Of a stretch of DNA of 32,543 bases, positions 1-32,543 are shown one piece after another. The notes beneath the pieces were generated by a model. The model saw only the letters and a program-made list of their open reading frames with translations. It was not told the DNA's origin and did not search any database. Numbering within the stretch: the stretch's first letter is position 1; each line of letters begins with the position of its first letter. A program made the position numbers and the translations under genes. Origin of the DNA: Clostridiales bacterium (lineage in GTDB: Bacteria; Bacillota; Clostridia; Oscillospirales; CAG-272); the NCBI GenBank assembly GCA_012837425.1, contig DURE01000008.1:1-32543 (forward strand). Reading direction: 5' to 3'.

Positions 1-239
1 CCGTTTGATTTTTGTCTATTCTGCTATCAAGTAGTTTTTGCCGCGGGGGCTTTTTTGCAATAACTCTCCCGCATGGCCGCCTGCGCAGCTTGTTTTTATT
101 TGGGGACATTTCGCAATTGGCTATTAATTTATATTATCACATAAAAGCAGATGTGTCAATCACAACCCCAGAAAACGGCACACATTTCCGGAGGAATATG
201 CGTCTGCGTGTATCTGGGTTGCCTGCAAATACCATGAAC

Positions 240-270
240 AAAGCCCCGTAACAGAGGTTACAGGGGCTTT
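240..270 (-). terminator. Hairpin downstream of rpsI
   Basis: Inverted repeat AAAGCCCC/GGGGCTTT extended by GTAAC/GTTAC around a short loop, with a single bulged base. It lies just past the rpsI stop codon. Read on the minus strand the stem is followed by only a weak T-run (TTTGTT), so it is a plausible but not ideal intrinsic terminator of the rplM-rpsI transcript. Bases 1-239 hold no gene I can support. Confidence 0.7.
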
Positions 271-284
271 CCTGAGTATCCCGC

Positions 285-707
285 TTATCTCTTTGAGAAC
301 TGCGGCGCGCGGCGCGCGGCCTTGAGTCCGTATTTCTTTCTTTCCTTCATGCGCGGGTCGCGGGTGAGAAAGCCTGCCGACTTGAGCAGCGGCCTGTAAC
401 TCTCGTCAACCAGCGTGAGTGCCCGTGCGATTCCGTGTCGGATAGCGCCGGCCTGCCCTGAGATGCCGCCGCCGGTGACACGGGCCAAAACGTCAAACTT
501 GCCGACCGTGCCTGTCACGCCGAAGGGCTGGTTTACTATCAGCTTCAAGGTTTCAAGCCCGAAATAATCGTCTATGTCGCGCCCGTTAATCGTGATGCTA
601 CCGCTGCCCGGCAAAATGCGGACCCGGGCAACCGATTTTTTTCTTCTTCCGGTCCCGTAGAAATAGGGCTTTGCGCTTGTATAATCAACTGCCATTGTAT
701 CTGCCAT
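285..707 (-). CDS. rpsI: 30S ribosomal protein S9
   Basis: Encodes 140 residues, close to the usual 130 of bacterial uS9, with a short N-terminal extension. S9 sits on the head of the small ribosomal subunit and its C-terminal tail reaches the P-site tRNA. Visible hallmarks are [14 protein letters not shown] near residues 17-30, [19 protein letters not shown] in the middle and the basic C-terminal tail ending in QFSKR, whose final Lys-Arg is the family signature. The gene follows rplM by 9 bases, the almost universal bacterial L13-S9 pair, and must be co-transcribed from the rplM promoter. A later in-frame ATG (Met5) exists, so the start could be 12 bases shorter. Identity is certain. Confidence 0.98.
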
Positions 708-716
708 CCTTTCCTG

Positions 717-1145
717 TTAAACCTCATAGGGTTCAGGCTTCTGAGCGGCCTGTTTGTGGGTGTCGCCGGCATAAACCCTGAGCCTTTTTATCGACTTTCT
801 TCCGATGCTGTTCTTGGGCAGCATTCCCCAAACTGCCTTTTCCAGAGCAAACTCGGGGCGGGTTTGCATGAGCTGCTTGTATTGAATCTCCTTGAGCCCT
901 CCGATATAACCCGAGTGGCGCCGGTAGTATTTCTGTTCGAGCTTCCGGCCGGTCAGAACGGCGTCCTTTGCGTTTATAATAATAACAAAATCGCCGCAGT
1001 CTACATGGGGCGTAAATGTGGCGCGGTGCTTGCCGCGAAGTATGCTGGCTGCCGCGGCAGCGGTTCTGCCCAGCGGTTTTCCAGCCGCGTCGATGACATA
1101 CCACTTGCGCTGTAGGGTAGCTGGCTTTGCCATGTATGTGGACAT
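717..1145 (-). CDS. rplM: 50S ribosomal protein L13
   Basis: Encodes 142 residues, the normal size of bacterial uL13, a large-subunit protein bound near the 23S rRNA core and needed early in assembly. Recognisable segments are [27 protein letters not shown] near the N-terminus, [13 protein letters not shown], the [14 protein letters not shown] loop and [22 protein letters not shown] toward the C-terminus. An upstream in-frame ATG at 1223 would add 26 residues unlike the family. The ATG at 1145 has an AAGGAG ribosome binding site about 9 bases upstream and matches family length, so I chose it (an ATG 12 bases further in is also possible). The gene heads the rplM-rpsI operon with a consensus promoter directly upstream. 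No unusual features. Confidence 0.98.
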
Positions 1146-1194
1146 TTCACTTGTCTCCTTGTTTTTTGTCGTGTCGTATTCATAGGACCTGCCA

Positions 1195-1223
1195 ATTATA
1201 CCATGCAAAAATACGCCTGTCAA
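1195..1223 (-). promoter_or_regulatory. Sigma-A promoter of rplM-rpsI
   Basis: On the minus strand there is a perfect -35 TTGACA (1218-1223) and a perfect -10 TATAAT (1195-1200) separated by 17 bases. Transcription would begin near 1188, giving a leader of about 40 bases, too short for a large autoregulatory structure. This fits the high expression expected for ribosomal proteins. The stretch 1224-1419 holds nothing else I can identify except the ribosome binding site of the next gene. Confidence 0.85.
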
Positions 1224-1419
1224 GAGTTTTGTTTCAAAAAACCCGACTTTTTTTAATTTAGCAGCTATTCTGCTCGTTTTAACTCCTCTTACCTCGGTTA
1301 TTCTACCTGTTTTCTCGCTCGCCGTTCACGTTTTTTAAGACCCCGCCCCGGACATACAGTCATAAATTAAGGCCCGATAAAATATCATTTAGTAACTAAA
1401 AAACAAAGGAGCCGGAACA

Positions 1420-2376
1420 ATGCAGAAAACATACAAACCCGAAGGATATTTAATTGATACAAAAAGAAACTCCGAGCTTATCTCCTCGCTCACGGGGCTT
1501 GAATACGCAATGCAGCAGGACATAATCCTTGAGGGGATGGCCATGCTCTGCGACAGCAGGTACGACCTTCACGTAAACCTGGGCGAAATTGAGGGCATTA
1601 TCCGGCGAGCCGAGGTCGCCGCAAGCCGGGACGGCTCGGGAATTAAGGATATCGCGATTATAACGCGGGTAGGAAAGCCGGTCTGCTTTAAAATCAAGGG
1701 GTTTGAAAACTATTGCGGCAGGGTTCGCGCAATCCTCTCAAGGAGCGCCGCGCAGAACGAATGCTACGACAACTACCTGCTCACCTTAGTCCCCGGCGAT
1801 ATTATCCCGGCCAAAGTAACGCACCTTGAGAATTTCGGCGCCTTTGTCGATATAGGCTGCGGCATACCCTCGCTTTTGTCTGTCGACTGCATTTCGGTTT
1901 CGCGTATATCTCACCCCTCGGACCGCCTCTCGTGCGGGATGAATATAATGACGGTGGTCAAAAGCATCGACTACGACACCGGCAGAATATATGTCACCCA
2001 CCGCGAGCTGCTCGGGACATGGGAGGAAAACGCCGCGCGGTTTGCACCGGGACAAACCGTCGCCGGGATAGTCCGCAGCATTGAGCAGTACGGCATATTC
2101 GTCGAGCTCACGCCAAACCTCGCCGGCCTTGCCGAGCTGCGCGAGGTGAGCACCCTTCACTGCCCGGTCGTGCCCGGACAATGGGCGGCGGTTTACATAA
2201 AAAGCATTATCCCCGAGAGGATGAAGATAAAGCTTGTTCTGATAGACACACACAAGGGCAGGGTCGCGCCCTCGCAGCCCGAATACTTCATAGATACCTC
2301 TCGCATAAGGCATATCAGCCGCTGGCTCTATTCGCCGAAATGCTCCCAGCGGGTTATCGAGTCGGTGTTTGATTGA
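1420..2376 (+). CDS. S1 RNA-binding repeat protein (ribosomal S1-like)
   Basis: A 318-residue protein with at least two S1/OB-fold repeats. The best repeat spans roughly residues 125-198 (GDIIPAKVTHLENFGAFVDIG, then a beta-rich half ending GRIYVTHREL). A second is at about 210-275 (GQTVAGIVRSIEQYGIFVEL). Residues 50-120 look like a degenerate first repeat. Proteins of this kind bind single-stranded RNA, and Clostridia often carry short S1 homologues instead of the six-repeat ribosomal S1. A role in mRNA binding or translation is therefore plausible but not proven. It is transcribed alone, divergent from rplM-rpsI. The start is set by AAAGGAG about 8 bases upstream of ATG. It is too short for canonical RpsA and lacks the IspH fusion seen in some Clostridia. 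Confidence 0.85.
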   Translation: MQKTYKPEGYLIDTKRNSELISSLTGLEYAMQQDIILEGMAMLCDSRYDLHVNLGEIEGIIRRAEVAASRDGSGIKDIAIITRVGKPVCFKIKGFENYCGRVRAILSRSAAQNECYDNYLLTLVPGDIIPAKVTHLENFGAFVDIGCGIPSLLSVDCISVSRISHPSDRLSCGMNIMTVVKSIDYDTGRIYVTHRELLGTWEENAARFAPGQTVAGIVRSIEQYGIFVELTPNLAGLAELREVSTLHCPVVPGQWAAVYIKSIIPERMKIKLVLIDTHKGRVAPSQPEYFIDTSRIRHISRWLYSPKCSQRVIESVFD

Positions 2377-2490
2377 GGACGCGCCGGGACCGCTCGCAGG
2401 GGCTCTGCCCCCGAACCCCGTTTTTGTGGGGCGCCGCCCCCGCAAGTGCCTTGGCTGGAATACGCCCTTCGAAGTTTTTTTCGATAAAGT
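2377..2490. repeat. Dispersed GC-rich palindromic intergenic repeat, copy A
   Basis: After the S1-like gene comes a short unit with small hairpins (CAGGGGCTCTGCCCC, then ACCCCGttttt..GGGGC) followed by a T-rich tract. The same architecture, GGGGCTCTGCCCCCGAACCCC then an AAGT(T)TTTTTT block, recurs at about 8890-8965 and 18018-18205. It probably also serves as the transcription terminator of the S1-like gene. It does not code for anything I recognise. Confidence 0.55.
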
Positions 2491-2548
2491 GTTGCACTTA
2501 GCTAGTAAAAACATGTAAGTGTAAACTAAAAACGAATTATGCCAAAAG

Positions 2549-2573
2549 CCCCGGTGTGCTATGCATGCCGGGG
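2549..2573 (-). terminator. Terminator after pcrA
   Basis: CCCCGG and CCGGGG arms enclose a 13-base loop. On the minus strand the hairpin is followed by CTTTTGG. It sits 21 bases past the stop codon of the helicase gene, which fits a short intrinsic terminator, although the stem is only six pairs. Confidence 0.5.
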
Positions 2574-2593
2574 TGTGAGATGTGTATAATTAG

Positions 2594-4975
2594 CTATATA
2601 ATCTTCTCAAGCTTGGCATACGATGCCATTATCTTCTTCGTCCCCATGCGGTCGAAGGCCACCTCATACAGAATATCGGCCCCCATCTTCCGGACCGCGA
2701 GCACCTCGCCCTCTCCGAAGACATTGTGCCGCACCCTGTCTCCCTCCGCAATTTTGCCGAAGTCTGCCGGCTTTTGCCGCGCCACCAACGGCCGGTTTAT
2801 TGTGATGTCGCAAGTCCCCTCCGCACGGGGCTTCTCCGAATAATAAACCCTTGTGTCCGGCCTTCTTGACCGGCCTTTTTTCATATCCGTGCGCTCGATA
2901 TGCTGCGGTGGAATTTCGTCAATAAACCTTGAGGGCTGGTTGCACCCGGTCCTGCCAAAGAGCATGCGCCGGGCGGCATGCAGTATATACAGCTTCTCCT
3001 TTGCCCTTGTCACCGCGACATAGGCCAGCCGCCTTTCCTCCTCCAGCTCGTTGTCCCCGCGCATTATCGCCTGTATTCCGGGAAAAATTTCCTCCTCCAT
3101 TCCGGCCAGAAAAACCACTGGAAACTCAAGTCCCTTAGCGCTGTGGACGGTCATCAGCACCACCGCGTCGGCACTCTCGTCGTATTTGTCGATATCCGAG
3201 ACCAGCGCAACCTCCTCAAGGTATCCGGCAAGACCTGCGTCTTCGTTCCTGGCCTCATAGTCAAGCGCGCCCGACACCAGCTCGTCTATGTGCTCCTGCC
3301 GCTCCCTGCCCTCGTCACCTGCAGCAAGCAGCATGTCCCGGTATCCGCTGGCATCAACTACCTCCCTTATCAGCTCGGAGACCCGATGTGTTCCGGCATA
3401 TTCAGACAGCCGGTTTATCAGCGCCGCGAAATCGCCGAGCTGGCGCACCGCGCGCGAGAGTTCGGCATATCTTGAGGCATTCTCGATTATATCAAACATG
3501 CCGCAGCTAAAGGCCCGCGCCAGCCGCTCAATTTCCTCGACCGTGCGCTCGCCTATCTTGCGCTTCGGCTCGTTGATTATGCGCTTGAGCCGCTCCGAGT
3601 CGTTGCGGTTTTGCAGCACATTAAGATATGCGACAATGTCGCGGATTTCTTTTCTGTCAAAAAATCTGATTGCCCCGATGGTCCTGTAAGGCAGGCCGGA
3701 CTTTGTAAATGCCTCTTCAAGCGCCCGCGACTGGGCGTTCATGCGGTAGAGCACCGCAAAATCGCGGTAACGCCGGCCGCTCAGGCGGACCAGTCGGCTT
3801 ATCGTATCAACGATGTATTTTGCCTCGTCGTTTTCACTGTCAAGCTCACACACCGAAATAAGCTCGCCGGCCGGCTTGTCGGTCCAGAGTTCTTTTTCCC
3901 GGCGGGTGCGATTGTTTGAAATTATGGCATTGGCCGCACCCAGAATGTTTCCGGCCGAGCGGTAGTTCTGCTCCAGCTTGACAACCCCGGCATCCGGATA
4001 ATGCCGGTCAAAACCGAGAATATTGGCTATAGTCGCCCCTCGGAACCGGTAAATGCTCTGGTCGTCGTCTCCGACCACCATAATATTGCGGTGTCCGCCC
4101 GAGAGCAGCTCTGTCAGTACAAACTGCGCCTCGTTGGTGTCCTGATATTCATCGACGCTCACATAAAGAAAGCGCGACTGATACCTCCGCCTCACCTCCT
4201 CGTTGCCCCGCAGGAGGTTTACGGTCCTGAAAATTATGTCGTCAAAGTCAAGCGCATTGGCCGTGGCGAGCAGGCTCTGGTACTCGCCGTATATGCGCCC
4301 TATCTGCTTTTTGCGAAAGTCGCCGCCGTCGGCAAAGTCTCCTGGCCCTATCAGCTTGTCCTTGGCGTGGCTGATTTCTTTTATCACGCTGCTTATCGGG
4401 AGCGTTTTCTCGTCAATATTGAGGCGCTTCATGGCGGCAGCCACCGCCCGCTTTGTATCCTCGGTATCGTATATCGAAAACCCGGGTAAAAGCCCCGCCG
4501 CCTCGGTATATGTGCGGAGAATTCTCAGGCAGACAGAGTGAAAGGTCCCGGCCCAGATGTCGGTCGCATACTCCTCGCCGAGCTCCGCGGCAAGCCGGCT
4601 CTTTATTTCATTTGCCGCCTTGTTGGTAAAGGTAAATGCAAGTATCCGGTAGGGCGGGCAGGGCGACTCTATAAATTCGGGCAGTATGTCGGCCAGCTGC
4701 TCCCTGGTGAGCGAGGCCGCCGCCTCAAGCTGGGATACCCGGGATACAGCGAGGTCCTCCGGGATTTTGTCGCTCATATATGCGTTCCCGTAGCGTATGA
4801 TATAGGCAATCCGGCGCACCAGCACGGTTGTTTTGCCGCTGCCGGCGCCGGCCAGAATCAGAAGCGGCCGGTTTATCGTGAAAACCGCCCGCCGCTGCTC
4901 GGGGTTCAAATCAGAATAGTATTTATCAAAAATCCGCCGCTTTGCGGCCAGATACCGTCTGCCAAGCTCGTCCAT
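2594..4975 (-). CDS. pcrA: ATP-dependent 3'-5' DNA helicase, UvrD/PcrA family
   Basis: A 793-residue superfamily 1A helicase that unwinds DNA in repair and clears RecA and stalled forks. Motifs in order: Q-motif LNPEQRRAV at residue 23, Walker A AGAGSGKTT at 42-50, motif Ia AFTFTNKAANEI near 113, GTFHSVCLRIL at 143, Walker B VDEYQDTN at 274-281, motif III GDDDQSIYRFRGA, motif IV EQNYRS, motif V VHSAKGLEFPVVF and motif VI EERRLAYVAVTRAK. The last 50 residues form the small Tudor-like domain (DRVRHNVFGEGEV) that binds RNA polymerase in PcrA. Residues about 62-107 are an insertion between Walker A and motif Ia, longer than in Bacillus PcrA. It is alone between its own promoter and terminator. 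The start ATG at 4975 has a poor ribosome binding site but fits the family N-terminus. Confidence 0.95.
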   Translation of the reverse strand: MDELGRRYLAAKRRIFDKYYSDLNPEQRRAVFTINRPLLILAGAGSGKTTVLVRRIAYIIRYGNAYMSDKIPEDLAVSRVSQLEAAASLTREQLADILPEFIESPCPPYRILAFTFTNKAANEIKSRLAAELGEEYATDIWAGTFHSVCLRILRTYTEAAGLLPGFSIYDTEDTKRAVAAAMKRLNIDEKTLPISSVIKEISHAKDKLIGPGDFADGGDFRKKQIGRIYGEYQSLLATANALDFDDIIFRTVNLLRGNEEVRRRYQSRFLYVSVDEYQDTNEAQFVLTELLSGGHRNIMVVGDDDQSIYRFRGATIANILGFDRHYPDAGVVKLEQNYRSAGNILGAANAIISNNRTRREKELWTDKPAGELISVCELDSENDEAKYIVDTISRLVRLSGRRYRDFAVLYRMNAQSRALEEAFTKSGLPYRTIGAIRFFDRKEIRDIVAYLNVLQNRNDSERLKRIINEPKRKIGERTVEEIERLARAFSCGMFDIIENASRYAELSRAVRQLGDFAALINRLSEYAGTHRVSELIREVVDASGYRDMLLAAGDEGRERQEHIDELVSGALDYEARNEDAGLAGYLEEVALVSDIDKYDESADAVVLMTVHSAKGLEFPVVFLAGMEEEIFPGIQAIMRGDNELEEERRLAYVAVTRAKEKLYILHAARRMLFGRTGCNQPSRFIDEIPPQHIERTDMKKGRSRRPDTRVYYSEKPRAEGTCDITINRPLVARQKPADFGKIAEGDRVRHNVFGEGEVLAVRKMGADILYEVAFDRMGTKKIMASYAKLEKII

Positions 4976-5017
4976 TTCCCGGCATGCCCTGCCTTCCGTG
5001 ATTGATTATACCAATTA

Positions 5018-5046
5018 ATTATACTATAAAACCTGCTTGTTTGCAA
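5018..5046 (-). promoter_or_regulatory. Promoter of pcrA
   Basis: Minus-strand -35 TTGCAA (5041-5046), 17-base spacer and -10 TATAAT (5018-5023), giving a leader of about 36 bases. A second TATAAT at 5005-5010 lacks a matching -35. The rest of 5047-5169 shows no gene. Confidence 0.65.
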
Positions 5047-5169
5047 CAAAAAAGCCCTGCTAGTTTATAAGACATTAGATATTAGTATAGGGGATACGGT
5101 TTTGATAAGCGGAGCCGCAGGCCGCCCCTTGTTTTACCTCGGAAGAAAGCACCTAAGCGAAACTCAAAA

Positions 5170-5198
5170 AGCGGGGGAAGCCGACGGCTTCCCCCGCT
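5170..5198 (-). terminator. Terminator of gpmI
   Basis: A perfect 13-base-pair stem, AGCGGGGGAAGCC/GGCTTCCCCCGCT, with a 3-base loop. On the minus strand it is followed by TTTTTGAG. It starts 8 bases after the gpmI stop codon: a textbook intrinsic terminator. Confidence 0.9.
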
Positions 5199-5205
5199 CA
5201 AGTTC

Positions 5206-6858
<1,653 letters not shown>

Positions 6859-6890
6859 ATTAAGCCTCACATATTTAAATTCTCCTAAAT

Positions 6891-6918
6891 AGTATATCCT
6901 AAATTGGAAAAATTGCAA
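6891..6918 (-). promoter_or_regulatory. Promoter of gpmI
   Basis: Minus-strand -35 TTGCAA (6913-6918), 16-base spacer, -10 TATACT (6891-6896). The predicted start near 6884 leaves a leader of about 27 bases before the chosen ATG, supporting that start over the long frame reaching 6990. Confidence 0.6.
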
Positions 6919-7003
6919 TAGCACAGCGGGATTTTCGGGAAATTCTACATATACCGCGCCGCGGTGTCGGCTAAATTTATATCCTCTCATAGACGGGCAC
7001 CCC

Positions 7004-7032
7004 TTGTAATAGCGGGGAATTGGGTGTATAAT
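7004..7032 (+). promoter_or_regulatory. Promoter of the PTS EIIC-like gene
   Basis: Plus-strand -35 TTGTAA (7004-7009), 17-base spacer and -10 TATAAT (7027-7032). The initiating ATG is 29 bases downstream, preceded by the ribosome binding site CAGGGAGAGG. Confidence 0.65.
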
Positions 7033-7061
7033 ATTGACAATAATTTCAGGGAGAGGTTTCT

Positions 7062-8099
7062 ATGCTAAAAAACCTTCTAAAACGCTATTTTATCGATGCC
7101 ATGGGCGCTATGGCTCAGGGGCTTTTTGCCTCGCTGCTTATCGGCGCTATCCTGTCGGCTGTCGGCCTTATCCCCGGGCTTTCGTTCTTTGCCGAAGTCG
7201 GGGGATTTGCCAAGGCGGTGGCCGGGCCGGCAATGGCGGTAGCCATTGCCTATGCGCTTAAAGCTCACCCGCTGGTCATCTACTCCTGCGCTGCCGTCGG
7301 CTGGGCGGCCAACTCCAAGGGCGGGGCAGGCGGCCCGCTCGCGGTGCTCTTTATCGCAATTGCCGCCGCCGAGATAGGAATGCTCGTATCAAAGAAAACC
7401 AAGCTTGACATCCTGGTCACCCCGATTGTGACAGTCCTTGTAGGGGGCGGGCTCGCGATGCTCGTAGCACCCGCAATAGGCCGGACGGTGGGATATGTCG
7501 GCGACCTTATCTCACTTGCAATGGAGCTGCAGCCCTTTTTGATGGGGGTTGTTGTCTCTGTCGTCATCGGAATGGCGCTCACCCTGCCGATAAGCAGCGC
7601 GGCAATCTGCGCCTCGCTTGCGCTCTCGGGAATTAACGGCGACCCCGGGTTGGCGCTTGCCGGGGGTGCGGCGGTTGCCGGCTGCTGCGCCCAGATGGTG
7701 GGCTTTGCCACAATGAGCTTCCGCGAGAACGGCTGGGGCGGCCTGCTCTCCCAGGGGCTGGGCACCAGTATGCTGCAGATGCCGAACATAGTAAAAAATC
7801 CGCAGATTTGGCTGCCGCCCACAATAGCCTCGGCTATCACCGGCCCGCTCGCCACCTGCGTTTTTCGTCTTAGCATGTACGGCGAGCCGATAAACTCGGG
7901 CATGGGAACCTGCGGTATGCTGGGTCCTGTCGGCGTTATCCTCGGCTGGTTCGGCGGGCTCTATCCCGGCGAGGTCGGCCTTTTTGACTGGCTCGGACTT
8001 GTACTTATCTGCTTTGTCCTGCCGGCGGTCCTGTCGGTGGCGCTTGCTCTGCTGCTCCGCAAAATCAAATGGATTAAACCCGGCGATATGAAGTTGTAA
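7062..8099 (+). CDS. PTS EIIC-like membrane transporter (PTS_EIIC_2 type)
   Basis: A very hydrophobic 345-residue protein with about eight to ten membrane segments, rich in Gly and Ala. The pattern YALKAHPLVIYSCAAVGWAAN, the TLPISSAAICASLALSG stretch and the final GPVGVILGWFGG part match the family annotated as phosphotransferase-system EIIC type 2. Classical EIIC proteins move a sugar while EIIB phosphorylates it. Here no EIIA or EIIB gene lies nearby, and the protein has no cytoplasmic EIIB domain. The substrate is unknown and even PTS dependence is unproven. The start has GGGAGAGG upstream. It has its own promoter and a strong hairpin behind it, so it is probably separate from the downstream glycerophosphodiesterase gene, though read-through is possible. 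Confidence 0.85.
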   Translation: MLKNLLKRYFIDAMGAMAQGLFASLLIGAILSAVGLIPGLSFFAEVGGFAKAVAGPAMAVAIAYALKAHPLVIYSCAAVGWAANSKGGAGGPLAVLFIAIAAAEIGMLVSKKTKLDILVTPIVTVLVGGGLAMLVAPAIGRTVGYVGDLISLAMELQPFLMGVVVSVVIGMALTLPISSAAICASLALSGINGDPGLALAGGAAVAGCCAQMVGFATMSFRENGWGGLLSQGLGTSMLQMPNIVKNPQIWLPPTIASAITGPLATCVFRLSMYGEPINSGMGTCGMLGPVGVILGWFGGLYPGEVGLFDWLGLVLICFVLPAVLSVALALLLRKIKWIKPGDMKL

Positions 8100-8105
8100 G
8101 GCGCT

Positions 8106-8141
8106 CGGGGAATGCTCCGGTAACTACCCGGGCATTCCCCG
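8106..8141 (+). terminator. Hairpin after the PTS-like gene
   Basis: CGGGGAATGC pairs with GCATTCCCCG, with an inner CCGG/CCGG pair. The following sequence, CATTGTATC, has only few T residues, so termination may be partial and the next gene could be reached by read-through. Confidence 0.6.
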
Positions 8142-8175
8142 CATTGTATCAGTACATTACTCATCGGAGGAAGAT

Positions 8176-8889
8176 ATGATAATCAAATCCTTCTGCGCCC
8201 ACCGAGGGCTGTCGGCGCTGGTCCCCGAGAACACACTCCCGGCCTTTGCCGCCGCTTATGCGCTCGGTGCCGACGAAATCGAATTTGATGTCAGGCTTAC
8301 GTGCGACGGGCGCATGGTGGTGTCGCACGACTCAAAGCTCGAGCGCATATCCGACGGTCGGGGGCGTGTAGCCGACTTTACGCTTGCAGAGTTGCGGGAG
8401 CTGAATGTCGGCATAAAGCAGGGCTGGCAGGTAGGCCTCTGCACCCCCGAGGAGGTCTTCGAACTGCTCAGCGGGAGGCTGCGCTTCAATATTCACCTAA
8501 AGGAGCACGGCGAGGGTATTCTTATCAAAATGCTTGTCAGGATCGCCGAAAAGTACCATGCCAAGAAAAGCATATATTTTGCCGCGTCTCCGACCGAGCT
8601 TGAATATATGGTCAGATACGCCCCCGACATCGAGCGCGCCGCTATCCAACTACCAAAGGACACCATGCCGATTTACGACATGGCGTGTGACTTCGGCTGC
8701 ACGCGCGTGCAGTTCTGGCATGGTATGTTCGACCCGCCGCTTGTCGAGAAAATGCACAGCCGGAACATTCACTGCAACGTCTATTTTGCCGACACGCCCG
8801 AGGACTTTGACCTGTATTTTGGCATGGGTATCGACACAATCCTCACCAACCGCATGGACATAGCCAGGTCATACCGGGAAAAGAAATAA
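8176..8889 (+). CDS. Glycerophosphodiester phosphodiesterase
   Basis: A 237-residue GDPD-family TIM barrel, the usual size for the cytoplasmic form (UgpQ-like). It hydrolyses glycerophosphodiesters from phospholipid turnover to glycerol 3-phosphate and an alcohol. Signature residues: His9-Arg10 in AHRGLSALVPENT with Glu18, the metal-binding acids in DEIEFDVRLT, VVSHD with the second catalytic His, and a C-terminal GIDTILTNRMD that closes the barrel. There is no signal peptide, so it should act in the cytoplasm. The ribosome binding site is GGAGG six bases before ATG. It lies 77 bases after the PTS-like gene on the same strand; a functional link is possible only as inference. Confidence 0.93.
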   Translation: MIIKSFCAHRGLSALVPENTLPAFAAAYALGADEIEFDVRLTCDGRMVVSHDSKLERISDGRGRVADFTLAELRELNVGIKQGWQVGLCTPEEVFELLSGRLRFNIHLKEHGEGILIKMLVRIAEKYHAKKSIYFAASPTELEYMVRYAPDIERAAIQLPKDTMPIYDMACDFGCTRVQFWHGMFDPPLVEKMHSRNIHCNVYFADTPEDFDLYFGMGIDTILTNRMDIARSYREKK

Positions 8890-8965
8890 GGACACGCCGG
8901 GGCTCCGCCCCCGAACCCCCGCTCAAGGAACTTTTTTTGAAAAACTATTGAAAATCCTCAAATAT
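8890..8965. repeat. Dispersed GC-rich palindromic intergenic repeat, copy B
   Basis: GCCGGGGCTCCGCCCCCGAACCCCC is followed by CTCAAGGAACTTTTTTTG and AAAATCCTCAAA. The same succession occurs in copy A (about 2377-2490) and copy C (18018-18205), so this is a repeated intergenic element and not unique leader sequence. It begins immediately after the phosphodiesterase stop codon. Confidence 0.6.
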
Positions 8966-8972
8966 ATTGCTA

Positions 8973-9008
8973 AAACGCAGCGCGGGCCCCACATCCCGCG
9001 CTGCGTTT
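8973..9008. terminator. Strong bidirectional hairpin
   Basis: A perfect 14-base-pair stem AAACGCAGCGCGGG/CCCGCGCTGCGTTT with an 8-base loop. On the minus strand it is followed by TTTTAGC, so it is best placed to end the (now decayed) carboxypeptidase gene. On the plus strand the tail is weaker (GATTCTC). Confidence 0.8.
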
Positions 9009-9030
9009 GATTCTCTTAGTTTTATTGCCT

Positions 9031-9575
9031 CTAACTGCCGCCAAGCTCGGCAATAATCCGGGTGTACTTTTCCTCAAGATAGTCTGTATAATAATCAGAA
9101 TTAAAAGCCTCCCCGCAGCAGGACTCAATCAGCACCAACGGGTCGTACATGCAGCTATGCCTGTAAATTCTCTCGGTCAGCCAGGCAACAATTTCGCTGA
9201 TTCGTCCGGCCTTATCAGGCCGTCGACATCCATCTCACGCTTCAGGGCTGGCTTTTGTTCACCGCCAGCCAGACCCCGTGCGGGCCGACATCGGCAAACT
9301 GCTCGAGGAAAAGCCCGCGCAGCTTCGGGAAAATCAGCTCCATGTACTCGCGGCTGCGGCCTATCTGGTTTTCAAAGAGCCTTGACTGGCTCTCGTGAAC
9401 CCCCATCGAAACGCCGCCCGAGAGGCAGGTGCCCTCATATTCGTCGCCGCTGCCAAGCTCATAGAGCGCGTGCCCGCCCTCGTGGATTACCGAGTACAGC
9501 GAGCTTGCGACATTGTTTTCGTAATAATGTTAACTGCTCCGAGGGTGACAAGGTTACAGTAAACCGGTCGGATTT
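9031..9575 (-). pseudogene. Decayed M32 (thermostable Taq-type) carboxypeptidase fragment
   Basis: The minus strand carries disconnected pieces of an M32 zinc metallocarboxypeptidase in different frames. The clearest piece, from about 9528 down to 9262, reads HYYENNVASSLYSVIHEGGHALYEL, i.e. the HEXXH zinc motif, then GVHESQSRLFENQIGRSREY, all family hallmarks, and stops after NKSQP. About 110 residues normally found next are missing. A C-terminal piece resumes in another frame (IVAWLTERIYRHS to YLEEKYTRIIAEL, stop at 9031-9033). A short piece DRFTVTLSPSE lies 5' of the zinc motif in a third frame. The N-terminal half of a protein that should be about 500 residues is absent; the remnant stops just before the rhodanese gene. 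Non-functional with high confidence. Confidence 0.88.
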
Positions 9576-9619
9576 TGATTAATATTGAAATGTAATACCA
9601 GCAAAAAGGTGGTGAAGCC

Positions 9620-10177
9620 ATGAAATATCTCATAGGTGCCATAATTGGCGGGGTTCTGGGGTATTTAGTAATATTCAGACTAATCGGCTGTCCGGCCGGC
9701 AGCTGCTGGATTTCAGGCAACCCTTACATCTCGGTAATTTACGGCGCCGCACTGGGGCTGCTGGTCGCCGGGATGATAACACTGCCGGCAAAAAACCAGC
9801 CGGCCGGGGTTAGCGGGGGGGAACAGACAAGCACCCCGGGCAGCGAAACACTCCTGACGAAGGCCGAATATAAAAAGCTGACGGCAGAGGCGGCAAAGGC
9901 CAGAATTGACAGCGGCGACGAGGTGATAGTGGTCGATGTGCGGACCGAAAAGGAATATGCGGCCGGCCACATTGAGGGTGCAATTCTGATACCCAACGAG
10001 ACCATAACCGACAAAAGGCCGGAGCAACTGCCCGACCTGGATGCCGAAATTCTTATATACTGCCGCTCGGGAAGACGCAGCGCCGAGGCGGCCAAAAAGC
10101 TGATAGCCATGGGATACAAAAGGGTTTACGACTTCGGGGGAATTATCGACTGGTCCTACGGGATAGTTACCGGGTGA
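9620..10177 (+). CDS. Membrane-anchored rhodanese-domain protein (DUF6132 fusion)
   Basis: A 185-residue two-part protein. Residues 1-55 carry two membrane segments in the DUF6132 pattern (CPAGSC with Cys24 and Cys29, then NPYISVIYGAALG). Residues 75-185 form a rhodanese domain with VIVVDVRTEKEYAAGHIEGAI, active-site Cys148 in the loop CRSGRRS and the C-terminal GGIIDW. Rhodaneses carry persulfide sulfur on that Cys. With a membrane anchor and two N-terminal Cys it may handle sulfane sulfur at the membrane, but the acceptor is unknown. The ribosome binding site is AAGGTGGTG. Its last 11 bases overlap the convergent EEP gene. It begins beside the truncated carboxypeptidase, so the junction was probably the site of a deletion. 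Confidence 0.88.
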   Translation: MKYLIGAIIGGVLGYLVIFRLIGCPAGSCWISGNPYISVIYGAALGLLVAGMITLPAKNQPAGVSGGEQTSTPGSETLLTKAEYKKLTAEAAKARIDSGDEVIVVDVRTEKEYAAGHIEGAILIPNETITDKRPEQLPDLDAEILIYCRSGRRSAEAAKKLIAMGYKRVYDFGGIIDWSYGIVTG

Positions 10178-10994
10178 TGCCCAGCTCAAAATCGCAAAAG
10201 AGCGGGCAGTGGTCGCTTGAGTCAAGCGCCTCCCGGTCTATGACAGTTACAAACCGCTGCGGGCTGATATCCCCGCGCGAGAGTATGTGGTCGATGCTAC
10301 GCTCGGCCTCCCTGCTCGGGCAGGTCCCCTCGCCGAAGACTCCACGCTCGGGGTCATATTTCGGGTAGGCATGGTGAGAGCGCCAGGGCGAGCTCTCGGG
10401 GGCCTCATATCTTGCCTCGACAAGCCCGAATTTTCTGAGCACGTCAACAGGCGGCTCGTCGGAGCGACAGTTGAAGTCCCCGGTAAACACCGCTGGCAGC
10501 GAATACTTTGCCGTCACTTCGAGCATAAGTGCCAACAGCTCTCCTGTGTTGGTTATGCGTGCTGCGCGCCCGGGGTCGTCGCCGGTCCAGTAAAAATGCG
10601 TGTTGAAATGCAGAAATCCGGCGTCCGGGTCCCGAAGCCGATAGCAGGCCCAGGTAATTGTCTTTGAGCCCGAATCGTTGAGCCCGGCGAAATAATGCCA
10701 GCCGCAGTCAATCAGCTCGAGCCGGTTTTTGCGGTAGAGTATCGGGGTGTAGTTGTTCTTTTTTTCGTTAGTAGGCGTTACCGGAACCTCCTCATATTCG
10801 GCGGCCAGCAGTGCGAATATATTCGGCTCCTCGGCCCTCATTTTCGGGGAGCATTCCTGCAGCCCCGCGCTGTCGGGCAGGTAGCGGAGGATTACCGCCG
10901 CCGCAAGGTCGTCGCGGTTTGAAATTGTCGTGCCCTTCGGGCAGTTGCCCCAGATGTTGTAGCTCATCACGCGGATTATGTTCGGCCTTTCCAT
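10167..10994 (-). CDS. Endonuclease/exonuclease/phosphatase (EEP) family hydrolase
   Basis: A 275-residue EEP-fold metal-dependent phosphoesterase. Motifs: VMSYNIWGN at residues 9-17, metal-binding Glu47 in AGLQE, the catalytic GDFN at 172-175, SIDHILSRG around Asp235-His236 and the terminal SSDHCPLF with Asp261-His262. The fold serves nucleases, sphingomyelinases and inositol phosphatases alike, so the substrate cannot be named. There is no signal peptide, so it should be cytoplasmic. I chose the ATG at 10994 because AAGGGGA lies just upstream and the protein then begins directly at the fold; an earlier ATG at 11033 would overlap the dehydrogenase. It is the second gene of an operon with the 2-hydroxyacid dehydrogenase (gap 42 bases) and overlaps the rhodanese gene convergently. 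Confidence 0.88.
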   Translation of the reverse strand: MERPNIIRVMSYNIWGNCPKGTTISNRDDLAAAVILRYLPDSAGLQECSPKMRAEEPNIFALLAAEYEEVPVTPTNEKKNNYTPILYRKNRLELIDCGWHYFAGLNDSGSKTITWACYRLRDPDAGFLHFNTHFYWTGDDPGRAARITNTGELLALMLEVTAKYSLPAVFTGDFNCRSDEPPVDVLRKFGLVEARYEAPESSPWRSHHAYPKYDPERGVFGEGTCPSREAERSIDHILSRGDISPQRFVTVIDREALDSSDHCPLFCDFELGITR

Positions 10995-11036
10995 ATTCAG
11001 TCCCCTTTTATGTTGTTTCCAGACCACCGGCACAGG

Positions 11037-12071
11037 TCAGTCCTTGATAAACTTCGGGCGCCGGCCCTCTCGGATGTATGCAAAGAGGGCGTCAAGCAGG
11101 TAGGCCGGGCTGTCCGAATAGCAGTTTACCGTATCTCCCCCGCGGTGGTTGGTCAGCGTTACGTTGTCGAGCGCCGGGAAGGGGCTGCCCCCGGGCAGCG
11201 GCTCCTCGGGGAAAACCTCAAGCGCGGCGCCGGATATGCGGTTTTCTTTCAGGATTTTCGCCAGATAATCATAATCAACCATGTATGCGCGCGCCGTGTT
11301 GATAAATGTGGCAGAAGGCTTCATCAGGTCAAATTCTTCTTTACCTATTATCACGCATCTGTCATCGGTGCGGGCATGTAGCGATACGATGTCCGACTCG
11401 CTCATTAAGGTATGCAGGTCGACAAGCTCAACATGAAGCCGGGCTAAATCCTCGTCGTCCGGCGCAATGTTGGGGTCGGTTGCCAACAGCCGAACATTGA
11501 AGGTCTGCAGCATCTCGGCGACCCGCCGGCCTATGTTGCCAAAGCCCACAAACCCTATGGTCTTGTTCCTCAGCTCAAAAACCCGCCCGAAATTCGGGTA
11601 TTGCTCCCTCCAGATGCTGTTTTTCAAGGCATGGTGAGACCTTGCGACATTGCGGGTCTCGGCAATCATGAGGCATACAGTGAGCTCGGCCACCGCGTTT
11701 GAGTTGTGGGCCGGGTTGTAGAGCACCGGAATGTTGCGCTCCTTGGCGGCAGCAAGATCGATGTTCTCAAGCCCTCCGCGGTTTGAGAGTATAAACTTGA
11801 GCCGCGGTGCGGCGTCAAGTACCTCGCGCGTTATCGGGCAGAGGTGCACCATCAGCAAATCGGCATCGGCAACCGCTTCGTACAAGTCGTCGGGCGGCGG
11901 CAGGGCATAGGGGCCGCCTTTTTCAATCATATCCGCAATAGCCCTCATTCCCCGGCGGGTTTTAGCCCCGAAATACGGAATTTTTGTCACCTCAAGTCCG
12001 GGGTAGGCCGAAAAACACTGGCGGTAAAAATTCTCCTCCATGAAGTGGTCGCTGACGGCGGCTATTTTCAT
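11037..12071 (-). CDS. D-isomer-specific 2-hydroxyacid dehydrogenase
   Basis: A 344-residue NAD-dependent oxidoreductase that reduces 2-keto acids or oxidises D-2-hydroxy acids. The Rossmann motif GFGNIG is at residues 176-181. Catalytic residues are visible: Arg261 in NTARAYMVD, a Glu in EVFPEEP at about 289-290 and His309. The usual H(I/A)xGxT box is changed to HRGGDT, as in a subset of uncharacterised clostridial relatives. Candidates such as phosphoglycerate, lactate or erythronate dehydrogenase cannot be separated by eye. It lacks the ACT domain of long SerA. The ATG at 12071 follows AAAGGAGG by 5 bases; the longer frame to 12155 would overlap the promoter. It leads a two-gene operon with the EEP hydrolase. 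Confidence 0.92.
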   Translation of the reverse strand: MKIAAVSDHFMEENFYRQCFSAYPGLEVTKIPYFGAKTRRGMRAIADMIEKGGPYALPPPDDLYEAVADADLLMVHLCPITREVLDAAPRLKFILSNRGGLENIDLAAAKERNIPVLYNPAHNSNAVAELTVCLMIAETRNVARSHHALKNSIWREQYPNFGRVFELRNKTIGFVGFGNIGRRVAEMLQTFNVRLLATDPNIAPDDEDLARLHVELVDLHTLMSESDIVSLHARTDDRCVIIGKEEFDLMKPSATFINTARAYMVDYDYLAKILKENRISGAALEVFPEEPLPGGSPFPALDNVTLTNHRGGDTVNCYSDSPAYLLDALFAYIREGRRPKFIKD

Positions 12072-12120
12072 TCTGGCCTCCTTTGAGTGTCGGGGTTTCT
12101 GTCTAAATACAACACAACAC

Positions 12121-12149
12121 ATGATACTCCAAAAACACTTGTTTGTCAA
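12121..12149 (-). promoter_or_regulatory. Promoter of the 2-hydroxyacid dehydrogenase operon
   Basis: Minus-strand -35 TTGACA (12144-12149), exactly 17 bases, -10 TATCAT (12121-12126). It is divergent from the promoter at 12210-12237, with about 60 bases between the two. Confidence 0.75.
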
Positions 12150-12209
12150 GGCCACACAAAACCCAAAAGCTAATATGGCAACGCTTATTTAAATATATCT
12201 CAAAATGGG

Positions 12210-12237
12210 TTGACAAAAAAATTTATTATGTTATAAT
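12210..12237 (+). promoter_or_regulatory. Promoter of the Tudor-like gene
   Basis: Perfect -35 TTGACA (12210-12215), 16-base AT-rich spacer, perfect -10 TATAAT (12232-12237). The predicted start near 12244 lies about 280 bases ahead of the ATG at 12524, which is unusually far and leaves a long transcribed leader. Confidence 0.8.
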
Positions 12238-12324
12238 ATAATTGCCGGCAGACTTGGAGCAGATCAGCCGCAGCGAAAACCAGAACCGAAGGCAGGCCGC
12301 CGGACTAAAAATAATACTATCACG

Positions 12325-12508
12325 AAGAACCGTCTTACTATAAGAAGGGCTTTTGATATTTTTGCCAGGCACGGCACTGATATTAAAGCCCTTTCTTTTA
12401 CACGCAGGGAACGGGCTGCTCAAAAAACAGAAAAGAACCGTCTTAAAACAAGAAGGGCTTTTAGTATTTTTGCCGGGCGCGGCACTGATATCGAAAGCTC
12501 TTCTTTAT
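12325..12508 (+). repeat. Two tandem 108-bp leader repeats, each able to fold into a hairpin
   Basis: The units begin at 12325 and 12433 (period 108) and share about 75 well-conserved bases: AAGAACCGTCTT, then AAGAAGGGCTTTT, then ATTTTTGCC(A/G)GGC(A/G)CGGCACTGATAT. In each copy AAGGGCTTT can pair with a downstream AAAGC(C/T)CTT. The second copy keeps the stem through a G-U pair. Both are followed by T-rich runs (TTTCTTTT, TTCTTTATT). An alternative short pairing TCTT/AAGA is also kept in both. This looks like tandem attenuator-like elements, a function I infer. One forward frame is free of stops from 12214 to 12537 but has no usable start codon, so I do not call it a gene. Confidence 0.7.
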
Positions 12509-12523
12509 TGACAAGGAGGAAAA

Positions 12524-13366
12524 ATGAACTTAATCAATAAAACCGTGCGACACAGAATTTTAGGCGAGGGCACCATAACCGACATTCAGGACCGGGTTGT
12601 GTTTATAAGGTTCGGCGAGGAACTGAAAAAATTCGCCTTTCCGGATGCATTCAGCAAGCACCTGAACCTTGAAGACAAGAAATGCAAGACCTATGTCGAC
12701 AATCTCCTCGCTGAATACAACAAGGAAGCCGAGCTTTTGCGCAAAAAGGAGCAGCAGGAGATTGAAAAACGCCGGCTCCATGCCAAGCTCCCGCTAAACG
12801 ACAATTCACAGGCCGCCTTTGGCTTCATCTACAACGACCGGCAAAAGGTACTCCAGGACTGGACTGTTACCACAGGTACATATCTGTCGGGCAGTAATTT
12901 CGGAAAACCCCGGGTTGCCTCTGATATATATCCGAACACGGCCTGCATATTGACCTGTCTTGACAAAGGAGAACCCGAAGAAAACAGATATATTTGGGGG
13001 CTGTTTATGGTGCAGGACGATTTTGTCGGCTCCGAGTGCACCGACGGAATCATTCCCGCCCACCCCGATTACCGGCTTGAGCTCTCAGATGAGCGCAAAG
13101 ACCGCTTTTTATTCTGGAGATACTTTGAGCCCCCGGTAGCTGGCAAAAAACCGAGTTGGGGTTCAAAGGAGTTCCGATATGTATCAAACTGGAAGACCGC
13201 ACACCTTTTGCTTGATATTTATTCGGTTGCACAAGAGCCTGAAAAGCAGCTGTCCCGGGATTTTTTTGAATACTTCTGCCGGCTCAACAAATTCAACAGC
13301 GAAGTATTGATAAGTCATCTGCAGAAAAAAAAGAATATAAGCGGAGGTTACTATGTATACCCTTGA
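12524..13366 (+). CDS. Uncharacterised protein with N-terminal Tudor/SH3-like domain
   Basis: A 280-residue protein without assigned function. Residues 1-45 (KTVRHRILGEGTITDIQ.RVVFIRFGE) form the small beta-barrel also seen at the C-terminus of PcrA. Residues 50-88 are highly charged and probably a coiled coil (AEYNKEAELLRKKEQQEIEKRR). Residues 90-280 are a compact mixed domain with FGFIYND, RYIWGLFMVQDDF and a Trp/Phe-rich segment. I know clostridial proteins with this N-terminus that databases mislabel malate synthase; nothing here supports that enzyme. The barrel suggests contact with RNA polymerase or nucleic acid, as inference. The start has AAGGAGG seven bases upstream. Its expression is probably controlled by the long repeated leader. 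No membrane segments or signal peptide. Confidence 0.8.
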   Translation: MNLINKTVRHRILGEGTITDIQDRVVFIRFGEELKKFAFPDAFSKHLNLEDKKCKTYVDNLLAEYNKEAELLRKKEQQEIEKRRLHAKLPLNDNSQAAFGFIYNDRQKVLQDWTVTTGTYLSGSNFGKPRVASDIYPNTACILTCLDKGEPEENRYIWGLFMVQDDFVGSECTDGIIPAHPDYRLELSDERKDRFLFWRYFEPPVAGKKPSWGSKEFRYVSNWKTAHLLLDIYSVAQEPEKQLSRDFFEYFCRLNKFNSEVLISHLQKKKNISGGYYVYP

Positions 13367-13460
13367 GGTTATGCCAGGGGACAAGGCACAAAAGGCAAAG
13401 CAACTCAGAAATACCATACCGGGCGCTGCCCTCCAAACTGATTTAAAAAATCGAGATTGA
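13353..13460 (+). CDS. Possible 35-residue small protein overlapping the Tudor-like gene
   Basis: An ATG with GCGGAGG five bases upstream overlaps the last 14 bases of the preceding gene in another frame and encodes MYTLEVMPGDKAQKAKQLRNT and 14 more residues. The product is basic and has no recognised motif. The good ribosome binding site and coupled position favour translation; the short length and the decayed sequence that follows suggest it may be the stump of a once longer gene. Confidence 0.3.
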   Translation: MYTLEVMPGDKAQKAKQLRNTIPGAALQTDLKNRD

Positions 13461-13861
13461 TCCTAAAAGCCCAAGTCCTGGAACATCAATCGGCGACCTT
13501 GACCGTAACCTATTCGTACGGGGTCACTCTCGCTTACATGCACCAAACAGGCAACAGCCCCGAGGGGCGACGGCGTGGCCAGCATTCTTATTCAGAACCC
13601 GTCCAAATCAAATCAGAGCATTGTTTGACAATTTTTATCACCCTTCTGCTTGCCGCAAGCCTTGTCACAGGCGCCTTTGCCGACGAAATCACAAACTAGG
13701 GTGGCACGACCAGCGCAGATGTCAAGGCCACCTACAAGCCGGCGGGTGAGGCGGCTATCGTTTACAGCGTTGAGGTAATCTGGGGCAGCATGGAATGCAA
13801 GGTAAAACTGAAAATAATCGCCTACCGCCCCCAAACCTATACCAGCATGAGGACAATATGA
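13457..13861 (+). pseudogene. Remnant of a secreted surface-protein gene
   Basis: Near 13615-13690 the frame encodes a signal-peptide-like stretch, CLTIFITLLLAASLVTGAFA, followed by DEITN and an in-frame TAG at 13697-13699. Beyond the stop the same frame continues with GGTTSADVKATYKPAGEAAI then VYSVEVIWGSME, a pattern I associate with short cell-surface proteins of Clostridia, then loses resemblance and ends at 13861. Upstream of the signal peptide there is no credible start or ribosome binding site, and fragments that look coding appear in other frames. I read this as a broken gene with a nonsense mutation and probable deletions. It has no functional part I can defend. Confidence 0.6.
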
Positions 13862-13913
13862 CTAAATACTCATCTGAAAATTGACCCGCAGGATTAAACC
13901 CTGCAAAAAAGTA

Positions 13914-13948
13914 GGGCAGCCGCAAGTTGAATAAACTTGCGGCTGCCC
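13914..13948 (-). terminator. Terminator of the Na/Pi cotransporter gene
   Basis: A perfect 15-base-pair stem GGGCAGCCGCAAGTT/AACTTGCGGCTGCCC with a 5-base loop. On the minus strand it is followed by TACTTTTTTGC. It begins 15 bases after the transporter stop codon. Confidence 0.92.
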
Positions 13949-13963
13949 CTGAATTTATGTATT

Positions 13964-15760
13964 TTACACTTTTTCACATTCCACAAGTGGCTTGCTTAGA
14001 GAATACTTGGTCCTGTATTCCTCATAGAAGCGCTGCGCCCCGAAAGATTTGATATCCTGCACGCTGTCAAGATACTCATCGGTATTGAACACGGCCGAAT
14101 CCGAATGGATAATCCCGAGCGCGATATTGAGGCACAGGTCGGTGGTGCGCTCGTAGTTTGTAAGCAGGTCGTTGAAGGCGGTTATGTGATTTATATTGCA
14201 GTTATGCCCCTGCACACGCAGGATTTGCCGCATTTTTATCTCGCTGCACAGCCCACCTATCAGATCCTTCAGCGATCCGACACGGTAGGCCTCCTGCAGG
14301 TCGCCCTGCGTGAAGGCTGCAATCGAGATTAAAATTATCTCATCGACGGCGCGCTGCAGTACCTCCAGCTCATATGTCGCGTCAGCTGAAAAGGAAATCT
14401 TGTTTTTGTGCATTTTCTGAGCAATTCTGGAAAACACGACCGCCCGGTCGCCAATTCGCTCAAGCTCGCCGAGTATCAGGATATACCTTGCCACCTCGTC
14501 GCCCTGCTCTTCCGAAATCTCTCGTCCGGCCAGCTTGACCAAATAATCGCCGAGCTTGATAAAGAACTTGTCGACCGTGACCTCCTTTTCCTGAATGGTC
14601 TGATAGTTCTCGTCGCTGTAGTTTTCAATCAGCTCCCATGCGCGCAGGACGTTTTCATGCGCCTTCCCGGCCATGGCATCGAGGGCTGTGCGGCACTGCC
14701 CGATAGCCACGGTCGGGTGGTCAAGCAGCCTGTCTTCTAGGAATTCGAGCTCGCCGGTTTCCTTGTCGGCCTCCTTATCCTTGAATATCCAACAAAGCAG
14801 GCGCTCATGCAGCGAAATGAAGGGAAGCTGTATCGACACGGTGGCAAGTCGCGTCACAGTGTTGAGCACCGCGAGGCTGAAGGCGGTCATCAGGGAGTTC
14901 ATAAACGGGAAATGGACAAATGCGTTTACTATGTAGAAGAGCGGCCCGAAAATCAGAACACCTGCTGCTTCAATAAAAAGGTAGACAAAGGCCGTCCGCT
15001 TGCCGTTGACACTCGTGCCGATAGACGAAATAAGCACCGGAATGGCGGCACCTACCGAAATTCCCAGGACCAGCGGGTATGCCATGGAAAAGTCCAGCAA
15101 ACCGGTTACCGCCAGCGTCTGAAGAATGCCAATGGCAGCCGATGCGCTCTGTATCACGCAGGTGAATAGGCAGCCGGCCAGAATGCCGAGCACCGGGTTT
15201 GAAAAGGTGGTTAAAAAGCTGACGAAGGCCTCGTTCTCCTTCAGGGGCGCCACAGCATTGCTCATGACACTCAGGCCGAACATCAGTATCGAGAACCCAA
15301 GCAGTATGCCGCCGATTTGTTTTTTGGTCTGAGTGCGGCAGAACGTGCGGAGTATGATGCCTACTACCGCAATAATTGCGGTGAGCGTTGAGGTTGAGAT
15401 AAGCGACACCCAGCCGGCGCCCTCTCCCTCAATAGCCGAGAGGACGAGTATCCAGTTGGCGACAGCGTTCCCGAAGATTGCGCCCATAACGACGCTTATC
15501 CCCTGTCTGAACTTCATGACGCCCGAGTTCACAAAGCTCACCACCATCACCGAGGTGGCGGATGACGAATGAATAACCGTAGTAGTACCGGCTCCGAGTA
15601 GAAATCCCTTAATTCTGTTGCCGGTCAGCTTGTAGAGTATAGACTCCATCTTGCCGCCCGCAACCTTGTTCAGGCCGCCGCTCATCTGCTGCATGCCAAA
15701 AAGGAAAAGAGCGACACCGCTGAGCAATGTAATAATAATGTTAACGCTGTCAAGACTCAT
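13964..15760 (-). CDS. Na+/phosphate cotransporter family protein (NptA/YjbB type)
   Basis: A 598-residue membrane protein. Residues 1-325 carry about nine membrane segments with the two inverted Na/Pi repeats: GGLNKVAGG..LGAGTTTVIHSSSATSVMVVSFV and LAGCLFTCVIQSASAAIGILQTLA, the paired Q/T-SSSAT signatures of the SLC34/PNaS family. Residues 360-590 form a PhoU-like helical domain (HENVLRAWELIENYSDE, RYILILGELERIGDRAVVFSRIA). Members move phosphate with sodium; the PhoU part probably links activity to phosphate status. Some bacterial relatives export Pi, so direction is open. The gene stands alone, with a Pho-box-like promoter upstream and a strong terminator behind it. The ATG at 15760 is preceded by AAGGGATC, a moderate ribosome binding site. 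Confidence 0.93.
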   Translation of the reverse strand: MSLDSVNIIITLLSGVALFLFGMQQMSGGLNKVAGGKMESILYKLTGNRIKGFLLGAGTTTVIHSSSATSVMVVSFVNSGVMKFRQGISVVMGAIFGNAVANWILVLSAIEGEGAGWVSLISTSTLTAIIAVVGIILRTFCRTQTKKQIGGILLGFSILMFGLSVMSNAVAPLKENEAFVSFLTTFSNPVLGILAGCLFTCVIQSASAAIGILQTLAVTGLLDFSMAYPLVLGISVGAAIPVLISSIGTSVNGKRTAFVYLFIEAAGVLIFGPLFYIVNAFVHFPFMNSLMTAFSLAVLNTVTRLATVSIQLPFISLHERLLCWIFKDKEADKETGELEFLEDRLLDHPTVAIGQCRTALDAMAGKAHENVLRAWELIENYSDENYQTIQEKEVTVDKFFIKLGDYLVKLAGREISEEQGDEVARYILILGELERIGDRAVVFSRIAQKMHKNKISFSADATYELEVLQRAVDEIILISIAAFTQGDLQEAYRVGSLKDLIGGLCSEIKMRQILRVQGHNCNINHITAFNDLLTNYERTTDLCLNIALGIIHSDSAVFNTDEYLDSVQDIKSFGAQRFYEEYRTKYSLSKPLVECEKV

Positions 15761-15796
15761 TTATGTAAGATCCCTTTTGCTTATGGTATAACGGGT

Positions 15797-15850
15797 ATTA
15801 TAGCAACCTCATGTTAAATGTTATGCACATCTTATGTTATATTTATGTAA
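15797..15850 (-). promoter_or_regulatory. Promoter with Pho-box-like direct repeats
   Basis: On the minus strand, reading toward the transporter: TTTACAT-AAAT-ATAACAT-AAGA-TGTGCAT-AACA-TTTAACAT, then 8 bases, then -10 TATAAT (15797-15802). The CAT cores recur every 11, 11 and 12 bases (plus-strand ATG at 15845, 15834, 15823 and 15811). Seven-base units separated by four AT-rich bases are the layout of PhoB/PhoP boxes. There is no -35 hexamer; the repeats occupy its place, as expected for an activator-dependent promoter. Phosphate control of a Na/Pi transporter is biologically consistent. Confidence 0.7.
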
Positions 15851-15905
15851 AACTGGGGCCGGCCTGCGCCTCTTTCATGTCGGTAATTTGTTCCTTTTTC
15901 ATAAA

Positions 15906-15922
15906 CCCCGGCCGGGCCGGGG
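15906..15922. other. GC-rich hairpin in the 15761-16217 intergenic stretch
   Basis: CCCCGGC/GCCGGGG with a 3-base loop. On the minus strand it is followed by TTTATG, so it could end transcription of something once lying at 15991-16188. The only open frame there is a 65-codon minus-strand frame without a ribosome binding site, which I do not accept as a gene. Apart from this hairpin and the two promoters described separately, the stretch 15761-16217 shows nothing I can name. Confidence 0.4.
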
Positions 15923-16039
15923 ATGCGTCTGCCACTGCTGTTCATGCGATTTAAAAATCAAGCGACAGCTCGCGGGAATAAATCTTCGGATTAGGGCTTA
16001 TTAGTGTCGGCTTTTCTTAGCTTGTTTTTCGCTAAAACA

Positions 16040-16068
16040 TTGACTTGTGCCTTGACAGGGCGTATAAT
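16040..16068 (+). promoter_or_regulatory. Promoter of the Xre-regulator cluster
   Basis: Plus-strand -35 TTGACT (16040-16045), 17-base spacer, perfect -10 TATAAT (16063-16068). The leader of about 140 bases contains a small inverted repeat CTCAACC/GGTTGAG at 16087-16103, a possible operator for the regulator encoded downstream. Confidence 0.7.
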
Positions 16069-16217
16069 ACGAGTAGATTCGGCCAACTCAACCTCCGGTT
16101 GAGGGTTTTCTCTACCAACGGTTGTGTAATACCTGTCATTTTCAACCAATGATTGCTTCACAAATTCGCCGTTCTGTCGTAAAATCATCTCATCAAATCA
16201 TAAAAGGAGAAGCACTC

Positions 16218-16712
16218 ATGAAAAAAACACTGGGCCTAAGAATTTCAGAATACCGCCGCGCCAAGGGCATTACACAGGAAGAGCTGGCCGAACGGCTGAA
16301 TGTATCCCCGCAGGCCGTGTCAAAATGGGAGAACGATGTATGCTGCCCCGACATCATGCTGCTCCCCAAGCTTGCCGAAATCCTCGGGGTCAGTATTGAC
16401 AGGCTGCTTTCTGACAAGACCGAACCCGAAACCCGGATGCTCCCCGAGGAGAAGCGGAAGAGCATCGATGAGATGACGCTAAGGATAATAGTGAATTCCG
16501 GGGACGGCGACAAAGTAAGAATGAACCTGCCGATGGCTCTGGTAAAGGCCGGGCTTGAGCTCGGTATGCAGATGCCGCAGATATCCGGCAATGATGCTCT
16601 GAAGAATATTGATATCAAAAAAATTCTTGAGCTTGTCGAGCGCGGCGTATACGGCAAGCTGATTGAGGTCGAGACCGCCGATGGCGACTATGTCGACATA
16701 TTTGTTGAGTAG
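16218..16712 (+). CDS. Xre-family HTH regulator with SHOCT-like C-terminal domain
   Basis: A 164-residue protein. Residues 5-62 form a cro/cI-type helix-turn-helix (LGLRISEYRRAKGITQEELAERLNVSPQAVSKWE). Residues 85-164 form a second module: a strand with KVRMNLPMALVKAGLELGM, a helix DIKKILELVERGVYGKLIEVE and a final strand DGDYVDIFVE. That module resembles the small domain I know from LiaX/YvlB-like envelope-stress proteins. The protein therefore probably senses something through the C-terminal module and regulates its own cluster, as inference. The ATG at 16218 has AAAGGAG upstream; the longer frame to 16122 adds unrelated sequence. The next gene starts 5 bases after its stop and shares the same C-terminal pattern. 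Confidence 0.88.
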   Translation: MKKTLGLRISEYRRAKGITQEELAERLNVSPQAVSKWENDVCCPDIMLLPKLAEILGVSIDRLLSDKTEPETRMLPEEKRKSIDEMTLRIIVNSGDGDKVRMNLPMALVKAGLELGMQMPQISGNDALKNIDIKKILELVERGVYGKLIEVETADGDYVDIFVE

Positions 16713-16717
16713 TAAAC

Positions 16718-16984
16718 ATGAAAATTTCGGTAAAGAAGGACGGCCGGCGGGAGCTTTTGATTCTCTTCCCCTCCTGCCTGCTTTTCAACCCGCTTGTCGC
16801 GACCTGCGCCGCCGGCATCATCAACAAATGCCTGCGCGACAAGGGGGTTCTCGACCGCAACATTACGGCCGGGCAGCTGCACCAGCTGTCCCGGACCATA
16901 ATGAAATACAAGAGAAGACACCCGCGTTGGAATCTGGTCGAGGTTCACAGCAAGGAGGGGGACGATGTTATCATCAGACTTTAG
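16718..16984 (+). CDS. Small SHOCT-like-domain protein
   Basis: An 88-residue protein with no assigned function. It starts with basic strand MKISVKKDGRRELLILFP, has a hydrophobic helix around residues 15-40, a charged helix ITAGQLHQLSRTIMKYKRRHPRW and ends NLVEVHSKEGDDVIIRL. The order strand, helix, helix, then EV...DGDxVxI is the same as in the C-terminal half of the regulator encoded just upstream, so both probably belong to one small domain family. The gene follows the regulator by 5 bases with a weak ribosome binding site, suggesting translational coupling. The paired arrangement hints at heteromeric contact between the two proteins, which I cannot prove. Confidence 0.72.
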   Translation: MKISVKKDGRRELLILFPSCLLFNPLVATCAAGIINKCLRDKGVLDRNITAGQLHQLSRTIMKYKRRHPRWNLVEVHSKEGDDVIIRL

Positions 16985-17189
16985 AGGAGCACCGCCCGCA
17001 TTATCGACCCTGCAAATCCGTCCGGGTACAGCCACGCGAGTTCAACGCGGGCCGCTCAAAATAAAAATTATCGCCCGGCTGTTTAATATCAGGAAGAGAA
17101 GCCGGCCGAAAAGCCCGGTATTTTCCGACACCCAAGCGCATGACAATATAGCGGCCTACCTTGCCGGCCTAGGCCGCCGTATGAGATAA
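16965..17189 (+). CDS. Possible 74-residue basic protein overlapping its upstream neighbour
   Basis: An ATG inside the end of the preceding gene (20-base overlap) follows a very strong AAGGAGGGGG ribosome binding site at 4 bases. The product is basic (KIKIIARLFNIRKRSRPKS) and has no recognisable fold; its first half is low in predicted structure. The ribosome binding site is also needed to encode the neighbour's residues, so it could be accidental. It lies between two same-strand small genes and would fill an otherwise empty 262-base gap. Doubtful but possible. Confidence 0.35.
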   Translation: MLSSDFRGAPPALSTLQIRPGTATRVQRGPLKIKIIARLFNIRKRSRPKSPVFSDTQAHDNIAAYLAGLGRRMR

Positions 17190-17246
17190 TGAAATCAGAC
17201 AGGCCGCCCGCCGTACGGCGGCGCGGCAACTTGAAAAGGAGCAAGC

Positions 17247-17588
17247 ATGGAAAACTACACAATATATGTATCAAAAGACCCGGCGACCGCCGCAGACCTT
17301 ATCAGCCGCTATATCGTCGGGGGCAGCATATCAGGCGAGCTGCTTGACGATTATGTCCTGCAGCACGGCGAGAGCGGCTACTGCCGCGTGATGGTTTTTG
17401 AAAAGTACTACTACCGCGTCTCAAACCGCCTGACCCTGACCGTCGCCATAGATAACTTCGAGGGTCGCACCAGAGTTCACTGCGTCAGCGGGGGCGGGGG
17501 ACAGGGCGTTTTATTCCGCTTTGACTGGGGCTCCTCGAGCAGCTTTGCCAGGTCGGCCTACCATGCGCTGCAGAATTACATTATCTGA
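17247..17588 (+). CDS. DUF6054-like small protein
   Basis: A 113-residue soluble protein. The pattern, a beta strand (NYTIYVSKDP), helix (ADLISRYIVGGSISGELLDDY), CRVMVFEKYYYRVSNRLTLTVAI, a glycine-rich turn SGGGGQGV and a C-terminal FDWGSSSSFARSAYHAL, resembles the DUF6054 family known from Firmicutes; function unknown. The assignment is from memory of the family pattern and is moderately sure. Start: AAAAGGAG seven bases before ATG. A perfect palindrome CCGCCGTACGGCGG sits about 40 bases upstream and could attenuate transcription from the regulator cluster. No signal peptide or membrane segment. Confidence 0.75.
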   Translation: MENYTIYVSKDPATAADLISRYIVGGSISGELLDDYVLQHGESGYCRVMVFEKYYYRVSNRLTLTVAIDNFEGRTRVHCVSGGGGQGVLFRFDWGSSSSFARSAYHALQNYII

Positions 17589-17629
17589 CGCCTGCAAAAA
17601 TTCTGTCAAAACTTTTTTCTTAAAAACCC

Positions 17630-17658
17630 TTGACAAATCAATCAGCTTCATGTAAAAT
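17630..17658 (+). promoter_or_regulatory. Promoter of the zinc-ribbon gene
   Basis: Perfect -35 TTGACA (17630-17635), 17-base spacer and -10 TAAAAT (17653-17658). The leader is about 47 bases and ends in the ribosome binding site AAGGGGAAA. Confidence 0.75.
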
Positions 17659-17711
17659 GGTTTTACTGTGCGGTGCGCGACAGCCCCGCACAATTTTTTA
17701 AGGGGAAACGT

Positions 17712-17981
17712 ATGTACAAGGACAAAACTTTAGTCTGCAAGGATTGCGGACAGGAATTCACGTTTACTGCCAGCGAGCAGGAGTTTTACGCCGAAAAGAA
17801 CTTTACAAATGAGCCGCAGCGCTGCAAAGCCTGCCGTATGGCGCGCAAAGGCCACTCTGGCGGCGCTCGTCAGATGTACGATGCAGTATGCGCCGAGTGC
17901 GGCCAGCCTTGCAAGGTTCCTTTCGAGCCGCGCACAGACCGCCCGGTTTACTGCAGCGACTGCTTCAGGAATAAACAGTGA
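17712..17981 (+). CDS. Double zinc-ribbon protein (CxxC-x17-CxxC type)
   Basis: An 89-residue protein with two four-cysteine zinc sites. The first uses Cys9, Cys12, Cys38 and Cys41 (CxxC-x25-CxxC). The second uses Cys60, Cys63, Cys81 and Cys84 (CxxC-x17-CxxC), with an extra Cys67. The phrases LVCKDCGQEFTFTASEQEFY and VYCSDCF are typical of a small zinc-ribbon family widespread in bacteria, found alone or fused to RNA-related domains; a nucleic-acid-binding role is possible but unproven. Start: ATG at 17712 with AGGGGAAA upstream; the longer frame back to 17673 lies between promoter and ribosome binding site and is not credible. Monocistronic, with its own promoter and terminator. Confidence 0.9.
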   Translation: MYKDKTLVCKDCGQEFTFTASEQEFYAEKNFTNEPQRCKACRMARKGHSGGARQMYDAVCAECGQPCKVPFEPRTDRPVYCSDCFRNKQ

Positions 17982-17985
17982 TTTC

Positions 17986-18017
17986 AAAAAACGCCCCCGC
18001 CCGGGGGCGTTTTTTTT
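17986..18017 (+). terminator. Terminator of the zinc-ribbon gene
   Basis: ACGCCCCC/GGGGGCGT stem with a 4-base loop, preceded by an A-run and followed by eight T residues. It starts 4 bases after the stop codon: a classical intrinsic terminator. Confidence 0.95.
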
Positions 18018-18205
18018 GGGAGGATTGGCGGGGCTTTGCCTGACAACCCGGCTTTTACGGGGGTGCTCCCCCGTGCCCCCTTAAAAGGGAAACGCACGGT
18101 GCGTTTCCCTGCACCCCGCCCAAGTAACTTTTTTGAAAAAAGTTACTTTTGAATCCTCAAAAACTCTCAAAAGGATGCTGCGGCGCGGGGCAAAGCTCCG
18201 TCGCA
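18018..18205. repeat. Dispersed GC-rich palindromic intergenic repeat, copy C (longest)
   Basis: Several perfect palindromes follow one another: ACGGGGG/CCCCCGT (18057-18074), GGGAAACGCA/TGCGTTTCCC (18087-18109) and AAGTAACTTTTTT/AAAAAAGTTACTT around one central base (18122-18148). AATCCTCAAAAAC then follows. The order GGGGCTTTGCC.., CCCCGCCCAAGTAACTTTTTTG, AATCCTCAAA matches the shorter copies at about 2377 and 8890. It fills the gap between the zinc-ribbon terminator and the end of bioY. Confidence 0.7.
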
Positions 18206-18244
18206 CCGATGCATTTTTACTGAGTTTTCGACGGGGCAAGGCGG

Positions 18245-18781
18245 TTATCCCGGTATGTTCTGCAAAACCCTGTGCCGGGAGAGGATTTTCACCAGCTCGC
18301 AGGACAGGATAACGCTCACCAAATCACCCGGGATAAAGACAAGGAAGCACCAGACAAGCACTCTTGCAACCGATACATTGTTGTGCAGATAAAAATTCGA
18401 GACAAGGAAAAAATACAGCACCCCGCAGAGGTAAAGCAGAGCCTCGTTAACAAGGCTCTGCAGGTACACCCGCTTTTTGTCGATAAAGGCCGAGGACAGC
18501 GCGGCAAGGAGAAAACCGACCAAATATCCGAAGGTAGGATACAGGACATACCCCGGCCCGCCGCCTCCCGAGAAAACCGGCAGCCCGAGAAGGCCGAGAA
18601 GCATGTACGACGCCACCGAGAGGGTCGCATATCTGGCTTTCTGTGTCAGAATCGCCGTGTTTACAAAGAAAACCTGCAGCGTCAGAGGCACGAAAAGAAA
18701 GGGGATTTTAATCCACGCCCCGATGCATATAGCCGCCGTGAAGGTTGCGGCGACAATCAGGCTCTTAATTTCTGCCCTCAT
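18245..18781 (-). CDS. bioY: Biotin transporter BioY
   Basis: A 178-residue S component of the ECF-type biotin transporter, with about six membrane segments and the usual family length (180-200). Recognisable parts: AAICIGAWIKIPFLFVPLTLQVFFV near the N-terminus, YMLLGLLGLPVFSGGGGPGYVLYPTFGYLVGF, the biotin-pocket signature, and the closing FIPGDLVSVILSCELVK. BioY can work alone or with the shared EcfAAT energising module, which is not in this window. Its first 17 bases overlap the end of birA, so the two are translated together. Biotin uptake next to the acetyl-CoA carboxylase genes makes metabolic sense: AccB needs biotin. The ribosome binding site is weak and coupling to birA is likely. Confidence 0.95.
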   Translation of the reverse strand: MRAEIKSLIVAATFTAAICIGAWIKIPFLFVPLTLQVFFVNTAILTQKARYATLSVASYMLLGLLGLPVFSGGGGPGYVLYPTFGYLVGFLLAALSSAFIDKKRVYLQSLVNEALLYLCGVLYFFLVSNFYLHNNVSVARVLVWCFLVFIPGDLVSVILSCELVKILSRHRVLQNIPG

Positions 18782-19349
18782 GCGGCACCAGCCTTTCTAT
18801 ATATTTGCCGGTAATTTCAGCCGACCCGAAATTCTTTGAGTATTCAAAAATTCTCTGCGAAATTATCTCTGCCAGCGCCCCCCGGTCAACCTCATGCTCA
18901 AAAATATGCCCGGCAATACCGGAGAGGCGTGCCGGGAAGCCGCCCGGCGGCTCACGGAAGTTGAGTCCGATGCCGAAAACGGCATAATAATCGCCGCCGG
19001 CATGACTCGCGGTGGTCTCGACTAAAATCCCGCCGGCCTTTTTTGATTTATATATAATATCGTTGACCGGCTTGATTCCGAGTCTCACCCCGCACATCTC
19101 CTCCACAGCCTCACAGACCGCAACCGCGGCCGCCTGCGTCAGGCAGGCATTGTCGGGGCGGATGCCGGATGTCAGGCAGACGCTCATATAAAGCCCTCCG
19201 GGCGGTGAGTAAAACTCCCGTTCAAACTGCCCCCTGCCCGAGGTCTGGCTGTCGGCAACCACATAAAAACAGCCGCTCTCTCCGCGCCTTATGGTCCGCT
19301 TGGCCTCCTGGTTTGTCGAATCAAGAGTATCAAAGTAATATTTCTTCAT
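18765..19349 (-). CDS. birA: Biotin--[acetyl-CoA carboxylase] ligase, short form
   Basis: A 194-residue ligase that adenylates biotin and joins it to the AccB lysine. It has only the catalytic domain: no N-terminal repressor HTH and too short for the C-terminal SH3-like domain of E. coli BirA (321 residues), so it cannot regulate bio genes by DNA binding. Visible motifs: FDTLDSTNQEAK, SQTSGRGQFEREFYSPPGGLYMSV, KPVNDIIYKSKKAGGILVE. The biotin loop, GRGRRGR in E. coli, is GRGQFER here; Gln41 replaces the Arg that retains biotinyl-AMP, and KWPND is KPVND. The ATG at 19349 has no obvious ribosome binding site. A TATGAT 14 bases upstream may be a -10, raising the possibility of a leaderless transcript. 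It overlaps bioY. Confidence 0.9.
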   Translation of the reverse strand: MKKYYFDTLDSTNQEAKRTIRRGESGCFYVVADSQTSGRGQFEREFYSPPGGLYMSVCLTSGIRPDNACLTQAAAVAVCEAVEEMCGVRLGIKPVNDIIYKSKKAGGILVETTASHAGGDYYAVFGIGLNFREPPGGFPARLSGIAGHIFEHEVDRGALAEIISQRIFEYSKNFGSAEITGKYIERLVPHEGRN

Positions 19350-19461
19350 AATGTGTCTATACCATCATATCAGGCGCGCAGCTTTGAGCTGTCGGAAATC
19401 CCGCTCTCCCGCACCTTCGCGTCCTCTTTCCCCGCTCCCCCGTTCAACAAATGTCTAATAT

Positions 19462-20268
19462 CTAACAACTAACTGCGACCACATTCAGCCCCAGATGCGC
19501 GCTGAGTACCGGGCCGAGCTTGCTAAGCCTGATGGCGATTTGGGGGTGTTCTTTTTTTATAACATTATAAAGGTTGCTCACCACTTGATTGTTGCTGATA
19601 TAGTTTATGATAACCTCAGACGCCCCTTTAGGTATCTTGTCGGTAAGAACCCTTATGATTTCCTTTGTCCCGTGCGCCACCGAATCCTGGACCACCGCCC
19701 CGTCCCGCAGCAGCAGTATGGGCTTTGAGTTGAGTATCGTGCCGACGCTCATCCGCACAAAGCCTACTCTCCCGCTGCGTCTAAGCGGCGCCATATCGCC
19801 GACAGAAAAACAAACGGTTATCCTCTCGCGCAGCCTTTCAAGGTCGGCAAGAATTTCGCAGATTTTAAGACCCCGGTCTGCAAGTTCCCTCGCCCGGCGC
19901 ACCAGAAGATAGAGCCCGCCGGCGGTCAGCCGGCTGTCAAAGACATGCACGCGGTCGCCGACCTGCTTTGCGGCAAGCGCCGCCGAGTTGTAAATTCCGC
20001 TCAGCCTTGAGGACAGGGTAATGCAGAGCACCTCACCCCCCCGCAACAGCTCCTCGCGGAATATACCCGAGAACACCGCCGGCGAGGGCTGCGAAGTGGT
20101 GATGCTGCCGCCCGAGGCCAGATATTCCTCGAAGGCATCGTCGTCCGAATAGTATTCCGAGTACAGGCAGCCGCCCATTGAGTATCCGATAGGCACAATC
20201 CTTATCCCCAGCTGCCCGGCCTCGTCCCGTCTCAAATAAACGGTCGAATCGGTTATCAGCCTAATCAC
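19462..20268 (-). CDS. DegV family fatty-acid-binding protein (FakB-like)
   Basis: A 268-residue two-domain DegV-fold protein. The N-terminal domain begins MIRLITDSTVYL and contains the head-group motif TTSQPSPAVF around residue 58; later parts are SSRLSGIYNSA, DSRLTAGGLYLLVRRA, the FSVGDMAPLRRSGRVG loop and SKLGPVLSAHLGLNVVAV at the C-terminus. Members called FakB bind a fatty acid and present it to the kinase FakA for phosphorylation and phospholipid entry. The gene starts with GTG inside the end of accA (8-base overlap, GTGATTAG), so it is translationally coupled to fatty acid synthesis. This supports a fatty-acid role. FakA (DhaK-like kinase) is not in the window. Confidence 0.92.
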   Translation of the reverse strand: MIRLITDSTVYLRRDEAGQLGIRIVPIGYSMGGCLYSEYYSDDDAFEEYLASGGSITTSQPSPAVFSGIFREELLRGGEVLCITLSSRLSGIYNSAALAAKQVGDRVHVFDSRLTAGGLYLLVRRARELADRGLKICEILADLERLRERITVCFSVGDMAPLRRSGRVGFVRMSVGTILNSKPILLLRDGAVVQDSVAHGTKEIIRVLTDKIPKGASEVIINYISNNQVVSNLYNVIKKEHPQIAIRLSKLGPVLSAHLGLNVVAVSC

Positions 20269-21031
20269 TCAAATCACCTATCCTTCTGAAGCGCAAATAT
20301 CTCTCCTGCGCTATCTCCTCACCTGTTCTGCCCGAGTACCGCGCTATTGCCGCGGCAAGCTCGCATTTTAGGTTGTCAAACAGCCGAGCGTCCTCGGGAA
20401 TGATTTTCTCTATTACACCGAGTGCCAAGAGATGATCGGCGGTGAGTTTCAGGCACTCGCAGGCCTCCTGAACCCGGCTGCTGTCCTTCCAGAGTATGCT
20501 CGCGCAGCCCTCGGGCGAGATTACCGAATAAACCGAGTCCTCGAGCATCCAGACCTCGTTTGCCACCGCAAGCGCCAGCGCGCCGCCGCTGCCGCCCTCG
20601 CCGACCAGCACCGAGATAACAGGGGTTTTCAGGGACATCATCTCCACAAGGTTCTCGGCAATAGCCTGCCCCTGTCCCCGCTCCTCGGCGCCGATGCCGC
20701 AGTACGCGCCCGAGGTGTCTACAAAGCATACCACCGGACGCCCGAATTTCTCGGCCAGCTTCATCTGGCGCAGCGCCTTTCTGTAGCCCTCGGGGTGGGC
20801 CATGCCGAAATTCCGCAGCGCCCGCTCCTTGATGTCCTTGCCCTTTTCAATCCCGATAACCGTAACACAGGTGTTCTCAAGCCATGCGAGGCCGGCGACA
20901 ACAGCCCGGTCGTCGGCAAACCGCCGGTCGCCGTGCAGTTCGGTAAAGTCGGCAAATATAGAGTTGATAAAATCCAGCGAGGTAGGGCGACCCCTGCCCC
21001 GTGCGGCCGCCACCTTCTCATACGATATCAT
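20261..21031 (-). CDS. accA: Acetyl-CoA carboxylase carboxyltransferase subunit alpha
   Basis: A 256-residue alpha subunit, the short clostridial/streptococcal length compared with about 320 in E. coli. With AccD it transfers the carboxyl group from biotin to acetyl-CoA to give malonyl-CoA. Diagnostic parts: ARGRGRPTSLDFINSIFADFTELHGDRRF, VIGIEKGKDIKERALRNFGMAHPEGYRKALRQMKLAEKFGRPVVCFVDTSGAYCG, the ERGQGQAIAENL segment, and VGEGGSGGALALAVANEVWMLEDSVYSVISPEGCASILWKD. It overlaps accD by 4 bases (ATGA-type junction) and is followed by the coupled DegV gene. Complete, with no sign of decay. Confidence 0.97.
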   Translation of the reverse strand: MISYEKVAAARGRGRPTSLDFINSIFADFTELHGDRRFADDRAVVAGLAWLENTCVTVIGIEKGKDIKERALRNFGMAHPEGYRKALRQMKLAEKFGRPVVCFVDTSGAYCGIGAEERGQGQAIAENLVEMMSLKTPVISVLVGEGGSGGALALAVANEVWMLEDSVYSVISPEGCASILWKDSSRVQEACECLKLTADHLLALGVIEKIIPEDARLFDNLKCELAAAIARYSGRTGEEIAQERYLRFRRIGDLSD

Positions 21032-21891
21032 ACCGCCACCCCGCCCCTTGTGTGCATTCTGAGGATTTTTATAATATAATCCCGCTGGCCCCTGCGGTCG
21101 ACAATGTCGTCGAGAAAGCCCCTCTCAAGCTGAAACTCGGCTCTTTGGAAGCCCTCGGGCAGCTTTTTTCTGATTGTCTGCTCGATTACCCGGGGGCCGG
21201 TGAAACATATAAGCGCGCCGGGCTCGGCAATTATTATATCGCCCTGCATGGCAAAGCTGGCGGTCACCCCGCCGGTCGTCGGGTCGGTCAGAACACAGAG
21301 AAAGAGGTTGCCGGCCTCGCTGTGCCGCCCTACCGCGCCGCTGGTCTTGGCCATCTGCATCAGCGACAGTATCCCCTCCTGCATACGCGCGCCCCCCGAA
21401 ACCGTAAAGCCGACCACCGGCAGGCGCGCGTCTGTCGCGGCCTCAAAGAGCCGGGTTATCTTCTCACCGACCACTCTGCCCATGCTGCCCATCATAAAGC
21501 GCGGCTCCATGGCAAATATTGCACACCGAACCCCGCCAATCTCACAAAACCCGGTTATAACCGCCTCGTTCTCCGAGCTCTCCAGCCGGGCACGCTCAAG
21601 CTTTTCGTCATATTCCGGGAACTGAAGTATATTGTCCGAGGTCAGCTCCCGGTCGGTCTCGGAAAAGCTGCCGGGGTCGCTGATAATTGCTATCCGCCGC
21701 CGGGCGCTCAGCTTCAGATGATACGAGCAGAGCGGGCAGACATTGAGGTTTTCGCGCAGCTCGCTTTTGGCGATATTCTTTTTGCAGCCCGGGCAGGGGT
21801 AATAATCACCCTCCCCGGCCCTTTCTTCTGCCGGTTTTTTATCGCTTTTGCTCTGCCCTTCAAGCGTGTTTGACGGTTTTTTGAATCTCAT
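21028..21891 (-). CDS. accD: Acetyl-CoA carboxylase carboxyltransferase subunit beta
   Basis: A 287-residue beta subunit of normal length. An N-terminal zinc ribbon is visible (CPGCKK near residue 38 and CPLCSYH near 57), the element that binds zinc and nucleic acid in AccD. The crotonase-like core follows: EAVITGFCEIGGVRCAIFAMEPRFMMGSMGRVVGEKITRLFEAA, then VVGFTVSGGARMQEGILSLMQMAKTSGAV and ILTDPTTGGVTASFAM-like text (VLTDPTTGGVTASFAMQGDI). The first 20 residues are an extra basic leader. It overlaps both neighbours by 4 bases (accC upstream, accA downstream), so the carboxylase subunits are made in a fixed ratio by coupling. Confidence 0.97.
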   Translation of the reverse strand: MRFKKPSNTLEGQSKSDKKPAEERAGEGDYYPCPGCKKNIAKSELRENLNVCPLCSYHLKLSARRRIAIISDPGSFSETDRELTSDNILQFPEYDEKLERARLESSENEAVITGFCEIGGVRCAIFAMEPRFMMGSMGRVVGEKITRLFEAATDARLPVVGFTVSGGARMQEGILSLMQMAKTSGAVGRHSEAGNLFLCVLTDPTTGGVTASFAMQGDIIIAEPGALICFTGPRVIEQTIRKKLPEGFQRAEFQLERGFLDDIVDRRGQRDYIIKILRMHTRGGVAV

Positions 21892-23240
21892 TTCTCATGT
21901 CCTCCGTTGCCAAGCCACCCCTCAAGAAAATCGGTGGTATATGCCGCGCTCTCAAATTCCTCCGAGGACAATATCTCAAGCTGAAAGTCGGCGTTGTGCT
22001 CTATGCCCTCGATGATAAGCTCGCAGAGCGCGGCCTTCATCTTGCGTATCGCCTCGTCCCGGGTTTTGGCGTATACTATGAGTTTGCCTATCATAGAATC
22101 GTAAAAGGGCGGAATTGTGTATCCCTGATATATCGCGGTATCGAACCTCACCCACGGCCCGCCGGGCACATGGAGCATTTCAATCCTACCCGAGGAAGGT
22201 CTGAAGCTCCTGTACGGGTTTTCGGCATTAATTCTGCACTCAATTGAATGCCCCATGAGGCTGATGTTGTCCTGAGAAAAACCGAGCGGGCTTCCGGCTG
22301 CAATTCTAATCTGCCATTTGACAAGGTCCACCCAGGTAACCATCTCGGTCACCGGGTGCTCGACCTGGAGTCTTGTATTCATCTCAAGAAAGTAAAAATT
22401 TCCCGCGCCGTCATAAAGGTACTCGACAGTGCCGGCGCCGCGGTACCCCGCAGCCACCGCCACCATGACCGAGGCCTCGGCCATGCGGCGCCTGACCTTC
22501 TCGGGGATGGCAGCCGGGCTTTCTTCTATCATCTTCTGATTTTTGCGCTGGGCCGAGCAGTCGCGCTCGCCGAGGCACACAATATGGCCGTGGTTGTCGG
22601 CAAGTATCTGCACTTCGATATGCTTTACCGGCCTTAGGTATTTTTCAAGGTAGACCGAGCCGTCGCCAAAGGCGTTCCGCGCCTCGGCTACCGAGGCGGT
22701 GTATTGGCGCTCAAACTCGCCGGCCTCCCTCACAAGCCGGATACCCCGGCCGCCCCCGCCGGAAGAGGCTTTGATGAGCAGCGGAAAACCTATTCTCTCT
22801 GCTTCATGTCGTGCTGTTGCAATATCCCGGAGGGTGTCGCTGCCCGGAATCACCGGCACGCCGGCCTGCCGCATGGTCTCTCGCGCCGCGGCCTTGTCGC
22901 CCATCCTCTTTATTACCTCGGACGGCGGACCGATGAAAACAATCCCGTGCTCCTCGCAGAGCCGGGCAAACCGATGGTTCTCGGCAAGAAAGCCGTATCC
23001 GGGGTGTATGGCCTCGCATTCTGTCGCCCGTGCCAGCGTTATTATGGCCGACATGTTGAGATAGCTGTCGCGCGGAGCCGGCCCGCCAATGCAGTAGCCC
23101 TCGTCGGCAAGGCTGACATGCAGCGCGTCCTTGTCGGCCTCGGAAAAGACAGCAACCGAGGTGATTCCCATTTCCTTACAGGCACGGATTACCCGCACGG
23201 CAATCTCACCGCGGTTGGCAACTAAAATTTTAGAAAACAT
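21888..23240 (-). CDS. accC: Acetyl-CoA carboxylase, biotin carboxylase subunit
   Basis: A 450-residue ATP-grasp enzyme that carboxylates biotin on AccB with bicarbonate and ATP. Family features in order: MFSKILVANRGEIAVRVIRACKE, IHPGYGFLAEN, the ATP-binding glycine loop KASSGGGGRGIRLV, HIEVQILAD, ERDCSAQRKNQKMIEESPA, and the catalytic EMNTRLQVEHPVTEMVTW. Normal length is about 450. An upstream TTG-started frame would overlap fabZ; I chose the ATG at 23240, 7 bases after the fabZ stop, because the protein then begins exactly at the conserved N-terminus. The Shine-Dalgarno is weak, which suggests coupling to fabZ translation. It overlaps accD by 4 bases. Confidence 0.97.
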   Translation of the reverse strand: MFSKILVANRGEIAVRVIRACKEMGITSVAVFSEADKDALHVSLADEGYCIGGPAPRDSYLNMSAIITLARATECEAIHPGYGFLAENHRFARLCEEHGIVFIGPPSEVIKRMGDKAAARETMRQAGVPVIPGSDTLRDIATARHEAERIGFPLLIKASSGGGGRGIRLVREAGEFERQYTASVAEARNAFGDGSVYLEKYLRPVKHIEVQILADNHGHIVCLGERDCSAQRKNQKMIEESPAAIPEKVRRRMAEASVMVAVAAGYRGAGTVEYLYDGAGNFYFLEMNTRLQVEHPVTEMVTWVDLVKWQIRIAAGSPLGFSQDNISLMGHSIECRINAENPYRSFRPSSGRIEMLHVPGGPWVRFDTAIYQGYTIPPFYDSMIGKLIVYAKTRDEAIRKMKAALCELIIEGIEHNADFQLEILSSEEFESAAYTTDFLEGWLGNGGHEK

Positions 23241-23247
23241 GCCCACT

Positions 23248-23661
23248 TCACTCACCCGGAACAACCGCAAAGGACAGCTCGCCCGACACCACCGGCTTGC
23301 CGCTTACATAGCCTGCGCACCTTACAAAATAAAAAACGCCGATTTTTCTTGTCAGCTCGCACCTGAACTCAACAGTGTCGCCCGGCAGGACCATGTTTTT
23401 GAACTTTACGTTGTTCATGCCGGTGTAATACGGGGTAAAGTTGCCCCGCTCCTGCACCAGCAGGCAGGAGGACTGCGCCATCATCTCGCAGAGTATAACC
23501 CCGGGGACAACCGGGTTCCCGGGAAAATGTCCCCGGAGAAAAAATTCGTCCCCGCGGACTGTGTATTTTCCGACCGAGACCCCGTCGACCAGCTCCACCT
23601 CGTCAAGCAGCAGCATAGGCTCCCTGTGCGGCAATATATTTTTGATTTCTTCCCTGTTCAT
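23248..23661 (-). CDS. fabZ: 3-hydroxyacyl-[ACP] dehydratase FabZ
   Basis: A 137-residue hot-dog-fold dehydratase that removes water from 3-hydroxyacyl-ACP in each elongation cycle. The active-site helix is plain: LRGHFPGNPVVPGVILCEMMAQ, with catalytic His45 and Glu59; the start MNREEIKNILPHREPMLLLDEV is typical. Only FabZ is encoded here, no FabA, FabM or FabN, so a route to unsaturated fatty acids is not visible in this window. It lies between accB and accC, the same inserted position as in streptococci. The ribosome binding site is GAGGGGG a little upstream of ATG. Confidence 0.97.
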   Translation of the reverse strand: MNREEIKNILPHREPMLLLDEVELVDGVSVGKYTVRGDEFFLRGHFPGNPVVPGVILCEMMAQSSCLLVQERGNFTPYYTGMNNVKFKNMVLPGDTVEFRCELTRKIGVFYFVRCAGYVSGKPVVSGELSFAVVPGE

Positions 23662-23675
23662 CCTACACAGCCCCC

Positions 23676-24107
23676 TCAGAACATCTTAAAGAGCACCTGC
23701 CCGTATTCGACTATCTCGCCGTTTTTGACGCAGACATCCACAACCTCGCCGTCAACCTCGGCCACAACCTCGTTCATCAGCTTCATCGCCTCGACTATAC
23801 AGAGCACGTCGCCTTTTTTCACCCTGCTGCCTACCTTTACAAAGGGCTCGGCGCCGGGGGCGGGTGCCTCGTAAAACACCCCAACAATAGGCGAGCGCAC
23901 CTCGATTATGTTGTTGAAGTCAAGTGTCGGCTCGGCTTTCGCGGGCGAGGCAACCGCAGGCTGCGGCACTGCCGCCGGGGCGCACGCCCCGGCAACCGGC
24001 GCGGCCTTCTCAAGCAGAATACTGCGCTCGCCCGACCTGTATTCCAGCTTTGAAAGCCCGTAGGCCGTAAGGATCTCAGCCAACTGCTTGATATCGTCAA
24101 CCGTCAT
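23676..24107 (-). CDS. accB: Biotin carboxyl carrier protein of acetyl-CoA carboxylase
   Basis: A 143-residue carrier protein. The N-terminal part MTVDDIKQLAEILTAYGLSKLEYRSGERSILL is the usual AccB start. Residues 36-60 are an Ala/Pro-rich flexible linker, and 65-143 form the biotinyl domain with SPIVGVFY, the thumb-containing region and the biotinylation site EAMKLM, Lys109. The linker is shorter than in E. coli. The ATG at 24107 lies 11 bases inside the end of fabF in a different frame and has GGGGAGAG upstream; the frame continuing to 24230 is a read-through of the fabF region and not real. It is the substrate of the BirA encoded in the same window. Confidence 0.97.
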   Translation of the reverse strand: MTVDDIKQLAEILTAYGLSKLEYRSGERSILLEKAAPVAGACAPAAVPQPAVASPAKAEPTLDFNNIIEVRSPIVGVFYEAPAPGAEPFVKVGSRVKKGDVLCIVEAMKLMNEVVAEVDGEVVDVCVKNGEIVEYGQVLFKMF

Positions 24108-25344
24108 TTTCGCTCTCCCCTTCTTTGCAAAACAGTATGGCCGAGTTGTGTCCCCCGAATCCGAGCGAGAGCGAAAGCGCCTTGTCAACCTCGCATCGCC
24201 GCGCCTCATTCGGAACATAGTCAAGGTCACACTCGGGGTCGGGCTCGCGGTAGCCAGCGGTCGGCGGTACCATGCCTGTTTTTATCGCCATAACCGCTGC
24301 TATGGCCTCGACGCCGCCCGCCGCGCCCAGCATGTGCCCGGTCGCCGACTTGGTGGAGCTCACCGGGACCTTGTAGGCCAGCTCGCCGAGCGCCTTTTTT
24401 ATCGCCATAGTTTCAATTTTGTCGTTGAGTGGGGTGGAGGTGCCGTGGGCGTTGATATACAGTCCCTCGTCGGGCTCAAGTCCGGCGTCAAGGAAGGCCA
24501 GCTCTATTGCCCGTGCGCTGCCCGAGGCGTCGGGCGCGGGCGCGGTTATGTGGTATGCGTCGCAGGTGTTGCCGTATCCGGCAAGCTCGCAGTAGATTTT
24601 CGCACCCCTTGCCTTTGCGTGCTCATACTCCTCAAGCACAACAACCCCCGCGCCCTCGCCCATGACAAATCCGGACCGGCGCCTGTCAAAGGGGATTGAA
24701 CAGCAGTCGGGGTCATTTGAGGTCGTGAGCGCCATACAGTTGGTAAACCCGGCAATCGCCAGTTGGTTTATGGCGGCCTCGGTCCCCCCGGCGATTATCG
24801 CGTCGGCATAGCCGTATTTTATCGCACGAAAGGCTTCTCCTATCGCATGACTTCCGGTGGCGCAGGCCGACACCACCGGAAGAGTCGGCCCGGTGGCGCC
24901 GCACCGGATAGCCACCAGCGCCGAGGCCATGTTTGAGATCATCATGGGGACAAAATAAGGTGAGACCCGGGCCGGCCCCCTTGTAATCATTTTCTGATGC
25001 TCAACAATAAAGGTGGCTATCCCGCCTATCCCCGAGCCGATGTAAACGCCCAGCCGCCCGGGCTTGACCTGTTCGCAAAGCCCGCTGTCCTCGACCGCCT
25101 GCGCGGCGGCGGCCAGCGCATACTGGGCAAACAAATCGGTCTTTTTCACTTCATTTTTATCAATATACAGCCCGGGGTCAAAATCCTTCACCTCGGCGGC
25201 AACTTTAACCTTCATCGAGCCGGCGTCGTATTTCGTTATCTCCCGAAAGCCGTGCCTGCCTTCGACAAGGCTCTGCCAGAATGACCTCACATCGTTCCCC
25301 ACCGGCGTAATGCACCCCAGCCCGGTTACCACTACTCTCTTCAT
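24097..25344 (-). CDS. fabF: 3-oxoacyl-[ACP] synthase II FabF
   Basis: A 415-residue condensing enzyme that elongates acyl-ACP with malonyl-ACP. The catalytic Cys161 is in VVSACATGSHAIGE; the two catalytic histidines are His300 (INAHGTSTPLND) and His337 (SATGHMLGAAGG), with Lys332 between them. N-terminal MKRVVVTGLGCITPVGNDV is standard, and length is normal. It is the only KAS I/II gene here. It is separated from fabG by 44 bases containing AGAGGTTAAT as ribosome binding site, the largest gap in the downstream part of the operon, and overlaps accB by 11 bases. Confidence 0.98.
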   Translation of the reverse strand: MKRVVVTGLGCITPVGNDVRSFWQSLVEGRHGFREITKYDAGSMKVKVAAEVKDFDPGLYIDKNEVKKTDLFAQYALAAAAQAVEDSGLCEQVKPGRLGVYIGSGIGGIATFIVEHQKMITRGPARVSPYFVPMMISNMASALVAIRCGATGPTLPVVSACATGSHAIGEAFRAIKYGYADAIIAGGTEAAINQLAIAGFTNCMALTTSNDPDCCSIPFDRRRSGFVMGEGAGVVVLEEYEHAKARGAKIYCELAGYGNTCDAYHITAPAPDASGSARAIELAFLDAGLEPDEGLYINAHGTSTPLNDKIETMAIKKALGELAYKVPVSSTKSATGHMLGAAGGVEAIAAVMAIKTGMVPPTAGYREPDPECDLDYVPNEARRCEVDKALSLSLGFGGHNSAILFCKEGESENDG

Positions 25345-25388
25345 ATTAACCTCTATATCCCGTTATACTAACTCCTAGCAACTAGCTC

Positions 25389-26117
25389 CTACATGGCCAT
25401 CCCGCCGTCAATGCGAATGACCTCCCCGGTTATATAGGCCGCCTGCTCTGAGGCCAAAAAGGCTGCAAGGCCGGCGACCTCCCCGGGGTTTCCCATTCGC
25501 TTGAGCGGTATCGCCGACAATACGGCAGCCTTAACCGACCCGGGCAGGTCCCTTGTCATTTCGGTTTCGATAAAGCCGGGGGCTATGGCGTTGCAGGTCA
25601 CGCCCCGGGGCGCAAGCTCGCGCGCAACCGTCTTGGTAAGCCCGATAATCCCGGCCTTTGAAGCAGAATAATTCACCTGTCCGGCGTTTCCCATAAGGCC
25701 GCTTACCGACGAAATATTGATAATCCGGCCGGCCGGCGAGCGCATCAGTGCCTTTGAGAGGTGCTTTGTGAAGTTGAAAACACCCTTGAGGTTCACGTCA
25801 ACAACGAGGTCAAAATCGGCCTCGCTCATTCTCAGCAGCAGGTTGTCCTTGGTAATCCCGGCGTTGTTGATAAGAATATCAACCCCGCCGAAGTCGGCGA
25901 CAATCTGCCCGCAGACCGCCCCCGCCTGCTCAAAGTCTGACACGTCGCACTGATACGCCCCTGCCCTGACTCCGAGCCCGCGCAGCAGAGCGCAGAGCTC
26001 GTCGCACTCGGCCGACCGGTCAACTATGGCTATATCGACACCGTCCTGTGCCAGCCGCAGGGCTATTGCCCTGCCGATGCCTCCCGCCCCGCCGGTAATA
26101 ACCGCTACTCTGCTCAT
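25389..26117 (-). CDS. fabG: 3-oxoacyl-[ACP] reductase FabG
   Basis: A 242-residue short-chain dehydrogenase that reduces 3-oxoacyl-ACP with NADPH. The cofactor motif is TGGAGGIGRAIA near residue 8; NNAGIT follows at about 84; the catalytic set is Ser137 in NISSVSG, Tyr150 and Lys154 in NYSASKAG. The C-terminus TGEVIRIDGGMAM is typical of FabG. Two starts are possible: an ATG at 26132 directly after the fabD stop, and the ATG at 26117 with GGAGAG seven bases upstream. The second agrees better with the family and the ribosome binding site, so I chose it; the longer form adds MESKK. Confidence 0.97.
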   Translation of the reverse strand: MSRVAVITGGAGGIGRAIALRLAQDGVDIAIVDRSAECDELCALLRGLGVRAGAYQCDVSDFEQAGAVCGQIVADFGGVDILINNAGITKDNLLLRMSEADFDLVVDVNLKGVFNFTKHLSKALMRSPAGRIINISSVSGLMGNAGQVNYSASKAGIIGLTKTVARELAPRGVTCNAIAPGFIETEMTRDLPGSVKAAVLSAIPLKRMGNPGEVAGLAAFLASEQAAYITGEVIRIDGGMAM

Positions 26118-26132
26118 TTTTTTGCTCTCCAT

Positions 26133-27050
26133 TCACTTCATAAGTCTCGGGCTCAGCGCCTCGACTGTTTTCTCAAGCGAGCCGGCGTCGCACACGTTGA
26201 GGACCAACACATCCGGGTTTATCCGGCTTATCAGGCCGGACAGCACCCTGCCCGCGCCCACCTCGATAAAGGTGTCGACGCCGTCGGCTATCATATTCTC
26301 AACAGTCCTCTGCCACAAAACCGGGCTTGACACCTGACGCGAGAGCAGGTCCCACGGGTTGTCGTCATAAAACTGCGCCGTGACATTTGAGTAAACCGGA
26401 ATTTTCATTTTCCCCGGCTGCCTGTTTTGCAGGTAAGCCTTGATTTTCTCGCCCGCTCCGGCCATATAGGGGCTGTGAAAGGCGCCGCTCACCGGCAGTC
26501 TGATATATTTCCCCCCATTATTTAGTACCGCCCTGCCAAGCGAGGTTACACTCCCCTCGGCGCAGGCCACCACGGTCTGCCCCGGGCAGTTGTAGTTGAC
26601 CGGATAGGCCCCGGGCACCGCGGTGCATATCTTCTCTATTTCCTCCGCCGGGAGTCTGAGCACCGCGAGCATCGCGCCGGGATTCTCTTCGGCTGCCGCC
26701 TGCATTGTGCCGGCGCGGAAGACTACAAAATCATAGGCATCGTGAAGTCCCATAATGCCGGAATGGCAAACTGCCGGAATCTCGCCGAGCGAAAAGCCGG
26801 CAAGTACGTTGGCATATATTCCCCGCTCACTCAGCAGCACCGCACAGGCGACGCCCATCGTAAAAAGACAGGGCTGAGCGTTCTCGGTTTGGTTCAGCTC
26901 GCCGGCCGGCCCAAAAAAGGCCATCTCCCTCAAGCGCTCACCGAGCATATCAAAAACTGGCCGGACAGAGGCGTATTTTTCGTACAGGTCATATCCCATG
27001 CCGACGCTCTGCGCCCCCTGCCCGGGAAAAACAAAGGCTATTTTACCCAT
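26133..27050 (-). CDS. fabD: Malonyl-CoA:ACP transacylase FabD
   Basis: A 305-residue alpha/beta hydrolase-like acyltransferase that loads malonate from CoA onto ACP. FPGQGAQSVGMG at residues 8-19 and nucleophile Ser87 in GFSLGE are clear; catalytic His192 is in SGAFHSPYM. The nucleophile elbow reads GFSLGE, not the GHSLGE of E. coli, so the usual His next to the Ser is Phe, as in some Firmicutes. It overlaps fabK by 13 bases and abuts fabG. Length is normal. Confidence 0.96.
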   Translation of the reverse strand: MGKIAFVFPGQGAQSVGMGYDLYEKYASVRPVFDMLGERLREMAFFGPAGELNQTENAQPCLFTMGVACAVLLSERGIYANVLAGFSLGEIPAVCHSGIMGLHDAYDFVVFRAGTMQAAAEENPGAMLAVLRLPAEEIEKICTAVPGAYPVNYNCPGQTVVACAEGSVTSLGRAVLNNGGKYIRLPVSGAFHSPYMAGAGEKIKAYLQNRQPGKMKIPVYSNVTAQFYDDNPWDLLSRQVSSPVLWQRTVENMIADGVDTFIEVGAGRVLSGLISRINPDVLVLNVCDAGSLEKTVEALSPRLMK

Positions 27051-27985
27051 TTTGACGCTCCGCGCAGCATCTCCTCGGTCTCGGCCATCATCTCCTCGAC
27101 AATCTCGCGCGCGCTCTGCTCGCGTTTTATCATCCCGGCAACCTGACCGGCCAGAAAACTGCCCCGCTTCTCGTCACCCTCATGGGCGGCCAACCGGAGC
27201 GAGCCCACACCGAAGGCTTCGAGCTCCTCGTTTGAGACGCTGCTGTCGTATTCCTTTGAGTAAAACTCGCGGGTAAAGGGGGTTTTTAGCGCACGGACCG
27301 GGTGCCCCAGCCGCCTGCCGGTGACTATTGTGTCGATGTCCCTGGCTTTTATAATCTTGTCCTTATAATTCTGATGTATACCACACTCCCGGGCGACAAG
27401 GAACCGGGTGCCGACCTGCACGCCGACAGCGCCGAGCATTAAGACCGCCGCAACCCCCCGCCCGTCACCGATGCCGCCGGCCGCTATAACCGGGATTTTT
27501 ACCGCGTCGACCACCTGCGGCACCAGCGCCATTGTGGTAAGGTCGCCCACATGCCCGCCGCTCTCGCTGCCCTCGGCAATAACCGCGGCAGCGCCGGCCC
27601 GCTCGACCAGCCTGGCTATGCCGGTCGAGGGAACCACCGGGATAACCTTGACTCCCGCCTCAAGCCAGCGCTTCATGTGTGCGGTGGGAAGGCCTGCACC
27701 GGTCGTCACCACCGGCACCCGCTCCTCGGCCACAACCTCGGCCACCTCCCCGGCATAGGGGCTCATCAGCATGACATTGACGCCGAAAGGCTTATCTGTC
27801 AGCTCTCTTGCCCTTCTTATCTGGCCGCGCACATGTTCGCCGGGGGCGTTGCCTGCGGCAATAATGCCAAGCCCCCCGGCCTCTGATACCGCCGCGGCAA
27901 GATTTGCATCGGAAATCCAGGCCATACCGCCCTGGAAAATCGGATATTTTATGCCGACAAGCTCCGAGATCAGCGAGTTAATCAT
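27038..27985 (-). CDS. fabK: Enoyl-[ACP] reductase II FabK (FMN-dependent)
   Basis: A 315-residue flavoprotein of the nitronate monooxygenase-like TIM barrel family. It performs the last reduction of each elongation cycle. Family marks: IKYPIFQGGMAWISDANLAAAVSEAGGLG, NVMLMSPYA, EGSESGGHVGDLTTMALVPQV, PVIAAGGIGDGRGVAAVLMLGAVGVQVGTRFL. Position inside the fab operon between acpP and fabD is what separates FabK from other nitronate monooxygenase-like proteins. The organism therefore seems to use FabK instead of FabI, a trait that gives intrinsic triclosan resistance in known species. GGAGAAA precedes the ATG, 2 bases after the acpP stop. Confidence 0.96.
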   Translation of the reverse strand: MINSLISELVGIKYPIFQGGMAWISDANLAAAVSEAGGLGIIAAGNAPGEHVRGQIRRARELTDKPFGVNVMLMSPYAGEVAEVVAEERVPVVTTGAGLPTAHMKRWLEAGVKVIPVVPSTGIARLVERAGAAAVIAEGSESGGHVGDLTTMALVPQVVDAVKIPVIAAGGIGDGRGVAAVLMLGAVGVQVGTRFLVARECGIHQNYKDKIIKARDIDTIVTGRRLGHPVRALKTPFTREFYSKEYDSSVSNEELEAFGVGSLRLAAHEGDEKRGSFLAGQVAGMIKREQSAREIVEEMMAETEEMLRGASKWVK

Positions 27986-27987
27986 CT

Positions 27988-28197
27988 TTATTTCTCCAGT
28001 ATTTTTATCAGGTCACCCACGGTTTTGATGTTCTGGTCGAGCTCGATTGTAATTCCGAGCTCATCCTCAAGGTTCATGACCAGCTCGACGGTTGCCAGCG
28101 AGTCAAGCTCAAGCTCGGCGAAGGTGGTATCCTTGGTGATGACAATGTCGGGGTCCTCTTTGTAGTCTCTGATTACCTTTGTGATTTTGTCCAGCAT
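27988..28197 (-). CDS. acpP: Acyl carrier protein
   Basis: A 69-residue acidic helical protein, slightly shorter than the usual 77. Ser33 in ELDSLATVELVMNLEDELGI is the phosphopantetheine attachment site; the motif is LDSL as in typical FAS ACPs. It carries the growing acyl chain for all enzymes of the cycle. GGAGG is seven bases ahead of ATG, a strong site in keeping with the high ACP amounts needed. It lies 40 bases after fabH and 2 bases before fabK. Confidence 0.97.
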   Translation of the reverse strand: MLDKITKVIRDYKEDPDIVITKDTTFAELELDSLATVELVMNLEDELGITIELDQNIKTVGDLIKILEK

Positions 28198-28237
28198 TTT
28201 ATGCCTCCGAAAATAAATGTTGTTATTATGAAAGGGA

Positions 28238-29194
28238 TTATTCCCATATCATCACGCAGGTGCCGGTGGTCATTCCGGCGCCGAAGGCAGACAGCAGCAG
28301 TTTTGTCCCCTTCTTTATACTGCCGGCCTCAAGCAGCTCGTCGAGCAGCAGAGGTATGGTCACCGATGAGGTATTGCCGTAGCGGTCAATGTTTGTCGGG
28401 AACTTTTCCTCGGGCTGCTCAAGGCGTGCTCTCGCCGAATCAATAATCCGCTTGTTGGCCTGGTGCAGGATATACAGGTCTATATCGTCTGGGGTCAGGT
28501 TAAGCGCCTGCAGCGCCAGCTCTGTCTGCTGCCCTACTTTTGAGACCGCGAACTTAAAGACATCCTGCCCCGCCATCACAAGAAACCCGGGCTCTTTTTG
28601 GGGCCGAAAGGGGCTGTTGCCGCTGCCGACCTGCTGATAAAGCAGGTGAGTATGCCCGTCTGAGGTCAGGTTTATATATTTTATTGCGTTACCCTCGCCG
28701 ACCACGCAGGCCGCCGCCCCGTCGCCGAAAAGCACGCAGGTTGAACGGTCGGTCCAGTCGCAGAGCCTTGACATCATCTCGGCGCAGACTATCAGAATGT
28801 GTTTCGACCGACCGGTTGAAATAAACTTATCGGCAATATCAAGCGCATAGATAAAGCCCGAGCAGGCTGCGTTTAGGTCGAAGGCCGGGCAAGTTACACC
28901 GAGAGCCTCGGCAACACAGCAAGCCAGCGACGGGAAGACATAGTCCCCGCACATGGTCGAGCAGATAATCATGTCAATATCCGAAACCCGAATTGCCGCC
29001 CTCTCAATCGCTGTCCCCGCCGCCGCAATCGACAGCGATGTGAGGTTCTCGTCGCCCGAGGCGATGTGCCGGTACTTGATTCCTGTTCTGCTTGAAATCC
29101 ACTGGTCGCTGGTATTCATCATTGTTGCGAGCCGGTCATTTGAAACTGCGGTTTTCGGCAGCGAAATGCCGGTCGATAAAATTCTTAAGCCCAT
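28238..29194 (-). CDS. fabH: 3-oxoacyl-[ACP] synthase III FabH
   Basis: A 318-residue condensing enzyme that starts fatty acid synthesis from acyl-CoA and malonyl-ACP. Catalytic Cys111 (NAACSGFIYAL), His244 (ILHQANKRI) and Asn274 (YGNTSSVTIP) are all present and the length is standard. The start MGLRILSTGISLPKTAVSN matches the family. It is the first structural gene after fabT, with a 113-base gap in which I find neither a clear promoter nor a second copy of the operator. Transcription therefore most likely continues from the fabT promoter. Confidence 0.97.
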   Translation of the reverse strand: MGLRILSTGISLPKTAVSNDRLATMMNTSDQWISSRTGIKYRHIASGDENLTSLSIAAAGTAIERAAIRVSDIDMIICSTMCGDYVFPSLACCVAEALGVTCPAFDLNAACSGFIYALDIADKFISTGRSKHILIVCAEMMSRLCDWTDRSTCVLFGDGAAACVVGEGNAIKYINLTSDGHTHLLYQQVGSGNSPFRPQKEPGFLVMAGQDVFKFAVSKVGQQTELALQALNLTPDDIDLYILHQANKRIIDSARARLEQPEEKFPTNIDRYGNTSSVTIPLLLDELLEAGSIKKGTKLLLSAFGAGMTTGTCVMIWE

Positions 29195-29307
29195 AATATC
29201 TCCGTTGCCGCCTTGGCGGACCGATGTCTCCGGCCGCCGGACAGCCCGGCTGACACCTGTGACAGTCTTTTTTACTTGTTAATACCGTCCGGACGCAAAA
29301 AGATACA

Positions 29308-29763
29308 TCAGTCAAAAACTTTAGCTTTTTCTCCGAAAAAATCACCGAGCTTTTTCACGGCTACAAGGAGGATGTTCTTTTCGGTGTCGGTGAATTTCCG
29401 GCTGATATTGCGTACCATCCTCCGGTGAAAAATGCTGTGCGCCCGGTCGACCTTCTCTCCCTTTCTTGTCAGCGATATGATAAACCGCCTGCCGTCCTTT
29501 GAGAAGGGCACCTTGATGACAAAGCCTTTTTTCTCAAGCTTTTTCACCGCCACGGTGGCGGTCGGGGGCGTTATGTTGAGGTCGTTTGCAATATCGCTTA
29601 CCGTCGACTGCCCTCCCCTTTTTGAGATGGCCTCAATCATGTGAGCTTCGGCCATGGTCACCGGTATGTCGGCAATGGTTTTCAGGGAGGCCTCCTCGTA
29701 CTTTAAAATATTGTTGAACGTGTTGACCAGAATATCGTTCAGGCTTTTTTCAAACTCGTCCAT
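29308..29763 (-). CDS. fabT: MarR-family repressor of fatty acid synthesis
   Basis: A 151-residue winged-helix dimer of the MarR family. The recognition region is TVSDIANDLNITPPTATVAVKKLEKKGFVIKVPFSKDGRRFIISLT (residues about 54-100), flanked by dimerisation helices. In streptococci FabT binds acyl-ACP and represses the fab operon; position as first gene of an identical gene order makes FabT the best name, although identity is inferred from context. GGGAGGAGG precedes the ATG. A palindrome at 29789-29807 overlaps its own promoter, so autorepression is likely. Confidence 0.92.
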   Translation of the reverse strand: MDEFEKSLNDILVNTFNNILKYEEASLKTIADIPVTMAEAHMIEAISKRGGQSTVSDIANDLNITPPTATVAVKKLEKKGFVIKVPFSKDGRRFIISLTRKGEKVDRAHSIFHRRMVRNISRKFTDTEKNILLVAVKKLGDFFGEKAKVFD

Positions 29764-29788
29764 ACGACGCCTCCTCCCAAAAACAGTA

Positions 29789-29807
29789 ATTAGTTTTGCT
29801 AACTAAT
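29789..29807. promoter_or_regulatory. Candidate FabT operator
   Basis: A perfect palindrome with 7-base arms, ATTAGTT-5 bases-AACTAAT. It directly touches the -10 hexamer at 29806-29811 and lies about 26 bases upstream of fabT. Size and symmetry fit a MarR-type dimer. I see no second exact copy in the 113 bases before fabH. Binding by FabT is inference. Confidence 0.65.
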
Positions 29808-29834
29808 AGTAGCATATGGTTTTACATATGTCAA
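29806..29834 (-). promoter_or_regulatory. Promoter of the fabT-fab-acc operon
   Basis: Minus-strand -35 TTGACA (29829-29834), 17-base spacer, -10 TACTAT (29806-29811). Transcription would begin around 29798, inside the candidate operator. It probably drives the 9.5-kb operon down to accA and the DegV gene. Confidence 0.75.
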
Positions 29835-29888
29835 TATGTTTGGTTAATTTTTTACCGCAAGGCTCGCGGACGCAGTCGCCTCTAATTT

Positions 29889-30977
29889 TCACCTCTCCAG
29901 AATATCGGCTATCCTCCGGCTGGCAAATCCGTCCCCGAAAGGACTGACGGCACGCGCCATCTCCTCATACGCCGCCCGGCTCTCAAGCAGTTCGGCGGCA
30001 TTCCTGAATATTGCCTCCCCGTCGGTGCCGACCAGTCTCAGCACCCCTGCCTCCACCCCCTCGGGGCGCTCGGTGGTCTCGCGCAGGACCAACACCGGCC
30101 TGCCCAGCGCCGGGGCCTCCTCCTGTACCCCGCCGCTGTCGGTGAGTATCATGTAGCAGCGCGCCATAAAATTATGGAAATCCAGCACATCAAGCGGCTC
30201 GATTATATGCAGCCTGTCGCAGTCCGAAAGCTCCCCGGCCGCCCGTCGGACCTCAGGGTTCATGTGAATCGGATATATCACCTTAACGTCCCGGTATTCG
30301 GTGAGTATCCGCCTAACTGCCCGGAATATGCGCCGCAGTGGCTCCCCGAAGCTCTCCCGACGGTGCGCCGTGAGGATTATCAGCCGGCTGCCAGCCGCCC
30401 AGTCAAGCTCGGGGTGCCTGAAGTCCGGAGTGATCGTGGCCTTCAGCGCGTCTATTACCGTGTTCCCGGTCACATATATCGAGCTCTCGGTCTTTCCCTC
30501 GCGTATCAGGTTGTCACGGCAGGTCTCGGTCGGCGCAAAATGATAGCACGATATGCTGTCCACCGCCTGCCGATTGAATTCCTCGGGGTACGGGGCGTGT
30601 ATGTTATATGTACGCAGTCCGGCCTCGACATGCCCGACCGGAATGTTCATGTAAAAAGCCGCCATAGCCGCTGAAAATGCCGTCGTGGTATCGCCGTGCA
30701 CCAGAACAATGTCCGGTCTTTCCTTCTCCAGCAATTCCTTCATTCGGGCAATAATACTTGTTGTAATATCAAAGAGCGTCTGCCCCTCCCTCATCACCGC
30801 AAAATCATAGTCGGGGACCACGCCGAAGATACCGAGCACCTGCTCAAGCATCCACCGGTGCTGACCGGTCACACAGACAACCACCTCAAAGCTCTTCCGC
30901 GACATAAGTTCAAGCACGAGCGGGCACATTTTTATCGCTTCCGGCCTTGTGCCGAATACTATCATAACTTTTTTCAC
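29889..30977 (-). CDS. wecB: UDP-N-acetylglucosamine 2-epimerase (non-hydrolysing)
   Basis: A roughly 362-residue GT-B-fold enzyme that makes UDP-ManNAc from UDP-GlcNAc, a precursor for teichoic acid linkage units or surface polysaccharide. Marks: IVFGTRPEAIKMCPLVLEL at the start, VHGDTTTAFSAAMAAF, VGHVEAGLRTYNIHAPYPEEFNRQAVD and LTDSGGVQEEAPALGRPVLVLRETTERPEGVEAG. Two GTG starts are possible: 30989 and 30977. The latter gives the usual VKKVM opening and has AAGGGTGG about 9 bases upstream; I chose it. It is separated from fabT by more than 100 bases on the same strand and shows no functional link to the fatty acid genes. Confidence 0.95.
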   Translation of the reverse strand: MKKVMIVFGTRPEAIKMCPLVLELMSRKSFEVVVCVTGQHRWMLEQVLGIFGVVPDYDFAVMREGQTLFDITTSIIARMKELLEKERPDIVLVHGDTTTAFSAAMAAFYMNIPVGHVEAGLRTYNIHAPYPEEFNRQAVDSISCYHFAPTETCRDNLIREGKTESSIYVTGNTVIDALKATITPDFRHPELDWAAGSRLIILTAHRRESFGEPLRRIFRAVRRILTEYRDVKVIYPIHMNPEVRRAAGELSDCDRLHIIEPLDVLDFHNFMARCYMILTDSGGVQEEAPALGRPVLVLRETTERPEGVEAGVLRLVGTDGEAIFRNAAELLESRAAYEEMARAVSPFGDGFASRRIADILER

Positions 30978-31070
30978 GGCTGTTGCCACCCTTGCCGTCC
31001 GGCCGGCAGGTGTGCCGGCACAATCTGTTTACTTAATAATTATGCGCCCTCATCAAGCATAAGACTTAGG

Positions 31071-31117
31071 GGCATGACAAAGCGCGGCCTCCTGAGAGTG
31101 CCGCGCTTTGTCATGCC
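31071..31117. terminator. Strong hairpin between the MBL gene and wecB
   Basis: An 18-base-pair perfect stem, GGCATGACAAAGCGCGGC/GCCGCGCTTTGTCATGCC, with an 11-base loop. It lies 10 bases after the stop codon of the minus-strand hydrolase gene. The better T-run (TTTTGTATTTT) is on the plus-strand side; the minus side continues CCCTAAGTC. It probably still separates the two minus-strand genes. Confidence 0.65.
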
Positions 31118-31126
31118 TTTTGTATT

Positions 31127-32362
31127 TTAGCCCTGCACAACAGACATGCTATTACCGGTAAAGGAAAACTTTACCGAGCCGGATTTTATAGTCGTCCCGG
31201 TCCAGTTGAGCAGTGCATAGTTGTTTTCAGCCAGGACATTGATTATCCTGTTGTCGGGCGGGTTACCCTTTCCGTTTGTGAAGTATACCTTTATCAGGTC
31301 GGTGGCTTTGCACACCCGTTTTATTGTGCTGGTAGCGGCAGACAGGTCGGAGGAGTCGGGGTCGGTTATCCCCTTATTCTCGTAGTATGTATTCACAAGA
31401 TTATTGTAGCTGGTTGTGACAATTGCATACTTCGGGTTCAGATGGGCAGCGGTGGTGTCGGGCTTTATGCTGTTATAGAAGCCGTGATGAGCCACCTGAT
31501 ATATGCTGACATGGCCGACAATATCCGCCACCCTGTCTGCAATCTCATAGCTGTAGCCCTGATAGCTGTTCTCGCCCAAATCGGAGCCGAGATATGTGGT
31601 ATAAATTTTACCGGTGCTGGTGGTACATCTGAGTTTAATCGGGGTGGCGTTGACGTTCTCGTCCCAGCCCCCGTTATGGCTTGATATAAAGTTGGTCTTA
31701 TTCCAGTTGTTGCCGTTGTAAAAGGTAATAGTGAAGCGTCCGAAGGTGTATGTGTTGTAGAGCGTTCCGTCGGATACATAGCTGCCGCTTGAGTTGCGTG
31801 TGAATATCTCGTATTTGGCCATGAACTTGCTGTCCGACAGATTTCTGATATCCGATATCGAATTTACCGAGGAGGCCGAAATGCTTGAATAGGGCCTGAT
31901 TTTCACAATAGGCATATGCTTGGCCTTGGCGGCGTTTTTCATGGCAAGGTTAATCTGGTAAACATCCTTTTCCTTGCCCGAGGTGTTGCCCGCCACATCC
32001 TTGAGGAAAAGCTTGGTGTTTGAGTTGGCAAAATCATTGATTGCCAAAACTATGCCCCCGGCGTGGTCCGAATCCCCGTGTGTCACCGCGATGAAGGTCA
32101 GTTTTGCGCTGCCGAGCGCGGCCGTCAGATAGGGGTTTACATAACTGGTATACTGACTGCTGGTCCCCGCGTCAACGAGGCCGTAAATTGTGGTGCTGCC
32201 GCTTGTGGATTTCACAAGCGTGGCGTTGCCTCTGCCAATCTTGATAAATTCGACCCCCGCATCACTTGCGGTCGCCGACACGCCGGAATTGAAGGTCAGA
32301 ATTCCCGTTAGGATACATAGCAACATAACCGTCACCACCCTAGCTCTGAGTCTTGGTTTCAC
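31127..32362 (-). CDS. Secreted ComEC/MBL-fold metallo-hydrolase
   Basis: A 411-residue protein with a signal peptide (basic MKPRLRAR, hydrophobic core TVMLLCILTGILTF, likely cleavage after GVSA at residue 30). The mature part is a metallo-beta-lactamase fold of the kind at the end of ComEC: VEFIKIGRGNATLV, HGDSDHAGG with His95, Asp97, Asp99 and His100, then YLGSDLGE around Asp261 and the second metal site AHHGFYNS with His292-His293. Stand-alone secreted relatives are suspected nucleases or phosphodiesterases; the substrate here is unknown. No cell-wall anchor or transmembrane helices after the signal. Start is GTG at 32362 with AGGAGGG eight bases upstream. No DNA-uptake genes are nearby. 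Confidence 0.88.
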   Translation of the reverse strand: MKPRLRARVVTVMLLCILTGILTFNSGVSATASDAGVEFIKIGRGNATLVKSTSGSTTIYGLVDAGTSSQYTSYVNPYLTAALGSAKLTFIAVTHGDSDHAGGIVLAINDFANSNTKLFLKDVAGNTSGKEKDVYQINLAMKNAAKAKHMPIVKIRPYSSISASSVNSISDIRNLSDSKFMAKYEIFTRNSSGSYVSDGTLYNTYTFGRFTITFYNGNNWNKTNFISSHNGGWDENVNATPIKLRCTTSTGKIYTTYLGSDLGENSYQGYSYEIADRVADIVGHVSIYQVAHHGFYNSIKPDTTAAHLNPKYAIVTTSYNNLVNTYYENKGITDPDSSDLSAATSTIKRVCKATDLIKVYFTNGKGNPPDNRIINVLAENNYALLNWTGTTIKSGSVKFSFTGNSMSVVQG

Positions 32363-32460
32363 TGTGATGCCCTCCTGTTAATTTTATTAAGGATACCCGT
32401 TTTTTTTGCGAAAATTGCTATGCGTGTGCGCGCCCATGGGCTGTTGCCGGTTGCTCAATA

Positions 32461-32490
32461 ATCATAGCTGCTTAAGTCGTTTGCAATCAA
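32461..32490 (-). promoter_or_regulatory. Possible promoter of the secreted hydrolase gene
   Basis: Minus-strand -35 TTGATT (32485-32490), 18-base spacer, -10 TATGAT (32461-32466), leaving a leader of about 90 bases. The match is modest. At the window edge (32529-32543) GGCAGC/GCTGCC forms a small hairpin that may belong to an element continuing outside. Confidence 0.35.
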
Positions 32491-32543
32491 TATTACAGCA
32501 ATTTCAAGAAAAAACACAGAATACAGCCGGCAGCTTTGCTGCC

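Follow-up and report, generated by a model that had tools for sequence, protein, structure and literature searches.

The 32,543-nucleotide stretch of DNA considered here (the window; contig DURE01000008.1 of the Clostridiales bacterium assembly GCA_012837425.1) contains a gene preceded by a long leader, in which two related units stand in tandem between a sigma-70-type promoter and the Shine-Dalgarno sequence, and followed by the remains of an L25 gene (Table 1). The initial annotation had placed a consensus promoter about 280 bases ahead of the ATG; with TTGACA at 12210, a 16-nt spacer and TATAAT at 12232-12237, the promoter agrees with the consensus at every position, and its -10 element ends 286 bases 5' of the ATG at 12524. 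The two 108-bp units that had been described at 12325 and 12433 are likewise real: the repeats are 74 nt long and 82% identical, lie 108 nt apart from start to start, and the first begins 87 nt past the -10 element. Tandem Repeats Finder did not list this repeat, nor did a simple terminator scan, which accepts loops of 3-8 only, list the hairpins. The leader is unique in its own genome, the second best of 13 matches being only 18 bases long. Two further features were seen nearby. A GC-rich pairing, CCGGC...GCCGG, spans 12245-12304 at the presumed 5' end of the transcript, and its counterpart in the congener G001 reads CCGGCAG...CTGCCGG (by eye); a second near-consensus promoter, TTGACA-17-TATCAT, lies on the minus strand at 12121-12149 and faces a divergent 2-hydroxyacid dehydrogenase gene.

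Table 1. Features of the leader and of the gene behind it, in window coordinates
Feature	Position	Strand	Evidence or remark
Sigma-70-type promoter, TTGACA-16-TATAAT	12210..12237	+	12/12 consensus matches; kept in congener G001
P0 of unit 1, putative antiterminator hairpin AAGAACCGUCU...AGAAGGGCUUU	12325..12353	+	
Unit 1 predicted terminator hairpin with U-rich tail (UUUCUUUU); AAGAAGGGCUUU shared with P0	12342..12400	+	fold z -4.73; covariation
P0 of unit 2	12433..12461	+	
Unit 2 terminator-like hairpin, U-tract interrupted in the window (UUUAUUGA)	12450..12508	+	fold z -5.17
Shine-Dalgarno sequence AAGGAGG	12513..12519	+	sequence
Gene behind the leader (predicted Tudor-like N-terminal domain, helical linker, EVE/YTH/ASCH-like C-terminal domain)	12524..13366	+	
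Decayed L25 (Ctc) pseudogene, N- and C-terminal pieces with a stop	13353..13503	+	tblastn

The unit has the layout AAGAACCGUCU-(apex)-AGAAGGGCUUUU-GGUAU-(variable stem)-AUAUGG-AAAGYCCUU-U-tail. Within its first 29 nt lies a small hairpin, P0 (ACC-G-UCU...AGA-A-GGG), made of CC/GG pairs, a G-A mismatch, UCU/AGA pairs and a variable apex, the base of which may possibly be extended by AAG/CUU pairing across an AA/G loop. The second half of the unit is a predicted intrinsic terminator that uses the same AAGAAGGGCUUUU strand as P0 and, because both hairpins need this strand, the two folds would be mutually exclusive. Much of this had been anticipated from the window alone, namely a hairpin with a T-rich run in each unit, a G-U pair that keeps the stem of the second copy, and an alternative pairing of an upstream TCTT with AAGA of the same stem. 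Both hairpins are more stable than every one of 200 dinucleotide shuffles of each unit, the G-U pair is present, and the alternative pairing, also present, extends to ACCGUCUU/AAGAAGGG with one mismatch (by eye). The U-tail of unit 1 contains one C; the interrupted tract of unit 2, which reads UUUUUAA in G001, belongs to a hairpin that ends directly 5' of the Shine-Dalgarno sequence in the window. The further statement that the copies differ more outside the stems applies to the other bases but fails for 12 bases, AAGAACCGTCTT, that are identical in both.

Covariation, which the initial annotation had proposed to look for with a covariance model, is indeed found when 13 units are aligned. In this alignment, which was fitted to the terminator structure and thus favours it, 98.3% of 240 cells of the terminator are paired (slid controls, 42-61%), and 10 cells show changes in both partners, where shuffles average 3.4 (10 being reached in 0/500). 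Four pairs are changed on both sides against a mean of 2.2 (11/500), and the covariation score of 0.298 against 0.237 exceeds all 500 shuffles; a measure counting further pair types is not above the shuffles (404/500). The two strands of the outer terminator stem behave very differently across these units: the shared 5' strand has 0/130 variant cells, whereas 20/128 cells vary in the 3' strand, mostly through G-U pairs, and the 5' strand of P0 has 2/130. Judged from these alignments, an invariant shared strand facing a varying terminator partner is the mark of a strand with two roles. Neither the P0 apices nor those of the terminator are constant in length or sequence. The P0 apex tends to stay paired: 20 distinct apices contain 42 paired steps, whereas shuffles average 17.8 (sd 3.4) and 0/5000 match the observed count (related apices, such as those of L154 and L155, being counted separately and unweighted). 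This applies to the GNAT apices (n=4; 16 paired steps against 4.0, 0/5000 shuffles) and to the L25/Tudor apices (n=15; 24 against 12.8, 0/5000), though in the latter the terminator is itself a reason for AAGA to be conserved, which confounds the test in part. Examples are AUGC-GGAA-GCAU in L154 and UUGA-UUAU-UCAA in L160. In L157 the G-A mismatch is replaced by U-G beside UCUG/CAGA, and in unit 1 of L130 the apex pairing is absent. When RNAfold was applied to the P0 segment, the modelled fold was best in 18 of 23 units; the other five (L109, L130 unit 2, L131 unit 1, L132 and L156) favoured a hairpin in which the same two segments pair in a shifted register, while the AAG/CUU base formed in one of the 23. 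An attenuator comprises two mutually exclusive, conserved hairpins of which the 3' one is an intrinsic terminator, and comparison reveals just this arrangement, the exceptions being the shifted P0s and the broken U-tracts of window unit 2 and of the GNAT unit in L131.

The unit extends well beyond the window. R1, a covariance model of the three units closest to window unit 1 but not of that unit itself, recovers unit 1 at E 7.4e-14, and the search for related units that had been suggested placed the unit ahead of genes in further genomes and in other genera. With R1 it was found ahead of operons of L25 and the gene in question, for whose product we coined the label Tudor-EVE, in L124, L126, L129, L130 (two), L131, L132 and L133 (two), and all nine of these units end in a run of at least six T. 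A second model, R2, built from 13 units, matched 9/394 genomes of the window's order at E 0.001. Eight of these, at 62 bits or more, are exactly the eight genomes in the draw with a short-type Tudor-EVE gene, and the ninth, G533, is weak. In a draw from the class, 8/391 genomes matched (G000, G1001, G982, G819, G1090, G785, G949 and G1021). Two matches, G533 (33.8 bits) and G1021 (33 bits), show no P0 pattern and were dropped as likely chance; G1021 has a Tudor-EVE gene elsewhere in its genome. Similarly, R1 gave two strong and four weak matches (28-34 bits; G135, G310, G179 and G132) over 395 genomes of the window's family, and the weak four were dropped, their contexts being unrelated by eye. 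A pattern scan of 108 family genomes matched five, the reversed-pattern control none, and the exact pattern added the GNAT form in G048, G103 and G064. Antisense matches of the same hairpins were left out of all counts. Altogether at least one whole unit is present in 19 genomes (G000, G001, G048, G064, G103, G446, G522, G557, G609, G656, G670, G745, G785, G819, G949, G982, G1001, G1090 and Oscillibacter valericigenes, L109), and L043 makes a twentieth with only the 3' half of a unit, where its contig ends. The unit-bearing group would appear to be Clostridia. Tandem pairs occur in three lineages (the window and G001, G670, and G446). In 10/20 loci 15-33 nt separate the end of the best promoter match from the unit, and there the leader is therefore little more than the switch. 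Viral contigs yielded no relative of the protein and no pattern match, and phages no DNA match and one distant protein relative.

The genes behind the unit fall into a few contexts: L25 and/or Tudor-EVE, GNAT acetyltransferases, and a PII-like/antiporter pair. The initial annotation had foreseen neither the association with L25 operons and the L25 pseudogene nor the contexts of the GNAT and PII-like kinds. The order is gene then L25 in L043, L124 and L126, and L25 then gene in L109, L129, L130, L131, L133 (where the L25 frame is cut short) and L156; in G1001 the unit is followed by L25 and Tudor-EVE, and in G982 by L25 and a sigma-70 gene. In G785 and G949 the unit forms part of the beginning of a GNAT gene; G557, G656 and G670 have a GNAT-type copy in addition to the L25/Tudor copy (GNAT identity in G048, G103, G064, G656 and G949 is by similarity to three domain-scanned proteins). 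In the GNAT genes (L154, L155, L160, L161, L168, L169, L170 and L131) the terminator hairpin overlaps the first codons: its 3' strand contains the start ATG or GTG, Val-Phe-Leu is encoded where the U-tail lies, and here translation may be coupled too. In G819 and G1090 the unit precedes a protein with a sub-threshold P-II match, in G819 followed by a Na/H exchanger. The unit seen in L157 and L159 is divergent (AAGAACCUUCUG...CAGAGGGGCUUU) and lies ahead of the gene for a small protein whose match to P-II is sub-threshold; in L159 a Na/H exchanger comes next.

The initial annotation had called the gene behind the leader Tudor-like, and for the N-terminus this agrees with the predicted fold and, weakly, with the sequence. 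In the AlphaFold2 model (39 sequences; pLDDT 89.2, pTM 0.72), residues of about 2-50 resemble the C-terminal Tudor domain of UvrD (VIA-align Z 6.6, 1.9 A over 46 residues), and residues 2-50 also CarD (Z 6.4); the structures matched are from complexes with parts of RNA polymerase or with UvrB. The modelled C-terminal domain, residues of about 91-240, resembles MJECL36 (Z 11.0, 2.6 A over 120 residues), PH1033 (Z 10.3), the Mmi1 YTH domain (8.5) and ASCH (7.0), of which we take MJECL36 and PH1033 to be EVE domains. The best Foldseek match of the window protein has E 0.045, so that none is below 0.001, and at E 0.1 neither Pfam nor NCBIfam has a family that the protein matches; its C-terminal domain has no Pfam match, and PADLOC found nothing among three proteins scanned. 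PcrA_UvrD_tudor matches weakly in 22/39 homologs (best E 0.0021), though not in the window protein. A search with a 7-sequence alignment returned 160 relatives, the best 80 of which are mostly from Bacillales, and four Priestia plasmid copies (H2-H5) are annotated as "malate synthase"; PMC7641849 treats EVE domains, and the portion consulted mentions neither L25 nor malate synthase. Among 394 genomes of the window's order, 20 match the protein at E 1e-15 or better and were sorted by match length into a short type (G000, G446, G522, G557, G609, G656, G670 and G745; incomplete in G446 and G557), a long type, about 340-360 aa, that resembles the insert-bearing forms (G664, G690, G725 and G738) and eight genomes with matches to the N-terminal domain alone. 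Paralogs consisting of this domain only adjoin CarD-like genes (CarD_TRCF_RID) in L021 (G000:C58), L022 (G001:C12) and L139.

Absence of the unit upstream of orthologous genes had been named as evidence against the attenuator. Such absence is found in Bacillales and in a few clostridial orthologues, though not in the window's order: among 40 homolog loci R2 found the unit in L109 only, and none in about 30 Bacillales nor in L050, L088, L093, L097 and L115, which are clostridial or other Bacillota loci. The Bacillales homologs (L044-L121, for example L078 at 3816-3871, and L040) have a conserved long leader of their own; a hairpin (CGUAUUCCGAAUUC...GAAUUAUGGAUACG) and a T-run are situated some 24 nt past its -10 element. 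Of 82 loci, 73 have a leader with an identified -10; a strict pattern occurs in 40 of these leaders, and 34 of the 40, folded together, gave 13 consensus pairs, three with changes on both sides. Rfam had no match to this leader in 16 loci scanned, and some Rossellomorea leaders are shorter and without such a hairpin.

Might the repeats not be an RNA element at all? The initial annotation had offered as its alternative a duplicated, decayed coding segment, and the frame on which it built, stop-free over about 108 codons in the window, is real. The sample of the genus comprises three genomes, including that of the window and the congener G001. G002, the third, has neither leader nor gene, the window protein being without a match there, and its region with the nearest transporter homolog was set aside as a counterpart locus, not being syntenic. 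In G001 the promoter, the two units and the gene (at 76% amino-acid identity) are all preserved, and because the indels in its leader are not multiples of three and break every frame, leaving stops in all three, the leader is not coding; substitutions in the aligned units moreover respect pairing, and the probability of a coding origin is negligible. It is also very improbable that the units are operators in DNA, bound as inverted repeats by a transcription factor. Each unit is indeed an inverted repeat close to a promoter, but such a site would not explain why G-U pairs are tolerated, why variation is confined to one strand of the outer stem, why U-tails follow the stem in most units, or why a second, exclusive hairpin is supported.

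Two proteins encoded behind the leader are candidates for its ligand. L25 could bind the unit and repress its own operon as a ribosomal-protein leader, in keeping with its position beside the unit or the Tudor-EVE gene in 10/13 loci of the L25/Tudor type, its presence in 5/5 other unit-bearing genomes tested, and the existence of L25 leaders in Enterobacteria (PMC7247131, from the part consulted). L25 must then be encoded in the genome. In relatives it is the second gene of the operon; in the window it is a pseudogene, to which the L25 of L043 aligns by tblastn in two pieces (E 0.014 and 5.8e-8), and PF01386 was found in 0/3 genomes of the genus, the same search matching 8/14 known genomes as a control; yet AAGAACCGTCTT, AAGAAGGGCTTT and GGCACTGATAT are unchanged in all four units of the window and G001. 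L25 is therefore no general ligand, and the unit also precedes GNAT and PII-like genes; L25 is not the signal in the window's genus and may be elsewhere, although as a general account this reading is quite improbable. Alternatively, Tudor-EVE might regulate itself, its Tudor domain docking on RNA polymerase while the EVE/YTH-like domain reads the nascent hairpin and brings about antitermination. The fold matches to UvrD-CTD and CarD, solved with parts of RNA polymerase, and to YTH domains point this way, as do the 8/8 co-occurrence of unit and short-type gene in the order draw and the paralogs beside CarD-like genes in three genomes. Five unit-bearing genomes (G982, G785, G949, G1090 and G819) nevertheless lack a Tudor-EVE gene at E 1e-5, in a search of ten genomes in which G533, whose unit match was dropped, lacked it as well, so that Tudor-EVE is no general ligand either; further, homologs in Bacillales and some Clostridia occur without the unit. 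Autoregulation is accordingly unlikely. The simplest reading is a shared trans-acting factor or metabolite as the signal, and ribosome stalling seems less likely because no upstream open reading frame with a Shine-Dalgarno sequence was seen between promoter and P0 in leaders inspected by eye.

The claim that the leader belongs to no known riboswitch class is supported within Rfam 15, which has no match to the window at the gathering threshold, two chance-level matches at E up to 10 (the better at E 0.1, ctRNA_p42d, 19.5 bits against 50) and, in 17 unit-bearing relative loci, two tRNAs only. No published description of the unit was found in the open-licence literature searched, though one may exist; the parts of PMC2965389, PMC11109978 and PMC8632094 that were consulted contain no L25 and one unrelated acetyltransferase. 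The comparisons that follow draw on portions of the cited papers. In the RAT leaders of BglG, LicT and SacY, as here, an intrinsic terminator and a short hairpin compete for a common strand and exclude each other (PMC3369936; PMC9981650). RAT, however, has two asymmetric loops (PMC3369936), whereas P0 has a 1x1 mismatch and, if its base forms, a 2x1 internal loop, and the genes behind P0 are not sugar genes. Leaders read by ANTAR proteins similarly have an antiterminator hairpin that overlaps the terminator stem (PMC3369936), but with two hairpins, loops with A1 and G4, and the second hairpin overlapping the terminator; the present unit has one P0 per terminator, with variable apices. The nearest orphan, set against the unit by description only, is Gd4v, a variant of the guanidine-IV riboswitch; both are terminator-based ON switches that precede several kinds of gene, GNAT acetyltransferases among them, and occur in Firmicutes as well as in other phyla (PMC9788692; PMC7736828; PMC11611296). 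As described, a pseudoknot connects their two hairpins, the residues in it and around it, loop nucleotides included, are conserved, and the terminator lies inside the binding structure, whereas the apices of our unit vary and its conserved residues lie in stem bases common to two exclusive hairpins. The L25 leader of Enterobacteria likewise precedes an L25 gene (PMC7247131) but comes from a different phylum; it is set apart, without sequence comparison, by the other genes controlled here and the loss of L25. The unit would work like RAT, ANTAR and terminator-type riboswitch leaders, but a defining feature of RAT, of ANTAR and, in this genus, of the L25 leader is absent.

Taken together, the leader in the window probably, at roughly 77%, consists of two transcription attenuators in tandem, both from one family that appears to be undescribed; the tandem attenuator with two exclusive folds that the initial annotation had suggested is upheld by covariation, by the invariant shared strand and by recurrence ahead of different genes. 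What comparative sequence analysis establishes is the two exclusive folds, their conservation and their recurrence ahead of L25, Tudor-EVE, GNAT and PII-like/antiporter genes. In the mechanism we propose, the first 29 nt of a unit would fold into P0 (CC(G)UCU...AGA(A)GG). If P0 is not stabilised, the downstream strand would pair with AAGAAGGGCUUUU instead, giving a long terminator stem that ends in a U-tail, and transcription would stop; if a trans-acting signal, whether protein or small molecule, holds P0, the terminator would be blocked and the gene read. The result would be an ON switch that is OFF by default, where we infer the direction, the co-transcriptional order and the existence of a ligand. 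Alone, P0 folds weakly, at -1.9 to -9.9 kcal/mol against -14.3 to -30.8 for the terminator, as would be expected if the switch stays off until something stabilises P0. In the window, default folding would end transcription at unit 1, a bound factor would let the polymerase through, and two units in series would multiply termination, although unit 2 may act on translation or be weak because its U-tract is interrupted and it adjoins the Shine-Dalgarno sequence. The leader might also be a double aptamer, as had been suggested. More tentatively, and with rather less than even odds, P0 might be an aptamer of roughly 30 nt and the unit an orphan class of riboswitch whose antiterminator doubles as the binding hairpin, controlling a shared response of L25, Tudor-EVE, GNAT acetyltransferase and PII-like/antiporter genes across Clostridia, in tandem here and with the start codon inside the terminator in GNAT genes.

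Such an orphan switch of compact design would link a ribosomal stress protein, a Tudor-like and EVE/YTH-like protein, and acetyltransferases. The leader has outlived one of the genes it served, L25, and in GNAT genes its terminator is built into the coding sequence. Knowing the ligand would show what signal these bacteria monitor and would offer a clue to the roles of the genes.
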